A stretch of 64,000 nucleotides of DNA from Azospirillaceae bacterium (GTDB lineage: Bacteria; Pseudomonadota; Alphaproteobacteria; Azospirillales; Azospirillaceae), in contig JAPWJW010000001.1 in assembly GCA_028283825.1 (NCBI GenBank), positions 1,178,001 to 1,242,000 of the forward strand. Reading direction: 5' to 3'. Positions 1-64,000 of this stretch are shown here, piece after piece. Each line of letters begins with the position of its first letter. Within the stretch, counting starts at the first letter, position 1. A program made the translations under genes and the position numbers. The notes under the pieces are model-generated. The model had not been told where the DNA came from, did no database searches, and worked only from the letters and a program-made list of their open reading frames with translations.

Positions 1-1
1 C

Positions 2-982
<981 letters not shown>

Positions 983-1002
983 AGGACCGCACGGTTCGCA
1001 TG

Positions 1003-1036
1003 AAAGCCGGCGGGGGCGACCTCGCCGGCTTTTTTG
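1003..1036 (+). terminator. Rho-independent terminator after the sugar dehydrogenase
   Basis: Ten-base perfect arms (aaagccggcg at 1003-1012 and its complement at 1023-1032) enclose a ten-base loop and run into a short T tract. It lies 21 bases past the dehydrogenase stop codon. Confidence 0.85.
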
Positions 1037-1426
1037 TTGTCTGGATCAATGGATTGGCGGTGACCGGGCGGCGATTCGCGGTGAGGGGGATAAGCGGCCT
1101 CGCCATGGGGGAAGGTCTATCCAGACAAGGTTGGATGACACATCAACCTTCAACTGCATGATTTGTATTATTTTTGCAGTGCGGCGTAATTTTGCATCCA
1201 ATCTTGTCAGTTGCCGTAGTGTGATCTTTCCTTGACTGCGCTGTCATACACGACCAAAGATGGCAGCCTTGTTAGCCCGCGCCTTGGGGGGTGCGGGAAT
1301 AAGAAAGCCGGGGAGGCACCTTTTACGACGTCATTGCCGAAGTTGTGATGCGCCTTGGCCGCCAAGCCGGCCGATCGCGCGCTTTTGCGTGCGATTGAAT
1401 AAATAAATTAAATTGGGAGAGGAAAC
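1037..1426 (+). promoter_or_regulatory. Non-coding region upstream of the first TonB receptor
   Basis: This stretch has no convincing gene. It is distinctly AT-richer than its surroundings around 1150-1260 and 1390-1412, as expected for a promoter region. A TTGACT at about 1232 could be a -35 element but no good -10 follows. A strong ribosome binding site, gggagagg at 1415-1422, precedes the receptor ATG. No riboswitch was recognised. Confidence 0.4.
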
Positions 1427-4400
1427 ATGCGTACTGGCACAAAGGCCATCGCACTGCTGTCTGTTTCGGGATTGGCGCTCGCCTGGGCCGGCCTGGCCCA
1501 CGCGCAATCCGCCGCTTCGACACCTGCGCCGGCCGATCAGGCGGCCGCGCCGCCGGCGGATGCCCCGATTGACGAAATCGTCGTCACGGGTATGCGCAAG
1601 GCACTGCAGAACGCCCAGGAAATCAAAAGGAATTCCGAAGAGATCGTGGATTCCATCTCCGCGGTCGATATCGGCGCCCTGCCGGACCGCTCGGTGACCG
1701 AGGCGCTGCAGCGTATTCCGGGCATCAGCATCGGACGCACGGATGAGCCCCGCGACATCGACCGCCTGAACGTCGAAGGTTCCGGCGTCCAGATCCGCGG
1801 CCTGACCTGGGTGCGTTCCGAAATCAATGGCCGTGACAGCTTCGGCGCCAAGAACGGGCGCGCGCTGGGTTGGGACGATGTGACGCCTGAACTGGCGGCC
1901 GGCGTCGACGTTTACAAGAACCCCTCGGCCGATATCGTCGAAGGCGGTCTGGGCGGCACCATCAACCTGCGCACCCGCATGCCGTTCGATGCCGATGGCC
2001 AGGTTATCGGCCTGTCCGCCGACGGCACCTGGGGCGATCTGCGCCATAAGGTGACGCCCTCGGCCTCCGGCCTTTATTCCAACCGCTGGGATACCAAGAT
2101 CGGTGAGATCGGCATCCTGGTGGACGTGGCCCATTCCGAATTGTCCAGCCGCCTGAACGCCGTCGAGGTCGATCCCTACGACGCGCATTCCCTCAACACC
2201 CAGTCCTCGTATGACGGCGGCACGACGTTCAATTTCAACGGCTCCAACGCCATCGCCGGCCAGCCGTTGTCGACGGTGATGGTGCCCACCGGCGTGGAAT
2301 ACCGGCTGGAGGATCGTGACCGCACCCGTGACGGCCAGTACGCCGCCCTGCAATGGAAGCCGACCGACGAGCTGGAAATCTACGGCACCTATTTCCGCTC
2401 CACGTCCAAACTGGTCAGCACCGACCATTTCGCCCAGACCTCGGCCTGCTGTTCGGCGACCAACAATTCCAGCTTCATGAACCAGCCGGCGGATGGCACC
2501 AGCTTCACCTATGACGCCAACGGCAACTTCCTGACCGGCACCATCGTGGATGGCGGTGGTGGCGGCAACGGTGTGGCCAACAGCTTCCTACTGAACCTGG
2601 GCACCCGCTACGCCGAGGAAAATGACGAAACGTGGGACGCGTCGGGCGGCGTGAAGTGGAATCACGGCCGCTGGCATGTCAACGCCGACTTCCAACGCAT
2701 TTTCTCCCGCCGCGATGATTATGACATGACGGTCTACAACACCGTCACGGCCACGGGCGGTGTCGGCTTGGATGTGCGGGGTGACCTGCCGGTCATCACC
2801 ATGCAGAACCTGACCGCCACGCCCAACGTGTTCAATCTCTATGCGGCCATGGACCACAGCGAGATCGACAAGGCGGATGAGACGGCGGCGAAGCTGGACA
2901 CCACCTACGATATCGATGGCGATTTCCTGCAGTCGTTGAAGTTCGGTTTCCGGGCGACCGACCGGCACTCCATCCAGCGTGACAGCGGCTATAACTGGCA
3001 GTTGATCACGGCGCCGTGGGCCTTCGCCCAGACCGCGACCGTGGGTCAATTCCCCGAGCACCAGGAAATCGTCAACTTCAACAACTTCCTCGGCGGTTCC
3101 CTGCCGTCGCTGTGGATGCCCAGCGTGGATCTGGCCAAGAACAAGAACCTGCTGGCCAGCTACATCCAGAAGCTGCTGTACACGCCCAACCTGGGCACCA
3201 ACCTACCGGCGGTTCCGGCCGGTTATTATGGCGCCACCGCCAACAGCCCATTCCCGGCCGGCAGCCTGGCCAGCTATCTGCCCACCTGGGCGGCGGCGAA
3301 CGTGGACGCGAACGGAAAGCTGATCAACCCGGCCCAGCCGGTGAACGGCATCACCTTCTGGACACCGTTCAACGGCAACTACGACTACGCGCCGACCTCC
3401 ACGTCCGGCATGGGCACCAACGACCAGACGGAACGCACCAGGGCCCTCTACGCCACCCTGCGGTTCAGCCACGACAACCTGTTCGGCTGGAACCTGCCCT
3501 GGGACGGGAACATCGGCGTCCGCGTCGTACGCACCGAAACCGGCTCCATCGGCCTGGGCCATGTCGCCTCGCTGGTCCAGTCGGGCGATCTGTCGTCCTA
3601 CTCGGCCGACGCGTTGCAGGCCCTGACCTTCGCCGATGGTTCCAACAACATCGCGTCCTTCAGCAACCAGTACACCGACGTCCTGCCCAGCCTGAACCTG
3701 CGGTTCAAGCCGACGGATGACTCGGCGATCCGCTTCGCGGCCTCGACCTCCATCGTGCGGCCGGACTTCTACCAGCTGACCCCGTCCTTCACCATGAGCG
3801 GCACTTATCAGACCCGCCTGGCGACGGTGGCGGACAAGGTGATCAACAGCGCCACCAACCTGCCGTACACCCAGGCCGAATTGAACACGGCGGTCACCAA
3901 CGGCGCGCCGGTTATGTACAACACGGGCGTCTCCTTCTCCTTCAACACCGGCAATCCGAAGCTGAAGCCCATGCGGGCCCAGTCCTTCGACCTGGCTTAC
4001 GAGTGGTATGTGAAGCCGGGCTCCATGTTCGCCCTGGGGGTCTTCGACAAGGAAATCTACGACTACATCCAGAGCGACCAGACGGTGATGCAGGTGACCA
4101 ACAACGGTGTCACCGAAACCATCGTCGGCACCGTTCCCCAGAACCATGGCCACGGCCGCATCGTGGGCATCGAAGGCCAGGCCACATACTTCTACGACTT
4201 CCTGCCCGGCCCGCTCAGCGGCCTGGGCACGGATTTCAACTTCACCATCCTGCACAGCAGCGGCACGCAGAACACCTCGGGCAGCGTGTTCGACGGCAGC
4301 CAGATCGGGGCCAGCAAGCTGACCCTGCCGCTGGAACAGTTGTCGACCTACACCCTGAACGCCGCCCTGCTGTACGCCAAGTATGGCTTCGACGCCCGCC

Positions 4401-4699
4401 TGGCCTACAATTGGCGCTCGCGCTATCTGATGGCGGCCTCCGCCTCCAACGTCCAGGCGCCGGCCTACATGGAGGATTACGGCCAGTTGGACGCGTCGGT
4501 GCTGTACTCCATCACCGACAACGTCAAGGTCGGCATCCAGGCGTCCAACCTGCTGGCCACAAAGAACATCATTTCGATCGACGAGCGTGACAACTGGTAC
4601 TACGGCACCCAGGGCAACATGAGCAAAAGCCTGATCTACAAGCATAACTACACGGTCGCCGACCGTCGCTTCTCCCTGGTCATGCGCGCCCAGTTCTAA
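1427..4699 (+). CDS. TonB-dependent outer-membrane receptor, Caulobacter/Xanthomonas type
   Basis: A 1090-residue receptor for energy-driven uptake of a large substrate, probably an oligosaccharide, across the outer membrane. A signal peptide ends near residue 27 (AHA before Gln). The segment DEIVVTGMRKALQNAQEIK (about residues 46-64) is the usual start of the plug in this subfamily. The plug continues through LPDRSVTEALQRIPGISI and a GGLGGTINLRTRMPFD block near residue 180. The rest is barrel, ending in Phe as outer-membrane barrels do. The start has the ribosome site gggagagg five bases upstream. Receptors of this type are often next to tryptophan-halogenase-like genes, as here, so the three probably form one transport/modification unit. 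The substrate cannot be read from the sequence. Confidence 0.93.
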   Translation: MRTGTKAIALLSVSGLALAWAGLAHAQSAASTPAPADQAAAPPADAPIDEIVVTGMRKALQNAQEIKRNSEEIVDSISAVDIGALPDRSVTEALQRIPGISIGRTDEPRDIDRLNVEGSGVQIRGLTWVRSEINGRDSFGAKNGRALGWDDVTPELAAGVDVYKNPSADIVEGGLGGTINLRTRMPFDADGQVIGLSADGTWGDLRHKVTPSASGLYSNRWDTKIGEIGILVDVAHSELSSRLNAVEVDPYDAHSLNTQSSYDGGTTFNFNGSNAIAGQPLSTVMVPTGVEYRLEDRDRTRDGQYAALQWKPTDELEIYGTYFRSTSKLVSTDHFAQTSACCSATNNSSFMNQPADGTSFTYDANGNFLTGTIVDGGGGGNGVANSFLLNLGTRYAEENDETWDASGGVKWNHGRWHVNADFQRIFSRRDDYDMTVYNTVTATGGVGLDVRGDLPVITMQNLTATPNVFNLYAAMDHSEIDKADETAAKLDTTYDIDGDFLQSLKFGFRATDRHSIQRDSGYNWQLITAPWAFAQTATVGQFPEHQEIVNFNNFLGGSLPSLWMPSVDLAKNKNLLASYIQKLLYTPNLGTNLPAVPAGYYGATANSPFPAGSLASYLPTWAAANVDANGKLINPAQPVNGITFWTPFNGNYDYAPTSTSGMGTNDQTERTRALYATLRFSHDNLFGWNLPWDGNIGVRVVRTETGSIGLGHVASLVQSGDLSSYSADALQALTFADGSNNIASFSNQYTDVLPSLNLRFKPTDDSAIRFAASTSIVRPDFYQLTPSFTMSGTYQTRLATVADKVINSATNLPYTQAELNTAVTNGAPVMYNTGVSFSFNTGNPKLKPMRAQSFDLAYEWYVKPGSMFALGVFDKEIYDYIQSDQTVMQVTNNGVTETIVGTVPQNHGHGRIVGIEGQATYFYDFLPGPLSGLGTDFNFTILHSSGTQNTSGSVFDGSQIGASKLTLPLEQLSTYTLNAALLYAKYGFDARLAYNWRSRYLMAASASNVQAPAYMEDYGQLDASVLYSITDNVKVGIQASNLLATKNIISIDERDNWYYGTQGNMSKSLIYKHNYTVADRRFSLVMRAQF

Positions 4700-4875
4700 G
4701 CATCCAGGGTTTGTGAATAAGTACAGGCGGCGCCGATATCAGCATCGGTGCCGCCTGATTTGCGTTAGAACAAGGAAGATGGCAGGGGTGCGTGCCATGG
4801 TGCGCATCCGATCATCTTATAAAAACTGTCGAACCGGCCACACTATCGGCCGGGATTGATATGGGGGGAACATAT

Positions 4876-6399
4876 ATGTCCGAATCCGCGTCACCGATTT
4901 CACGCCTGGTCATTGTCGGCGGCGGCACCGCCGGCTGGATGGCCGCCGCCTTCCTGTCCACCGTGTTCCGCCAATCCCGGCTGTCGCTGACGGTGGTGGA
5001 ATCGGCGGAGATCGGCACGGTCGGGGTGGGTGAGGCCACCATTCCCCCCATCCAGTTCTTCAACAAGACCGTCGGCATCGATGAAGCGGAGTTCATGCGG
5101 GCGACCGAGGGCACCTTCAAGCTGGGGATCGAGTTCGTGGACTGGGTCCGGCCCGGCCAGCGCTACATGCACCCCTTCGGCCAGCCGGGGCAGCCCCTTC
5201 AGGGTTCGTCCTTCCATGCCTGGTGGCTGCGCCTGAAGGCGGCGGGTTATCCGCACCCGTTGTCCGATTTCTGGATGAGCGAGGTGCTGGCCTACAAGAA
5301 CCGCTTCGACTTCCCCACCACCGATACGCGGTCGCCCAAGTCCAGCCTGTCCTACGCCTATCATTTCGACGCCGGCCTTTATGCCCAGTTCCTGCGGCGC
5401 ATCGCCGAAGGCAGGGGCGTGCAGCGCATCGAGGGCACCGTCCGCCATGTGGCGCTGGATGGCGCCGACGGCACGGTGCAGCACCTGGATCTGAGTGACG
5501 GCCGCCGGGTGGAGGGCGACTTCTTCATCGACTGCACCGGCTTCCGCGGCCTGCTGATCGGCGACGCCCTGGGCCGGGAATATGAGGACTGGTCGCATTA
5601 TCTGCCGGCCAACCGGGCGGTGGCGGTGCCGTCCGCCCGCGTGTCGGATCCGCTGCCCTACACCCGCGCCACCGCGAGGGCGGCGGGCTGGCAATGGCGC
5701 ATCAACCTGCGCCACCGTACCGGCAACGGTTATGTCTATGTCGCCGACCACATCAGCGATGATGAGGCGGCGCGGACCCTGCTGGCCAACCTGGAAGGCG
5801 AGGCGCTGGCCGACCCGCGCTTCCTGCGCTTCACCACCGGCCGGCGCCGGCAGTCGCGGCACAAGAATGTGCTGGCGGTGGGGCTCAGCTCCGGCTTCCT
5901 GGAGCCCTTGGAATCCACCAGCATCCATTTCATCCAGCACGCGCTGATCAAGTTCGCCGCGACCTTCCCCCTGGCCAAGGATGATCCGGTGTCGGCCGGC
6001 CTTTACAACCGCATCATGGCGGATGAGCTGGAACAGGTGCGCGACTTCCTGATCTTCCACTACCACGCCAACCAGCGCGTGGGTGAGCCGCTGTGGGACC
6101 AGGTGCGCACCATGCCCATCCCCGATAGCCTGGCGGAGAAGATGGATCTGTTTCGTCACCGCGGCTGCGCCATCTTCCCCAACCAGACACTCTTCCAGGA
6201 ACCGAACTGGCTGGCCGTCCTGCTGGGCCAGGAATTGACGCCCCAGGGGTATGACCCGCTGGTCGACAATGCCCCCCTGGATGAGATCCGTGCCGGTTTC
6301 GACGGCATGCGCCGCGCCATCCAGCAGGTGGCGGAATCCTGCCGCCCGCATGAGGCTTTCCTGGGCGGGACGCCGGCCGCGGCGAAGGCGCGGGCATGA
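4876..6399 (+). CDS. Flavin-dependent tryptophan halogenase family protein (first copy)
   Basis: A 507-residue FADH2-dependent halogenase-like enzyme. The FAD-binding GGGTAGW motif is at residues 15-21. The lysine that guides hypohalous acid in this family is Lys82 (in GTFKLGI) and the catalytic glutamate is Glu346 (in EPLESTS). The diagnostic WxWxIP motif is altered to WQWRIN at residues 272-277, so the last Pro is replaced by Asn. The ATG at 4876 follows the ribosome site ggggggaa; an upstream GTG at 4792 and an ATG at 4861 are less likely. It lies downstream of a TonB receptor and is coupled to a second halogenase. The substrate is unknown; similar receptor-linked enzymes have been found to halogenate indoles in vitro, but a glycan-linked role is also possible. 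Confidence 0.88.
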   Translation: MSESASPISRLVIVGGGTAGWMAAAFLSTVFRQSRLSLTVVESAEIGTVGVGEATIPPIQFFNKTVGIDEAEFMRATEGTFKLGIEFVDWVRPGQRYMHPFGQPGQPLQGSSFHAWWLRLKAAGYPHPLSDFWMSEVLAYKNRFDFPTTDTRSPKSSLSYAYHFDAGLYAQFLRRIAEGRGVQRIEGTVRHVALDGADGTVQHLDLSDGRRVEGDFFIDCTGFRGLLIGDALGREYEDWSHYLPANRAVAVPSARVSDPLPYTRATARAAGWQWRINLRHRTGNGYVYVADHISDDEAARTLLANLEGEALADPRFLRFTTGRRRQSRHKNVLAVGLSSGFLEPLESTSIHFIQHALIKFAATFPLAKDDPVSAGLYNRIMADELEQVRDFLIFHYHANQRVGEPLWDQVRTMPIPDSLAEKMDLFRHRGCAIFPNQTLFQEPNWLAVLLGQELTPQGYDPLVDNAPLDEIRAGFDGMRRAIQQVAESCRPHEAFLGGTPAAAKARA

Positions 6400-7919
6400 C
6401 GCTACCCGATGGCAACCCACTACGTCGCATCCTCATCGTCGGTGGCGGCACCGCCGGCTGGATGGCGGCCTGCGCCCTGAACCAGGCGGTGCGCGTCGCC
6501 GGCACCCAGGTCCATGTCGTGGAATCGGACGCCATCGGCACCGTGGGGGTGGGGGAGGCGACGCTGCCCGGCATCCGCCAGTTCAACCAGGACATCGGCC
6601 TGGATGAGGCGGCCTTCCTGAAGGCGACGCAGGGCACCTACAAGCTGGGGATCCAGTTCCCGGATTGGCGCGCCAAGGACACGCGCTTCTTCCACGGCTT
6701 CGGTGATTTCATCGTCAACACCGGTCCCTTTTCCACCCTGAACCATTGGCTGGTGGCCCGCGACCTGGCGGGGGAGGCGGCGGTCGGCAGCCTGGACGCC
6801 TATCATATGGCGGCGGTGATGGCGGAGGCCGGGCGTTTCACCACGCCGGAGGACGACCCCCGCTCCCCCTACCATTACTTCAGTTACGCCTATCATTTCG
6901 ACGCCACCCTCTACGCCCGCCTGCTGCGCGCCAAGGCGGAAGGCGAGGGGGTGACGCGGCATGAGGGGCGCATCGTCGGCACCGACCGGGATCCGGAGAC
7001 GGGGTTCATCCAGGCCGTGCGACTGGACGATGGCCGGGAACTGACGGCCGACCTGTTCATCGACTGCTCCGGCTTCGTCTCGCTGCTGGCCGGCCAGGCG
7101 CTGGCGGAACCCTTCGTCGACTACGGCCATTGGCTGCCGGTGGACCGCGCCTGGGCCGTGCCCTGCGCCAGCCATGGGCCCTTGCTGCCCTATACCCGGG
7201 CCACGGCGCTGGAGGGCGGCTGGCGCTGGCGCATCCCGTTGCAGCACCGCACCGGCAACGGCTATGTCTTCTCCAGCGCGCATGTGTCGGAGGAGGAGGC
7301 GCGTCAGCGTCTGCTGGACGGCCTGGATGGCGAGGTGCTGGCCGAACCTCGGCTGTTGCGATTCCGGACCGGTCGGCGTGCCCGCTGCTGGGTGGGGAAT
7401 TGCGTGGCCATCGGTCTGGCCTCCGGCTTTGTCGAACCCCTGGAGTCCACGGCCATATCCCTGATCCAGGGTGGCATCACCCGGCTGATCGGCCTGTTGC
7501 CGGATCTGTCCTTCAACCCCGCGCTGGCGGTGGAGTACAACCGCGTCCAGGCGCTGGAGTTCGACCGCATCCGCGACTTCATCATCCTGCACTATGCCCT
7601 GACCCAGCGCGACGACACGCCCTTCTGGCGGGAACGGCGCGAGATGGCCCTGCCGGATAGCCTGGCCAGCCGTATCGAAACCTTCCGCGAGACGGGCCAC
7701 GTGGTGCTGCTGAACGAGGAGAGTTTCCTCACGCCCAGCTGGCAGGCCCTGTTCATCGGTCTGGGCCTGATCCCCAGGCGCCGCGATCCGCTGATGGCCG
7801 CACAGAAACGGGTGGACGTCGTGGAATCCCTGCGCCTGCGCCGCACCAGCCTGGCCAACGCCGCCGCCCGCCTGCCCACCCAGGCGGAATTCCTGGCCCG
7901 GCGACCGGAACGGCCGTAG
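6396..7919 (+). CDS. Flavin-dependent tryptophan halogenase family protein (second copy)
   Basis: A 507-residue paralogue of the preceding protein. Its start overlaps the previous stop as ATGA, so the two are translationally coupled. GGGTAGWMAA near residues 17-25 binds FAD. The family catalytic pair is present as Lys83 (TYKLGI) and Glu350 (EPLESTA). Unlike the first copy it keeps the complete WRWRIP motif at residues 276-281. The pairing of one intact and one altered copy suggests divergent roles or a hetero-oligomer, which is inference. The stop codon lies inside the first base pairs of a structured repeat (7916-8017). Confidence 0.9.
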   Translation: MTLPDGNPLRRILIVGGGTAGWMAACALNQAVRVAGTQVHVVESDAIGTVGVGEATLPGIRQFNQDIGLDEAAFLKATQGTYKLGIQFPDWRAKDTRFFHGFGDFIVNTGPFSTLNHWLVARDLAGEAAVGSLDAYHMAAVMAEAGRFTTPEDDPRSPYHYFSYAYHFDATLYARLLRAKAEGEGVTRHEGRIVGTDRDPETGFIQAVRLDDGRELTADLFIDCSGFVSLLAGQALAEPFVDYGHWLPVDRAWAVPCASHGPLLPYTRATALEGGWRWRIPLQHRTGNGYVFSSAHVSEEEARQRLLDGLDGEVLAEPRLLRFRTGRRARCWVGNCVAIGLASGFVEPLESTAISLIQGGITRLIGLLPDLSFNPALAVEYNRVQALEFDRIRDFIILHYALTQRDDTPFWRERREMALPDSLASRIETFRETGHVVLLNEESFLTPSWQALFIGLGLIPRRRDPLMAAQKRVDVVESLRLRRTSLANAAARLPTQAEFLARRPERP

Positions 7920-8017
7920 GACGCGCCCCTCGTCCGCCGGAGATTTCTGGGGAGCGTCAGCGGACTGGAAATCGAGGAAGCCAAGCCGGCGGATGCCGGC
8001 GCCCGGCATTTGAGGGG
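7916..8017 (+). repeat. Structured intergenic repeat, copy A
   Basis: One of three related elements in the window (others at 43081-43242 and 56272-56420). It contains the invariant 14-mer CGAGGAAGCCAAGC at 7973-7986. Three short hairpins are visible: ggacg/cgtcc (7919-7923 with 7931-7935), atttc/gaaat (7943-7947 with 7968-7972), and gccggc/gccggc closing a GGAT loop (7985-7990 with 7995-8000). The arms differ from the other copies but stay complementary. This copy lacks the outer hairpins seen in copies B and C. It sits between converging genes and includes the halogenase stop codon. Confidence 0.75.
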
Positions 8018-8025
8018 ACACCACA

Positions 8026-8064
8026 AAAAGAAAAGGCGGCGGAGCCTCTCGCTTCCGCCGCCTT
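8026..8064 (-). terminator. Terminator for the dehydratase gene, possibly bidirectional
   Basis: Eleven-base perfect arms (aaggcggcgga at 8033-8043, complement at 8054-8064) have an A-rich stretch on the left, which reads as a T tract on the minus strand. It lies just past the minus-strand stop codon at 8081. Confidence 0.85.
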
Positions 8065-8080
8065 GCTCTTGTCCCCGACG

Positions 8081-9880
8081 TCAGTGGTTATCGCGCGGGA
8101 TGCCGTAAGTCTGGGCCACGCGCTGGTACTTCACCGCCGGCTCCAGCACCGCGCCCTCGCCCAGCTGGCCGACCATGCTGCGCTGGATTTCCTGCCAGGG
8201 CGTCTGGCTGTCCGGGTACTTGTAGCCGCCGGCGGCCGCCAGGGCCCGGCGGCGCTCGGCCAGTTCTTCATCGCTGATCAGGATGTTGGCGGCACCGGTA
8301 TTCAGGTCGATGCGCACCCGGTCACCCGTCTTCAACAGGGCGATGCCGCCGCCCGCCGCCGCCTCCGGCGACGCGTTCAGGATGGAGGGGGAACCGGAGG
8401 TGCCGGACTGCCGGCCGTCGCCGATGCAGGGTAGGGCCGTGATGCCCTTCTTGATCAGGTAGGCGGGCGGACGCATGTTCACGACCTCGGCCGCACCCGG
8501 ATAACCGATGGGGCCGGCGCCGCGCATGAACAGCAGCGTGTTCTCATCGATGCCCAGGGCGGGGTCGTCGATGCGATGGTGATAATCCTCCGGACCGTCG
8601 AACACCACGGCCGGGCCCTCGAAGGCTTCCGGATCGTTGGGGTTGGACAGGTAGCGGTCGCGGAATTCCGGTGAGATGACGCTGGTCTTCATGATGGCGC
8701 TGTCGAACAGGTTGCCGCGCAGCACGAGGAAGCCCGCATCCTTCTTCAGCGGGTTGTCGTAGGGGCGGATGACCTCCGGCAGTTCGATGGTGGCCTCGCG
8801 GCAGTTCTCACCGATGGTCCGGCCGTTGACGGTCAGCGCCTTCTCATGGATCAGGCCCTGCTTCATCAGTTCGCCCACCACGGCGGGCACGCCGCCGGCA
8901 TGGTGGAAGTCCTCACCCAGGTACTCACCGGCCGGCTGCAGGTTGACCATCAGCGGCACCTTGTGGCCGTGGGTCTGCCAATCCTGCAGTTCCAGCTCCG
9001 CACCCACATGGCGGGCGATGGCGGCCAGGTGGATGGGGGCGTTGGTCGATCCGCCGATGGCGCTGTTCACGACGATGGCGTTCAGGAAGGCCTCGCGCGT
9101 CAGGATGTCCGACGGCTTCAGGTCCTCATGCACCATGTCCACGATGCGCTTGCCGGTCGTATAGGCGATCTGCTGGCGTTCGCGATAAGGCGCCGGGATG
9201 GCGGCCGAGCCCGGCAGCTGCATGCCCAGCGCCTCGGCCAGGCTGTTCATGGTGGTGGCGGTGCCCATGGTGTTGCAGTAACCGGTGGACGGGGCCGAAC
9301 TGGCCACCAGCTCGATGAACTTGCGCTGGTCGATCTCACCGGCCGCCAGCATTTGGCGCGCCTTCCACACGATGGTGCCGGAGCCCGTGCGCTCCCCCTT
9401 GTGCCAGCCATTCAGCATGGGGCCGACCGACAGGGCGATGGCGGGGATGTTGACGGTGGCGGCGGCCATCAGGCAGGCCGGCGTGGTCTTGTCGCAGCCG
9501 ATGGTCAGCACGACGCCGTCGATGGGGTAGCCGTGCAGCAGCTCCACCAGGCCCAGATAGGCCAGGTTGCGGTCCAGGCCTGCGGTCGGGCGCTTGCCGG
9601 TTTCCTGGATGGGGTGCACCGGGAATTCGATGGCGATGCCGCCGGCCTGGCGGATGCCCTCGCGCAGGCGTTCGGCCAGCACCAGATGGTGGCGGTTGCA
9701 GGGGCTGAGGTCCGAGCCCGTCTGGGCGATGCCGATGATGGGCATGTCGGACTGCAGCTCATCCAGCGTCAGGCCGTAGTTCAGGTAGCGTTCCAGGTAC
9801 AGCGCCGTCATGTCCGGGTTGTCCGGGTTGTCGAACCAGGCGCGGGACCGCAGTTTGGGCTTGTTGGACGGGGCAGTCAT
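8081..9880 (-). CDS. IlvD/Edd family dehydratase, probably L-arabinonate dehydratase
   Basis: A 599-residue Fe-S dehydratase that removes water from a sugar acid, most likely L-arabinonate, giving 2-keto-3-deoxy-L-arabinonate. Cluster ligands are Cys61 (SDLSPC), Cys129 ([10 protein letters not shown]) and Cys202 (STGYCNTMG), with Lys131 beside the second. This spacing is that of the sugar-acid branch with a [2Fe-2S] cluster rather than of IlvD itself. The ATG at 9880 ([12 protein letters not shown]) matches the family start; an upstream in-frame ATG at 9925 would add 15 residues. It is followed on the minus strand by a terminator and preceded by a GntR-type regulator. D-xylonate dehydratase is an alternative. 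The neighbouring arabinose dehydrogenase supports the pathway. Confidence 0.85.
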
Positions 9881-9938
9881 TTGGATGGAAGCTTTCTTGA
9901 TGAGAAGGCGATCATGGGTTTGCAAGGATACCGGCGCC

Positions 9939-10667
9939 TCAGGGGGCGTCGGGGTCGGGCAGGGCCAGGCGGCCGAACCCTGATTCGATGACGGCGGTCA
10001 TGGCATGCGCGGCCCGCAGGGCGTCGCCGGCCTCTATGGCGTCGACGATGGCGGCGTGGCTATCCACCACCGCCTGCTGCAAGGTCGCTTCATCCACTGG
10101 CGACGATAGTGAGAATGAGGCCAGCAATGCCGCCTCGATGACGCCGGCCAGCGACCGCATCATCGGGTTGCCGGACGCGGCGCTGACCGCGACATGGAAT
10201 GCCAGGTCGGCCTCGGCGAAGCTGCGGCGGTCGTGCCCGGCCTGCGCCATTCGGGCCAGGGTGGTGCGCAGGAGGGCCAACTGACCGGCCGTGCGCCGGC
10301 GGGCGGCCAGGGCGGCGGCCCGCGGTTCCACAGCACTGCGCATTTCATAAAGGTGGCGGCGCATGGCGTCGTCCAGGCCCAGGCTGACACGCCAGGACAA
10401 AAGGTCGGCGTCGAAGAAGTTCCAATGCGTGGGGTCCTGCACCTTGGTGCCCACCCGCGTCTTGGAGATGACCAGCCCCTTGGCGGCCAGGGTCTTCATC
10501 ACCTCGCGCAGGACGGTGCGCGAAATCTGGAAACGGATCAGCAGTTCTGGTTCCGGCGGCAGGTTCATGCCCACGGCCAGGGCCCCGCTCAGGATGTCCA
10601 TGCCCAGGGTGCGCACGATCTGTTCGTGGTGGGAAAGGGGGCGTTCGGACAAGGCGGACAGACTCAT
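9939..10667 (-). CDS. FCD-domain GntR family transcriptional regulator (FadR subfamily)
   Basis: A 242-residue regulator. The winged helix-turn-helix is near residues 10-75 ([16 protein letters not shown] ... [29 protein letters not shown]) and an all-helical FCD effector domain follows, with the metal/ligand-type residues of [15 protein letters not shown]. The ATG at 10667 is used because the long upstream extension in this frame has no homologous character. It lies 58 bases upstream of the dehydratase gene in the same direction, so it probably controls sugar-acid catabolism in response to a pathway acid. An AT-rich 12-bp palindrome lies about 80 bases upstream. Confidence 0.87.
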
Positions 10668-10743
10668 AAGGTAGGGGCCTCGCGGGGGAGACGGTGGACC
10701 GGCACCGGGCAGGATGCCGGACGCGGTGCTGGGATGGATAATA

Positions 10744-10755
10744 AATAATATTATT
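10744..10755. promoter_or_regulatory. AT-rich perfect palindrome upstream of the GntR regulator
   Basis: AATAATATTATT is a perfect 12-bp palindrome, 77 bases upstream of the regulator ATG, in an otherwise GC-rich genome. It may be part of the promoter or an autoregulatory operator. The surrounding non-coding stretch 10668-11146 holds no gene. Confidence 0.35.
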
Positions 10756-11048
10756 AAATGAGCACGTCCAGTTCCGTGACGGAGTCGTGACCACGAACGG
10801 CGCCACTGTAGCGAAAACCGCACACGGCTGAATCAGCCTTTGGTCATCGCCTGGGCCTGGGATCACCGCGCCTTCGCCTGGGGCCACGATATCAGGCGGG
10901 CGTGCATTCCCTGACGATTTTGTCACCGTTCAGCCCCACCCATAGGGATGAGGCTGGCTGCGTGCCGGTCGCCGACCGCAATAAAGCCCCGAAAATAAAC
11001 AAAAATGTCGGCCAGTGATGCGTCCGCACCACACAGGGCGGATAAATC

Positions 11049-11077
11049 ATACGATATACGATATAAGATATTTGACA
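11049..11077 (+). promoter_or_regulatory. Putative operator/promoter of the second TonB receptor
   Basis: An AT-rich block contains tandem ACGATAT repeats. The 10-mer ATATACGATA (11054-11063) recurs, reversed, as TATCGTATAT at 17622-17631 in the divergent promoter of the two glycosidase genes. A perfect TTGACA follows at 11072-11077. The shared word suggests one regulator, possibly either FCD/GntR protein of this region. Confidence 0.45.
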
Positions 11078-11146
11078 TAAACGTGTCGTTCGCCGAACGT
11101 GGGGATGTCGCGCACTAACGGGGGTGCGCGGGTCTGGGAGATAAGA

Positions 11147-14086
11147 ATGGCAAAGAGAGATCCGAACGCCGCCTCAGGGACGGCGCGGTGGGCTGCGCTT
11201 GCGGCGGGTACCGCCATGGTGGCCCTGATGGGGGCTGGTCCGGCACTGGCGCAGTCGGCATCGGACGCTGATGACCTGCAGGAAATCGTCGTCACCGGTT
11301 CGCGCATTAAGCAGGCCAGCCAAATGACGGCCAGCCCGCTGACGACGGTGGGCGCGCAGGAACTGGCCTACCAGGGCACGACGAATATCGAGAACGCGCT
11401 GAATCGTCTGTCGCAGGTGACTGCCGACGCGAACCAGAACGTTTCAAACGGTTCGGACGGCACGGCGCGCGTCAACTTGCGCAACCTGGGTTCCAACCGT
11501 AACCTGATACTGGTCGACGGCCAGCGCATGCTGCCGACGGAAAGCGCCGACCTGAACTTCATCCCGTCCTTCATGGTCGAACGGGTGGACGTGGTCTCGG
11601 GCGGCGCCTCGGCGGTCTACGGTTCCGATGCCGTGTCGGGTGTCGTGAACTTCATCATGCGCAAGGATCTGGATGGCGTTCGTGCCGACGTCCAGTACAC
11701 CATTGCCAACCACGACAACGGCAACACCGGCCTGCGGTCGCTGAGCGATGCCAAGGGTTACTCCACGGCCCCGAACGATGTGTGGGACGGCATCCAGAAG
11801 GATATCAACGTCGCCGTCGGCAAGAACTTCGATAACAAGAAGGGCAATGTCACGCTGTACGCCGGCTATCACTACATGATGCCGGTGACGCAGGATAAGC
11901 GCGACTATTCCAACTGCGACCTGAACCTGGCCGACGCCAACACCTTCACCTGCGGCGGGTCCAGCAACACCGGCTACGGCGTGTTCGTGCCGCAGGACGC
12001 GATCGCCGGCGGCTACGGCAACACGCTGGTCAACAGCAAGGACGGCAGCAAGACCTGGGTCCCCTACACCAGCGCCTACGCCTACAACTACACGCCCAGC
12101 AACTACATCCAGCGTACAGACAAGCGTGAGACCGCCGGCCTGCAGGCGCACTACGATTTCGCCAACGAAATCCAGGCCTACGGCAGCTTCATGTACATGA
12201 ACGACCACAGCTTGTCGCAGGTGGCGCCGTCAGCCCTGTTCCTGGGCACGAACTTCACCATCAACTGCGACAACCCGCTGATGTCGTCCTCGCAGGCGAC
12301 GGCGCTGTGCGGCACCAATGCCGGCAGCTCCAACGATGCCAACACCCTGATCGGCTACCGCCTGACGGGTGGTGCGCCGCGTATCGACGACCTGCGTCAC
12401 ATCGATTATCGCGTCAACTTCGGTCTGAAGGGCGATATCGGGGATGGCTGGAGCTACGACGCCAGCTTCCTCTATTCCAAGACCGTCTTTAACGAGCACT
12501 ACCAGAACAACGTCGACAACACGAAGGCGCAGCGCGCGCTTGAGGTGGTCAACGTCAATGGGGTGCCGACCTGCAAGTCCGTCATCGACGGCACCGACCC
12601 CAGCTGCGTTCCCATCAACGTCTTCCAGTACAACGGCATCAGCCAGGCCGGGTACAGCTACCTCTATTCCGACAGTCACACCCATGAGGATGACACGGAA
12701 AAGGTGGCCAACCTGTCCATCAGCGGCGACCTGGGCCGTTACGGGTTCCAGAGCCCGTGGGCGAAGCACGGCGCGGCCCTCGCCTTCGGTTACGAGCATC
12801 GCTCGGAATCCATGGTGTACGAGGCCGATGCCATCGCGCAGCAGAACGGCACCCTGCCGTCGTCCGGCAGCATCAGCGTCAACGAAGGTTATGCCGAGCT
12901 TCAGGTTCCGCTGATCCAGGACAAGCCCTTCATCCAGGACCTGCTGTTCAACGCCGGCTACCGTTATTCCAAGTATGACTACCTGGATGGCGGCGTCAGT
13001 ACCTATAAGGCGGAACTGCAGTACGCCCCGGTCACGGACATCCGCTTCCGCGGCAGCTACAACCGCGCCGTCCGCGCCGCCAGCATTTCCGAGCTGTTCT
13101 CGCCGGTGACGCTGGGCAACGTTGCGGCCCAGGATCCCTGCGCCGGCGCCAGCCCCACGGCCACCTTGGCGCAGTGTGAGAAGACCGGTGTCTCCGCCGC
13201 CCAGTACGGCCACATCACGGAATGCCCGTCCGACGTCTGCGTGACCCAGGGCGGCGGCAACACGGCCCTGAAGCCGGAAACCGCCGACACCTTCACCGCC
13301 GGTTTCGTGCTGACCCCGACCTTCGCGCCGAGCCTGACGGCCACCGTCGACTACTTCAACATCTACGTTGAGAACTACATCTCGGCCTTGGATGCGCAGA
13401 CGGTGATCAACCAGTGCGTCCAGACCGGCAACCCCTACTACTGCGGCCTGTTCCACCGCGCGTCCGGCTCCGGCATCCTGTTCGGTACCGACGGCTACAT
13501 CGTGGCGGGCAATGAGAACACCGGCCACCTGCAGACCTCGGGCTTCGACATCTCCATCGACTACAAGCTGGCGATCGAGGACGTGATCGACCGCAACTGG
13601 GGTGACCTGGACTTCAGCCTGAACGGCACCGCGCTGTTGAGCCTGGAGACGGAGCCCCTGCCGGGCCTGGGTACCTATGACTGCACGGGCCTGTTCGGTC
13701 CGACCTGCGGCCAGCCCAGCCCGCGGTGGCGCCACCAGTTCCGCACCACCTGGACGCCGCCCAACATGGAAGGCACCAGCCTGTCGCTGAACTGGCGCTT
13801 CATCGGCCCGACGGCGCTGTCCAGCAACACCAGCAACGCCTTCCTGGCCTCTGACTACACCGGCATCAACGCCCGCATCCCGTCCTACAGCTACTTCGAC
13901 CTGGCGGCCACCTACAAGATGACCGACTACCTGTCCCTGCGGGCGGGTGTGAATAACATCTTCGACCGTGACCCGCCGGCCATCGCTTCCAGCCTGCTGG
14001 GTGCCTTCGGCAACGGCAACACCTACCCCGGCGTCTACGACCCGCTGGGCCGGGTGATCTTCGTCGGTGCCACGGCGGAGTTCTAA
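11147..14086 (+). CDS. TonB-dependent outer-membrane receptor (second)
   Basis: A 979-residue receptor. The signal peptide ends near residue 35 (ALA before Gln), followed by LQEIVVTGSRIKQ, the usual lead into the plug domain. The plug shows VNLRNLGSNRNLILVDGQRM and VERVDVVSGGASAVYGSDAVSG, typical of this family, at about residues 100-170. The barrel fills the rest and ends with Phe. The ATG at 11147 is preceded by gggag six bases upstream; the GTG at 11099 is less likely. Its promoter shares a sequence word with the glycosidase genes at 17.6 kb, so it may import the products of their substrate. A clear terminator follows the stop. Confidence 0.93.
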   Translation: MAKRDPNAASGTARWAALAAGTAMVALMGAGPALAQSASDADDLQEIVVTGSRIKQASQMTASPLTTVGAQELAYQGTTNIENALNRLSQVTADANQNVSNGSDGTARVNLRNLGSNRNLILVDGQRMLPTESADLNFIPSFMVERVDVVSGGASAVYGSDAVSGVVNFIMRKDLDGVRADVQYTIANHDNGNTGLRSLSDAKGYSTAPNDVWDGIQKDINVAVGKNFDNKKGNVTLYAGYHYMMPVTQDKRDYSNCDLNLADANTFTCGGSSNTGYGVFVPQDAIAGGYGNTLVNSKDGSKTWVPYTSAYAYNYTPSNYIQRTDKRETAGLQAHYDFANEIQAYGSFMYMNDHSLSQVAPSALFLGTNFTINCDNPLMSSSQATALCGTNAGSSNDANTLIGYRLTGGAPRIDDLRHIDYRVNFGLKGDIGDGWSYDASFLYSKTVFNEHYQNNVDNTKAQRALEVVNVNGVPTCKSVIDGTDPSCVPINVFQYNGISQAGYSYLYSDSHTHEDDTEKVANLSISGDLGRYGFQSPWAKHGAALAFGYEHRSESMVYEADAIAQQNGTLPSSGSISVNEGYAELQVPLIQDKPFIQDLLFNAGYRYSKYDYLDGGVSTYKAELQYAPVTDIRFRGSYNRAVRAASISELFSPVTLGNVAAQDPCAGASPTATLAQCEKTGVSAAQYGHITECPSDVCVTQGGGNTALKPETADTFTAGFVLTPTFAPSLTATVDYFNIYVENYISALDAQTVINQCVQTGNPYYCGLFHRASGSGILFGTDGYIVAGNENTGHLQTSGFDISIDYKLAIEDVIDRNWGDLDFSLNGTALLSLETEPLPGLGTYDCTGLFGPTCGQPSPRWRHQFRTTWTPPNMEGTSLSLNWRFIGPTALSSNTSNAFLASDYTGINARIPSYSYFDLAATYKMTDYLSLRAGVNNIFDRDPPAIASSLLGAFGNGNTYPGVYDPLGRVIFVGATAEF

Positions 14087-14109
14087 GCCCAAGCTTCAAA
14101 CGAAGAAAT

Positions 14110-14141
14110 CCCCGCCCGGAGCGATCCGGGCGGGGTTTTTT
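14110..14141 (+). terminator. Rho-independent terminator after the second TonB receptor
   Basis: Eleven-base perfect arms (ccccgcccgga, 14110-14120, with 14125-14135) and a GCGA tetraloop are followed by six T. Confidence 0.92.
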
Positions 14142-14326
14142 CTTGGAAACCCGTGGCCTTGCGCCACAAAATGTCGTTTAAAAAGGTGAAGGCAGTTAAG
14201 ATATTGACGGCTGCGCCGATCAATGTCCAAACAGCCATGAAGCCGGAACATCATCCCCACGGGCATGGGGGAAGAACGCTTCGGCGGCGGGGCTACCAAA
14301 ACACGTTTCATGATGGGGACTGCTTT

Positions 14327-15742
14327 ATGACGTTCTGGACGCGCCGTAAGGCGTTGGACGCTTTCGCGCACGTGGACCAAAGCCGTCAGCTGAAAAAGAC
14401 GCTCAGCTGGCCGCACCTGGTGGCGCTGGGTATCGGTGGCATCATCGGTACCGGCATCTACACGCTGACCGGCATCGGGGCGGAGCGTGCCGGCCCCGCC
14501 GTCATTCTGGCGTTCGCCGCCTGCGGCGTGCTGTGCGCCTTCGCGGCCCTGACCTACGCCGAAATGGCCACCTTGATGCCGGCCGCCGGCAGCGCCTACA
14601 CCTACACCTATTCGGTGCTGGGCGAGGGGCTGGCCTGGATCGTCGGCTGGTCACTGGTGCTGGAGTACGCGGTGACCTGTAGCGCGGTGGCGGTGGGCTG
14701 GTCAGGTTATATGGTCGGCCTGCTGAACAGCATGGGCATACATTTGCCGCCTTCCCTGATCGCGGGGCCGGCGGCCGGCGGCCTGGTCAACCTGCCCGCC
14801 GTGGTCATCACCCTGCTGGTGACGGCCCTGTTGTCCAAGGGCGCGAAGGAAAGCGCCACGGTCAACATCGCCCTGGTGGCCATCAAGATCATCGCGCTGG
14901 CGGTGTTCGTCGGCCTGACGGTGTTCAGCCTGGTGCCTGAGAACTTCCACCCTTTCATGCCTTACGGCTTCGTCAGCCACATGGATGGTGAAGGCCATGT
15001 GCGTGGCGTCATGGCGGCGGCGGCCATCGTCTTCTTCGCCTTCTTCGGTTTCGACGCCGTGTCGACCTCGGCGGAGGAGGTGAAGAACCCCGGCCGCGAC
15101 CTGACCATCGGCATCTTGGGCTCCATGGTTGTTTCCACCATCATCTACATGGTGGTTGCGGCCTGCGCCGTGGGCGCCTGGCCTTTCGCGGAATTCGCCG
15201 CCAGCGGTGAGCCGTTGGCCTTCATCCTGCGCAGCCTGGGGCATCCCGGTGCCGCCTGGGGCATCGGTGCCGCCGCCATCATCGCCCTGCCCAGCGTCAT
15301 CCTGGTCATGATGTTCGGCCAGACCCGCGTGTTCTTCGTCATGTCGCGCGACGGCCTGCTGCCGCGCTCGCTCAGCGACCTGGGCGCCAGCCGCCAGTCG
15401 CCGGTGAAGGTGACCATTCTGGTCGGACTGTTCGTGGCGCTGTTCGGCGGCTTCCTGCCGCTGGCCACCATCGCGGAGCTGTCGAACGCCGGCACGCTGG
15501 CGGCCTTCATCTCCGTGTCCGTCTGCGTCATGGTCCTGCGCGTCCGCCAGCCCGACATGCCCCGCCTGTTCCGCTGCCCGGCGGTATGGGTGGTGGCGCC
15601 GCTGGCGGTGATCGGCTGCCTCTACTTCCTCTATTCCCTGCCCGGCACCACGCTGCGCAACTTCGCCATCTGGCACGTCATCGGCATGGTGGTCTACCTG
15701 GCCTACAGCCGCCGCAACAGCCTGCTGAACAAGGCGGTGTGA
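14327..15742 (+). CDS. APC family amino acid permease (cationic amino acid transporter type)
   Basis: A 471-residue inner-membrane transporter with about 12 hydrophobic segments. The first helix carries GIGGIIGTGIYTLTG near residue 35, the substrate-binding glycine-rich motif of the amino acid-polyamine-organocation superfamily. PAAGSAYTYTYSVLGEGLAW, with the next helix, is typical of the CAT/YfnA-like branch. It probably imports amino acids with protons. The ATG at 14327 follows the ribosome site gggga; the longer in-frame extension to 14153 has no family character. It stands alone between two terminators, so it is probably a single-gene transcript. Confidence 0.88.
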   Translation: MTFWTRRKALDAFAHVDQSRQLKKTLSWPHLVALGIGGIIGTGIYTLTGIGAERAGPAVILAFAACGVLCAFAALTYAEMATLMPAAGSAYTYTYSVLGEGLAWIVGWSLVLEYAVTCSAVAVGWSGYMVGLLNSMGIHLPPSLIAGPAAGGLVNLPAVVITLLVTALLSKGAKESATVNIALVAIKIIALAVFVGLTVFSLVPENFHPFMPYGFVSHMDGEGHVRGVMAAAAIVFFAFFGFDAVSTSAEEVKNPGRDLTIGILGSMVVSTIIYMVVAACAVGAWPFAEFAASGEPLAFILRSLGHPGAAWGIGAAAIIALPSVILVMMFGQTRVFFVMSRDGLLPRSLSDLGASRQSPVKVTILVGLFVALFGGFLPLATIAELSNAGTLAAFISVSVCVMVLRVRQPDMPRLFRCPAVWVVAPLAVIGCLYFLYSLPGTTLRNFAIWHVIGMVVYLAYSRRNSLLNKAV

Positions 15743-15755
15743 TCACGGATCCAAG

Positions 15756-15794
15756 AAAAAGGCCGCCGCCCCAGCCCGGGACGGCGGCCTTTTT
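15756..15794. terminator. Bidirectional terminator between the permease and a minus-strand gene
   Basis: Thirteen-base arms made of an A run plus GGCCGCCG (15756-15768) and the complement at 15782-15794 give a T tract on both strands. It serves the permease on the plus strand and the glycoside-hydrolase-like gene (stop at 15810) on the minus strand. Confidence 0.9.
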
Positions 15795-15809
15795 TCGCTC
15801 GGGTTTTGC

Positions 15810-17570
15810 TTATCCCCGCCGTGCTTCACCCCAGGCCTTGGCCTGGCGGATGTAGTCGGCCATGGCGGCGCGCTCCTTGGTGAAGGTGTCGTCCACCACG
15901 GTGATGGTGGGGATGGCGCGCTGGTGGGGCGGGATCTCGGGCTTGTAATTGCCGAAGCCCGCCTCGTGCACGCCGGTGCTGCCGCGGCCGGGGGCCGGGC
16001 GGCTCAAATGCTCATAACTGCGCACGTGGCCGTCGTGGGCCGACGGATACAGCTTGTAGCGCGTCACGTGGCACATCGGGATGAAGGCCATCTGCGCGTC
16101 GTACAGCATCTCCCCCACCGGGGGGATGCCGGGGTGGCGGGCGGCCAGGTCCTGCACAAGTTGGCGGGTACCTTCATGCATGTCGGCCTTGGTGTTGTTG
16201 AGGGCGGCACCGGCGATGTCCAGGAAATAGCCGTCCACCCCGAACTGCTGGATGGTGGCGGAGATGCGGCCCCCCAGCCAGCGGCGCCAGGACGCCACGC
16301 CCAGATTCATGAAGGGCATCCAGCCGTCGCCCGTGCGGTCGTTGTCCCAATCCACCCAGTTCAGGTCGAAGGCGTCGCCATCGATGCGGTCGGTGGTGGC
16401 GTCAGCGAACAGCTTGAACTCCTCCCACACCTTGTTGGCGGAGTTGGTGCCGAACATGGGCACGATACGGAAGCCCAGCTTCTGCGCCTGGGTCACCAGG
16501 CGCTTGAAGCCCTCCGCCCCGCCCATGCGCGGGTCGGGCTGATACAGCGGATAGTTCCAGTAATACCGCCCGTCCCAGGCCGGCAGGAAGACCATGACCC
16601 GCTTCGGGTCGATCTGGCCGGCCGTCCAGCGCAGGGTGTCCAGGGTGCGGGCGTAGTCGTTGAAGATATAGCCGGTCCAGTGCGCGCCGTGGATGGACAG
16701 CACCAGGTCCACGTCGTGCATCCATTTGGGCATGTCGGGCCGGGTGGCCAGCGGCGGGATGCCGTAGGTCTTCTCCACGTGGGTGAAGTGGGGGGTGGCC
16801 GCCGCCGCGTAGTCCGCCGCCGGGCCCACCCGCCAGGGCGGGGTGGTCAGGCTGTTGGCCTTGGCCCAGCCCTCACCCTCATGGATCAGTTCCACGCGGT
16901 AGCCGTCCGGCCCCGGCTGGAAGAAGAAGCGGCAGGTGCGCACCGCACTCTGGCGCGCGGACAGGGCGTACAGCTTGCCATCGGCGGCCTTCAGCACGGC
17001 CAGCGGTGTCGCCATGCCCTGGAAGAAGTTGGGATATTCCCAGACCTTCTCATCATCCTTCAGGTCGGTGAAGTCCTGGCCGGAGATGGAGATCTCGCCG
17101 CGCGGCAGGCCCCGCACCACGGTGGTGATGGACTTCACCGGATGCTGCGCCTCGGCCTTCGCGGTCCATTCCACCGTGCCGTCGGCCTCGATCGTGAAGT
17201 CGGCCACCAGCTTGCCCGGCGCCTTTTCCTGCCCGCCGGCCCAGGTCAGGCCGTCGCAGGCCACCGTCACCCGGTTGCCGTCGCGCACCACCCGCGTCAC
17301 CGTGGGATCGATGGCGTAGGCGTTCTCGTATGTCTGCACGCGGAATCCCACCAGCAGCGGGCCGATCTGCACCGACGCCTCGGGGAAGTCGAAGCTGAAC
17401 TGCAGCACGGCGTCCCCCTTGGCCGGGGTGTAGACGCCGCTGCGCGATGTCAGCAGCTGCAGCTCGGGGCTGGTGGCCGGGGCCGCCGCCGCGCCGGCGA
17501 GGGGGGCTGCCAAGGCGGCGGTGCCGGCGCTGGCGGCCAGGAAGGTTCGGCGGGAAACGCTGTCAGGCAA
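15810..17570 (-). CDS. Tat-exported glycoside-hydrolase-like protein (family uncertain)
   Basis: A 586-residue protein with a twin-arginine signal (SRRTFLAASAG) followed by an Ala-rich stretch, so it is exported folded. The first half looks beta-rich. The second half looks like a TIM-barrel hydrolase, with acidic clusters such as DLNWVDWDNDRTGDGW and GVDGYFLDIAG that could hold catalytic residues. I could not assign it to a numbered family; DUF6259-like proteins are a possibility. A TTG at 17570 is the best start: AGGAG lies 8 bases upstream and the Tat motif follows within ten residues, whereas upstream in-frame starts read through the divergent promoter. It is divergent from a GH27 alpha-galactosidase, which supports a role in glycan breakdown. 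Confidence 0.65.
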   Translation of the reverse strand: MPDSVSRRTFLAASAGTAALAAPLAGAAAAPATSPELQLLTSRSGVYTPAKGDAVLQFSFDFPEASVQIGPLLVGFRVQTYENAYAIDPTVTRVVRDGNRVTVACDGLTWAGGQEKAPGKLVADFTIEADGTVEWTAKAEAQHPVKSITTVVRGLPRGEISISGQDFTDLKDDEKVWEYPNFFQGMATPLAVLKAADGKLYALSARQSAVRTCRFFFQPGPDGYRVELIHEGEGWAKANSLTTPPWRVGPAADYAAAATPHFTHVEKTYGIPPLATRPDMPKWMHDVDLVLSIHGAHWTGYIFNDYARTLDTLRWTAGQIDPKRVMVFLPAWDGRYYWNYPLYQPDPRMGGAEGFKRLVTQAQKLGFRIVPMFGTNSANKVWEEFKLFADATTDRIDGDAFDLNWVDWDNDRTGDGWMPFMNLGVASWRRWLGGRISATIQQFGVDGYFLDIAGAALNNTKADMHEGTRQLVQDLAARHPGIPPVGEMLYDAQMAFIPMCHVTRYKLYPSAHDGHVRSYEHLSRPAPGRGSTGVHEAGFGNYKPEIPPHQRAIPTITVVDDTFTKERAAMADYIRQAKAWGEARRG

Positions 17571-17621
17571 GGTGGTCGCTCCTGTTCCGTTGTTTGTTCT
17601 TAAAATCCGCGTCGGCGGCGG

Positions 17622-17643
17622 TATCGTATATTGGATACAATAT
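17622..17643. promoter_or_regulatory. Putative operator in the divergent glycosidase promoter
   Basis: ATATTG-GATA-CAATAT (17628-17643) is a perfect inverted repeat with 6-base arms. It is overlapped on the left by TATCGTATAT, a 10-mer also present in reverse upstream of the second TonB receptor. It sits between divergent starts at 17570 and 17711, in a good place to control both. Its TTGGATACAA centre resembles operators of FCD-type GntR regulators, one of which is encoded at 19351. Confidence 0.55.
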
Positions 17644-17710
17644 CGACGCCGGTATGATAAGCTCCATCCGGTGATCATCGTATAATATGACTTAAAAGGG
17701 GGCGAGGGGC

Positions 17711-19246
17711 ATGGGAATGAAGACGCTGGCGCGGTGGGCCGCGGCGCTTTTCGTGACATGCGCGGTGGCGGGTCCGGCGATGGCCGCCGATCTCACCGGT
17801 GGCGATCTGGCGGGGGACTGGGTGTTCGGGCAGACCAAGGCCTTCCCCATCTTCACCCGCGTGGCCGTGCACCCCGGGCCGGGTGGCGCGCTCACCGGCA
17901 CCATCACCTCCGATTGGTATGGCGACCTGCCCATGCTGGGCCTGCGGGTGGAGGGCGACCATCTCGTCTTCCACATCGACAATGGCAACCCGCGCCTGAC
18001 CCAATACGACCTGACCCTGCAACCGGAAGGGCAGGGCCTGCGCCTGACCGGCCGGGTGTGGGATGAGCAGGAGAACCTGGCCGCCCATCGTGCCCAGCCG
18101 GGTGAGATGGCGGCCCTGGACTTTCCCACCTACCCTCTGCCGGCGCCGGCCCACGTGCCGAATAACGGCCTGGCCCGCACCCCGCCCATGGGGTGGAGCA
18201 GCTGGAACAAGTTCGCCGACGGCATCGACGACAAGACGGTGCGCGAGGTTGCTGACGCCCTGGTGCGCACCGGCCTGCGCGACGCCGGCTACATGTACGT
18301 CAACATCGATGACGGCTGGCAGGGGGAACGGGGGGCGGACGGCGTCCTGCATCCCAACGCCAAGTTCCCGGACATGAAGGCCCTGGCCGACTATGTCCAC
18401 GCGCGCGGGCTGAAGCTGGGCATCTACAGCTCCCCCGGTCCGAAGTCCTGCGCCGGTTACGCCGGCAGTTACGGCCATGTGGAACAGGACGCCAGGACCT
18501 GGGCGGACTGGGGCATCGATTACCTGAAGTACGACCTGTGCTCGGGCGAGGCCTTCTACCATACCGCCGAGACGGTGCAGGCGGTCTACCAGCAGATGGG
18601 GGCGGCCCTGGCCGCCACCGGTCGTTCCATCCTGTACAGCCTGTGCGAATACGGCCGCTTCGACGTCGGCGCCTGGGGCCGGGACGTGGGCGGCAATTTG
18701 TGGCGCACCACCGGCGATATCGAGGACACGTATGCCAGCATGGCCGGCATCGGCTTCGACAAGAACGGCGTGCCCCGCCACACCGGCCCCGGCGGCTGGA
18801 ACGACCCCGACATGCTGGAGGTCGGCAACGGCGGCATGAATGTGGAGGAATACCGCACCCATATCAGCCTGTGGGCGATGATGGCGGCCCCGTTGCTGCT
18901 GGGCAACGACGTGCGGTCCATGACCGCCGAGACGCGGGCCCTGCTGACCAATGCGGCGGTCATCGCCGTGGACCAGGACCCCCTGGGCCGCCAGGGGCTG
19001 CCCGTCAAGCGCGCGGACGGGACGGAGGTGTGGACCCGGCCGCTGGCCGACGGCTCCGTCGCCGTGGGCCTGTTCAACCGCACCGACCGGCCGGTGGCGA
19101 TGACGGCCGACTGGCCGGCCCTGGGCCTGGGCGACCATCCCACCGTGCGCGACCTGTGGGCGGGCAAGGCCGTCGGCCCGACGGCGCCGCAGACGGTACC
19201 CGCCTATGGCGTGGTGTTGTTGAGGGCGGCGCGGCCTGGTGTCTGA
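17711..19246 (+). CDS. Secreted GH27 alpha-galactosidase
   Basis: A 511-residue retaining alpha-galactosidase that releases terminal alpha-galactose. The signal peptide ends near residue 25 (AMA). An extra N-terminal beta domain (about 26-150) precedes the GH27 barrel, which starts with TPPMGWSSWNKF. The nucleophile motif DYLKYDLC gives Asp275 and the acid/base motif RTTGDIED gives Asp336. WNDPDMLEVG and the C-terminal beta domain are also typical. The ribosome site gagggg precedes the ATG. A TATAAT at 17681-17686 could be the -10 element. It is divergent from the Tat-exported hydrolase and followed by an FCD/GntR regulator. Confidence 0.92.
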   Translation: MGMKTLARWAAALFVTCAVAGPAMAADLTGGDLAGDWVFGQTKAFPIFTRVAVHPGPGGALTGTITSDWYGDLPMLGLRVEGDHLVFHIDNGNPRLTQYDLTLQPEGQGLRLTGRVWDEQENLAAHRAQPGEMAALDFPTYPLPAPAHVPNNGLARTPPMGWSSWNKFADGIDDKTVREVADALVRTGLRDAGYMYVNIDDGWQGERGADGVLHPNAKFPDMKALADYVHARGLKLGIYSSPGPKSCAGYAGSYGHVEQDARTWADWGIDYLKYDLCSGEAFYHTAETVQAVYQQMGAALAATGRSILYSLCEYGRFDVGAWGRDVGGNLWRTTGDIEDTYASMAGIGFDKNGVPRHTGPGGWNDPDMLEVGNGGMNVEEYRTHISLWAMMAAPLLLGNDVRSMTAETRALLTNAAVIAVDQDPLGRQGLPVKRADGTEVWTRPLADGSVAVGLFNRTDRPVAMTADWPALGLGDHPTVRDLWAGKAVGPTAPQTVPAYGVVLLRAARPGV

Positions 19247-19350
19247 GGGTGTGTGGAGCGTGACAACAACACCATGGATCATATGTAACGCGACGTGTTT
19301 CTGTCGAAAGTGGTAGGGTGCGCTAGCGATCGCTGTTACCGGTTCCCTTG

Positions 19351-19992
19351 ATGAACATCATTGTCCGTAGCCTGCCCGACCAAGCCTATGAAATCGTGCG
19401 TGAGCACATCCTGCTCGGCACCATGGCCCCGGGCACGGCGGTGCAGCAGGGGGCCATCGCCAGCCAGCTGGGCATCAGCAAGATCCCCCTGCGTGAGGCC
19501 TTGAGCCGGTTGGAGCACGACGGGCTGGTCACTTCCTTCCCCAACCGGGGTTACGTCGTGCGCGACCTGACGGCGGAGGAGGCGACGGAGGTGTTCGCCC
19601 TGCGCCAGAAGCTGGAACCGGGCGCCACCGCCGACGGCGCCCGCCGCGCCACCCCGGGTGATCGCGACCTGGTGCGCGGCGAGCTGCTGGCGCTGGAACG
19701 GGAGCAGGAGACGGACGGCACCCACCACGTCACCCGCAACCGCGCCTTCCACATGGCCATGATCCGCCCCGCCGGCGGCATCACCGGCCAGTTGATGGAG
19801 CGCCTGCACATCCTGTCCGAGCGCTATGTGCGGGTGCATCTGGAACCGCAGGGCCGCACGGGCCGCGCCCGGGGCGAGCACCGCGCCATCTTCGATGCCT
19901 GGATGGTGGGCGACGCCGCGGCGGTGGAGGCCCTGGTGGACGACCACATCCGCGGCACGCTGGCGGATTTGCAGCGCGAACTGCTGGCCTGA
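19351..19992 (+). CDS. FCD-domain GntR family transcriptional regulator (second)
   Basis: A 213-residue regulator with a short N-terminal winged helix (QAYEIVREHILLG ... IASQLGISKIPLREALSRLEHDG, residues 10-60) and an FCD effector domain. It lies about 100 bases after the alpha-galactosidase in the same direction and 12 bases before a PepSY membrane protein. It is the nearest candidate to bind the operator-like sites at 11.05 and 17.63 kb. The ribosome site is weak. The ATG at 19351 is preferred over the adjacent TTG at 19348. Confidence 0.87.
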   Translation: MNIIVRSLPDQAYEIVREHILLGTMAPGTAVQQGAIASQLGISKIPLREALSRLEHDGLVTSFPNRGYVVRDLTAEEATEVFALRQKLEPGATADGARRATPGDRDLVRGELLALEREQETDGTHHVTRNRAFHMAMIRPAGGITGQLMERLHILSERYVRVHLEPQGRTGRARGEHRAIFDAWMVGDAAAVEALVDDHIRGTLADLQRELLA

Positions 19993-20009
19993 CCGGACGG
20001 GCGGATGCC

Positions 20010-21107
20010 ATGGGAACCCGCGCGATCAAGGCCTGGACCCTGGTCCACAAATGGACCAGCCTGGTCTGCACCCTGTTCCTGTTCGTGCTGTGCCTGACCG
20101 GCCTGCCCTTGGTCTTCCATGAGGAGATCGACGGTTGGACCAACCCGCACGCCCTGCCGGATGTGCCCCCCGGCACGGGCATGAAAACCCTGGATCAGGC
20201 CCTGGCCACGGCATTGGCCAAATATCCCCAGGAAATTCCGCTTTATTTCAGTTTTGACGACGACCGGCCGGTGGTGAACGTCACCACCGGGCCCGATGTC
20301 GATGCCGGCCGCGCGCAGATGCACTTCCAGTCCATCGACCTGCGCACGGCCCAGCCGGTGCCCACCCCGCCGGAGGGTGGGGTCATGGCCGTCATCCTGC
20401 GCCTGCACGTGGACATGTTCGCCGGATTGCCCGGGGAGCTGTTCCTGGGCTTCATGGGCTTTCTGTTCGTGCTGTCCATCGTGTCCGGCGTGGTGGTCTA
20501 CGCCCCCTTCATGCGCAAGCTGGCCTTCGGCACCGTGCGCACCGCCCGCAGCGCACGGGTCAAGTGGCTGGATTGGCACAACCTTCTGGGCATCGTCACC
20601 CTGATGTGGGCGGCGGTGGTGGGCCTCACCGGTGTCATCAACACCCTGTCCACGCCCCTGGTGGACATCTGGCGGGCGGACCAGCTGGCCGCCCTGATCG
20701 CCCCTTACCAGGGCCAGCCGGTGCCGACCGACTATGTGTCGCTGCAGACGGCGGTGGACACCGCCATGACCGCCGCGCCCGGAACCCGGCCGCAGTTCGT
20801 GGCCTTCCCCGGCGTGCGCTTCAGCAGCCCGCACCACTATGCCGTCTGGCTGCGCGGCGCCACCCCCGCCACCCGCCAGTTGCTGACCCCCGCCCTGGTG
20901 GAGGCGGAGACGGGTCACCTCACCGTCATGGCCCGCATGCCCTGGTACATGCTGGCGCTGCGCCTGTCCCAGCCGCTGCACTTCGGCGACTACGGCGGCC
21001 TGCCGCTGAAGGTGTTGTGGGCCCTGCTGGACCTGGCCGCGCTGGTCATCCTGGGCAGCGGGCTTTACCTGTGGCTGGGCAAGCGCCGGGGAACGGCCAC
21101 AGCTTAA
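20010..21107 (+). CDS. PepSY-associated transmembrane protein (PiuB-like)
   Basis: A 365-residue inner-membrane protein. It starts with a helix typical of the family ([21 protein letters not shown]), has a periplasmic segment, then two or more helices around residues 150-220 ([41 protein letters not shown]), and ends with a final helix near 345. Members accompany TonB receptors and are thought to help reduce or release imported iron complexes or other ligands in the periplasm. The conserved His residues in LVHKW, RLHVD and DWHNLLG may bind haem, which is inference. It is 13 bases upstream of the YnfA-like gene and probably co-transcribed with it. Confidence 0.8.
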
Positions 21108-21120
21108 GGGGCGGAAACGC

Positions 21121-21450
21121 ATGGGAACCATCCCCACCTACATCCTGGCGGCGTTCGCGGAGATCGGCGGCTGTTTTGCCTTTTGGGCTTGGGCGCGCCT
21201 GGGCCGGTCGCCGCTGTGGCTGCTGCCCGGTATGGTCAGCCTGGTCCTGTTCGCCTGGGTGCTGACCCGCATCGACGCCGACTTCGCCGGCCGCGCCTAT
21301 GCGGCCTACGGTGGCATCTACATCCTGGCGTCGCTGATCTGGATGTGGTCGGTCGAGGGCACCCGCCCTGATCGCTGGGACGCCATCGGGGCCGCCATCT
21401 GCCTCACCGGCGCGATGGTCATCCTGTTCGCGCCGCGCGGCGGGCATTGA
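21121..21450 (+). CDS. YnfA/UPF0060 family small membrane protein
   Basis: A 109-residue protein with four predicted membrane helices and the family signature [15 protein letters not shown] near the N-terminus, then [17 protein letters not shown] and [18 protein letters not shown]. It resembles four-helix SMR-type transporters, and some YnfA proteins are linked to cation or drug efflux. The length is normal for the family. It follows the PepSY gene closely and ends six bases before a converging gene. Confidence 0.88.
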
Positions 21451-21456
21451 GGGAAT

Positions 21457-21891
21457 TCAGGCGCCCGGTTCCCGGCTCAACCGTCCCATCAGGCTCTCCG
21501 GCATGATGGGCACGGATGTGTGCTCCTGCGCGATGCGCCAGCCGCCGCCCTGGCGGACCAGCATCCAGCTCAACCGGTTCTGCATGGACCGCAGCTTGGC
21601 CCCCTCGGGCGACTTCGCGGTATAGGTCAGGACGGCGCTGAGACCGGCCGTATCGCCATCTCCACCGACAACGCGCACCTCCTCGGCGGCGACCGCCACC
21701 CGCTCGTCGCCCAGCGATCCCAGCCAGGCCTCGACTGAGGTGCGCCAAGCCGACCGATCCGGATAGGACCAGACATCCCAGGTGTCGAACACCACCACGT
21801 CATCGGCATAAAGCGCCAGCAGGGCGGCCGCGTCCTGGTCCCACACCGCCTGGCGATAGGCGTCCAGCACGGTCTTCACGTCCGGTTCCAT
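21457..21891 (-). CDS. NTF2-like/SnoaL-like domain protein
   Basis: A 144-residue protein of the nuclear-transport-factor-2 fold. The typical start VKTVLDAYRQAVWDQDAAALLALYADDVVVFDTW is followed by a long central sheet and the closing GGGWRIAQEHTSVP. Such proteins are ketosteroid-isomerase-like or stress-related. No catalytic residues can be assigned. It converges on the YnfA-like gene. Confidence 0.75.
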   Translation of the reverse strand: MEPDVKTVLDAYRQAVWDQDAAALLALYADDVVVFDTWDVWSYPDRSAWRTSVEAWLGSLGDERVAVAAEEVRVVGGDGDTAGLSAVLTYTAKSPEGAKLRSMQNRLSWMLVRQGGGWRIAQEHTSVPIMPESLMGRLSREPGA

Positions 21892-21932
21892 ATCGCACTT
21901 CCCAAGGGTTCACCTGCCATTGCGGGCCCGGT

Positions 21933-22721
21933 TCAATCCTGTCCGGTCAGGTCGAGATCATGAATGAAGGCCAGGGTGGCGAGGTCACGCGCCATGTGAC
22001 CCAATGCGGTTGGCAGACTGGCCCCCTGCTGGAATTCGATGAGGGCCTGGCTGAAGGAAGCGGTGAGCTGCGGGTGCCGCATCAGGTATGACCGACCGAC
22101 CGCTTCCGCCGCTTCCCGGCCCAGGGTTGCCATCGCGTATTCCAGCGGCTTTAGGCTGACCAGTTGGCGGGCGGCGATATCTGCCATGTTGCCGGCCGGA
22201 TCCCCGAACAGTGCGAAGAACGATAGGGCCAACGTTTCGATGGATGTCACGGCGTCATCAATGACGTCCTGGCGTGTCACCGCATCGGCGAAGTTCCATT
22301 CCATCCAACCAGGAGGGGACGTCAAATTTCCAATTTGACCACCGGCAACAATGGTCGGGCCGGAAGGTCTTGGGTCATGATTCCATGGTTTCGGGTGCCG
22401 CTTGTCCCACTCCGCAAGCTTTCGCGAGAGTACCATCGCGTGGATCCAGACAGCGGCCCGTTTTCCAGCGACATTGTTGTGGTCGGACTGGAATTGGATC
22501 GTGAAGGTGAGATCGTCGTCTGTTCGCTTCAGCGTGGGGCCGCTCTTGAGGAAGACGAACCCCTTTGATGCCAGGCGTTCCCCGATCTGCGCGCATGCGG
22601 CCAGGATGACATCCTTGGGTTTTTCGGCGGAATGGTCCGGTTGTGCCCGCGCCTTGGCGGCATCGGCCTTGTGCCGTGCCGTCGCATGGAGGGCTTCAAG
22701 GTGAGACTGCGACTTGGCCAT
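21933..22721 (-). CDS. Hypothetical protein
   Basis: A 262-residue protein I do not recognise. It has a charged Lys/Ala-rich N-terminus of about 35 residues, then an alpha/beta region with LASKGFVFLKSGPTLKR and LTFTIQFQSDHNNVAG. That region is reminiscent of DUF4304-type proteins, which recognise a feature as F-x-R-x2-K around a core sheet, but the match is weak. The rest is helical. There is no signal peptide or membrane segment. Base composition is lower in G+C than the neighbours, which suggests acquisition by transfer. It lies alone between the NTF2-like gene and the trpD2-like gene. Confidence 0.6.
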   Translation of the reverse strand: MAKSQSHLEALHATARHKADAAKARAQPDHSAEKPKDVILAACAQIGERLASKGFVFLKSGPTLKRTDDDLTFTIQFQSDHNNVAGKRAAVWIHAMVLSRKLAEWDKRHPKPWNHDPRPSGPTIVAGGQIGNLTSPPGWMEWNFADAVTRQDVIDDAVTSIETLALSFFALFGDPAGNMADIAARQLVSLKPLEYAMATLGREAAEAVGRSYLMRHPQLTASFSQALIEFQQGASLPTALGHMARDLATLAFIHDLDLTGQD

Positions 22722-22761
22722 ATGGGACGACGCTCATGTCGGGGGGATTATGGCGGTGGGA

Positions 22762-23739
22762 TCAGCCGTTGATGGATTTGCGTCCCGCCCAAACCTCCGC
22801 CGCCACCCGGTCCGCCGTCGCCGCGTCCTCCGCCAGCCCTAGCGCCAGCACGCCCAGGGTGATGGTGGCGACCACGGTGGCGGTCTCGGCCTCCAGGCCG
22901 GGCTCGCCACGCCAGACCTTGAGCAGGCCCTGCGACGTCGCCTTGGTGTCGGTCAGGGCAGGCAGGGGCAGTTCGCGGGCGGCGGCGCCCACCTGGACGT
23001 AGGCCGTGGTGGGTTTGGCGGGGTTGCGCTCCACTTCGCCGCCGCCGCCCTTGACCACCACAAGGCGGGGGCGGCCCATGCGCTGGGCCACGTTCAGGTG
23101 CAGGTCGATGTAGGGCGGGTGGAAGACGCCGTCCACGGCGGCCGGTGTGTCGAACGGGTCCAGCAGGCGGCAGACGGTGTTGATGGGGCTGCGCAGGCCC
23201 AGCAGGTGGCGCAGGTTCAGCAGGCGGTCCAACGCCGGGCTCATGGCCGACAGCGGCAGGTAGGCGAAGCCGGTCTCCGCCAGCAAGCCTTGCGCATCGG
23301 TGCGGCTGGTGGCCGGGCGCAGGCCCAGTTCGGCCAGGGCGTCGGGCACGTCGCGGCCCTGGGTGAAGGCGTTGCTGCCGTGCATGATCACCCGGTGCCC
23401 CGCTTGCGCCAGCGCCAGGGCCGACAGCAGGAACCAGGGCTCATCCCGGGTGCGGCCGGCGCCATAGGACGGCCAGTCCAGGTCGGCCATGCCTTTGACC
23501 GCGCCGTCATCCAGGCCGGCGGCCGCGCGCGCGGCCTCCACCAAGCCTGCGATCTCATCCGGGTCCTCACCGCGATAGCGCAGCAGCATGAGGAAGGCAC
23601 CCACCTGGTGGGGGTCGGCCTCGCCGTTCAGCACCATGCCCAGGGCCGTCCGCGCCTCCTCCCGTGTCAGGGAGCGGGAACGGCCGGGGCCGCGCCCCAA
23701 GGTGCGGACATATTGGGCGAAGATGTGTTCGTCAGGCAT
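22762..23739 (-). CDS. TrpD2/YbiB-like glycosyl (phosphoribosyl) transferase family protein
   Basis: A 325-residue protein related to anthranilate phosphoribosyltransferase. The N-terminal helical domain (LTREEARTALGMVLNGEADPHQVGAFLMLLRYRGE) is followed by the alpha/beta domain containing RVIMHGSNAF and LGLRSPINTVCRLLDP. The phosphoribosyl-diphosphate glycine-rich signature of true TrpD is altered, as in YbiB, which binds nucleic acid. The ATG at 23739 has TGAGG upstream and is preferred to a TTG at 23754. It follows cobA in the nitrate operon, a common arrangement, but its role there is unknown. Confidence 0.8.
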   Translation of the reverse strand: MPDEHIFAQYVRTLGRGPGRSRSLTREEARTALGMVLNGEADPHQVGAFLMLLRYRGEDPDEIAGLVEAARAAAGLDDGAVKGMADLDWPSYGAGRTRDEPWFLLSALALAQAGHRVIMHGSNAFTQGRDVPDALAELGLRPATSRTDAQGLLAETGFAYLPLSAMSPALDRLLNLRHLLGLRSPINTVCRLLDPFDTPAAVDGVFHPPYIDLHLNVAQRMGRPRLVVVKGGGGEVERNPAKPTTAYVQVGAAARELPLPALTDTKATSQGLLKVWRGEPGLEAETATVVATITLGVLALGLAEDAATADRVAAEVWAGRKSING

Positions 23740-23758
23740 GGGCCTCAGGCTCAACTCG

Positions 23759-24550
23759 TCATGCGGCGCGGGTGCGCAATTCGATCAGCGCCAACTCTAC
23801 CGCCTCCCGCCGCCGCAACGCCACTACCCGTCCCACCAGTACCAGGGTGGGGCCGGTGACATTCGCCGCCGTCACCACCGCCGCGATGTCGGCCAGGGTG
23901 CCGGGCAGGCGGCGTTCGGTCGCCAGCGTGGCGTTCTCCACCGCGATGGCGGGGGTGGCGGGGCTCACTCCGGCGGCCAGCAATTGCCGTGTCACAGCGG
24001 CCAGCGTGCGGCTGCCCATATAGATGGCGATGGTGCCGTCGCAGGCGGCCAGGGCGTTCCAGTCGTGGGGGGGCAGGACCTCATCCGCGCCATGCCCGGT
24101 GATGAAGTGCAGGCTGCAGCTGTAACCGCGCTGGGTCAGCGGCATGGCCATGCTGGCGGCGGCGGCACAGGCGACGGTGATGCCGGGCACCACCTCCGCC
24201 GGGACGCCGGCGGCCTCCAGTGCGGCCAGTTCCTCGCCGGCGCGGCCGAACACCATGGGGTCGCCGCCCTTCAGGCGCACGACGTGCGATCCCGCCTGGG
24301 CATGGCTGACGATCAGGCGGTTGATGGCCGCCTGGCTCATCGCGTGCTGGCCGCAACGCTTGCCCACGTCGATGCGCCGGGCATGGGCCGGCGCCAGGTC
24401 CAGGATGCGCGGGTCCACCAGCTTGTCGTATAGCACCACGTCGGCGGCCTCTATCCGGCGCAGGGCCTTGAGGGTCAGCAATTCCGGATCGCCGGGGCCG
24501 GCACCCACCAGGCTGGCACGGCCGGTGGTGTCACGCGTTGGCATGGACAT
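23759..24550 (-). CDS. cobA: Uroporphyrinogen-III C-methyltransferase (siroheme branch)
   Basis: A 263-residue SUMT that methylates uroporphyrinogen III twice with S-adenosylmethionine to give precorrin-2. The family blocks are clear: VGAGPGDPELLTLKALR (residues 16-32), VRLKGGDPMVFGRAGEE (about 90-106), VVPGITVACAAAAS and the C-terminal TGPTLVLVGRVV. It lacks the CysG oxidase/chelatase domain. It overlaps the end of nasA by 20 bases, so it is part of the nitrate operon and supplies siroheme precursor for NirB. Confidence 0.92.
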   Translation of the reverse strand: MSMPTRDTTGRASLVGAGPGDPELLTLKALRRIEAADVVLYDKLVDPRILDLAPAHARRIDVGKRCGQHAMSQAAINRLIVSHAQAGSHVVRLKGGDPMVFGRAGEELAALEAAGVPAEVVPGITVACAAAASMAMPLTQRGYSCSLHFITGHGADEVLPPHDWNALAACDGTIAIYMGSRTLAAVTRQLLAAGVSPATPAIAVENATLATERRLPGTLADIAAVVTAANVTGPTLVLVGRVVALRRREAVELALIELRTRAA

Positions 24551-27224
24551 CGCGCAGGATCTCCTTCAGTTCCGGGATGCAGGATCCGCAGTTGGTGCCG
24601 GCCTTGAGACAAGCGCCGATTTCCTCCACCGTCGTCAGGCGTCGGGTGACGATGGCGTCGCGGATGGTGGTCAGGCCGACGGAGAAGCAGGCGCAGACGG
24701 TGCGGCCGGTGGCGGCGACGCCGGGCGCGGGGCGGCCGGACAGCAGGCTGGGGCGGGCGGTGTCGGTCACCACCTCGCCCAACAGGGCGGCCACCACCTC
24801 GCGCGCCGGCAGGCTGGCCGCCGGGCTGGTGGCCAGGAACAGGCAGGCCTCCAGCCGGCCATCCACCAGGATGGCGACACGCAGGGTGCCGCGCCCGGCA
24901 TCGGTCAATTGCAGCCACTCCGCCCCGCGCGGCGGGTGCAGCAACCCCTCCACCAGCGGCGTCAGGGCGGCCCCGTCGGGCAGGGGATCGCTGCCCACCA
25001 ATTCGAAGGCGTGGCCGTTGGACAACGGCACGCGCGCCCAATAGCCCACACCCTGCGGCCGCACGGATTGGCGGTGCAGCAGCAGGCCGCGCCAGGCGAT
25101 TGGTACGGCGGTCGCCCGCACCGCCGTCAGCTTCAGTTCCGGCTGGCCGGAGACGGGGTCCAGGGCAGCGTTGACCAAGCGCCCGGTGGGGCCGGCGGAG
25201 CAGAACTCATCCGTCCAATGCATGGGCAGGAACAGTTCGCCCACCCGCTGGCCGGCATCCAGGGTGGCGCGGACCGTGGTGGCGGCATGGACGCTTTCGA
25301 TGCGCACCAGGTCGCCGTCGGCCACGCCCAGCCGGGCGGCGTCGGCGGGGGAAAGGGCCACGCGCGGCTCCCCCGTATGGGCCAGCAGGCGGGGCACCCG
25401 GCCGGTGCGGGTCATGGTGTGCCACTGGTCGCGGATGCGGCCGGTGTTCAGCAGCAGGGGATAGGCCGGATCGGTACGGGTGGCGGGCTCACGGAAGGGT
25501 GTGGGCACGAGGCGGCCCCGGCCGGTGGGCGTGGTGAAACCGCCCTGGCCGAACAGACGCCCGCCCTCATCCCCGGCCCAGCGCACGGGCCAGCGCACCG
25601 GCGCCAATGCGTCGTATTGCCCGTCGGTCAGCATGGCCAGGCCGCTGATGTCGAACGGGCGGCTGCCGTTGTTCTCGAACCCCGACAGGGCCGCATGCTC
25701 GCGGAACACCGCCGCTGGTGTGGCCCAGGAGAACGCCTGCTTCCAGCCCATGCGCTGACCGACGGCGGCCAGCACGCGCCAGTCGGCCCGCGCTTCGCCC
25801 GGGGCGGTGCGGAAGGGGCGCTGACGGCTGATGACCCGTTCGGAATTGGTGACGGTGCCGTCACGCTCCCCCCAGCCGGCGGCCGGCAGCACCACGTCGG
25901 CCAGGGCGGTGGTGTCGGTGGGCCAGCAGTCGGAGACGACGACGAAGGGGCAGGTGCGCAACGCCTCGCGCACGCGGTCGGCCCGGGGCAGGCTGTCGGC
26001 CGGGTTGGTGGCCATGATCCAGACGGCCTTCACCCGCCCGTCCAGGATGGCGTCGAACAGCTCCACCGCCTTCAGGCCCGGCTTGGTCGCCAGGTTGGGC
26101 GCCCCCCAGAAGCGGCGCACGCGGTCGATGGCATCCGGCTGGTCGAAACGCATATGGGCGGCCAGCTGGTTGGCCAGGCCGCCGACCTCGCGCCCGCCCA
26201 TGGCGTTGGGCTGGCCGGTGATGGAAAACGGGCCGCAGCCGGGCTTGCCGATGCGGCCCGTCGCCAGGTGGCAGTTGATGATGGCATTGACCTTGTCGGT
26301 GCCCGCCGATGACTGGTTGACCCCCTGGGAATAGACCGTGACGACGCGCGGCGTGGCGGCGAACCAGTCGTAGAACCGGGCCAGGTCGGCCGGGTCCAGA
26401 CCGGTGACTTCCGCCGTGTGCTCCGCCCCCTCGCGCGCGGCGGTCAGGGCGGCGTCGAAGCCTTCGGTGTGCGCGGCCAGCCAGGTCTGGTCCAGCCGGT
26501 CCTTTTCCGCCAGATGGGCCAGCAGGCCGTTGAACAGGGCGACGTCCGTGCCGGGCCGCACCGCCAGGTGCAAATCGGCATCCTCGCAGGTGGCGGTGCG
26601 GCGGGGGTCGATGGCGACGATGCGGATGGGGCGCTTGGCCTTGGCGGCCAGCAGGCGCTGGTGCAGCACCGGGTGGCACCAGGCGGAATTGCTGCCCACC
26701 AGCACCACCAGATCCGCCTGTTCCAGATCTTCGTACGTGCCCGGCACCACGTCGGCACCGAAGGCGCGGATGTGACCGGCGACGGAGGAGGCCATGCACA
26801 GCCGGGAATTGGTGTCGATGTTGGCGCTGCCGATGAAGCCCTTCATCAGCTTGTTGGCGACGTAATAATCCTCCGTCAGGCATTGGCCGCTGACATAGAA
26901 GGCGACGCTGTCGGGGCCATGTTCGGCGATGGTGGCCCGGAAGCGGTTCGCCACCAGATCCAACGCCTGGCCCCAGTCGGCGGGCCGCCCGTCGACCAGG
27001 GGGCGGGTCAGGCGCTCCCCATCCTTCAGGGTTTCGGCCAGGGCCGATCCTTTGGAACAGAGGCGCCCGCGGTTGGCCGGGTGCAGCAGGTCGCCGGCCA
27101 CCGTGCCGTCCGACCGGGCGACCACGCCGCAACCCACGCCGCAATAGGGGCAGGTGGAACGGACGCCGCCCGGCGGTGGCCCTCGATCGGCCGGCGCCCT
27201 GTCGTGGACCGCGCCCTCCGGCAT
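24531..27224 (-). CDS. nasA: Assimilatory nitrate reductase catalytic subunit
   Basis: An 897-residue cytoplasmic molybdopterin enzyme that reduces nitrate to nitrite. An N-terminal [4Fe-4S] site (CPYCGVGCG ... LCSKG, residues about 24-57) is followed by Mo-bis-MGD domains with GSANIDTNSRLCMASSVAG and GTATCEDADLHLAVRPGTD-type blocks. A MoCo-binding C-terminal domain and an extra C-terminal BFD-like [2Fe-2S] domain (CACFSVGLTTIRDAIV ... GTNCGSCIPELKEIL) complete it. The BFD domain probably takes electrons from NAD(P)H- or ferredoxin-linked partners. The ATG at 27224 overlaps the nirD stop as TGATG, which shows translational coupling. Confidence 0.95.
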   Translation of the reverse strand: MPEGAVHDRAPADRGPPPGGVRSTCPYCGVGCGVVARSDGTVAGDLLHPANRGRLCSKGSALAETLKDGERLTRPLVDGRPADWGQALDLVANRFRATIAEHGPDSVAFYVSGQCLTEDYYVANKLMKGFIGSANIDTNSRLCMASSVAGHIRAFGADVVPGTYEDLEQADLVVLVGSNSAWCHPVLHQRLLAAKAKRPIRIVAIDPRRTATCEDADLHLAVRPGTDVALFNGLLAHLAEKDRLDQTWLAAHTEGFDAALTAAREGAEHTAEVTGLDPADLARFYDWFAATPRVVTVYSQGVNQSSAGTDKVNAIINCHLATGRIGKPGCGPFSITGQPNAMGGREVGGLANQLAAHMRFDQPDAIDRVRRFWGAPNLATKPGLKAVELFDAILDGRVKAVWIMATNPADSLPRADRVREALRTCPFVVVSDCWPTDTTALADVVLPAAGWGERDGTVTNSERVISRQRPFRTAPGEARADWRVLAAVGQRMGWKQAFSWATPAAVFREHAALSGFENNGSRPFDISGLAMLTDGQYDALAPVRWPVRWAGDEGGRLFGQGGFTTPTGRGRLVPTPFREPATRTDPAYPLLLNTGRIRDQWHTMTRTGRVPRLLAHTGEPRVALSPADAARLGVADGDLVRIESVHAATTVRATLDAGQRVGELFLPMHWTDEFCSAGPTGRLVNAALDPVSGQPELKLTAVRATAVPIAWRGLLLHRQSVRPQGVGYWARVPLSNGHAFELVGSDPLPDGAALTPLVEGLLHPPRGAEWLQLTDAGRGTLRVAILVDGRLEACLFLATSPAASLPAREVVAALLGEVVTDTARPSLLSGRPAPGVAATGRTVCACFSVGLTTIRDAIVTRRLTTVEEIGACLKAGTNCGSCIPELKEILRDVHANA

Positions 27225-27559
27225 CACGCCACCATCTGGATCAGGATGTGGCTGTCCTGCACCCGCACGGGGACGCGGTTGGCACAGCCCTCATCCGGTT
27301 CGCGGGCCCGGCCGCTGTCCAAATCGATCACCCAGTTGTGCAGGGGGCAGGTGACGGCATGGCCGTGCACCGTGCCCTGCGACAGCGGCCCGCCCTTGTG
27401 CGGGCAACGGTCGTACAGGGCGAAGACGGCGTCGTCCAGGGTGCGGAAGATGGCGATGTCGCCCCGGGGGGTGGCGACCACGCGCGCGCCCTGGCGCGGG
27501 ATGTCCGCCACCACGCCCACGTCCACCCAGCGGTTTTCGATACCAACGCTGTCCATCAT
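27224..27559 (-). CDS. nirD: Nitrite reductase [NAD(P)H] small subunit
   Basis: A 111-residue Rieske-fold subunit of the assimilatory NADH nitrite reductase. Here the cluster ligands are complete: Cys52-His54 (CPHKGG) and Cys71-His74 (CPLHNW). This is the [2Fe-2S]-carrying type rather than the ligand-less enteric NirD. The ATG at 27559 has GGAG at a proper distance; the GTG at 27565 overlaps the nirB stop. It lies between nirB and nasA in one operon and works with NirB to reduce nitrite to ammonium. Confidence 0.93.
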   Translation of the reverse strand: MMDSVGIENRWVDVGVVADIPRQGARVVATPRGDIAIFRTLDDAVFALYDRCPHKGGPLSQGTVHGHAVTCPLHNWVIDLDSGRAREPDEGCANRVPVRVQDSHILIQMVA

Positions 27560-27561
27560 CG

Positions 27562-30036
27562 TCACTCCACCGTGGCCAGGGTGCGGAAGGGGGCGGCGGC
27601 ATCGGCGCCCGGCGCCCGCTCGGCCCAGGGGTCGTTCTGGCTGAATGTCTGGGCATGCAGGAACTTGGCGTGCAGGGCTCGGCGTCCCGCCTCATCCTCC
27701 ACGACACGGGCCTTCACATGGGCCAGGCCCACGCGTTCCAGCCAGGGGGCGGTGCGTTCCAGATAGCGCGCCTCCTCCCGGTACAGCTGAAGGTAGGCGC
27801 CGCAGTACTCCAGCACCTCCTCCTCCGTCGTGACCTTGCACAACAGGTCGGTGGCGCGGACATGGATGCCGCCGTTCCCGCCGACATGCAGTTCCCAACC
27901 GCTGTCCACCGCCACCACGCCGAAGTCCTTGATGGTCGCCTCCGCACAGTTGCGGGGGCAGCCGGACACGGCCAGCTTCACCTTGTGCGCGTGCCAGGAC
28001 CCCCAGGTCATGCGCTCCAGCTTCACGCCCATGCCGGTGCTGTCCTGCGTGCCGAAGCGGCACCACTCGGAACCCACACAGGTCTTCACCGTACGCAGCG
28101 CCTTGCCGTAGGCGTGGCCGGAGACCATGCCGGCGTCGTTCAGATCCTTCCACACATGGGGCAGTTGCTCGCGCTTCACGCCCAGCAGGTCGATGCGCTG
28201 GCCGCCCGTCACTTTCACCGTGGGGATGGCGTACTTGTCCACCACGTCGGCGATGGCGCGCAGCTCATCCGCCGTGGTCAGCCCACCCCACATGCGTGGA
28301 ATGACGGAATAGGTGCCGTCCTTCTGGATGTTGGCGTGCATGCGCTCATTCACGAAGCGCGATTGCTGGTCGTCCACGTACTCACCCGGCCAGGCCACCA
28401 GCAGGTAGAAGTTCAGCGCCGGGCGGCAGACATGGCAGCCGTCGGGCGTGGTCCAGCCCAGGGCGCCCATCACCTCGGGCATGGTGCGCAACGCCTGGCC
28501 AGTGATGGCCCGGCGCACCTGGTCATGGCTGTGGCTGGTGCACTTGCACATCGGCTTTTCCCCCGCCGGCTTGGCGGCATAGCCGTCACCCAGCGCCAGG
28601 GTCAGCAGCTGTTCCACCTGGGGCGTGCAACTGCCGCAGGAGGCGGACGCCTTGGTCCGTGCCCGCACGCCCTCCGGCGTGGTCAGGCCGTGTTCGGCGA
28701 TGGCGCCCAGGATCTTGCCCTTGCACACGCCGTTGCAGCCGCAGATTTCCGCCGCATCCGGCAATGCCGCCACGGCGACGGTGGGATCGGCGGTGGGTGC
28801 CCCGGCCGCCAGGTTGCCGAAGGCCTGGCCGAAGATCACCGTGTCGCGCAAGCTCCCCAGCGGCTTGCCCTCGCGCAGCAGCTGGAAGTACCAGCCGCCG
28901 TCCTGGGCATCGCCGTACAGCACGGCACCCACCAGCGTGTCGTCACGCAGCACCAGGCGCTTGTAGGTGTTGCGCGCGGCGTCGCGGAACACCACCTCCT
29001 CCGTCGTCTCGTCACCGATGAAGTCGCCGGCGGAGAACAAATCGATGCCCGTGACCTTCAGGCGGGTGGCCATGGCGGCGGGGACGTAATCGCTGACGGC
29101 ATCTTCCCGCGCCAGATGATCGGCGCAGACCTTGGCCATGTCCCACAAGGGGGCCACCAGGCCGTAGGTCTTGCCGCGATGTTCCACACACTCGCCCACC
29201 GCGAAGATTTCAGGCACGGAGGTGCGCATGTCGTCGCCCACCTCGACACCGCGGTTGATGGCCAGGCCGGCGGCCTTGGCCAAATCCACGTTGGGGCGGA
29301 TGCCGATGGCCAGCACCACCAGGTCACCAGGGATCTCCCGTCCGTCGGCCAGGCGCACGCCCTGCACCCGGCCATCGCCGAAGATCGCCTCGGTCTGGCC
29401 ATTGGTGAAGAAGTTCATGCCGCGCTCATCCAGCTCGCGCTGCAACAGCTCGGCCGCCGCCTTGTCCAGCTGGCGTTCCATCAGCGTGCCCATCAGGTGC
29501 ACGACGGCCACCTGCATGCCCCGGCGCAGCAGGCCGTTGGCCGCCTCCAGCCCCAGCAGGCCGCCACCGATGACGATGGCTCGGCTGTGCTGTTCCGACG
29601 CCTGGATCATGGTGTTGACGTCGGCGATGTCGCGGAAGGCGCAGACGCCGGGCAGGTCCAGGCCCGGCACCGGCGGGGCGATGGGGCGCGACCCCGTGGC
29701 CAGCAGCAGCTTGTCGTATGCCACCACCCGGCCGGCGGCGGAGGTGACGGTGCGGGCGGCGGTGTCAATGGCCACCACCGCATCGCCGACGATCAGGTCG
29801 ATGCCGTTTTCATCGTACCAGGACCGGGGATTGATGACGATCTGTTCCAGATCCTTCTCTCCGGCCAGCACGGACGACAGCATGATGCGGTCGTAGTTCA
29901 CGTGCGGTTCGGCGCCGAACACGGTGATGTCGTACTTCAGCGGGGCGCGCTTCAGCAGTTCGTCGACCGTCCGCATTCCGGCCATGCCGTTGCCGACGAC
30001 CACCAGTTTCTGGCGCGGGGGCATATGGGTATCCAT
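27562..30036 (-). CDS. nirB: Nitrite reductase [NAD(P)H] large subunit
   Basis: An 824-residue siroheme flavoprotein that reduces nitrite to ammonium with six electrons from NAD(P)H. An FAD domain (KLVVVGNGMAGM) and a NAD domain (IVIGGGLLGLEAANGL) are followed by two BFD-like [2Fe-2S] modules (ICGCNGVCKGKI ... CGSCTP and CKCTSHSHDQV ... CHVCRPALN). The siroheme/[4Fe-4S] ligands follow as CVGSEWCRFGTQDS and SGCPRNCAEA. The ATG at 30036 has AGAAGG about nine bases upstream; an alternative ATG at 30045 lacks a spacer from that site. It follows the nitrate transporter by 30 bases and leads directly into nirD. Confidence 0.95.
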   Translation of the reverse strand: MDTHMPPRQKLVVVGNGMAGMRTVDELLKRAPLKYDITVFGAEPHVNYDRIMLSSVLAGEKDLEQIVINPRSWYDENGIDLIVGDAVVAIDTAARTVTSAAGRVVAYDKLLLATGSRPIAPPVPGLDLPGVCAFRDIADVNTMIQASEQHSRAIVIGGGLLGLEAANGLLRRGMQVAVVHLMGTLMERQLDKAAAELLQRELDERGMNFFTNGQTEAIFGDGRVQGVRLADGREIPGDLVVLAIGIRPNVDLAKAAGLAINRGVEVGDDMRTSVPEIFAVGECVEHRGKTYGLVAPLWDMAKVCADHLAREDAVSDYVPAAMATRLKVTGIDLFSAGDFIGDETTEEVVFRDAARNTYKRLVLRDDTLVGAVLYGDAQDGGWYFQLLREGKPLGSLRDTVIFGQAFGNLAAGAPTADPTVAVAALPDAAEICGCNGVCKGKILGAIAEHGLTTPEGVRARTKASASCGSCTPQVEQLLTLALGDGYAAKPAGEKPMCKCTSHSHDQVRRAITGQALRTMPEVMGALGWTTPDGCHVCRPALNFYLLVAWPGEYVDDQQSRFVNERMHANIQKDGTYSVIPRMWGGLTTADELRAIADVVDKYAIPTVKVTGGQRIDLLGVKREQLPHVWKDLNDAGMVSGHAYGKALRTVKTCVGSEWCRFGTQDSTGMGVKLERMTWGSWHAHKVKLAVSGCPRNCAEATIKDFGVVAVDSGWELHVGGNGGIHVRATDLLCKVTTEEEVLEYCGAYLQLYREEARYLERTAPWLERVGLAHVKARVVEDEAGRRALHAKFLHAQTFSQNDPWAERAPGADAAAPFRTLATVE

Positions 30037-30066
30037 GGGTCCCATCCTTCTTTCAGGTGATCGGGA

Positions 30067-31278
30067 TCAGACGCGGGCGGTGCTGAGGGACGCGGCCCCC
30101 CAGGTGGTGCGCCACCGCCGCTTCACGCCGCTGATGCCGGCCAGCGCCGCCAAGGCCAGCAGGGCGAACACCAGGAAACCCGCCTGGTAACCGCCCGTCA
30201 GCTGCTTGGAATAGCCAAGGCTGGAGGCGAGGTAGAAACCGCCGACGCCGCCCATCATGCCGACCAGGCCGGTCATGACGCCGATCTCCCGGCGGAAGCG
30301 CTGTGGCACCAGCTGGAAGACCGCACCATTGCCCATGCCCAGCGCCAGCATGGCGACGACGAAGACGACCAGCGCCATCCAGGCCTGGGGCAGGGCGAAG
30401 CTGACGACGATCAGGGCCAGCGCCGCGATGGCGTACATGACGGTCAGCGAGCGCACGCCGCCGATACGGTCGGCCACCGCCCCGCCGATTGGGCGCACCA
30501 GGGAACCGGCGAAGACGCAGGCCGCCGTGAAGTACCCGGCCACCACCGGGCTCAGGCCATACTGGTCGTTGAAGTAGATGGTGAGGGAGGAGGCAAGGCC
30601 GACGAAACCGCCGAAGGTGACGCTGTAGAAGAACATGAACCACCAGGCGTCGCCGATCTTCAGCACCGCCAGATATTCGGCCAGCGACTTGGCTGGCGGG
30701 CATTCCGGGCTGTCCTTGGCCAGCACAGTGTAGGCCACCAGCGTGATCGCCAGCGGAATGGCCAGCAGGCCCAGCACGTTGTTCCAGCCATAGGCCACCG
30801 CCAGGGCGGGGGCGAACAGGCTGGCGAACACGGTGCCGGAATTGCCGGCCCCCGCCAGGCCCAGGGCCGTGCCCTGGTGTTCCGGCGGATACCAGCGTGA
30901 GGCCAGCGGCAGGGCGACCGCGAAGCTGGCACCGGCCACGCCCAGTACCGCACCGGTCAGCAGCGTGCCGTTGAAGCTGTGGATGCCGAACCACCACACC
31001 GCGATCAGCCCGGCGATCACCACCAGCTGCGCCAGGATACCGGTCAGCTTGGGCTTCAGGTGATCCACCAGGATGCCGTTGATCACCCGGAAGAAGGCGC
31101 CGGCCAGCACCGGCACCGCCACCATCAGGCCCTTCTGCGCCGGCGATAGGCCCAAATCCCTGGCGATCTGCACGCCCAACGGTCCCAGGATGACCCAGGC
31201 CATGAAGCTCATGTCGAAGTACAGGAACGCCGCGAACAGGGTGGGCAGGTGTCCGGCCTTCAGGAAACTCTTGTTCAT
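30067..31278 (-). CDS. Nitrate/nitrite MFS transporter (NarK/NasA type)
   Basis: A 403-residue, 12-helix inner-membrane transporter that brings in nitrate. The family signatures are present: the first helix has FLYFDMSFMAWVILGPLG, and the two nitrate-signature regions read as GLAGAGNSGTVFASLFAP and MGGVGGFYLASSLGY. Arginine in PLASRWYPPEHQG and VPQRFRREIG is at the usual positions. The ATG at 31278 has GGAGG five bases upstream. It is first in the nitrate operon, about 280 bases after the predicted sigma-54 transcription start. Confidence 0.92.
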   Translation of the reverse strand: MNKSFLKAGHLPTLFAAFLYFDMSFMAWVILGPLGVQIARDLGLSPAQKGLMVAVPVLAGAFFRVINGILVDHLKPKLTGILAQLVVIAGLIAVWWFGIHSFNGTLLTGAVLGVAGASFAVALPLASRWYPPEHQGTALGLAGAGNSGTVFASLFAPALAVAYGWNNVLGLLAIPLAITLVAYTVLAKDSPECPPAKSLAEYLAVLKIGDAWWFMFFYSVTFGGFVGLASSLTIYFNDQYGLSPVVAGYFTAACVFAGSLVRPIGGAVADRIGGVRSLTVMYAIAALALIVVSFALPQAWMALVVFVVAMLALGMGNGAVFQLVPQRFRREIGVMTGLVGMMGGVGGFYLASSLGYSKQLTGGYQAGFLVFALLALAALAGISGVKRRWRTTWGAASLSTARV

Positions 31279-31560
31279 CGGTGCCTCCGGGCAGCAGCGC
31301 TGCGGACCTTGGCCGGTGGGGGCTGCCATGCGGGGCGCCGCCTGTCACCGGTCAGGGCGTGGTGGATCGGGGTCGGGCGGACCATCGCTGGCCGCCGATG
31401 CGGGTGGGGGTAGGGTCCGCTGCCGGACGCTGACAAGCCGCCGTTGGCCCGCCGATCAATCCCGAGGGGACGCGCGCCATTGCGCATCCGGAGGCGGGCG
31501 GGCCCCGCCGTTGGGGCCGACCCGGGCACAGGACCGCCGCCGCGGGCGTCCTGGCCATGG
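31279..31560 (-). promoter_or_regulatory. Long nitrate-operon leader, candidate NasT antitermination target
   Basis: The predicted transcript start (about 31560) lies some 280 bases before the transporter ATG, far longer than needed for translation. Read on the minus strand, it contains the perfect hairpin GGCCCC-AACGGC-GGGGCC (31501-31518). Its six-base loop has A at position 1 and G at position 4, the pattern recognised by ANTAR proteins. Another AACGGC closed by short arms occurs about 60 bases downstream. An ANTAR protein (NasT) is encoded at 36.4 kb. I did not find a clear U tract for the expected terminator, so the mechanism is inferred. Confidence 0.5.
31501..31518 (-). other. RNA hairpin with ANTAR-type hexanucleotide loop
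   Basis: The minus strand reads GGCCCC-AACGGC-GGGGCC, a perfect 6-bp stem with a 6-base loop fitting A-N-N-G-N-N. It is located in the nitrate operon leader. Confidence 0.5.
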
Positions 31561-31571
31561 CTTCCCTCTTC

Positions 31572-31587
31572 GCAACCGCCGTGCCAA
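31572..31587 (-). promoter_or_regulatory. Sigma-54 (RpoN) promoter of the nitrate operon
   Basis: The minus strand reads TTGGCACGGCGGTTGC, which fits the sigma-54 consensus YTGGCACG-N4-TTGC. The invariant GG and GC are exactly ten bases apart (-24/-12). Only the final W after TTGC is not met (it is G). Transcription should start about 12 bases further, near 31560. NtrC-type activator sites would be expected between here and 31714; I could not identify them with confidence. Confidence 0.8.
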
Positions 31588-31714
31588 GCTCGCAGGCGCG
31601 GAAAACCTGGGGTTTCAATATCGCGCCGCATTCGGTAACTGCCTAATTTATGGGCAAGGGAGCGGCGGTGCGCACAAATGATCAAATAATAAGCATATTT
31701 GAGGGGCTGGGCTG

Positions 31715-33415
31715 ATGGCGACGCGCCAGATCGAGGTGCGGGTGGGTTGGTGCAGTGAAACCGGCCGCCGCAGCCGGAATGAGGATTACGTGGGCGCCTG
31801 CCTTGGTACCGCCGCGCAACGGCAGGGCCAAGGGGTTGTGGCCGCCATCGCCGACGGTGTGTCGGGCGCGCCGGCCGGCCGGGTGGCCGCGGAACTGGCG
31901 GTGCGTGGCTTTATCGATTTCTACCTGGGTGAACGCCAGACATTGGGCGTGCGTCGGGCGGCGGCGCACGCGGCGGAGGCCATCAACCGCTGGGTCCATG
32001 GCCAGGGCCGCGCCGACCCGGAACGCCAGGGCATGGCCACCACCCTGACCGCCGTGATCCTGCGCGGCCGTGTCGCCCATATCCTGCATGTCGGGGACAC
32101 CCGCCTGTATCGCCTGCGCGACGGCCGGCTGAGTCAATTGACCGAGGACCACGTTCATCCCGGCCCGGATCAGCGCCACATCCTGCGCCGTGCCGTGGGG
32201 CTGGAGGATGCGTTGCGCGCCGACTATGCCGCCGAACCCTTGCGTGAGGGTGACCGCCTGGTCCTGACCACCGACGGGGTGCACGGCGCGCTGTCGGCGC
32301 GGGATCTGGTGCGCCTGGCGGCCCGCGAGCCCACGCCCGAGGGGGCCAGCCGGGCACTGGTCGATGCCGCGCTTGCGGCCGGTAGCCAGGACAACGCCAC
32401 CGCCCTGGTCATCGACGTGATGGCCCTGCCGCCGGCGGATCACGGCGAATTGGCGTCCCTGTCCGCCGACCTGCCCATCTTGGCCCTACCCAGGCCAGGC
32501 GATGTCGTGGACGGCTACCGCATCGGCCACCACCTGTCCGACGGCCGCTACAGCGCCGTGTTCCTGACGGCGCCGGCGGCGGGTGAGGCGCCCCTGGTGT
32601 TGAAGTTTCCCAAGCCCAGCGTCACGGGCGACGCCAGCCATCGCCTGGCCTTCGTGCGCGAAGGCTGGGTGGCCGCCCGCGTGCGGTCCCCCTGGCTGGG
32701 CGAGGCGATGGCGGTGCCGCCCGGCCGGCAGACCCGGCTGTACACACTCATGCCCTACTATCCCGGCCAGACCTTGGCCGGGCGGCTGAAGAACCCGCCC
32801 CGGATCGGTGTGGCGGAGGGGGTGGGCCTGGTGGTGAAGTTGGCCAAGGCGGTGGCGGCCCTGCACCGTGCCGGTATCATTCATCGCGACATCAAGCCGG
32901 ACAACGCCATCATCGATGGCAAGGGCGGCCTGCGCCTGATCGATCTGGGCGTGGTGCGCCTGCCCGGCCTGGAAGAGCCGGCGGCGGAACAGGCCCCCGG
33001 CACGCCCAGCTATATGGCGCCGGAACTGCTGGCCGGTGGCATGGGCGACGAACGCGCGGACCTCTATGCCCTGGGCGTCACCGCCTATCACCTGTTCACC
33101 AGCGCTTACCCGTATGGCGAGATCGAGCCTTTCCAGCATCCCCGCTTCGGCCAGCCCACGCCCTTGCAGCAGCGCCGCCCCGACCTGCCCACCTGGCTGG
33201 ACCTGGCGGTGATGAAGGCGGTGAGCGCCGATCCCGTCGACCGGCAGGGCGACGTGCTGGAATTCGCCCTGGAACTTGAGGCCGGTGCCGCCAACCCCGC
33301 ACCCCGTCCGGCCCGCCGCCGCCCGCTTTACGAGCGGGACCCGCTGCGCTTCTGGAAGGTGACGGCGCTGGTTCTCCTGGTCTTGCTGGTCCTGTCGCTG
33401 CTGCGCGGCGGCTGA
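31715..33415 (+). CDS. Fused PP2C-type phosphatase and Ser/Thr protein kinase, membrane-anchored
   Basis: A 566-residue fusion. Residues about 8-240 form a PP2C phosphatase with the metal motifs RSRNEDY (20-25), AIADGVSG, HVGDTRLYRL, LTTDGVHGAL and SQDNATALVI. Residues about 265-515 form a Hanks-type kinase with the ATP lysine in LVLKFPKP, the catalytic HRDIKPDN (Asp392), DLG instead of DFG, and GTPSYMAPE. One hydrophobic helix near residue 550 anchors it, with the catalytic parts in the cytoplasm. The ribosome site gagggg precedes the ATG at 31715. It is divergent from the nitrate transporter; similar fusions are known next to nitrate assimilation genes and may tune them. Its target is unknown. 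Confidence 0.9.
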   Translation: MATRQIEVRVGWCSETGRRSRNEDYVGACLGTAAQRQGQGVVAAIADGVSGAPAGRVAAELAVRGFIDFYLGERQTLGVRRAAAHAAEAINRWVHGQGRADPERQGMATTLTAVILRGRVAHILHVGDTRLYRLRDGRLSQLTEDHVHPGPDQRHILRRAVGLEDALRADYAAEPLREGDRLVLTTDGVHGALSARDLVRLAAREPTPEGASRALVDAALAAGSQDNATALVIDVMALPPADHGELASLSADLPILALPRPGDVVDGYRIGHHLSDGRYSAVFLTAPAAGEAPLVLKFPKPSVTGDASHRLAFVREGWVAARVRSPWLGEAMAVPPGRQTRLYTLMPYYPGQTLAGRLKNPPRIGVAEGVGLVVKLAKAVAALHRAGIIHRDIKPDNAIIDGKGGLRLIDLGVVRLPGLEEPAAEQAPGTPSYMAPELLAGGMGDERADLYALGVTAYHLFTSAYPYGEIEPFQHPRFGQPTPLQQRRPDLPTWLDLAVMKAVSADPVDRQGDVLEFALELEAGAANPAPRPARRRPLYERDPLRFWKVTALVLLVLLVLSLLRGG

Positions 33416-33513
33416 AGTCGCACCTATCCAGTGGGGGTAACTTATGAGATTTGCAACTTAAACGCATCACCGTAACTCGATTGAAACTTCCGTATGTGCA
33501 TATCATAGGTTGT

Positions 33514-33546
33514 GGGCCGCTGGCGCGGGAGGCGCAACAGCGGCCC
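33514..33546 (+). other. Hairpin in the upstream region of the first DUF1842 gene
   Basis: Nine-base arms (gggccgctg at 33514-33522, complement at 33538-33546) lie 37 bases before the ATG. The AT-rich stretch 33440-33510 just upstream is a likely promoter. The hairpin could stabilise the transcript or end read-through from the kinase gene. Confidence 0.4.
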
Positions 33547-33583
33547 ATCAATTCCGCCAAGCACACTCGGAAGGAAAGCAACC

Positions 33584-34006
33584 ATGAGCACCGCTGAAGC
33601 CCCGGCGCTGGCCGGCCTTTTCCCCTTGCATCTTCGTTCCGGTGGCGCCCCCGGCGCCCCGACGGATACCCTGAACCTGACGGTCTACACGCCCAAGGGC
33701 GAGGTCACCGGTCATTCGCTGATCGGCCAGGCCACCAACCCACCGTTGCATGTGGCCTCGCACGTCACGGGCACCGTGATCCATGAGGCCGTGATCGGCC
33801 CCGGCTCCAAGGTTCGCATCGACCTGAACGGCTGGCCGGAAATCAATTGGCCGCCGCAGGCCGGCATCGGCCCCGTCATTCCGCAGAACTACAAGGCCAT
33901 CCTGGTGCTGGAGCCCAACTACGCGTCGGGTGTCATCCGCTACGAATATCGCACCGACCTGACCGGTCCGTGGCGCGTGGTGGAGCAGCCGGTTCACGCC
34001 GTCTGA
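33584..34006 (+). CDS. DUF1842-type protein (first of tandem pair)
   Basis: A 140-residue protein of unknown function. Recognisable blocks are GLFPLHLRSGGAPGAP, TLNLTVYTPKGEVTGHS, a run around KVRIDLNGWPEINWPP and VIPQNYKAILVLEP, then SGVIRYEYRTDL. It appears to be a beta-sandwich without signal peptide or membrane helix. The family assignment is from memory of the DUF1842 pattern. The ribosome site aaggaaag precedes the ATG. The next gene is a paralogue about half identical to it. Confidence 0.7.
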   Translation: MSTAEAPALAGLFPLHLRSGGAPGAPTDTLNLTVYTPKGEVTGHSLIGQATNPPLHVASHVTGTVIHEAVIGPGSKVRIDLNGWPEINWPPQAGIGPVIPQNYKAILVLEPNYASGVIRYEYRTDLTGPWRVVEQPVHAV

Positions 34007-34076
34007 GGTCCCGCCCCAGTCCCGAAAATCAGCGCCGCTTTCAGCCAGGCGCGACCTTTCCCGAAGGAATCCCACC

Positions 34077-34535
34077 ATGAGCACCTCTGAACTTTCCGCC
34101 CCCGGCCCGGCCGGCCTGTTCCATCTGCTGGTTCATTCCACCGGTCCCCTGGGCGCCCCCCGGAATACGCTGAACCTGACGGTCTATACGCCCAAGGGGG
34201 AAGTGACCGGCCATTCCCAGGTGACCCAGGCCGTCAGCCCGCCGGTGCGGGTGGATTCCCACGTCACCGGTACCTGGAATTATGAGATCGTGGGCGGCAA
34301 GCTGCCCGGTACCGTCCGCATCGACCTGAACGGCTGGCCGGAGATCCATTGGCCGCCGCGCGCCGGCATCGGCCCGGTCATCCCGCAGAACTACAAGTCG
34401 ACCCTGCTGCTGCGGGCCGGCTCCACCTCGGGTGTGATCCGCTACGAGTATCGCACCGACCTTGTCGGTGCCTGGCACGTGGTGGCGGAGCAGCCCGTGG
34501 AAGTCACCGTGGAGCCGCAAGTCGGCGCCGCCTGA
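34077..34535 (+). CDS. DUF1842-type protein (second of tandem pair)
   Basis: A 152-residue paralogue of the preceding protein, sharing TLNLTVYTPKGEVTGHS, RIDLNGWPEI-WPP, GIGPVIPQNYK and GVIRYEYRTDL. The spacing of 70 bases and a terminator only after the second gene suggest one transcript. The ribosome site cgaaggaa precedes the ATG. It has a slightly longer C-terminus ending in Ala-Ala. The function is unknown; the abundance of conserved surface blocks suggests a shared assembly. Confidence 0.7.
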   Translation: MSTSELSAPGPAGLFHLLVHSTGPLGAPRNTLNLTVYTPKGEVTGHSQVTQAVSPPVRVDSHVTGTWNYEIVGGKLPGTVRIDLNGWPEIHWPPRAGIGPVIPQNYKSTLLLRAGSTSGVIRYEYRTDLVGAWHVVAEQPVEVTVEPQVGAA

Positions 34536-34555
34536 CGCGTTCCAAGCCCAGATGG

Positions 34556-34590
34556 AAAGGCCGCGACATCGCCCGGTCGCGGCCTTTCTT
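34556..34590 (+). terminator. Rho-independent terminator after the DUF1842 pair
   Basis: Twelve-base perfect arms (aaaggccgcgac, 34556-34567, with 34576-34587) are followed by a T-rich stretch, 20 bases past the stop codon. Confidence 0.88.
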
Positions 34591-34650
34591 CTATCAAAAG
34601 GCTATTATTGGTGAGAAAGGATTCCCCGGGAAAGGGTTTCTCAGCATCGG

Positions 34651-34953
34651 TTAAGAGCCGGAAATGAGCATATCCAAGGCGTTTATGATGTCGAAGTAAT
34701 AAGCGCGACTTAGAGAACCTACAATTGGCCCTAATTCTTTCCTAGGAATGGTGGCAATGAATTGGGTCACCATCACATGATCGTCGCCATCAATCACAAA
34801 AATGGGATTTAATCGGTCCAGCGCTCTGGGGCTGATTTTCCGGGGCCACAATGGAACCACTGCAGCTGTTGCGAGGCCTTTTAAGAGGTCGGCCTGAACT
34901 TCGAGCGCATATCCAGGTTCTCCGGCAACCCGATAAAGGTCCAGCTGGGCCAT
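34651..34953 (-). CDS. ccdB: CcdB family toxin
   Basis: A 100-residue type II toxin of the CcdB family, which poisons DNA gyrase. Family blocks are visible: LDLYRV near the start, VVPLWPRKISP, the conserved LNPIFVIDGDDHVMVTQFIATIPRKELG, and a hydrophobic C-terminal helix (RAYYFDIINALDMLI). The start ATG overlaps the antitoxin stop as TGATG, so toxin synthesis depends on antitoxin translation. A+T content is higher than around it, consistent with transfer. Confidence 0.87.
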   Translation of the reverse strand: MAQLDLYRVAGEPGYALEVQADLLKGLATAAVVPLWPRKISPRALDRLNPIFVIDGDDHVMVTQFIATIPRKELGPIVGSLSRAYYFDIINALDMLISGS

Positions 34954-35204
34954 CAGAATTGCCGGAAGCGCGCATATGGAACACCGTTTTCTTCAACGAA
35001 GCTATTCCATTCGCCAATCCCGGCTTGGTTTCGCTCCAGCCAAAGGGCCGCTTTCTTTTCGGAAATCTCTACTGCCAACCCGCGCTCACAGGCCCGTGAG
35101 AGGCTAATGCCCAATGTCTTGGCTTCCGCAACCATGTCCTCAGGAAGCGACACGTTTGTGTTCTTGCGGGCTGCTGGAACTTGCCGAGATGACCCACCGT
35201 GCAT
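34953..35204 (-). CDS. ccdA: CcdA family antitoxin
   Basis: An 83-residue antitoxin. The N-terminal ribbon-helix-helix (KNTNVSLPEDMVAEAKTLG and ISLSRACERGL) binds DNA. The C-terminal segment WNSFVEENGVPYARFRQF is the unstructured arm that wraps CcdB. The ATG at 35204 has CGGAG at a suitable distance; the ATG at 35210 is too close to it. A perfect palindrome at 35219-35232 lies just upstream and is a likely autoregulatory operator. Confidence 0.87.
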   Translation of the reverse strand: MHGGSSRQVPAARKNTNVSLPEDMVAEAKTLGISLSRACERGLAVEISEKKAALWLERNQAGIGEWNSFVEENGVPYARFRQF

Positions 35205-35218
35205 GACCATGCTCCGAA

Positions 35219-35232
35219 GTTATGCGCATAAC
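35219..35232. promoter_or_regulatory. Palindromic operator of ccdAB
   Basis: GTTATGCGCATAAC is a perfect 14-bp palindrome 14 bases upstream of the ccdA ATG. Ribbon-helix-helix antitoxins bind such sites to repress their own operon. Confidence 0.65.
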
Positions 35233-35322
35233 CATGCGCGTCCTTTGGAACGTAATATGTGCGCCTTTTTGGGCGCGATCAATGAGGCATGGATTGCCCC
35301 GCAGTTCGCCGCTTGGGCGATG

Positions 35323-36363
35323 TCACTTCGCGCTTTCCTGGTTTGTCGCCCCATCATACAGATCCGGCCGATAGATCCGGGCGGCCAGGGCGGTGGCCTC
35401 AGGCCCGCTTATCGGCAGGTCGCGCCAGCGCGCCATCTGGTCCAGGAACCAGTGCGCCTGGTCCAGGGTGGGGCGGGTGGCCTGGGGGGGCGTGAAGACG
35501 CAGACGTCGGTATCCTGGCCGGTGCCGGTGCGCGCACCGCCGGGCAGGCTGGCGGCGATCAGGTCGGGCGGCAGGTTCAGGAAGGCGGGCTGCGCCAGGG
35601 TGGCGGCGACGTCGGGCGTGTTGGCCGGGTCGGCGCAATGGGCGGCGGCGGCGGTCAGGGCGCGCAGCAGGCCTTGCAGGGCGGCGGGGTTCGCCTCGGC
35701 CCAGGCCTCGCGCACGGCGAGGCACTTTTCCGGATGGCCCGGCATGATCTCGGACGACAGCGCCACGGTGCGGCCGACGCCGGCGGACGCGGCCACCGCC
35801 CCCCAGGGCGCGCCGGCGCAAAAGCCGTCGATGCGGCCGGACTCAATGGCGGCGGCGGTATCGGCCGGGGGCACGATGGTCCAGTCCACGTCGGCCTGCG
35901 GGTCGATGCCGGCCGCACTCAGCCAGGTCTTGAACAACAGGGCATGGGCCGACCAGGCGTGCACCACGGCCAGCGTCACGCGCGGGCGACCGCGCAGCAG
36001 GGCGGCCAGGCGGCGGCCGGCCTCCGCTGCCGGGGGCCGTTCGCCGCCCGCCAGGATGGGATCGGCCAGGCGGTTCGACAGCGTCACCGCGTCGCCATGC
36101 TGGCTGAGGCCCATGGGGATGATCAACGGGCTTGCCGCCGGCCGCAGGCCCAGCGCCATGGCCAGCACCAGGGGGGGCAGCAGGATGGCCGCGTCCAGCA
36201 GGCCATAGGACAGCTTGTCCGCCAGATTGGCCCAGCTGGGTTCCACCGACAGTTCCACGGCCAGCCCTTCGGTCGCGAACAGGCCGGCGGTCTGGGCATG
36301 GATGACCGGGGCGCTGTCGGTCAGGCGCAGCAGGCCGATCCGGACGGGATGCGGGATGCTCAT
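35323..36363 (-). CDS. nasS: Cytoplasmic nitrate sensor of the NrtA/CmpA fold
   Basis: A 346-residue protein of the nitrate-binding NrtA/CmpA family but with no signal peptide or lipobox, so it stays in the cytoplasm. It starts PVRIGLLRLTDSAPVIHAQTAGLF and continues with the binding-fold blocks SWANLADKLSYGLLDAAILLPP and IDGFCAGAPWG. In the NasS/NasT system such a protein holds NasT when nitrate is absent and releases it when nitrate binds. Its ATG overlaps the nasT stop as ATGA. Confidence 0.9.
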   Translation of the reverse strand: MSIPHPVRIGLLRLTDSAPVIHAQTAGLFATEGLAVELSVEPSWANLADKLSYGLLDAAILLPPLVLAMALGLRPAASPLIIPMGLSQHGDAVTLSNRLADPILAGGERPPAAEAGRRLAALLRGRPRVTLAVVHAWSAHALLFKTWLSAAGIDPQADVDWTIVPPADTAAAIESGRIDGFCAGAPWGAVAASAGVGRTVALSSEIMPGHPEKCLAVREAWAEANPAALQGLLRALTAAAAHCADPANTPDVAATLAQPAFLNLPPDLIAASLPGGARTGTGQDTDVCVFTPPQATRPTLDQAHWFLDQMARWRDLPISGPEATALAARIYRPDLYDGATNQESAK

Positions 36364-36950
36364 GGCCTTTTCCCCTTGTTCTTGTCGGCCGCCACCACGT
36401 CCGCGGCCACGGCGGCCAGCTTGCGGCTTTGCTCCATGGCCTGGCGGCGCAGCCAGCGATAGGCCTCGGGCTCGCCGATGCCGCGCTGGCGGATCAGGAT
36501 GGCCTTGGCCCGGTCGATCAGGTCGCGTTCGCGCAAACTGGTCTCGGCCTTGTGCAGGCTGGATTCCACCTGGCGGTAACGGCGGAACATGGCGACCGCC
36601 GCCTGCACCACCGGCTTGATGGCGGGCAGGGAGGCGCCGACGACATTGTAGGAACTGACGCCAGCCTCGATCGCCGCCTCCATGAAGGCGGGGTCGTCAT
36701 GGTCGACGAACATGACGATGGGACGCGGATCGTGCCGGGCGATGTGGCGGATGTCTTCCAGGCCGTCGCGGTCGGGGCGGGCCATGTCCACGATCACCAG
36801 GTCCGGCGCCTCGCGCAGCACGGCATCGGCCAGCAATTCCCCCGCTGCCAGGCGCACGATCACCGTGGCACCGGCCGCCGTCAGGTCGGCCTCCACGATG
36901 CGGCCCGGCTCGGCGGCGGTATGAATGGTGTCGGCGATAAGGACTTTCAC
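36360..36950 (-). CDS. nasT: ANTAR-domain response-regulator-like antiterminator
   Basis: A 196-residue protein with a receiver-like N-terminal domain (VKVLIADTIHTAAEPGRIV ... APDLVIVDMARPDRDGLEDI) and a C-terminal ANTAR domain (LRERDLIDRAKAILIRQRGIGEPEAYRWLRRQAMEQSRKLAAVA). ANTAR proteins bind paired six-base RNA loops and prevent termination in leader RNAs. The expected target is the nitrate operon leader at 31.3-31.56 kb. I use the GTG at 36950, which gives the usual family length; a TTG at 37001 would add 17 residues. It is coupled to nasS. Confidence 0.9.
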   Translation of the reverse strand: MKVLIADTIHTAAEPGRIVEADLTAAGATVIVRLAAGELLADAVLREAPDLVIVDMARPDRDGLEDIRHIARHDPRPIVMFVDHDDPAFMEAAIEAGVSSYNVVGASLPAIKPVVQAAVAMFRRYRQVESSLHKAETSLRERDLIDRAKAILIRQRGIGEPEAYRWLRRQAMEQSRKLAAVAADVVAADKNKGKRP

Positions 36951-37023
36951 CGGCGGCCCATCGGGTTGGCTGGTTAGCGGCCTATCAGCTTTAATCGCCA
37001 ACCAGCCCCTGGTGCAAGGCCGC

Positions 37024-37314
37024 TTAGGCCAGCAGCCCCTCGATGGCGCGGGCCAAATCCACGTCGCGCTGGGACAGGCCCTGGGCGTCGTGGGTCGTCA
37101 GGCGGATTTCCACGCGGTTGTAGACGTTGAACCATTCCGGATGGTGGTCCGCCTTTTCCGCCAGCAGGGCCACGCGGGTCATGAAGCCGAAGGCGGTGAC
37201 GAAATCCTTGAAGGTGAAGGTCTTGGTGATGGCCTCGCCGTCATCCGCCAGGGCCCAGCCCGTCAGGGTGGGCAGGTCGGCGGCGCGTTGGGCCTCGCTC
37301 AGGCGTGCAACCAT
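37024..37314 (-). CDS. phhB: Pterin-4a-carbinolamine dehydratase
   Basis: A 96-residue enzyme that recycles the pterin cofactor of phenylalanine hydroxylase by dehydrating the 4a-carbinolamine. The family motif is intact: [22 protein letters not shown] holds the catalytic His pair and the later His and Asp residues. Length is typical. No phenylalanine hydroxylase gene is visible in the window. It lies 12 bases after the SDR gene in the same direction. Confidence 0.92.
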
Positions 37315-37326
37315 GGAGGGCTCCTC

Positions 37327-38010
37327 TCAGTCGGCGGTGGGGGCGGTTACCGGCACCAGGGCGCCGTTGATGGCCCGGGCCTGGTGGCTGGCCAGGAAGA
37401 CGATGGCGTCGGCCACGGCCGCCGTGGTGGTCCAGCTCTTGGGATCCACGTCGGGCATGTCGGCCCGGTTCTGCGGCGTGTCCATCACCAGGGGCAGCAC
37501 GGCGTTAACCCGGATGCGGCCGCCCAGTTCCGCCGCCAGGCTTTCCGTCAGGCGGGCGACGGCCGCCTTGGACGCGGCATAGGCGCCCATGCCGGCCCCA
37601 GCCTTTTCCGCCGCCGCGGCACCCACGTTCACAATGGCGCCGCCATCGGCCAGGCCGTCGGCGCCGATGGCCGCCCGGCTCATGTTCAAACAGGTGCGGG
37701 CGTTGATGGCGAACAGTTTGTCCCACGCGGCCGGATCGCCGTCCGCCACCGTCTGCCAACGAAAGCCGCCGGCCACGTTGACCAGCACGTCGGCCCCACC
37801 CAGGCCGGCCTTGGCCTGGGCGAAGGCGGCCAGGGCGGCGGCGGCGTCCGTCAGGTCCACGCCGCCGACGTGCACCAGGCCGTCGGTGGCACCCACCGGT
37901 GCCGGGGCATGATCGACAACGGCGACGCCATGGCCCGCCGCCTTGAACGCAGCGGCGACGGCCTTGCCCAGCACGCCGGCGCCGCCGGTGATGATGACCT
38001 TCTGGCTCAT
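37327..38010 (-). CDS. Short-chain dehydrogenase/reductase, possibly dihydropteridine reductase-like
   Basis: A 227-residue SDR. The cofactor motif TGGAGVLG is at residues 8-15, NVAGG near 78, and the active-site YAASK near 143. Position immediately upstream of phhB suggests it regenerates tetrahydrobiopterin, as the SDR-family dihydropteridine reductase does; this is inference from context. It could also act in aromatic catabolism. The ATG at 38010 is 13 bases after fahA ends. Confidence 0.8.
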   Translation of the reverse strand: MSQKVIITGGAGVLGKAVAAAFKAAGHGVAVVDHAPAPVGATDGLVHVGGVDLTDAAAALAAFAQAKAGLGGADVLVNVAGGFRWQTVADGDPAAWDKLFAINARTCLNMSRAAIGADGLADGGAIVNVGAAAAEKAGAGMGAYAASKAAVARLTESLAAELGGRIRVNAVLPLVMDTPQNRADMPDVDPKSWTTTAAVADAIVFLASHQARAINGALVPVTAPTAD

Positions 38011-38023
38011 GTTCCTGTTTTCC

Positions 38024-39346
38024 TTATGACAGGGCGATGGCGGGCGTGATCACGCCGGCGCAAGGCCCGAAACCGATGGCGGTGTATCCGTCGGCCGAGG
38101 CGCGGGCCGCAAGGATCAGTTCGTCGCCGTCCACCAGGAAGGCACGGGTCTCGCCATTCGGCAAGGTGATGGGCGCCTTTCCGCCGCGCGACAGTTCCAG
38201 CAGGCTGCCCACGCCGCTGTCGTCGGGGGTGGAGATGGTGCCGGTGCCCAGCAGGTCGCCGGGGTTCAGGTCACAGCCGTTGCTGGTGTGGTGGGCCACC
38301 AACTGCGCCACGGTCCAGTACATGTTGGTGGCCGGGCCGGTGCCTAAACGGTGCGGCGCCTCGCCCGCCGCGCGCATTTTGTCGGTGCGGATCAGCACCG
38401 ACAGGTCCACGGCATAGGCGCCGCGTTCCTGGTCGCCCTCATCCCACAGATAGGGCAGGGGCTTAGGCTCGCCCTGATCCCGTGCCGGCTGCCGGGTGCG
38501 GAACGGGGCCAGGGCTTCGGCCGTGACGATCCAGGGTGACACGGTGGTCATGAAGTTCTTGGCCAGGAAGGGGCCCAACGGCTGGTATTCCCAGGCCTGC
38601 AGGTCGCGGGCCGACCAGTCGTTCAGCAGGCACAGGCCGGCCACGTGGGCGTCGGCCTGGCCGATGGCGATGGGCGTGCCCAGTTCGTTACCCGGCCCGA
38701 TCCAGATGCCCAGTTCCAATTCCAGGTCCAGGCGCTGGCTGGGGCCGTAGGTCGGCGCCTCCGCATCCGGGGCCTTGCGCTGGCCGTTGGGGCGGCGCAC
38801 GTCCGTGCCCGAGACACGGACGGAAGAGGCGCGGCCATGATAGCCGATGGGCACATGCTTGTAGTTGGGCAGCAAGGGATTGTCGGGGCGGAACTGTCGT
38901 CCGACGTTCAGGGCGTGGTGGATGCCGGCGTAAAAGTCGGTGTAGTCGCCGATGGATGCCGGCAGGTGAAGGGTGCAGTCAGCCACATTGTAAAGTAGGC
39001 CTTCCACCGTGGCCCGGTGCTCCGCGTCATTCGCCAGCAATTCCGACAGCCGGCGGCGCAGGGCGCGGCGCGGGCCGGCGCCCAGGGCCAGCAGCGGGTT
39101 CAGCGTCGGGCCGCTGGCGGCGATAGCGGCGTCCAGCGCGTCACCGGTCAGCAGGCCGGACCGGCCGGCCTTGGCCAGGTCCAGGATGCGGTCGCCGATG
39201 GCGACACCGCCGCGCGGCACCTCCCCTTTCGTGCTGAACACGCCCAGGGGCAGATTCTGGATGGGGAAGTCGGCATGGCCGTTGGCGCTGGCGACCCAGC
39301 TGGTCAGGGCCGGGTTATGGGTCTCATCAATCATCATCAGGTCCAT
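38024..39346 (-). CDS. fahA: Fumarylacetoacetase
   Basis: A 440-residue hydrolase that splits fumarylacetoacetate to fumarate and acetoacetate, the last step of tyrosine breakdown. The domain order is the typical N-terminal SH3-like part (FPIQNLPLGVFST) followed by the catalytic beta-roll. Metal ligand motifs are DYTDFYAGIHHALN, LDLELELGIWIG and LLNDWSARDLQAWEYQPLGP. It starts three bases after the hmgA stop and is probably co-transcribed with it. Confidence 0.95.
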   Translation of the reverse strand: MDLMMIDETHNPALTSWVASANGHADFPIQNLPLGVFSTKGEVPRGGVAIGDRILDLAKAGRSGLLTGDALDAAIAASGPTLNPLLALGAGPRRALRRRLSELLANDAEHRATVEGLLYNVADCTLHLPASIGDYTDFYAGIHHALNVGRQFRPDNPLLPNYKHVPIGYHGRASSVRVSGTDVRRPNGQRKAPDAEAPTYGPSQRLDLELELGIWIGPGNELGTPIAIGQADAHVAGLCLLNDWSARDLQAWEYQPLGPFLAKNFMTTVSPWIVTAEALAPFRTRQPARDQGEPKPLPYLWDEGDQERGAYAVDLSVLIRTDKMRAAGEAPHRLGTGPATNMYWTVAQLVAHHTSNGCDLNPGDLLGTGTISTPDDSGVGSLLELSRGGKAPITLPNGETRAFLVDGDELILAARASADGYTAIGFGPCAGVITPAIALS

Positions 39347-39349
39347 GGG

Positions 39350-40669
39350 TCAGGGCAACTGGGCCTTGGCGAAACCGGCCCAGCAATCGTCGTAGTCCAG
39401 CTGCATCAGTGGGGTTTCAGTGGCGAAGCGGGTGGGGCGGATGACCCAGCGGCTTTCGAACATGAAGGCCATGGTGTTCTCGATCTTGTGCGGCTTCAGG
39501 TCGGCGGTCACCGCGCGTTCATAGCTGGTGCGGTCGGGGCCGTGGCCGCTCATGCAATTGTGCAGGGAGGCGCCACCGGGTGCGAAGCCGCCGGCCTTGG
39601 CGTCATAGGCGCCATGGATCAGGCCCATGAATTCATTCATGACGTTGCGGTGGAACCACGGCGGCCGGAAGGTATCCTCCGCCACCATCCAGCGCGGCGG
39701 GAAGATGACGAAGTCGCAATTGGCGGTGCCGGCGATTTCCGACGGTGCGGTCAGCACGGTGAAGATCGACGGGTCGGGATGGTCGTAGGACACGGTGTTG
39801 ATGGTATTGAACCGCGCCAGGTCATACTTGTAGGGCGCCAGGTTGCCGTGCCAGGCCACCACGTCCAGGGGGCTGTGGTCCAGGGTCGTGGTCCACAGGC
39901 GGCCCTGGTACTTCTGCACCACCTCCGTCGCTTCGTCCAAATCCTCGAACCAGGCGACGGGGGACAGGAAGTCGCGCGGGTTGGCCAGGCCGTTGGCGCC
40001 GATGGGCCCCAGGTCTGGCAGCTTGAAGGGCGCGCCGTAGTTCTCGCAGACATAGCCGCGGGCGGTGCCGTCGGTCAGCGTCACGCGGAAACGCACACCA
40101 CGCGGCACCACGGCGATCTCACCCGGCGCCACATCCAGCAGGCCCATCTCCGTCGCCAGGCGCAAGCGGCCCTGTTGTGGGACGATCAGCAATTCACCGT
40201 CGGCGTTGTAGAACACCCGTGACGCCATGGGCTGGTTGGCGGCGTAGAGGTGGATGGCGATGCCGTTGTTGGTGCCGGCATCACCGTTGCCGCCATAGGT
40301 CACCAGCCCGTCCACGAAATCCGTGGGCGCGTCGGGCAGGGGCAGCGGGTCCCAGCGCAGGCGATTGGGATTGGGCGGCACCTCATCGAACGGTCCGCTG
40401 CGCAGCAGGCCGGCGCGCCCATAGGGCTTGAAGGGCGCGTGGCTGGCGGTGGGACGCAGGCGGTACAGCCAGGACCGGCGGTTTTCCGCGCGCGGTGCGG
40501 TGAAGGCGCTGCCCGACAGCTGTTCGGCGAACAGGCCGAAGGGCACCTGCTGCGGCGAATTGCGGCCTACCGGCAGGGCGCCCGCCACCGCCTCGGTCGC
40601 GAAGCTGTTGGCGAAGCCGCTCATGGTTTCAAGCGGGGTGTTGTGCCCGGGGATGGGGTGCTGGGTCAT
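39350..40669 (-). CDS. hmgA: Homogentisate 1,2-dioxygenase
   Basis: A 439-residue non-haem iron enzyme that opens the ring of homogentisate to maleylacetoacetate. It matches the family throughout: [20 protein letters not shown] near the start, [12 protein letters not shown], then [21 protein letters not shown] and [15 protein letters not shown], which carry iron ligands. The ATG at 40669 is preferred over an upstream start at 40696 that would place the operator inside the gene. An 18-bp palindrome (40688-40705) lies just upstream. Maleylacetoacetate isomerase is not in the window. Confidence 0.95.
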
Positions 40670-40687
40670 GGCTGGCCTTTGCCCAAG

Positions 40688-40705
40688 TCGTTTCATTTGA
40701 AACGA
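40688..40705. promoter_or_regulatory. Palindromic operator upstream of hmgA
   Basis: TCGTTTCA-TT-TGAAACGA has perfect 8-base arms with a 2-base spacer, centred 28 bases before the hmgA ATG. A further TGAAACGA half-site is at 40826-40833 in the same intergenic region. The arrangement suggests repression by a dimeric regulator responding to homogentisate or a related compound. The regulator is not clearly in the window, though the Lrp-type protein at 40869 is a candidate. Confidence 0.7.
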
Positions 40706-40868
40706 TATAGAGGGCGTGCCAGGGTGGATGTCAAACGGTTAAATGCCGCCCTGGCCGCGTCGGCTTCAGGATACGACGCGCGGGCCGCAAAAACCTTTCA
40801 AAGGGCGCGCCAAACGGTGCGCCGCTGAAACGATTTCGCGCTTGAATGGCCTTGGGTGGATGAAAACC

Positions 40869-41339
40869 TCAGATCGGCAGGGCCGTCGTATATTTCACCT
40901 GGCTCAGCGCGAAATGGGACGCGGCGGCGGCCACGGCCGGGTGGCTCAGCAGTTCGCGCATCAGGAATCGCTCATAACTCGCCACGTCGGACACGACGAC
41001 GCGCAGCAGATAGTCCCATTCCCCGGACATGCTGTGGCAGTCCATCACCTCGCCCCGGGTCTGGACGAAGGCCTCGAACTCCTGCCGGTCCTTGGTGGCG
41101 TGGGTTTTCATGCGCAGTTGGCACATGACGCTGACGCCCCGTCCCACTTTGGCCGCATTGACCAGGCGCACGGCAGGTCCCAGGATGCCGGCGTTTTCCA
41201 GCGCGCGGATGCGCCGCCAGCAGGAAGCGGGGGAGGCGCCGACCTCTTCCGCCAGGGCCGCGTGGCTCAGGCTGGCGTCGCGTTGCAGGGCGCGCAGGAT
41301 GCGGTGATCGATCTCATCGAATTGATCAAGGTCTTTCAT
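40869..41339 (-). CDS. Lrp/AsnC family transcriptional regulator
   Basis: A 156-residue regulator with an N-terminal AsnC helix-turn-helix (FDEIDHRILRALQRDASLSHAALAEEVGASPASCWRRIRALENAG) and a C-terminal RAM ligand-binding domain (EWDYLLRVVVSDVASYERFL). It is divergent from the aromatic aminotransferase and upstream of hmgA in the same direction, so it probably senses an aromatic amino acid and controls the cluster. The ATG at 41339 gives the usual family start. Confidence 0.9.
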   Translation of the reverse strand: MKDLDQFDEIDHRILRALQRDASLSHAALAEEVGASPASCWRRIRALENAGILGPAVRLVNAAKVGRGVSVMCQLRMKTHATKDRQEFEAFVQTRGEVMDCHSMSGEWDYLLRVVVSDVASYERFLMRELLSHPAVAAAASHFALSQVKYTTALPI

Positions 41340-41486
41340 TTTTTGACGCCCTGTGGAATGTGCTTCCCAGAATTGCCCCCACTGCCGTGCCAATGAAAGG
41401 ACATTGTCACGGTATTCGCATAAAATCATTCACCAGCCTAGCCGGGTGCCGGAACGGCGCCCCTGAACCCCCCGGGAGTTTTCACG

Positions 41487-42665
41487 ATGTCCGCCGCCCT
41501 TTTCGATGCGCTGAAGCCGCAGCCCGCCGACGCGCTGCTGTCCCTGATCGCGCTGTATCGCGACGATCCGCGCGCGCAGAAGCTGGACCTGGGCGTGGGC
41601 GTCTATCGCGATGAGACCGGCGCCACCCCGGTGCTGCGCGCCGTGAAGGCGGCTGAGGCCCGGCTGCTGGAAACCCAGACCAGCAAGAGCTACCTGGGCC
41701 CGGAAGGCGACATCCGCTACACCGAACTGCTGCAGCCCATCGTCTTCGGGCGCGGCCTGTCGTCGGATGAGGTCGCGGCCGTGCAGACCCCCGGCGGCAC
41801 CGGCGCCCTGCGCCTGGCGGCCGAACTGATCGCCAAGGCGAAGCCGGGCGCCAAGGTCTGGCTGGGTACGCCGACCTGGCCCAATCACGCCCCCATCATG
41901 AACAGCGCCGGGCTGACGGTCGCCACCTATCGCTATTACGACCAGGCCACCCAGGTGGTGCTGTTCGATGAGATGATGGCGGCGCTGAACGGCGCGGACG
42001 CCGGCGACATCGTGCTGCTGCACGGCTGCTGCCACAACCCCGCCGGCGCCGACCTGGACGCCGCCCAGTGGAAGGCCGTGGCCGAGCTGGTGGCCGCGCG
42101 CGGCCTGGTGCCGCTGATCGACCTGGCCTACCAGGGCCTGGGCGATGGGCTGGAGCAGGACGCCGCCGGCGCCCGCCAGGTGCTGGCCGCCGTGCCCGAC
42201 GCCCTGCTGGCCTATTCCTGTGACAAGAACTTCGGCCTCTACCGTGAGCGTGTGGGCGCCTTGTACGTGAAGGCCGCCACCGCCGCCCGCACGGAACTGA
42301 TCCGCACCAACATCCTGTCGCTGGCGCGGGCCAACTGGTCCATGCCGCCGGACCATGGCGCTGCCCTGGTGCGTGTCATCCTGGATGATGCCGGCCTGAC
42401 GGAAAGCTGGCGGACGGAAGTGGATGAGATGCGCACCCGCATCAACCAGGTGCGCCAGGCCCTGGCCACCGGTGACGACCGCCTGGCCTTCCTGGCCCGG
42501 CAGCGGGGCATGTTCTCCCTGTTGCCGCTGTCGGCGGAGCAGGTGGGCGTGCTACGCCGCGACCACGCCGTCTACATGGCGGGTTCGGGCCGCATCAACC
42601 TGGCCGGCCTGACGGTCGCCACGGTGCCGCAGTTCATCGGCGCCTTGCGGGCGGTCTGGGGCTGA
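41487..42665 (+). CDS. Aromatic/aspartate aminotransferase, class I
   Basis: A 392-residue PLP enzyme of the AspC/TyrB branch, probably converting tyrosine and phenylalanine to their 2-oxo acids. The N-terminus (FDALKPQPADALLSLIALYRDD ... KLDLGVGVYRDETG) is characteristic. The PLP lysine is in SCDKNFGLYRERVG and the substrate-carboxylate arginine in GRINLAGL. It is divergent from the Lrp-type regulator and its stop overlaps the start of a Rieske protein, TGATG. Context favours an aromatic role. Confidence 0.9.
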   Translation: MSAALFDALKPQPADALLSLIALYRDDPRAQKLDLGVGVYRDETGATPVLRAVKAAEARLLETQTSKSYLGPEGDIRYTELLQPIVFGRGLSSDEVAAVQTPGGTGALRLAAELIAKAKPGAKVWLGTPTWPNHAPIMNSAGLTVATYRYYDQATQVVLFDEMMAALNGADAGDIVLLHGCCHNPAGADLDAAQWKAVAELVAARGLVPLIDLAYQGLGDGLEQDAAGARQVLAAVPDALLAYSCDKNFGLYRERVGALYVKAATAARTELIRTNILSLARANWSMPPDHGAALVRVILDDAGLTESWRTEVDEMRTRINQVRQALATGDDRLAFLARQRGMFSLLPLSAEQVGVLRRDHAVYMAGSGRINLAGLTVATVPQFIGALRAVWG

Positions 42666-43075
42666 TGGGAACGGGCGCCCCGGAGGATGAGGCGAACAGC
42701 CGGGGCGGCATCCGCCCCCGGCTGACCAAAACGCCGGCCGGCGTGCGGCTGTGCGCGCTGGACGACCTCGCCGAGCCGGGTGCCCGCAACTTCGTGCTGG
42801 AGGTCAAGGGCGACCGTTTCCACGGTTTCGTCGTGCGCCAAGGGAATGCGATCATCGGTTATGTCGATCGCTGTCCCCACGCCGGCGTGCCCTTGGCCTT
42901 CAAGCTGGACGATTACCTGGGGCAGGACCTCACCGGCCGTGACGTCATCCGCTGCGGCTGGCACGGCGCCCTGTTCGACATCGCCGACGGTCGCTGCGTC
43001 GCCGGCCCATGCCCCGGCCAGGGGCTGATCCCCTGGCCGGTGGCGGTGCGCGACGGCTTTATCGAGACGATCTAA
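42665..43075 (+). CDS. Rieske [2Fe-2S] domain protein
   Basis: A 136-residue soluble Rieske ferredoxin-like protein. The cluster ligands are CPHAG and CGWHG, with 20-odd residues between them. It is coupled to the aminotransferase by a one-base overlap. It could donate electrons to an oxygenase of aromatic breakdown that is not in this window. Its stop lies six bases before a structured repeat. Confidence 0.82.
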   Translation: MGTGAPEDEANSRGGIRPRLTKTPAGVRLCALDDLAEPGARNFVLEVKGDRFHGFVVRQGNAIIGYVDRCPHAGVPLAFKLDDYLGQDLTGRDVIRCGWHGALFDIADGRCVAGPCPGQGLIPWPVAVRDGFIETI

Positions 43076-43080
43076 TCCGC

Positions 43081-43242
43081 GCGGCCTTTGATCGTAAACG
43101 ATCAAAGGCCCCCTCAGACGCCGGGCGCCAGCATCCGCTGGCTTGGCTTCCTCGCCTTTCAGTCCGCCTTCGGCTCCCCAAAAGGCTCCGGCGGACGCGG
43201 TCGCGTCCTACCGCGGCACGAGTTCAGATCTCGTGCCGCTGG
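43081..43242 (-). repeat. Structured intergenic repeat, copy B
   Basis: The longest and best-preserved of three copies; read on the minus strand. In order it shows a gcggcacgag hairpin (43230-43239 with 43213-43222), a ggacgcg/cgcgtcc hairpin (43202-43208 with 43193-43199), a cctttt/aaagg-type outer stem around a small inner hairpin, the invariant CGAGGAAGCCAAGC core, a gccagc/gctggc hairpin with GGAT loop (43137-43142 with 43127-43132), and a 13-bp ggcctttg stem (43098-43110 with 43083-43095). It sits between the converging Rieske and galE genes, beginning 10 bases past galE. Confidence 0.8.
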
Positions 43243-43251
43243 TATGGAGCC

Positions 43252-44283
43252 TCAGGCGGTTCGACGCGTGGTTCCGGTGGCGGTCTCCACCTCTTCCGCC
43301 GGCACGTAGAGATCCAGCAGGCGACGGCGCCAGGCGTCGGTGATCTGCACCTCCAGGGCGTCGCGGCTGGGGGTCCAGCCCAGGATGCGGCGGGCCAGGG
43401 TGGCGTCGCCCACCAGGGCCGGCGGGTCGCCCGGACGGCGGGGGCCCAACTGCCAGGGGATGGGCAGGCCGGTCACCTTTTCCGCCGCCTCCAGCACCTC
43501 CCGCACCGAATAGCCGCTGCCGTTGCCCAGGTTCAGGGCCACGGACGGCCCCTCGCGCATCAGATGCTTCAGCGCCAGCACATGGGCGTCGGCCAGGTCG
43601 CTGACATGGATGTAGTCGCGGATGCAGGTGCCGTCCGGCGTGGGGTAGTCATCGCCGTTGATGGTCAGCCCGTCCTTGCGGCCCAGGGCGGCGTCCAGGA
43701 CGTTGGGGATCAGGTGCGGCTCGGGGTCGTGATTCTCCCCTAGATCACCGTCCGGGTCGGCGCCGGCGGCGTTGAAGTACCGCAGGATGGCGGAGCGCAG
43801 GCCCCAGGCCGGCCCGCAATCCTCGATGATGCGTTCCATCATCTGCTTGCTGGCGCCATAGGGGTTGATGGGCGCCTGGGGATGATCCTCGGTAATGGGC
43901 ACCTGTTTGGGCACGCCGTAGACGGCGCAGGTGCTGGAGAACACCAGGTTGGACACGCCGGCCTCGCGCATCGCCTCCAACAGGGTGATCGATCCGGCCA
44001 CATTGTTGCGGTAGTACAGCAACGGCTCCGCCACCGATTCACCGACATGGGCGTAGGCGGCGAAGTGCATGACGGCGCAGGGTTGGTAATCGCGCAGCAC
44101 GGCGGTCAGCCGGGCCTGGTCGGCGATGTCGCCCACCTCCAGCGGGCCGAACATCACCGCCTCACGCGGGCCGCGGCTGAGGTTGTCATAGGTCACGGGG
44201 CTGAAGCCCGCCTGGGCCAGCGCCTTGCAGGCATGGCTGCCGATGAAACCGGCGCCGCCGGTCACCACCACGGTATCGCTCAT
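43252..44283 (-). CDS. galE: UDP-glucose 4-epimerase
   Basis: A 343-residue SDR-type epimerase that interconverts UDP-glucose and UDP-galactose. The NAD motif TGGAGFIGSH is at residues 8-17. FSSTCAVYG and YGASK carry the catalytic Ser/Thr, Tyr and Lys. GTCIRDYIHVSDLADAH is typical of GalE. It supplies UDP-galactose for the polysaccharide made by the genes that follow. The structured repeat B lies directly after its stop codon. Confidence 0.93.
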   Translation of the reverse strand: MSDTVVVTGGAGFIGSHACKALAQAGFSPVTYDNLSRGPREAVMFGPLEVGDIADQARLTAVLRDYQPCAVMHFAAYAHVGESVAEPLLYYRNNVAGSITLLEAMREAGVSNLVFSSTCAVYGVPKQVPITEDHPQAPINPYGASKQMMERIIEDCGPAWGLRSAILRYFNAAGADPDGDLGENHDPEPHLIPNVLDAALGRKDGLTINGDDYPTPDGTCIRDYIHVSDLADAHVLALKHLMREGPSVALNLGNGSGYSVREVLEAAEKVTGLPIPWQLGPRRPGDPPALVGDATLARRILGWTPSRDALEVQITDAWRRRLLDLYVPAEEVETATGTTRRTA

Positions 44284-44310
44284 CGCCTTGTTCCCTTCAG
44301 CGCGTGTTCA

Positions 44311-45624
44311 TCAGGAGGCCGGATGCGGATGCATCCGTTCCTCAAACGGCGGTTTCTCAAGGGGCGGTGCCGCCCGCCGGGCGAAAAAACGGCAGAGCGC
44401 CCGTATCTCTTCACCCGCCACGAAGGTCTCTTCCGGCAGGGACAGCAGGCGGCGGCGCTTGGCGTCGTATTCGTCGCGCGTCAGGTTCCGGAAGAAATTG
44501 ACCATGCTGTCCTCCAGCGGCGGCTGGAAGCCCCAGCCCACATCGTGGCGGCGGACCAGGCGGTCGACCTCGAAGCCCTCCACGCTCAGGCAGGGCACGC
44601 CGAAATACCCCGCCTCGTAAAAGCGGTTGGGCAGCAGCCAGCGTGAGTTGTGCTCGGTGTTCTCCAGGTCCAGCGCCCAGGCGAAATCGACGCCGGCGTA
44701 CATCTCCGCCAGTTCGGTCGGGTGGTCGTAACGGCCGCCGTAGACGATGTTGGGACAGGCCTCCAGCGTCTTGAAGAAGTTCTTCTCGTCCACCGTGGTC
44801 AGCACGCCGCGGAACTTGATCTGCAAACGGTCGGGCAGGCGCTGCGCCAGGCGGCGCATCAGGTCCACCGTCTGCTCCCCCCGGATCAGGCCGAAATAGC
44901 CGATGACCCAGGGCCGTTCCGGGGTGGCTTCGGACGCCGCTTGCGGCATGGGGGCCGCCGCACTGGCCACCACGCTTGCCGCCTGCGGCCGCTCGGGCAG
45001 GCCGGGGCGCGGCATCTTGTTTTCCACCAGCAGCCAGGGTCCGCGGAATTTCTGCAACGGCGCGAAGTAGTGGCGGTGGAACCCGGGGGAGGACAGCACC
45101 AGCAGCTTCACCTGGGTCAGGCACAGCTTCTCCACCAGGCGCAGCATGATGGAACGCAGGCCGTGGGCGACGAACATGGGCTGGATGTCCAGCACCTCAT
45201 ACACCAGTTCCGCCCGCCGGCTGATGAACAGCCGCATGACCAGTGCCAGCAGCAATTGGTCGATGTTGCGGGCATACAGCACGGTGGCGTCGGTCAGGCG
45301 CCGGCGTTCGCGGAAGATGACCTTCAGCGCGCCCAGCAGCGCTTGCGCGCGATGGATGTACTTGCCGTCCACCGTCCGGCCCAGCAGCACGTGCCGCCAG
45401 GGCGGGCGATAGCCGCTGTTGTACCGCTCGCGTTCAAAGCCCAGGACCAATACGGGCAGGCCGTTGTCCAGGAACTCGCGCACGCGCTTGATGGTGCTGA
45501 CGTCGGTGATGTCCTGAGTCAGGAAAATCAGGCCGTCCCCATCCGGCGTGGCGCCGGGAACCGAGCCGACGCGCTGGCTTATCCAGTCGCCGACGGATGC
45601 CCCGGCGGGCGGTTCCGGGTTCAT
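44311..45624 (-). CDS. Glycosyltransferase, ExoL-like
   Basis: A protein of about 437 residues resembling ExoL-type transferases of acidic polysaccharide synthesis. The beginning (GLIFLTQDITDVSTIKRVREFLDNG) and the GT-B fold motifs in GYFGLIRGEQTVDLMRRLAQRLPDR, DFAWALDLENTEHNSRWLLPNRFYEAGYFGVPCLS are recognisable. It transfers one sugar to a lipid-linked repeat unit at the cytoplasmic face. The start is uncertain: the ATG at 45624 is favoured, but the frame is open to a TTG at 45753. It is 27 bases upstream of galE in the same direction. Confidence 0.78.
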   Translation of the reverse strand: MNPEPPAGASVGDWISQRVGSVPGATPDGDGLIFLTQDITDVSTIKRVREFLDNGLPVLVLGFERERYNSGYRPPWRHVLLGRTVDGKYIHRAQALLGALKVIFRERRRLTDATVLYARNIDQLLLALVMRLFISRRAELVYEVLDIQPMFVAHGLRSIMLRLVEKLCLTQVKLLVLSSPGFHRHYFAPLQKFRGPWLLVENKMPRPGLPERPQAASVVASAAAPMPQAASEATPERPWVIGYFGLIRGEQTVDLMRRLAQRLPDRLQIKFRGVLTTVDEKNFFKTLEACPNIVYGGRYDHPTELAEMYAGVDFAWALDLENTEHNSRWLLPNRFYEAGYFGVPCLSVEGFEVDRLVRRHDVGWGFQPPLEDSMVNFFRNLTRDEYDAKRRRLLSLPEETFVAGEEIRALCRFFARRAAPPLEKPPFEERMHPHPAS

Positions 45625-45940
45625 GGTGGAGGTCACAGTGTTATCGATAACTGCTGCGGCGTCGGGAATTCTTGCAGACACGGGGTGTCCCCATCGGCGG
45701 CCACTAGGAAGTAATGGATCATGGACCGTGGCAGAATTTCTGTGCTGTGACAAAACAGGGTTGTGACATTCATTAAAGGGCGTATGTCTTTTTTCCCAAC
45801 CCCCGTTCCTGTGACTGAATTAGGGCAGATAAACCCGGCCCGGTCACAGGTTGGTCACTGGCGCTGTTGACACCAGTCTTGCTTGAATTCCATCACGTTA
45901 TCCAGCGGGTTGCGACCCGGGCCGTTCCACCCCTCGGGGT
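45625..45940. promoter_or_regulatory. Divergent promoter region of two glycosyltransferase genes
   Basis: The 316 bases separate two divergent genes and hold no convincing coding sequence. They are AT-richer than the surroundings around 45700-45900. GTTATCGATAAC, a perfect 12-bp palindrome, is at 45640-45651 immediately before the ExoL-like ATG; it could be an operator if the shorter start is right, or coding if translation begins upstream. Confidence 0.35.
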
Positions 45941-47263
45941 ATGAGCAGCCTCCCCGCCGGATCAGTCCCCATCGTGACGGGAGAGATCAAGGCCGTGACC
46001 GCCCCATCCCCCATGTCCCAGCCCGCCACGGGCGCCTTCGTTCCACCGGGTTTCGGCGCCTTTGCCGGCGACGGGCCCGTCGAACTGCCCGAGATGGAGC
46101 CCGCCTTGGGTGAGCGCCGCTTCGACCGTGTGGCCATCACCTCGGTCTTCGGCGATCCGTCCCATCCCCGTACCTGGTCCGGCGCTCCGCGCAATCTGGG
46201 TGTGGCCCTGCAGAAACTGGGTGTGACGGTGGAGGGTTTCCATCCGCACCTGTCCACCCCCTGGAAGGTGGGCCTGGCGGCGCGCCATGTCATGGCCGGC
46301 TATGGCCGCCTGATGACGGCGGAACAGCTGTATCGTGCCGCCCCCGCCCGCCGTCACCTGGCCCGCCAGCTGGCGGCCGAGGCGGCGAAGCGCGGCACCC
46401 GCCACATCATCCACACTGGTGCGCTTGACCTGCCGGTGGTGGAGGCGGAAGCGACGGCCGATCCCATGTTCGACCGGGCGTCCCGCGTTCACCATTACCT
46501 CTATTGCGACCACACCTGGGCGCTGGCGGCCGAACATCGCCCCGACATCGCCGGCTACAGCCCCCGGGCCTTGGCGGCGTATGAGGATCTGGAACGCAGC
46601 GCCCTGAACAGCGTGGACCACATCTTCACCTTCGGCCGCTTCGTCCGCGATCACATCGTCGATCACTACGGTGTGCCGGCGGCGCGGGTGACGGCGGTGG
46701 GCTCCGGCATGGGCGACATCAAGCCCTATATGGGCCCCAAGGATTACGTCCAGCCCAACCTGCTGTTCGTCTGCAAGCACCTGTTCCGCGAGAAGGGCGG
46801 CGAACTGGTGATCGAGGCGTTCCAGCAGGCGGTGGGCCGCCGGCCGGACCTGACCCTGACCATCGTCGCCGACGCCTCGGTCCGCGACCGGGTGCCCCAG
46901 CATCCCAACATCGATTTCCGGTCCAGCCTGCCCTGGGCCGAGTTGCAGGAGTTGTACCGCCGGGCCAGCCTGCTGGTGCAGCCCATGCTGAACGATCCCT
47001 GGGGCCAGGTGTACCTGGAAGGCCTGATCTCACGGACGCCGGTCCTGGGCCTGGCCCGCAACGGCCTGCCGGAAATCACCGGCGACGGCCGCTATGGCTT
47101 CCTGGCGCCCCAGGCCGATCCGCTGGTTCTGGCCGATCTCATCATCCAGGCCGTGTCCGATCCCCAGCGCCTGGCCGTCATGGGCGCCCGGGGGCAGAGC
47201 CACGTCATGGAAACCTATACCTGGGACCGGGTCGCCCGGGCCGTCCTGTACCCCGACCATTGA
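45941..47263 (+). CDS. Glycosyltransferase, GT4-like
   Basis: A 440-residue GT-B transferase. The acceptor half contains TSVFGDPSHPRTWSGAPRNLGVALQKLG. The donor half has the pattern LLFVCKHLFREKGGELVIEAF and the sugar-nucleotide motif VLVQPMLNDPWGQVYLEGLISRTPV-type sequence, in which E and the preceding Gly lie where GT4 proteins bind the diphosphate. A Pro/Ala-rich N-terminal tail of about 50 residues precedes the fold. Probably cytoplasmic; donor unknown. It lies 130 bases before gmd. Confidence 0.85.
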   Translation: MSSLPAGSVPIVTGEIKAVTAPSPMSQPATGAFVPPGFGAFAGDGPVELPEMEPALGERRFDRVAITSVFGDPSHPRTWSGAPRNLGVALQKLGVTVEGFHPHLSTPWKVGLAARHVMAGYGRLMTAEQLYRAAPARRHLARQLAAEAAKRGTRHIIHTGALDLPVVEAEATADPMFDRASRVHHYLYCDHTWALAAEHRPDIAGYSPRALAAYEDLERSALNSVDHIFTFGRFVRDHIVDHYGVPAARVTAVGSGMGDIKPYMGPKDYVQPNLLFVCKHLFREKGGELVIEAFQQAVGRRPDLTLTIVADASVRDRVPQHPNIDFRSSLPWAELQELYRRASLLVQPMLNDPWGQVYLEGLISRTPVLGLARNGLPEITGDGRYGFLAPQADPLVLADLIIQAVSDPQRLAVMGARGQSHVMETYTWDRVARAVLYPDH

Positions 47264-47393
47264 GCGTCGGGGCGGCGGCACCGGGTCCCGGCAGGGACGG
47301 GCGGAGGGGCGCCCTCAAGACCAAGAACCCCTGAAACAAGCCCCCCCAAGTTTGCTGCGAATGCTTCCCACCTTTTGATGAACGGAGCAATTT

Positions 47394-48497
47394 ATGTCGA
47401 ATAAAACCGCGTTGATCACGGGTGTCACCGGACAGGACGGGTCGTACCTTGCCTCGTTCCTTCTGGCGCGGGGTTATGTGGTCCACGGCCTCAAGCGCCG
47501 TTCGTCGTCCATCAACACCAACCGCCTGGATCACCTGTACCGCGACCGCCATGAAGGCGGTTTTGAGATGAGCCTGCACTACGGCGACATGACGGACAGC
47601 CTGGCGCTGACCCGGTTGATCGCCGAGACGCGGCCGACCGAAATCTACAACCTGGCGGCCATGAGCCATGTGGCCGTCAGCTTCGAGATGCCGGAATACA
47701 CCGCCAACGTCGATGCCACCGGCACCCTGCGCCTGCTGGAAGCCGTGCGGTCGCTGAAGATGCAGGACGATGTCCGCTTCTACCAGGCGTCCACTTCGGA
47801 ACTCTACGGTGGGATCAGCAGCGAGCCGCTGTCCGAGACCACGCCCTTCCATCCGCGCAGCCCCTACGCGGTGGCCAAGATGTACGGCTACTGGATCACG
47901 GTGAACTACCGTGAGGCGTACAACATGCATGCCTCCAACGGCATCCTGTTCAACCATGAATCGCCGGAGCGGGGTGAGACCTTCGTCACCCGCAAGATCT
48001 CCCGCGCCGTCGCCTCCATCGAACGCGGCCTGCAGAACTGCCTGTACCTGGGCAACCTGGAGGCCCGCCGCGACTGGGGCCACGCCCGCGACTACGTCGA
48101 AGGCATGTGGCTGATGACGCAGCAGGACAAGCCCGACGACTACGTCCTGGCCACCGGCGAGGCGCATTCGGTGCGCGAGTTCGTGGAGCTGGCCTTCCAC
48201 TGCATCGGCCGTCCGCTGGTGTGGCGGGGCGAAGGCCTCAACGAACGCGGCTATTGCCGCCGCACGGGCAAGGTCCTGGTCGCCGTCGACCCGGCCTACT
48301 ACCGCCCGTCCGAGGTGGACTTCCTGCTGGGCGATCCGACCAAGGCCAAGACCGTCCTGGGCTGGCAGCACCGGATCGCCTTCGAGGAACTGGTGTTCGA
48401 AATGGTGAACGCCGACCGCGCCCTCCTGGATCACACCCCCGTCAAGCAGTGGGAAGGACAGCATGATGCACAAGCCCCCTTACGAGCTGCGCAATAA
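47394..48497 (+). CDS. gmd: GDP-mannose 4,6-dehydratase
   Basis: A 367-residue SDR-type dehydratase that makes GDP-4-keto-6-deoxy-D-mannose. [19 protein letters not shown] is the NADP motif of this enzyme. [12 protein letters not shown] and [12 protein letters not shown] carry the catalytic Thr/Glu/Tyr/Lys. [15 protein letters not shown] is also diagnostic. cggag lies eight bases before the ATG. It overlaps fcl by 35 bases and together they make GDP-L-fucose. Confidence 0.96.
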
Positions 48498-49437
48498 ACG
48501 CGTCTGGGTGGCCGGCCACCGCGGCCTGGTCGGCCGCGCCCTGGTTCGCCGGCTGGAGCAGGAGGGGTGCGACATCCTGACGGTGTCGCGCCACCACTGC
48601 GACCTGCGGTCGTCCACCCAGGTGGACCGGTGGATGAAGGACTTGCGTCCGGACGCCGTCTTCCTGGCGGCGGCCCACGTCGGCGGCATCCACGCCAACA
48701 ACAGCCGCCCGGCCGAGTTCATCTACGACAACCTGATGATCGAGGCCAATATCATCGACAGCGCCCACCGCTCGGGCGTGGAGAAGCTGCTGTTCCTGGG
48801 GTCGTCCTGCATCTATCCCCGCATGGCGCCCCAGCCGATCCCGGAGAACGCGCTGTTGACCGGGGCGCTGGAACCGACCAACGAGTGGTACGCCATCGCC
48901 AAGATCGCGGGCATCAAGCTGTGCCAGGCGTATCGTCGGCAATATGGCTGTGACTTCATTTCGGTGATGCCGACCAACTTGTACGGTCCCGGCGACAACT
49001 TCGACCTGATGGCCAGCCACGTGGCGCCGGCCCTGATGGTGAAGGCCCACCAGGCCAAGCTGGACGGCGCCAAGTCCCTGGAAATCTGGGGCAGCGGCAC
49101 GCCCTTGCGTGAGCTTCTGTTCGTGGACGACGCCGCCGACGGCATGGTCTTCGTCATGAAGCACTATTCGGAGGAGGAACCCCTGAACCTGGGCAGCAGC
49201 CAGGAGGTTTCCATCGCCGAATTGGCGGAACGGATCTGCCGCGTGGTGGGTTTCAAGGGCAGCATCCATCACGACCGCAGCAAGCCCGATGGCACGCCGC
49301 GCAAGATCATGGACAACAGCCGCCTTGAAGCCCTGGGCTGGCGGGCGCCGACATCGATCGATGACGGCCTGGCCCAGACCTACCGCTGGTATGTGGACAA
49401 CATCAGCACTGTCCGCGGCGCACCGGTCCATGCCTGA
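48463..49437 (+). CDS. fcl: GDP-L-fucose synthase
   Basis: A 324-residue epimerase/reductase that turns GDP-4-keto-6-deoxymannose into GDP-L-fucose. [18 protein letters not shown] is the NADPH motif, [10 protein letters not shown] holds the catalytic Ser and Cys, and [11 protein letters not shown] has the Tyr/Lys pair. It overlaps the end of gmd, and aagga precedes the ATG. A terminator follows, so the next gene may have its own promoter. Confidence 0.95.
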
Positions 49438-49512
49438 GGCTGGCCTCGCCTGATACCGGTCACATCGCCCATCCGGGGGCCCCAACACCCTGGATGCGGC
49501 GAGGGACCGCCG

Positions 49513-49566
49513 CCAATGCCCGGTTCCCGGTGATTGCCCTCATCGGGACCGGGCATTGGTTTTTCT
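49513..49566 (+). terminator. Rho-independent terminator after fcl
   Basis: Seventeen-base arms with one mismatch (49513-49529 with 49544-49559) are followed by a T-rich run. It ends the gmd-fcl transcript. Confidence 0.85.
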
Positions 49567-49625
49567 TCTCCCTGGCAACGGCTGTTCCATCCGGATGCGG
49601 GAGGAACAACCGGTGAGAGGTGTTG

Positions 49626-51161
49626 ATGCGTGATCGGAACGTCGATCTGAATACGGCCCACCTTGTCGGTGACATCGGCCGTCGGGCGACCCGCGGGGGC
49701 ACCGTCATGCTGGGCGCCCAGCTGGTCAAGCTGGTGGCGCAGTTCGGCTCCGTCATCGTCCTGGCGCGTGTGCTGGCACCGGCTGAATTCGGCCTTATCG
49801 CCATGGTCGGCGCCCTGACAGCCCTGTTTGAAATCGTAAAGGAACTCGGTCTGTCGGCTGCGACCATGCAGCGGACGGACATCACCCACGAACAGGTCAG
49901 CGCCCTGTTCTGGATCAATACGGGGGCCGGATGCCTGATCGCCGGCTGCCTGGCCCTGGGTGCGCCGGTCATCGCCGGCTTCTACGGCCAGCCCGACCTG
50001 GTGCCCATCACCCGCTGGCTGGCGCTGGGTTTCGTCATGAGTGGCGCCACGGTCCAGCATTGGGCCCTGCTGCGCCGGCAAATGCGATTTTCCGCCATCG
50101 CCGTGGCCGAGACGGGCAGCGAGCTGATCGCCTTCGTCGTGGCGGTGGGCCTGGCCTTCGCCGGCTTCGGCCATTGGGCCCTGGTGGCCCAGCGCCTGGC
50201 CGCCCCCTTCCTGGTGATGACCGGTTGCTGGACCCTGTGCCGCTGGCGGCCGTCGCCGCCGCGCCGCACCGCTGGCATTCCCGACCTGCTGGGCTTCGGC
50301 CTGTCGGTTTCCGGCTGCGGCATCCTGTCGACCCTGGGCCGCAGCATCGACCAGATCCTGGTGGGCCGCATGTTCGGGGCCGCCACCCTGGGCCTGTATG
50401 AACGTGCCGCCCGCCTGGTGCTGGTCCCCATCAACAGCATCAACGCGCCGCTCTATTCCGTGGCCATGCCGGCCTTGAGCCGCCTGGTCGATGAACCCCA
50501 GCGCTTCCGCCGTGCCTTCGGCGTGCTGATCGAGCGCGTGTCCATGGTCACCATGCCTGCCTTCGTCGGGGCGGCGGTGGCGTCGGATTGGGTGACCAAC
50601 CTGCTGTTCGGGCCGAAATGGGACGCCATGTCCCCGCTGGTCGCCTGTTTCGCCATCGTCGCGGCGGTACAGCCGGTGCTGATGACCGCGGGCCTGATCT
50701 ACCTGCCCCAGGGGCGGCCGCGCGACCTGTTGCGCTCCACCGCCATCGACGTGGGGCTGGGGGTTGCGTCCTTCGTCGCCGGCCTGCCTTTCGGCGCGGT
50801 GGGCGTCGCGGCCTCCTACGCGGTGGTGGGGCTTATGGTGCGTCTGCCTGTTTGCTTCCTGCTGGCGTCTGGACAAGGTCCGGTAACGCAGCGTGATCTT
50901 TATAAAAGCATCCTGCCGTCGCTCTGGGCCTCGCTGGCGGTCGCCGGCGTCGTTTGGGCACTGCGGCGCTTTGTGATGCCTGCGAGCCTGCTGGATGCGC
51001 CGGTCCTGGCGCTGGCGGTGGCCGCGGCGGCCGGCATGGCCACCGCCGGCGTGAGTTTCTTGGCGATGCGGCAGAGCCGGGACGCCGTGCTTGGTGTTTT
51101 CCAAGCCTTGTGGTCCCGGCCCCAGCCGACAGCGTCCTTCGCGAAGGAGGTGGCCGAATGA
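49626..51161 (+). CDS. Polysaccharide flippase (Wzx-like, PST family)
   Basis: A 511-residue membrane protein with about 12-14 helices. RGGTVMLGAQLVKLVAQFGSVIVLARVLAPAEFGLIAMV is typical of WzxC-like flippases, and IDQILVGRMFGAATLGLYERA is a further family block. It would turn lipid-linked repeat units from the cytoplasmic to the periplasmic face. The ATG at 49626 follows gagagg; a GTG at 49620 is less likely. Its stop overlaps the next gene as ATGA. Confidence 0.9.
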   Translation: MRDRNVDLNTAHLVGDIGRRATRGGTVMLGAQLVKLVAQFGSVIVLARVLAPAEFGLIAMVGALTALFEIVKELGLSAATMQRTDITHEQVSALFWINTGAGCLIAGCLALGAPVIAGFYGQPDLVPITRWLALGFVMSGATVQHWALLRRQMRFSAIAVAETGSELIAFVVAVGLAFAGFGHWALVAQRLAAPFLVMTGCWTLCRWRPSPPRRTAGIPDLLGFGLSVSGCGILSTLGRSIDQILVGRMFGAATLGLYERAARLVLVPINSINAPLYSVAMPALSRLVDEPQRFRRAFGVLIERVSMVTMPAFVGAAVASDWVTNLLFGPKWDAMSPLVACFAIVAAVQPVLMTAGLIYLPQGRPRDLLRSTAIDVGLGVASFVAGLPFGAVGVAASYAVVGLMVRLPVCFLLASGQGPVTQRDLYKSILPSLWASLAVAGVVWALRRFVMPASLLDAPVLALAVAAAAGMATAGVSFLAMRQSRDAVLGVFQALWSRPQPTASFAKEVAE

Positions 51162-51991
51162 TCCCGGGTGCGCTGAGACGCAGTGCGAAGTCTATCGTTC
51201 GCACCGTTTGTCCCACGCCGATGATGCTGTGGCTTGAACATAAGTACTTCGAGCATTTCGGCGAATCCGAAATCCGTCTGGTGCGCCATCTGTGCGAACC
51301 CGGGCGCGATGCCATCGACGTGGGCGCCAACGAAGGCTGCTATATCCACTTCATGCGGCCCCATGCCCGGCGCGTCTACGCGTTCGAGCCGGTGCCCTGG
51401 CTGGCGGCCCGCCTGGCGGCCAAGTTCGGCGACGATGTCGTGGTCTATCCCACGGCCCTGTCGCAGGACTCCGGCATGGCCCGCCTGCACATCCCCATGG
51501 TGGCCGGCCAGCCCGACACGGGCCTGTCCACCCTGTCGCCCACCGCCCTGGCGGACAAGCCGGCCCAGCGTGAGCTGAAGGTGACGGCATCGCCCCTGGA
51601 CGCCGTCTATTCCGGCGATGTCGCCTTCATCAAGATCGACGTTGAGGGGCATGAGGAGGCGGTGCTGGAAGGCAGCCGCCTGACCATCGCCCGCTCCCGC
51701 CCCCGTATCCTGGTGGAGATTGAGGAGCGGCATTCCCGCGGGTCCATCGACCGCATCGCCCGCTTCTTCGACGCCATCGATTACCAGGGATACTTCCTGC
51801 ATCACGGCAAGCTGCGCACGCTGGATCATTTCGATGTCGCAACCATGCAGCGGCGCGAGGACATCGAAGGTTATCGGCCAGGCATGCCGCGCAGCCAGTT
51901 CGGCGACTATGTGAACAACTTCCTGTTCCTGCCCCGCCAGGAATCCCCCGGTACGCTGGCCAACATCACGGCGGAACTGGCGCAGGAATAA
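51158..51991 (+). CDS. FkbM family methyltransferase
   Basis: A 277-residue S-adenosylmethionine-dependent methyltransferase. The motif DAIDVGANEGCYIHFM (near residue 50) binds the cofactor, VYAFEPVPW is the second glycine/acid motif, and VAFIKIDVEGHEEAVLEG is the FkbM signature. Members methylate sugars or glycan ends, so it probably modifies the exopolysaccharide. It is coupled to the flippase by an ATGA overlap. Confidence 0.9.
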   Translation: MIPGALRRSAKSIVRTVCPTPMMLWLEHKYFEHFGESEIRLVRHLCEPGRDAIDVGANEGCYIHFMRPHARRVYAFEPVPWLAARLAAKFGDDVVVYPTALSQDSGMARLHIPMVAGQPDTGLSTLSPTALADKPAQRELKVTASPLDAVYSGDVAFIKIDVEGHEEAVLEGSRLTIARSRPRILVEIEERHSRGSIDRIARFFDAIDYQGYFLHHGKLRTLDHFDVATMQRREDIEGYRPGMPRSQFGDYVNNFLFLPRQESPGTLANITAELAQE

Positions 51992-52023
51992 GCGGCAGCC
52001 GTCCTACGGCCCGACAACGACCA

Positions 52024-52062
52024 AGCCCGGCCCGATCCTGACTGATCGGGCCGGGTTCTTTA
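52024..52062 (+). terminator. Rho-independent terminator after the methyltransferase
   Basis: Twelve-base perfect arms (cccggcccgatc, 52026-52037, with 52044-52055) and a six-base loop are followed by a T-rich tail. Confidence 0.88.
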
Positions 52063-52103
52063 TTCGGCGCTGCCGGTGGTATCGGGCAGACGCTGGGGGA
52101 AAC

Positions 52104-52142
52104 AAAAAGGGCCGGGCCGGACGTCGGTCCGGGCCCGGCCCC
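52104..52142 (-). terminator. Terminator of the minus-strand polymerase operon
   Basis: A strong G+C hairpin (52109-52121 with 52128-52141, one bulged base) has an A run at 52104-52108, which reads as a T tract on the minus strand. It is 22 bases past the stop at 52164. Confidence 0.82.
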
Positions 52143-52163
52143 ACATGGTCGGTAAGTGCCGGA

Positions 52164-53573
52164 TCAGGTCACCAGGGAAGCCGGCACCGTGCCCGGGGCT
52201 GGCTCGCCCACGGGTTCCGGCGGTGCGGGCAGTGGCGCCGGTGTGCGCTGCCGCGCCCGGCTGTGCAGCACGCTGGCGGCGCCGATCAGGAACAGCACGG
52301 TCCAGGTCTTGGGGCTGACATAGGCGCCGGACGCCTGGCCCAGGACGGCCCAGGACAGCCAGCACATCGCCAGCGCCTTCACGCCTAAGCTGCGCAGCCA
52401 GCCGCTCATGGCGATGATCATGATGATGCCGCCGCAGATACCCAGATAGACCCAGTGCAGGAAGAAATAGTTGATCAGCACCTCGTTGGGCTCCGGGATG
52501 TTCCACAGGGGTGAGAACGCGCCGGACCGCAGGAACACGTCGGCGATGTTGTCGCTGACCAGCTGCTCGCCCGTCAGGCCCACGCCCAGGATGGGGTGGT
52601 GCTTCACCACATCGACCGCCACCAGGAAGGGGCCGATGACGCGGTAGAAGAAGCTTTCGTCGTTGCCGGACGCGATCTCATGCAGGCGGTTGGCGTACAC
52701 GGTGCTGCCGACGACGGCGAAGGCCACCAGCGCCAGCATGCCGACGGCCCCCAGCTTGATGATGCGGCCGGCGGCGGAGGACTGGGTGTCGTCATCGGGG
52801 GGCACCATCTCGTGCAGGCCCAACAGCAGCACCATCAGCAGCAGCGTGGGCCCGGGCATGGCCACCATGGCGGCGGCCATCATGGCGACGTACCCCAGGC
52901 GCTTGTGCCGCCAGCCGGTGGTCAGCAGCCAGCAGAAGCTGAACAGGGTGTAGGCGAAGGTGACGGCCGAAGGTTCGGACGTGAACAGCTTGGGCCGCAC
53001 CCGGCCATACAGCAGTTCGTCGCGGATGTCGGATTCGTAGATGCCCTGATGATAGATCGCCAGGCGCACCGCGTCGCTGATCCGGTTCAGGCCGGCGTAG
53101 CTTTCCAGCAGGGTGCCGATGACGATGGTGACGATGAAGACCAGCATCAGGCGGGAAAAGGCGGCGGCCCCCGCCTCGACCACCGTCAGGAACAGGGCGT
53201 AGGAGATGACCAGCGAATAGATCATCTGCAGCAGGCCGGTGGTGCGCTTGGACAACAGGTCCAGGCCTGGCGCGTACAGGATGGACGCCAGCAGCAACAG
53301 GATCACGCCCAGGAAGGATGCCAGCCCGGCGGGCGAGATGGCATGCCGGCGGCGCCACAGCAGCACCACGCCCGCCATGCCGGAAATGGCGGCGGGGAAG
53401 GGGACGGTTGCCGTGATCTGGATGGAAAAGCCCGTGTAGATGCCCAGCAGGAAGACGACCAGCAGTACCCAGTCCGTCCGGGCCATGCCGGTTTGCGGAA
53501 CGCTGGTCTCCCACGGCCGCTGCGGCGTCCATTCTGCGATTTCGGGGGCCGTCCACTGGGTCGCAAGGGTCAT
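52164..53573 (-). CDS. O-antigen-polymerase-like membrane protein (Wzy-like, copy 1)
   Basis: A 469-residue integral membrane protein with about 11-12 helices. It resembles Wzy/ligase-type polymerases: long hydrophobic runs, a large loop (TVYANRLHEIASGNDESFFYRVIGPFLVAVDVVKHHPILGVGLTGEQ) with the ExxxR/HPxxGxG-like pattern, and a proline-rich C-terminal tail. It would link flipped repeat units in the periplasm. The next gene is a close paralogue, roughly three quarters identical by eye, differing most at both ends. Confidence 0.82.
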   Translation of the reverse strand: MTLATQWTAPEIAEWTPQRPWETSVPQTGMARTDWVLLVVFLLGIYTGFSIQITATVPFPAAISGMAGVVLLWRRRHAISPAGLASFLGVILLLLASILYAPGLDLLSKRTTGLLQMIYSLVISYALFLTVVEAGAAAFSRLMLVFIVTIVIGTLLESYAGLNRISDAVRLAIYHQGIYESDIRDELLYGRVRPKLFTSEPSAVTFAYTLFSFCWLLTTGWRHKRLGYVAMMAAAMVAMPGPTLLLMVLLLGLHEMVPPDDDTQSSAAGRIIKLGAVGMLALVAFAVVGSTVYANRLHEIASGNDESFFYRVIGPFLVAVDVVKHHPILGVGLTGEQLVSDNIADVFLRSGAFSPLWNIPEPNEVLINYFFLHWVYLGICGGIIMIIAMSGWLRSLGVKALAMCWLSWAVLGQASGAYVSPKTWTVLFLIGAASVLHSRARQRTPAPLPAPPEPVGEPAPGTVPASLVT

Positions 53574-53636
53574 CGCACTGCCTCGGGGCTCTGGGGGCGT
53601 TCGGTTTTGTTGTTGTCCGTCGGATGCCCGGCGTTT

Positions 53637-55052
53637 CTACGGCCGGTGTCGTGGCCGGCCGTTGCCGCCGATGGCGACCAGCGTGCCGGCGGGATAGGGG
53701 CGCGGCGCGGGCGGTGGGGCGGGAAGCGGGGCCGCCGTTTTCTTCCGATGCGCCTGGGCGTGCAGGATGCTGCAGGCCGCGATCAGCATCAGCACGGTCC
53801 AGGTCTTGGGGCTGACATAGGCGCCGGACGCCTGGCCCAGGATTGCCCAGCCCAGCCAGCACAGCGCCAGGGCGCGGACGCCCAGGCTGCGCAGCCAGCC
53901 GGTGATGGCCAGCATCAGCACGATGCCGCCGCAGAGGCCCAGATAGACCCAGTGCAGCCAGAAGTAATTGGTCATCACCTCGTTCGGCTCCGGGATGTTC
54001 CACAGAGGGGAGAAGGAGCCGGAGCGCAGGAACACGGTGGCGATGGTGTCGGCGATCATCTGTTCGCCCGTCAGGCCGATGCCCAGGATGGGGTGGTTCT
54101 TCACCACCTCCACCGTCACCAGGAAGGGACCGATGACGCGGTAGAAAAAGCTCTCGTCATCGCCGTTGGCGATGTTGTCCAGGCGGGCGGAATAGACGGA
54201 ACTGGCGATGACGGCGAAGGCGATCAGGGCCAGCGCGGCCACGGTGCCGATCTTGATCAGGCGCACGCTGAGCAGGGTGGGGGCCTCATCGCCGCCTTTC
54301 GGCACCATCTCGTGCAGGCCCAGCAGCAACAGCATCAACAACAGGGTGGGGCCGGGCATGGCCACCATGGCGGCGGCCATCATGAACAGATAACCGACGC
54401 GCTTGTAACGCCAGGTGCTGGTCAGCAGCCAGCAGAAGCTGAACAGGGTGTAGGAGAAGGTGACGGCCGAGGGTTCGGACGTGAACAGCTTGGGCCGCAC
54501 CTTGCCGTACAGCAGTTCATCCCGGATATCGGCGTCATAGACGCCGGACGTGTAGATCTTCTGGCGCACGGCGTCGCTGATGGCGCCCAGGCCGGCGTAG
54601 GTCTCCAGCACCGTGCCGACGATGATGGTCAGGATGAAGACCAGCATCAGCCGGCAAAAGGCCGCCGGCCCGGCCTCCACCACCGTCAGGAACAGGGCGT
54701 ACGAGATGACCAGCGAATAGATCATCTGCAGCAGGCCGGTGGTGCGTTTGGACAGCAGGTCCAGGCCCGGGGCGTACAGGATGGACGCCAGCAGCAGCAG
54801 GGTCACGCCCAGGAAGGCGGCCAGGCCGCCGGGTGAGATGCGATGCCGCCGGCGCCACAGCAGGACGACGCCGGTGACACCGGAAATGGCGGCGGGGAAG
54901 GGGACGTTGGGCGTGATCTGGATGGCGAAGCCGGTATAGATGCCCAGCAGGAACCCGACCAGCAGCACCCAGTCGAAAACCGTCAGCGTCCCCTGGTGGG
55001 CGGCGCTTTCCCGTGAGACGGCGTAGCCCGCCCATTCCGTCCAGGTCGTCAT
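53637..55052 (-). CDS. O-antigen-polymerase-like membrane protein (Wzy-like, copy 2)
   Basis: A 471-residue paralogue of the preceding protein, with the same helices and the same large loop (GDDESFFYRVIGPFLVTVEVVKNHPILGIGLTGEQ). Long stretches such as SILYAPGLDLLSKRTTGLLQ are identical in both. The N-terminal 25 residues and the C-terminal tail (Pro-rich) are unrelated. It starts with an ATGA overlap at the end of the upstream glycosyltransferase, and copy 1 follows 63 bases later. Confidence 0.82.
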   Translation of the reverse strand: MTTWTEWAGYAVSRESAAHQGTLTVFDWVLLVGFLLGIYTGFAIQITPNVPFPAAISGVTGVVLLWRRRHRISPGGLAAFLGVTLLLLASILYAPGLDLLSKRTTGLLQMIYSLVISYALFLTVVEAGPAAFCRLMLVFILTIIVGTVLETYAGLGAISDAVRQKIYTSGVYDADIRDELLYGKVRPKLFTSEPSAVTFSYTLFSFCWLLTSTWRYKRVGYLFMMAAAMVAMPGPTLLLMLLLLGLHEMVPKGGDEAPTLLSVRLIKIGTVAALALIAFAVIASSVYSARLDNIANGDDESFFYRVIGPFLVTVEVVKNHPILGIGLTGEQMIADTIATVFLRSGSFSPLWNIPEPNEVMTNYFWLHWVYLGLCGGIVLMLAITGWLRSLGVRALALCWLGWAILGQASGAYVSPKTWTVLMLIAACSILHAQAHRKKTAAPLPAPPPAPRPYPAGTLVAIGGNGRPRHRP

Positions 55053-56248
55053 GCGGCACTGATGGCCGACAGCAGCTGCGGCCCCCTGCTGGTCCAGTGG
55101 AAACTGTCGCGGCAGGCCTTGTAGGCCGCGTCCTGAAGGTTGTTCAGCCGGTCCAGATCGTCGATGGACTGCACCACGCCCATGGCCAGGTCCTCATGCC
55201 CCGGATACAGCAGGATGCTTTCCTCCTGCTCCAGCGGCACGCCGGCGACCGAGCCCTTCAGGGCCAGGATGGGCAGGCGGTTGAAGACATAGTCCAGGAC
55301 CTTCAGCTTGAAGCCGCCGCCGTTGCGTTCCGGCACCAGGGCGATGCGGGCCTCATCCATATGGCGGCGCACGTCGTCCACCGTGCCGGTGAAGCGGGTG
55401 GCCAGCACCCGCTTGCGCATGCTGGCCAGGAACGTGGCATCACCGCTGCCCACCACCTCCAGCTCCACGCCGTTGGCGGCGAAGATGGCGTCGGCCACGC
55501 TGATGAACTCTTCCAGGTTCATGCGCTTGGCGATCCAGTCGAAGCTGCCGACGATGACGGCGCGGCGCGGCAGGTCGCGGCTGATGGGCTGCTTGTGGCG
55601 CTCGACCGCGCGGTAGCCGGGGGTGACGACCGCCATGCTTTTCTCGGGAAAGCGCTCGCGGTACAGGTCGGCATCGTCGGGGGTGATGGCGGTGATCAGG
55701 TCGGCCTGGCCGACCAGTGCCCGTTCCAGCCGCGTCACCTTGGCCGAATCAAACCGCATGGCCTGTTGTTTCAACGGGTTGGATTGATTATGCGCCAACT
55801 GTGACCGCAGCGATTCCTCGTGGTTGTGGGAAACGTAGACCAGTTTGGGCCGTTGGCGCCGATTGGGGAACTGGCGCACGATATCGGCCAGCGCCCAACC
55901 GGACCCGATGCCATCCACCACCACGGTGTCCCAGCGGCCGGTTGCCAACAGGTGGCGCAGCCGGGCATGCATGTCGGGCGTGCCGCAGCGGTGGGCGATG
56001 TTGGGCAGGGGGGAACGCAGGCTGCTCCACCGCGACCGGGGCTTGTGCTCGGCCAGGTGCCAGGCGATGGCGCCATCGCCGGCATCCTCACGGTCGCCGT
56101 CGCTGCGCTTCCCGTCCGGGCGGCTGAGGCCCAGCACCGCCATGTCGGCGCCCGCTTGCGCCAAACTGCCGATCAGCCCGCCGGAATAGATGAACTGTCC
56201 GTTGTGGGGCGGATCGGGGTCGGCCAGCGTGATCCAGAGGCAGCGCAT
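55049..56248 (-). CDS. Glycosyltransferase, GT4-like
   Basis: A 399-residue GT-B transferase. MRCLWITLADPDPPHNGQFIYSGGLIGSLAQAGADM shows the N-terminal fold. PRRAVIVGSFDWIAKRMNLEEFI starts the donor domain, and IALVPERNGGGFKLKVLDYVFNRLPILALKGSVAGVPL is the sugar-nucleotide binding end. The ATG at 56248 has gaaggg nine bases upstream; upstream ATGs at 56257 and 56254 lie too near that site. It overlaps the polymerase gene as ATGA. Confidence 0.85.
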   Translation of the reverse strand: MRCLWITLADPDPPHNGQFIYSGGLIGSLAQAGADMAVLGLSRPDGKRSDGDREDAGDGAIAWHLAEHKPRSRWSSLRSPLPNIAHRCGTPDMHARLRHLLATGRWDTVVVDGIGSGWALADIVRQFPNRRQRPKLVYVSHNHEESLRSQLAHNQSNPLKQQAMRFDSAKVTRLERALVGQADLITAITPDDADLYRERFPEKSMAVVTPGYRAVERHKQPISRDLPRRAVIVGSFDWIAKRMNLEEFISVADAIFAANGVELEVVGSGDATFLASMRKRVLATRFTGTVDDVRRHMDEARIALVPERNGGGFKLKVLDYVFNRLPILALKGSVAGVPLEQEESILLYPGHEDLAMGVVQSIDDLDRLNNLQDAAYKACRDSFHWTSRGPQLLSAISAA

Positions 56249-56271
56249 GGGCATCATCCCTTCATGTAATA

Positions 56272-56420
56272 CGGCGGCACGAGGCAATGATTCGTGCCGC
56301 TAGAGGCCGGCGACGGCCGGCCCGGAGTGAGCACCGCAGGGCGGAACGAGGAAGCCAAGCTGCCGGATGGCAGCGCCCGGCGATTGAGGGGGCCTTTGGC
56401 CGGTTATGGTCAAAGGCCAG
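56272..56420 (+). repeat. Structured intergenic repeat, copy C
   Basis: The third copy, oriented on the plus strand while both neighbouring genes run on the minus strand. It shows the outer gcggcacga hairpin (56274-56282 with 56292-56300), ggccg/cggcc (56305-56309 with 56314-56318), the invariant CGAGGAAGCCAAGC core, gctgcc/ggcagc with GGAT loop (56359-56364 with 56369-56374), and an 11-bp ggcctttg stem (56391-56401 with 56408-56418, one G-U pair). It ends about 17 bases from the sugar transferase stop. Confidence 0.78.
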
Positions 56421-56436
56421 TGGTACCAGGTCAAAA

Positions 56437-58035
56437 TCAGTAGGCGTTCTTGGTGAAAATGCTGCTGGTGATGGTGCGGGCGATGATTTTCAGGTCGCCC
56501 AGTACCGTCCAGGTCTCGATGTAGCGGAGGTCGTGTTCCACCCGCTTCACGATGTGCTCCACCGTGGAGGTCTCACCGCGCCAGCCGCTGACCTGGGCCA
56601 GGCCGGTGATGCCGGGCTTCATGCGGTGGCGGCTGTCGTAGCGTTCCACCGCGTCGCGGTACAGCAGGCCGCCGGCCTTGGCCGACTGGGCGTGCGGGCG
56701 GGGGCCGACGATGGACATCTCGCCCCGCAGCACGTTGATGAACTGGGGCAGCTCATCCAGGCTGGTGCGGCGCAGGATGCGGCCCAGGCGGGTGATGCGG
56801 GGATCGTTGCGCTGGGCCAGCTTCTCGGCGTTGGCATCGGCCATGTGGTGGTACATGGACCGGAACTTGTACACTTCGATCAACTGGTTATTGTAGCCGT
56901 GGCGCTTCTGCTTGAAGAAGACCGGGCCCCTGCTCTCCAGCTTGATGGCGATCGCGACGGCCAGCATGATGGGGGAGATCATGGCCAGAATGATGGCGGC
57001 CAGCACGCGGTCCTCCACCGTCTTGGCCACGGCCCGCCAGCCGGTCAACGGGTGGCGCAGCAGGTCCAGCACCGGCGGCTCGTCGCCCGCCCCTTCGGTC
57101 CAGCCCGCCCCCTGGCGGTGGATGTCCACCTGGTCCAGGCACAGGCTCACGTCCACCGGCGCCAGGCTCAGCGTGTCCAAGGCGGTGGCCAGGGCGTGGT
57201 TTTCGTCCGACAGCGGCATGGCCAGGATGACGCGGTCCACCCGGCCCTCGCGAATTTCCGTCAGCAGGTCGTCCAGGCCGCCGCGGATGGGATACCCCAC
57301 GCAGAAGCGGGCATGCGGATGGCGGTTGTCGTCATAGACGCCCAGCACGTTGCGCTGGTCGCTGGGGGTGGCGCGGTAGTGGCGCAGAAGGCGCTGGCCT
57401 TCCGGCCCGCTGCCGACGATGGCGACGTTCTGGGTCAGGCGGCCGGCGCGCTGCCAGGCGCCCGAGGCCAGGCACACGCCCAGGCGCACGGTGGTCAGGG
57501 CGGCCAGGGCCAGCAGGGACCAGATGGCCAGCCAGCTGGTCATGGGCGCATCAAAGGCGCCCAGCAGGTTCAGCACCACCACCAGCCCGCCGGCGGTGGC
57601 GGCCCAGGCCAGCGACAGGGGCATCAGGCTGTCGGCCGCCTTGCACAGGTGGTCGAAGCGGTAGGCGCCGGTCAGGCGCAGGGCGTGCATGCCGACGAAC
57701 AGTCCGACGATCAGGGCCAGGCCGAACAGCGGCCGGGCGACGGTGCCGTCGGCCAGGGCGGCCGCGACCAGGCCGGTCGCGGCGATGGCCACGGCGTCGC
57801 CGGCCGCCACCACGCCGGTGACGACGGAGGGCGCCAGGGGGCGGCCGTGGCGGGCGGGACAACGGCTGGGCCGTCGCCGCCGGGGTGTCGGGCAGGGTGA
57901 CAAGGGGGGTGGAGAGGGCGTCTGACAGGGCTGGGGGCATGGGTTGGGTTCCTGAGATGCGGCTACCGGTGGCGCCCGGCTTTCCCGCGGCAACGCGGGG
58001 TGCGGGGGGCCAAGGGGCGGCTGATCAACAGCCAA
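56437..58035 (-). CDS. Undecaprenyl-phosphate sugar phosphotransferase (WcaJ-like)
   Basis: A polyprenyl glycosylphosphotransferase that starts the repeat unit by moving a sugar-1-phosphate onto undecaprenyl phosphate. Several N-terminal helices are followed by a CoA-binding-like part (NVAIVGSGPEGQRLLRHYR) and the C-terminal catalytic domain with KLESRGPVFFKQKRHGYNNQ, KFRSM, RTSLDELPQFINVLRGEMSIVGPRPH and KPGITGLAQVSGWRG. The reading frame is open back to a TTG at 58035, but its first 60 residues are Pro/Arg/Cys-rich and unnatural. A better-looking start, the ATG at 57940 with CAGGAA upstream, is in another frame and would need a frameshift near 57830-57870. The true N-terminus is therefore uncertain. 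Confidence 0.85.
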   Translation of the reverse strand: MAVDQPPLGPPHPALPRESRAPPVAASQEPNPCPQPCQTPSPPPLSPCPTPRRRRPSRCPARHGRPLAPSVVTGVVAAGDAVAIAATGLVAAALADGTVARPLFGLALIVGLFVGMHALRLTGAYRFDHLCKAADSLMPLSLAWAATAGGLVVVLNLLGAFDAPMTSWLAIWSLLALAALTTVRLGVCLASGAWQRAGRLTQNVAIVGSGPEGQRLLRHYRATPSDQRNVLGVYDDNRHPHARFCVGYPIRGGLDDLLTEIREGRVDRVILAMPLSDENHALATALDTLSLAPVDVSLCLDQVDIHRQGAGWTEGAGDEPPVLDLLRHPLTGWRAVAKTVEDRVLAAIILAMISPIMLAVAIAIKLESRGPVFFKQKRHGYNNQLIEVYKFRSMYHHMADANAEKLAQRNDPRITRLGRILRRTSLDELPQFINVLRGEMSIVGPRPHAQSAKAGGLLYRDAVERYDSRHRMKPGITGLAQVSGWRGETSTVEHIVKRVEHDLRYIETWTVLGDLKIIARTITSSIFTKNAY

Positions 58036-58133
58036 CGGGGTCGCCTAAATCAGGCCATGCCTATGATGAGAAGTCCTGTGACCAAGTTGAGGCTTGGTGG
58101 TGCGGCGCAACAAAATCTAAAAGACATACCCCG

Positions 58134-59390
58134 TCAGGGGGCGCCGATAAGACTCGAGAATATTTCTGACGCGAAGTTATGGGGGCTTTGGTATTGAATA
58201 TACTTCGCGGCCGACTCCTGATCGAAATAACTCTTCTCTTCGCTTTCCGATATATATTCTATGCCTTTGGAGAGAGTGTCGGCATTGGTCGTATCCAGCG
58301 CGAGACCTAACCGATGGGTGCGCGCCAGATAGCCCAGCAGGCCCAAATCCTGGGTCAGGACCGGCTTGCCGGCGCGCGCCGCCCACAGCAGCACGCCGCT
58401 GGACCCGACGAAGCGCTGGTAGGGGGCCAGGATGATGTTGGATTCCTTGATCAGGGCGTTGATCTCACCGCTGGCCAGCCGCCTGTCCTCCAGATGAATC
58501 CAAAGGCGCGGCTGGTCCTGGGCCAGCCGGTCCAGGCCGGCATGGACCTGGTCGCGCAAGGCCGGATCGACCTTGCCGGCGATCATGACGCCGATCCGGC
58601 CGGCGGCCTCGGCCGGCAGCCGGTGCAGGGCGTCCAGCAGGGCCAGGATGCCCTTGCGCTCCGTCAGGAAACCGAACAGCAGCAGGGTCACCCGGCCCGC
58701 CGGCAACTGGTCGGCCAGCTTGCGGTCCTCGGGCTGTTCATTGACGAAGGGATGCACGGGGTCGACCACCGTGCGCACCTTTTCGCCGCGCGTGTAGCGC
58801 GTCTGGGCGTAGGTGGGGAAATAGGGGTCCAGGGTCAGCACGCGGTGCAGTGACCGGTTGCGCAGCATCAGGGGGTACAGTACCGCCTTGCGCGCGTCGC
58901 GCAGCCATTCCCGCCCGGTGGGTTCGTAATTGCCCAGGGCGCGGTAATGGACGGACGGACGGAACAGGATGCCGCACAGCCGGCGGCCGCCGGCGCCCAG
59001 CGACAGGGCCAGGGGCAGGGTCAGATGGTCCAGCGACAGGAAGTGCCCGGCCTCCGACTGGGTGCGCTGAAGATAGCGGCGCATGACCCACCAGCGGGCG
59101 AAGCCACGCACCGGCAGGACGGGGTGGCGGCACATCGCCTGTTCCGACGGCTCCAGCGGCAGCACGCGCACCCGGTCCTGCCGGCTGGCGGCGCCGTCGG
59201 CGGCCAACTCATCGTAAAGCTCGCGCGCCACGACGAAGGAGACGTGGTAGTCGCGCTCGTCGACGGCGGCGAAATGCATCAGGTGCTTCAGCCACTCACA
59301 CGGATGGCCTTCGGCGTCAGGCTCGAAAATGACGAAGGACCGGGGTGAGGAAGGGGGGCGAGCCCCCGCCGTGGGACGCTTATTTGGCAT
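58134..59390 (-). CDS. Glycosyltransferase, GT4-like
   Basis: A 418-residue GT-B transferase. [21 protein letters not shown] begins the acceptor domain and [23 protein letters not shown] the donor domain. [36 protein letters not shown] is the donor-binding end. The ATG at 59390 overlaps the upstream gene by 11 bases. The last 40 codons are markedly lower in G+C than the rest. There are 98 non-coding bases before the WcaJ-like gene if that gene begins at 58035. Confidence 0.8.
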
Positions 59391-60684
59391 AGAGGGCATC
59401 CAGCCGGCGGGTGAATCCGCCCAGCACATGGGAACGGGAATAATGCTGCTCCACGAAGCGCCGGCCACGGTCGCCCAATTCGCGTCGCAGGGCGGTGTCG
59501 CGGACCAGGCGCATCACGGCCTGGGTGAAGGCTTCGGTATCGTGCGGCGGCACGCAGAGGAAGGCGCCGCTGCGCTCCTGGATGTGCCACAGGGGGCTGT
59601 GCGGCTTGGCCGTGGCCACGAAGGGCCGGCCCACCGCCATGATGTTGAAAATCTTGGACGGGATGGCGAAGGCGGCGGCGTCGGGCTCCTGCGGCACCAG
59701 ATGGATGTCGCCTTCCGTCAGGCCGCGGCGCAGTTCATCCGCCGGCAGCAGGCCGGTCACCCGCACCCGGCGCAGGGCACGGGTCGCGATCTCTTCCTCG
59801 ATGGCGGGGCGCATGCTGCCGCTGCCGCGCAGGATGATCTCCACGTCGTCGGCCTGGCGCTGCAAATCCTCCGCCATCGACAGCACCTGGCCCAGGCCCT
59901 GCTTCAGGCCGAAGTTGCCGCTGTACAGCAGGCGGGCGGCCAGGGACAGGCTCTGGCTGTCGTTCGCCGGGGTATGGGGGACGGGGGCTTCGGGATACAG
60001 GCGGTCGGTGTCGACCCAGATGGGAAAGACCTCGATATCCTTGGTCACGCCCAGTTCGCGCAACTGGTCGGCCATGTGCTCGGTCAACACCACGATCAGG
60101 TCCACGCGGTTCAGCACCGTGCGCTCGCACCAGCGCATGGCCTTCACCAGCCCGCCGCTGGACACCATGTTCAGGCCCTTGGCCATGCCGGACTGGATGT
60201 CGTGGATGAAGGCGACGTGGCGGCCGTCGCGCTGGCGGACCAGGCAGCCCAGGGCCACGGTCAGGATGGACGGGCAGAGCGAAATCACCAGGGGCCGGGG
60301 CTTCAGCCGGCCCGACGCCCGGGCCCACAGCCCCGCCAGCAGGAAGCTGGCCTCGGCCATGATGCGGGCCTTGGCCGAGCCGCGACGCGGGATCATGGTG
60401 CGCACGCGTTCCACGCGCACACCGTTCATGATCTCATGACCGCCCTTGAAGTCCTTGTACTGGGCGAAGACTTCGGTGCCCGGATAATAGGGCATGCCGG
60501 TGAACACCGTGGTCTCGCATCCCAGTCGCGTCAGCCATTCCGCCAGATCGGCGCATTGCGGCGCCGAGCCGATCAGTTCCGGCGGATAGGCACGGGTCAA
60601 AAGAGCCGCGTGGGTGGAGGGGACGGAGGAAGGAGAGTACCCCATCCCCTCCAGCGGCAAGTCGCGCAAGGCCTCGCGGTCCAT
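59380..60684 (-). CDS. Glycosyltransferase, WcaI-like GT4
   Basis: A 434-residue transferase. [37 protein letters not shown] is the typical WcaI-type start. The donor domain shows [17 protein letters not shown] and [23 protein letters not shown] with the conserved Lys and Glu-like region near the end. It probably adds fucose or another sugar in the cytoplasm. It follows the kinase gene by 11 bases and overlaps the next transferase. Confidence 0.88.
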
Positions 60685-60694
60685 GGGGGTATCC

Positions 60695-62986
60695 TCAACC
60701 GAAATGGTCGGCCAGGGGGCGGGCGTAATCGTAGTTCAGCGGGCCGTAGCCGTACTGGCGGTAGCGGCGCGGATCGACACGGGACATGATCACCCCGGTC
60801 AGGTCGCACTGCACCTCCACCAACTGGCGCAGGGCCTGCAGCGCCGCGTTGCGCCGCGTGTGGTCCCAGCGCACGGTGAACAGCACCTTGTCCACCATCC
60901 GGGACATGGACAGCACTTCCGCCCCCACCAGCACCGGGGCCGTGTCGATCAGCACCAGGTCGTAGTTCTTGGCGAAGGTCTGCAACATGGACCGCATGCG
61001 GTCCGAGGTCAGCATGCGGGTGTCCTTGGACGTCCAGTGACCGGCGGTGATCAGTTCCAGCCCCGACAGGGTGTCGTGGTGGATGCAGTCGTCCAGGACG
61101 ACGCTGTCGTCGGTCAGCAGCGAGGCCAGGCCGTGCTTGTTGGACACGTTGAACAGCTTGTGCTGGGACGGTGAGCGCCAGTCGCAGTCGATGATCAGCA
61201 CCCGCCGGCCATGGCTGGCCAGCAGCCGGCCCAATGCGGCGATGATCACGCTCTTGCCTTCGCCGGGCGCGGCGGAGGACAGCAGCACCGTACGGGGGCT
61301 GTACTCCAGCTCCGACAGTTCCAGCGCCACGTGTATCTTGCGCAGGGTTTCGGCGAAGGGCGACACGGGCTCGCGCAGCACCTGGGCGGTGGGCGACTTG
61401 CCCTTCACCTCCGGCACCAGGGCGATGACCGGGATGCCGGTCGCGGATTCGATCTGGCTGCTCTGGCGGAAGGTCTGGTCGGCCTCCTCCATCAGCAGGG
61501 CGATCAGCATGCCGGCCACGGCACCCACCAGCGTGCCCAGCAGCAGGATCAGGGCCTTGGGCGGATAGCTGGCGGCGGCCGGCGGCGTGGCCACGGAGAT
61601 GACGCGGGCGTCCGGCGATTCCAGCTGCTGGCGGCCCATCAGGCGCTTTTCTTCCGTCAGCATGGTTTCCAGCAGGTGGCGGTTGACGGCGGCGTCGCGC
61701 TCCATCGCCTCCAGGTGGATGGTGTTCTGGTTGTCGGCGCCCAGCGAGCCCTTGGCCTCGTTGAAGTCGTGCAGCACGGCCTGGTAGCGGGCGTTGGCCG
61801 TGCGGGACACGTTCTGCAGGCCGGTGATGATGCCCTGCATCTCCGCCTTGATCTTGCGCTGCGCGTCGGCGATCTGGGCCTTGGCGTCGGTCACCTGCGG
61901 ATGCTTGTCGCCGTAGGTGGCCGACAGCTGGGCCAGGCGCTGCTCGGCGGCGGCCTGCTGCTGCTTCAGCGATTGGATCAGGGGATTGTTCAGGACTTCC
62001 GGCACGCTTTCGCCGTTGAGGCCCTGGCGGGCCAGGTTCTGCGCGTCGGCCAGGTGGGCGTCGGCGTCGGCCTTGGCCGTCTGCGCGGTGATGAGCTGGG
62101 TGTTCAGCTCCGTCAGCCGCTGGCCCATGATGCCGGTGCCGTTCTGCTGGTCATACAGACCGTACTGCCGGCGGTAATCCTCGATCGCCTTCTCCGAATC
62201 CTCCACCTGGTGGCGCAGGTCGGCGATGCGGCCCTCCATATATTCTTCCACCTTGCTGGACGCGCCGATCTTCACATCGCGCTGTTCGTCCAGGTAGGCG
62301 TCGGCCACCGCGTTGGCCAGCAGGGCCGAGGTATCGGGATCGCGGGTGGTGGCCTGGATCCTGAGGACGTCCGTCCGCCCCACGGTGGCGATGTCCAGCT
62401 TGGACATCACGATATCGACTGTGCGGTTCTCGATCTGGGCCTGCTGGCGGGCCTGGTTTTCCGGTGCTGCCGGGGCGGTGGCCTTGGGCTTGGACAGCCA
62501 GTCGGCCAAGGCGCCGGGCAGCAGGTGCGTCCAGCCGGGCTGCGCCGGTGCGGCCGTCTTGGCGTCCGGGTTGAACTCCGGATCGTCCATCAGGTGCAGC
62601 TTGGCGATGACCTTCTTGGTCAGCTCTCGCGACTGGGCGACCAGCCCCTCGCTCTGCACCCGTTCGGCGTTGAGGGTGACCGAGGCCATGGTGGCGCCGA
62701 TGCCCTCCAGCGCCGGCTGGGGCACCCCCACCAGCACGCGGGATTCCGCCGAATAGCGGGACGGCATGCTGTAGGCCACGACGCCGGCCAGCAAGGCCGC
62801 ACCGACGGTGCAGGCCAGGACTAGGCGGCGGTGGGCCCAAATCTTGCGGTAGGTGTCCAGCATGTCGCGCGGCTGCTGTTGCGGCGGCGGCATATAGACG
62901 GGGCGGGGGGCCGGCGGAGCGGCCATGAGGCGCCGTGGGAGGATGGGACCACCACCAAGGGCGCGGGGCTGTTCGGGCAAAGTCAT
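60695..62986 (-). CDS. Polysaccharide co-polymerase / tyrosine autokinase (Wzc/ExoP type)
   Basis: A 763-residue inner-membrane protein. Its N-terminal Wzz domain has helices near residues 55 and 490, with a long periplasmic coiled-coil part (LRHQVEDSEKAIEDYRRQ and others). A C-terminal BY-kinase has Walker A PGEGKS (Lys578), Walker A' VLIIDCDWRSP and Walker B LVLIDTAPVL. It ends with a tyrosine cluster (YRQYGYGPLNYDYARP) for autophosphorylation. It controls chain length and export with the Wza-like protein upstream, which it follows by a one-base TGATG overlap. Confidence 0.93.
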   Translation of the reverse strand: MTLPEQPRALGGGPILPRRLMAAPPAPRPVYMPPPQQQPRDMLDTYRKIWAHRRLVLACTVGAALLAGVVAYSMPSRYSAESRVLVGVPQPALEGIGATMASVTLNAERVQSEGLVAQSRELTKKVIAKLHLMDDPEFNPDAKTAAPAQPGWTHLLPGALADWLSKPKATAPAAPENQARQQAQIENRTVDIVMSKLDIATVGRTDVLRIQATTRDPDTSALLANAVADAYLDEQRDVKIGASSKVEEYMEGRIADLRHQVEDSEKAIEDYRRQYGLYDQQNGTGIMGQRLTELNTQLITAQTAKADADAHLADAQNLARQGLNGESVPEVLNNPLIQSLKQQQAAAEQRLAQLSATYGDKHPQVTDAKAQIADAQRKIKAEMQGIITGLQNVSRTANARYQAVLHDFNEAKGSLGADNQNTIHLEAMERDAAVNRHLLETMLTEEKRLMGRQQLESPDARVISVATPPAAASYPPKALILLLGTLVGAVAGMLIALLMEEADQTFRQSSQIESATGIPVIALVPEVKGKSPTAQVLREPVSPFAETLRKIHVALELSELEYSPRTVLLSSAAPGEGKSVIIAALGRLLASHGRRVLIIDCDWRSPSQHKLFNVSNKHGLASLLTDDSVVLDDCIHHDTLSGLELITAGHWTSKDTRMLTSDRMRSMLQTFAKNYDLVLIDTAPVLVGAEVLSMSRMVDKVLFTVRWDHTRRNAALQALRQLVEVQCDLTGVIMSRVDPRRYRQYGYGPLNYDYARPLADHFG

Positions 62987-63645
62987 CAGAAGTAACGCTC
63001 CCGGACTGTGATGACGTCGCCGGGTTGAACCGGCGTGGTGGGGTCTGCGTCGACCTGGGTCTTCTTGCCGTCCTTGCCCGTTCGGGTCAGGCGGAAGTCG
63101 TCGTCGCGGGCGCGGTAGGTGAAGCCGCCGGCCAGGGCCACGGCATTCAGGACCGACATGCCGGAAACGTAGGCGTAGCTGCCGGGGGTCTTGACCTCAC
63201 CCAGGATGTAGAAGGGGCGATAGCTCAGGACCTCGACGCTGACGCGGGGGTTCTTCAGGTAGTTGGGCGACAGGCTGGACTCCAGCGTGTGGCCCAGCTG
63301 GCCGGCGGTCAGCGACCCGGCATGCACCTGCCCTACCAGGGGGAAGGACAGGATGCCGGTGCCGTCGACGGCGTATTCGCCCGACAGGTCGGCCTGGCCG
63401 AATACCGTGATGCGCACCCGGTCGCCCGGGCCCAGCTGGTAATCGTTGGCGGCGACGCCGGGGCTGACCGCCGTGTCGTTGTTGGCGACGACAGCGCCCC
63501 CGGGGGCGCCTGCGGTGTTGGGGGCGGGCGGCGCCCCGTTGTTCTGGGCGCCGGCGGGCAGGATGGGAAGGAGGATGGCACCCGCCGCGACCGCCAGGGC
63601 GGCCAGTCGGGGCAGGGACTTAACGGGGCGGCGGGAAGGCAGCAT
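62986..63645 (-). CDS. Outer-membrane polysaccharide export protein (Wza/GumB type)
   Basis: A 219-residue export protein. A signal peptide ends near residue 34 (AGA before Gln-Asn-Asn); no lipobox Cys is visible. The Poly_export domain starts YQLGPGDRVRITVFGQADLSGEYAVDGTG. A SLBB domain follows (PFYILGEVKTPGSYAYVSGMSVLNAVALAGGFTYRA). It forms the outer part of the export channel with the Wzc-like kinase. The ATG at 63645 is chosen because the signal peptide begins there; the frame is open further upstream to 63735. Confidence 0.9.
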   Translation of the reverse strand: MLPSRRPVKSLPRLAALAVAAGAILLPILPAGAQNNGAPPAPNTAGAPGGAVVANNDTAVSPGVAANDYQLGPGDRVRITVFGQADLSGEYAVDGTGILSFPLVGQVHAGSLTAGQLGHTLESSLSPNYLKNPRVSVEVLSYRPFYILGEVKTPGSYAYVSGMSVLNAVALAGGFTYRARDDDFRLTRTGKDGKKTQVDADPTTPVQPGDVITVRERYF

Positions 63646-63764
63646 TCCGGCACCTTCTGCTTGATCGGAGGCACGCCGGCGGGGTCGCTGCCGGGGGCTC
63701 GCTTGGGGGGTCGCGGGTGGCGGCCCGTATTGCACGGGCCCACCCTTTCGGTTTTATCAAAAGT

Positions 63765-63801
63765 GGGGGGCGGCGGTTGTGATCAAACGGGGGCCGCCCC
63801 C
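63765..63801 (-). terminator. Putative terminator of the partial beta-barrel gene
   Basis: Nine-base perfect arms (gggggcggc at 63766-63774, complement at 63793-63801) with an 18-base loop; read on the minus strand it runs into ACTTTTG. It lies 40 bases past the stop at 63841. Region 63646-63764 is the likely promoter of the wza-type gene. Confidence 0.55.
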
Positions 63802-63840
63802 TTATGGCCTGTGATCGTGGCAAATCAGGCCAGTATTACC

Positions 63841-64000
63841 TTACAGATGAAGGGTTAAGCCGACCAATATGTTGTGGTCGGCATAGCCGGTCCCTTCGCG
63901 ATTAGATGACCGGATTTGGTAGTTGTAGCGCACATTGATCGCCGTCATTTGGCTCATCATGTACTTTGCGCCCAGACCAACGCCATACACGTCATCTGAA
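63841..64000 (-). CDS. C-terminal end of an outer-membrane beta-barrel protein (partial)
   Basis: The window edge cuts this gene; only the last 52 residues are visible, ending at a TAA at 63843-63841. They read with alternating hydrophobic residues: YGVGLGAKYMMSQMTAINVR, then YNYQIRSSN, GYADHNILVGLTLHL. This is the close of a beta-barrel, like the BBP2-type porins often next to Wza/Wzc genes, which are thought to aid polysaccharide export. The stop lies upstream of the wza-type gene in the same direction. Confidence 0.65.
   Translation of the reverse strand, partial: SDDVYGVGLGAKYMMSQMTAINVRYNYQIRSSNREGTGYADHNILVGLTLHL

Follow-up and report, generated by a model that had tools for sequence, protein, structure and literature searches.

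Short non-coding repeats built around a conserved folded core, with a transposon-like full-length form, in Nitrospirillum and other Alphaproteobacteria

We present a family of short non-coding repeats from the genus Nitrospirillum (Azospirillaceae), which combine a conserved folded core of about 98 nt with, in the full-length copies, one additional hairpin at each end. In our reading, to which we assign a probability of about one half, these repeats are derived from a transposon and their folded core is kept for a putative function of that core. The reading is carried by covariation that is strong both within the genus and across families, and by the observation that the core is as well paired and as loop-conserved in copies without end hairpins as in copies with them.

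A first-pass annotation of the window, that is, of the whole 64,000-nucleotide stretch of DNA analysed here, had described an element in three copies with a shared exact 14-mer and hairpin arms that change in pairs. The sequence does contain the three copies, with their arms as quoted. The arms of the hairpin with the GGAT loop read gccggc/gccggc in copy A, gccagc/gctggc in copy B and gctgcc/ggcagc in copy C, those of the first hairpin read ggacg/cgtcc in A and B and ggccg/cggcc in C, and the 3' hairpin of B and C has ggcctttg/caaaggcc; the stem quoted as atttc/gaaat is present in A. The accompanying comparison of an "outer stem" holds for A and B only, C having a shorter second hairpin. The 14-mer has three exact matches in the window (four with up to two mismatches, against 0.73 expected) and occurs 29 times exactly in the 7.16-Mb genome, against 0 for a reversed control pattern; the family comprises hundreds of copies instead of three. 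The features of the three copies are collected in Table 1. The stop codon of the opposing gene (TTA, 43073-43075) lies 7 nt past the 3' end hairpin of copy B, and no target duplication is visible around copy C, which is preceded by TAA (56267-56269, a TNA triplet) and followed after its 3' end by CCA. Folding energies of the single copies differ modestly from those of shuffled sequences (z -2.43 for B, -0.75 for A and -1.37 for C) and are weak support; the structural support comes from covariation.

Table 1. Features of the three repeat copies in the window (stop/stop, both neighbouring genes end towards the copy)
Feature	Position	Strand	Basis or remark
Copy A, core only, without 5' or 3' end hairpin	7917..8015	+	covariance-model match 103.9 bits
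Copy A, gene context			stop/stop; the core opens with TAG, which is at the same time the stop codon of the called gene upstream
Copy B, core, long-form second hairpin	43112..43210	-	covariance-model match 114.2 bits, fold
Copy B, 5' end hairpin, starts TACCAGCGGC	43211..43244	-	read from sequence
Copy B, 3' end hairpin	43083..43111	-	read from sequence
Copy C, core, short-form second hairpin	56304..56389	+	covariance-model match 66.4 bits
Copy C, 5' end hairpin, starts TACGGCGGCACG	56270..56303	+	read from sequence
Copy C, 3' end hairpin and terminal GGTA	56390..56425	+	read from sequence

Three hairpins (H1, H2 and H3) and conserved unpaired sequence make up the core. Across 29 aligned copies the order is H1 (mostly with a GAC-type loop), GCCGGAG, H2, CGAGGAAGCCAAG, H3 (loop mostly GGAT) and a tail with the consensus CGCCCGGCGnYTGAGG; H2 is either long, then containing GGGGA...GGACT, or short, and is missing from one of the 29 copies. 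An outer pairing (GCCGG/CCGGC, or GCC/GGC) shows next to no variation and counts as a candidate part of the fold. These 29 copies served as the seed alignment and were picked by the exact 14-mer, so that the invariance of this stretch among them follows from the selection, and variants, CGAGGATAGCCAAG for example, are under-represented. The covariance model built from the seed (R1) has at least 150 matches genome-wide, and each of the 150 listed has an E below 5e-15. Within 1.264 Mb of contiguous stretches of the same genome it finds 120 copies at E<=1e-4, including 69 in 400 kb of contig C3, a stretch chosen for its many copies, 17 across 400 kb of contig C1, 6-11 per 100 kb in four other stretches and three in the window, and extrapolation gives about 420-680 copies genome-wide.

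Some copies are arranged in groups. Tandem arrays of whole cores at a spacing of ~107-138 nt were seen in G003 (L162:19554-19864), in G006 (L116:8037-8271) and in the genome of the window (L350:17343-17694), and the IMG/VR contig L306 has a tandem array of five core units at about 5999-6466. Head-to-head pairs of cores, with starts about 140-180 nt apart and some with one shared 5' hairpin, are reminiscent of REP doublets and were found in the window's genome (L094:12258/12401, L103:7113/7261, L090:5782/5955) and on the IMG/VR contigs L296, L298 and L312. On the viral contigs L296, L298, L309 and L312 a 102-aa ORF adjoins such pairs; these contigs are phage- or GTA-like, the GTA label being guessed from gene sizes. 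In another genome (G002:C4 near 663 kb; L147, just upstream of 3146) a full core is directly preceded by roughly seven short repeats in a row, e.g. TAAGCCCCGACTGGG, that look like one half of H1.

The family is widespread. All six other genus members searched, G006 being one, have at least 70 matches each, and 27 of the 59 genomes searched have matches, the genome of the window included. A pattern for the 3' half of the element occurs on at least 120 contigs, and among the 80 contigs listed are ones from Nitrospirillum, Niveispirillum, Azospirillum sp., Telmatospirillum, Magnetospirillum, Roseomonas, Falsiroseomonas, Roseococcus, Rhodovarius and Sphingomonadaceae. A second model (R2) found the core in 32 of 385 sampled alphaproteobacterial genomes (the window's genome and its known relatives included), the 32 belonging to 18 families, under strict filters and with at most 12 places scored per genome. 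In plasmid and phage collections copy B is without match at E 1e-5.

Covariation was scored at three depths. In the 29 seed copies 94.9% of the pair cells hold standard pairs and the covariation score is 0.340, against 0.096 after shuffling and at most 0.084 when the structure is slid along the alignment; double changes occur in 12 of 25 pairs, a count which shuffles reach in 7 of 500 trials, and further pair types show no excess (23 vs 23.2 in shuffles). In 135 copies from six species, in an alignment fitted to the covariance model, 98.0% of cells are paired, the score is 0.535 vs 0.153 shuffled, and 495 cells carry double changes, against 135.5 shuffled and at most 90 slid. In 28 copies of the short form, taken from other genera and families, aligned with no use of the model and compared with slid versions of a structure hand-drawn on one sequence, 90.2% of cells are paired and the score is 0.408, against 0.119 shuffled and at most 0.098 slid; H2 is just 67.4% paired in this cross-family alignment. 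The fold appears, moreover, to be selected on one named strand, as RNA or as one strand of DNA. On that strand 72 G·T cells stand against 18 A·C cells in the genome of the window, and 40 against 16 without one U·G-rich pair (p=0.0018, copies not being independent), and the excess is informative because G-C pairs that mutate alike on both strands would yield the two kinds of cell in equal numbers. The share of G·U pairs is 1.6% in H1, 1.8% in H3 and 6.1% in H2; it is 5.8% in 7 distinct tRNAs from the same loci.

Stems at the same site often differ wholesale between species, as whole blocks. Over 71 same-position copy pairs, 223 double changes kept the pairing, 63 changes were one-sided and 33 broke it, a sum that counts tandem copies more than once and in which neither copies nor species pairs are independent. 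The block differences suggest an exchange of whole stems or units, and part of the covariation may hence reflect exchange of intact units instead of stepwise compensation in place. The first-pass reading of covariation as selection on structure is thus supported in part, in that the signal exceeds the shuffled and slid controls and the fold is strand-specific. A process that keeps arms complementary with no selection on the fold, either hairpin-specific mutation by quasi-palindrome template switching or gene conversion, would agree with these counts of kept pairing and with changes in H3 that are mostly from G-C to C-G in the 135-copy alignment; we nevertheless hold it to be very improbable, as the conserved unpaired sequence and the surplus of G·T cells relative to A·C cells are signs that one strand is under selection.

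In full-length copies the core is joined by one further hairpin on either side. Some of the Nitrospirillum copies have such additions, the 5' hairpin reading TACCAGCGGCACGAG... and the 3' hairpin ...GATCAAAGGCCGCGCGTA, and lengths are 156-169 bp for copies C and B; strict patterns for the end hairpins (one for each end) matched 8 times (5') and 11 times (3') beside cores and never alone. The clearest picture comes from a genome of another family (G045), whose near-identical copies define the ends of the unit. A 5'-end pattern gave 16 copies there, 13 of them exactly 146 bp long; of the other three, two run into the end of a contig and one is missing its 3' portion. The 146-bp unit has a hairpin at each end, starts with TAC and ends with GG(T/C)A, and identical 3-bp TNA triplets lie on both sides of 9 of the 10 copies with both flanks readable, the exception being L405; the chance of such duplications is about 2e-14. 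Fixed length, end hairpins and TNA duplications together show that the unit was inserted in G045 as a transposon of the MITE type. The ends in Nitrospirillum follow the TNA rule in decayed form, with TNA at 9 of 17 ends on the left and 13 of 21 on the right (background 2.9%) and identical triplets on both sides in 3 of 8. The inverted ends, TACYRRG, are imperfect, and a fixed-length non-coding unit with inverted ends and a target duplication, by which MITEs are recognised, is found in full-length copies only. Many sites filled in one species are without the element in another, so few individual copies can be essential. Filled and empty sites within Nitrospirillum did not yield the exact ends, since the intergenic regions were too diverged, the polarity of the change was ambiguous and several "empty" sites were deletion remnants.

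The copies abut gene ends and favour gaps between convergent genes. By the calls of a simple codon-model gene caller, one of the 120 copies overlaps a gene and 118 have two called neighbours, which are stop/stop for 58, stop/start for 32, start/stop for 21 and start/start for 7. A copy is present in 50 of the 177 convergent gaps, in 53 of the 661 tandem ones and in 7 of the 173 divergent ones (p=2e-10 for convergent vs divergent, p=3e-11 for convergent vs tandem; tandem vs divergent not significant by gap count, p=0.10); these are raw counts per gap, whatever its length, and the sequence outside elements amounts to 36 kb in convergent, 104 kb in tandem and 49 kb in divergent gaps. Where the core faces an opposing stop codon, the distance to it is 14 nt or less in 41 of 79 copies and 35-48 nt, roughly what the 3' hairpin would span, in 21. 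Targeting of TNA probably explains part of this placement, as stop codons in either direction (TAA, TGA, TTA, TCA) are TNA triplets; it does not by itself explain the group within 14 nt, in which there is no room for a 3' hairpin, and the closeness of core-only copies to stop codons is left unexplained by it.

The same context bears on the proposal that the element is a cis-regulatory RNA, similar to a riboswitch, a thermometer or a terminator, with its 3' GAGG as the ribosome-binding site of the next gene. Six of the 39 cores facing a start codon end in the appropriate position, 9-11 nt before the called start, where the element's GAGG would be that binding site, and both the conserved single-stranded bases and the strand-specific fold are in keeping with such a role. 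Two of the sites with GAGG before a start hold a copy in all six species compared, and the genes behind them presumably are rdgB and moeB. We nonetheless consider the proposal unlikely for the family, because 58 of 118 copies sit in convergent gaps and a further 21 are turned towards an opposing stop, the flanked genes inspected seem from their beginnings to be unrelated housekeeping genes, and no obvious T-run directly follows the core in the copies listed, by eye. Orientation in tandem gaps (32 sense vs 21 antisense, p=0.17) has no significant bias, a point against our own preferred reading, given that a strictly cis-acting RNA would lead one to expect otherwise.

Half of the copies (60 of 120) are without both end hairpins, by a test that triggers at 0.25% of 400 random places. 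Their cores are 98.4% paired and 96.4% conserved in the loops, compared with 97.8% and 97.1% in the 60 copies with at least one end hairpin, although this intactness may stem from a model that favours intact copies or from replacement that mimics purifying selection. As the core stays intact in copies that lack the ends, it seems to be kept for itself. Between same-site copies of the sister species G002 and G006, 15 of 360 conserved unpaired sites differ (4.2%), against 20% of other unpaired and 12.4% of paired sites and 9.6% of third codon positions; the conserved sites were defined on the family, and replacement by another intact copy would look alike. Detached fragments are rare by strict motifs. 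Retroposition with 5' truncation was considered and finds no support: the 3' tail motif is present in 58 cores and at 4 places outside, 3 of which are no more than 50 nt away from a core, while for the first-hairpin motif the numbers are 43 in cores and 2 outside, with strict motifs that miss degenerate pieces.

The core could alternatively belong to a purely selfish MITE with no host function, in which it would be the structure, as single-stranded DNA or cruciform, that the transposase recognises or assembles on; only intact units would move, decayed ones would be deleted fast, and copies without end hairpins would be derivatives or a second mobile form. This is a serious rival, which we judge possible yet doubtful. 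It accommodates the TNA duplications and the fixed length, the presence and absence of copies between species with deletion remnants at some sites, the orientation in tandem gaps and the tandem copies at 107-nt spacing in G003. It accords poorly with the core-only half of the family, equally intact though without the ends beside which the target duplications lie. The best 60 copy-to-copy matches listed, too, lack dispersed paralogues within any one genome beyond tandem or inverted neighbours, and dispersed copies are at most about 94% alike, so that not all of them are recent.

A REP-type TnpA/RAYT transposase, which the first-pass annotation had suggested as a possible driver, did not come to light: Y1_Tnp was found in 0 of 7 genomes of the genus, with controls positive in 5 of 14, and in 0 of 5 genomes of a copy-bearing genus (g12). 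Over all 59 genomes 18 were positive, six of them with the element (G010, G011, G022, G033, G035, G041). TNA targets are associated with subgroups of IS5, and the TNA duplication observed would suit IS5-type progeny. DDE_Tnp_1 was found 0 times in G045 (77% complete), G078 and G228, and in five other genomes no element with matching ends was seen at the 30 DDE_Tnp_1 loci covered, where the two best inverted repeats listed per locus never start with TACC. Eleven core-flanking genes, judged by eye on their first 70 residues as possible hidden transposases, did not look like one. For a HEARO-type guide RNA of IscB, RF02033 was without match at E<=10 in the genome of the window, and PF14239, on the IscB side, was found nowhere, the control included.

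For an element of the REP/RAYT type moved by a Y1 (HUH) transposase, or a HEARO-type guide RNA of IscB/TnpB, speak the high copy number, intergenic position, hairpins and a conserved GAGG at one end like the tags of REPs (in the account of PMC3733652), as do the six element-bearing relatives with Y1_Tnp. We rate this as extremely improbable given the Y1_Tnp result in all 7 genus and all 5 g12 genomes, the lack of a HEARO match and of any Rfam match at the gathering score, and the length of REPs, given in the same account as only 20-40 bp. That the first-pass annotation knew of no named family agrees with Rfam 15, in which the window and 20 loci gave 0 matches at the gathering score and, below it, weak hits such as CC3552 (21.2 bits vs 50; best E in the genome of the window 2.7) and Xoo8 (13.9 vs 90). 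The open-licence literature, in which an older description could be missed, yielded no description of the repeat.

Under the reading we prefer, transposon-derived repeats with a core kept for its own sake, the full-length unit would have been moved as a MITE by a putative transposase acting in trans, and the end hairpins would later have been lost while the core was retained because its folded single strand does something useful. The likeliest form for the core to act in would be RNA, located in transcripts at their 3' part or between genes, with protection or processing of 3' ends, or insulation between neighbouring genes, as candidate roles, and gene conversion or replacement, by passing stems as blocks from one copy to another, would keep the family uniform in fold and diverse in arms. 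The fuller version, by which the core is a structured RNA, present in many alphaproteobacterial families, distributed by the MITE to hundreds of gene ends per genome, selected after the loss of the MITE's ends and active at gene junctions and the 3' ends of transcripts, with stems exchanged and a putative partner binding its conserved loops, is put forward tentatively. If the core is functional, the family would be a clear test case of mobile repeats becoming genome-wide RNA elements, and the covariance models already allow annotation of a part that is absent from Rfam.

The closest kinds of known repeats are the ERIC and Correia MITEs and the CIR repeats. ERIC, in the passages of the sources that treat it, are 127-bp intergenic repeats of Enterobacteriaceae and Vibrionaceae, present in 30 to 711 copies depending on the species, which alter mRNA decay when located at gene 3' ends (PMC2229807, PMC10969869). 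The repeats described here are similarly short, non-coding, mostly intergenic and folded. They differ in having three separate hairpins besides the end hairpins, where other bacterial repeats, as characterised in the review, pair their 5' with their 3' end (PMC2229807), and in the TNA duplication, the conservation of the core across families and the half of copies without ends. Short length, mobility, inverted ends and hairpins in RNA are features they share with Correia/NEMIS and RUP (PMC2229807, PMC10969869). RUP is the one bacterial repeat that the 2007 review, in its overview, credits with a known matching IS (PMC2229807); it targets TA and has a proposed IS630 partner, unlike the present repeat, which targets TNA and for which the Y1 and DDE_Tnp_1 searches gave no partner. 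High copy number, intergenic position, head-to-head pairs and arrays recall REP/RAYT (PMC3733652), whose REPs, of 20-40 bp, bear GTAG or CGTC tags by that description (PMC3733652), while the element here is longer and multi-helical, with no Y1 transposase in 7 of 7 genus genomes.

CIR, the CcrM-associated intergenic repeats that occur in alphaproteobacteria such as Caulobacter and Brucella, are portrayed in the review as units of about 110 bp, absent inside genes, with two long hairpin arms and a linker (PMC2229807). The alphaproteobacterial hosts and the hairpin arms are common to both, and GANTC, the CcrM methylation site (PMC2229807), lies in 18 of 56 5' end hairpins here (3.6% expected), so that a link of the transposon form with CcrM methylation is possible. 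The GANTC in the terminal loop that marks CIR, in contrast, has its counterpart in only 1 of 120 cores (8% expected) and in 0 of 20 3' end hairpins, and what is a linker in CIR is here a conserved three-hairpin fold, CIR being compared by description only. We accordingly file the repeat as a new form of MITE-type repeats and, CIR being judged by description, not as a member of that group.
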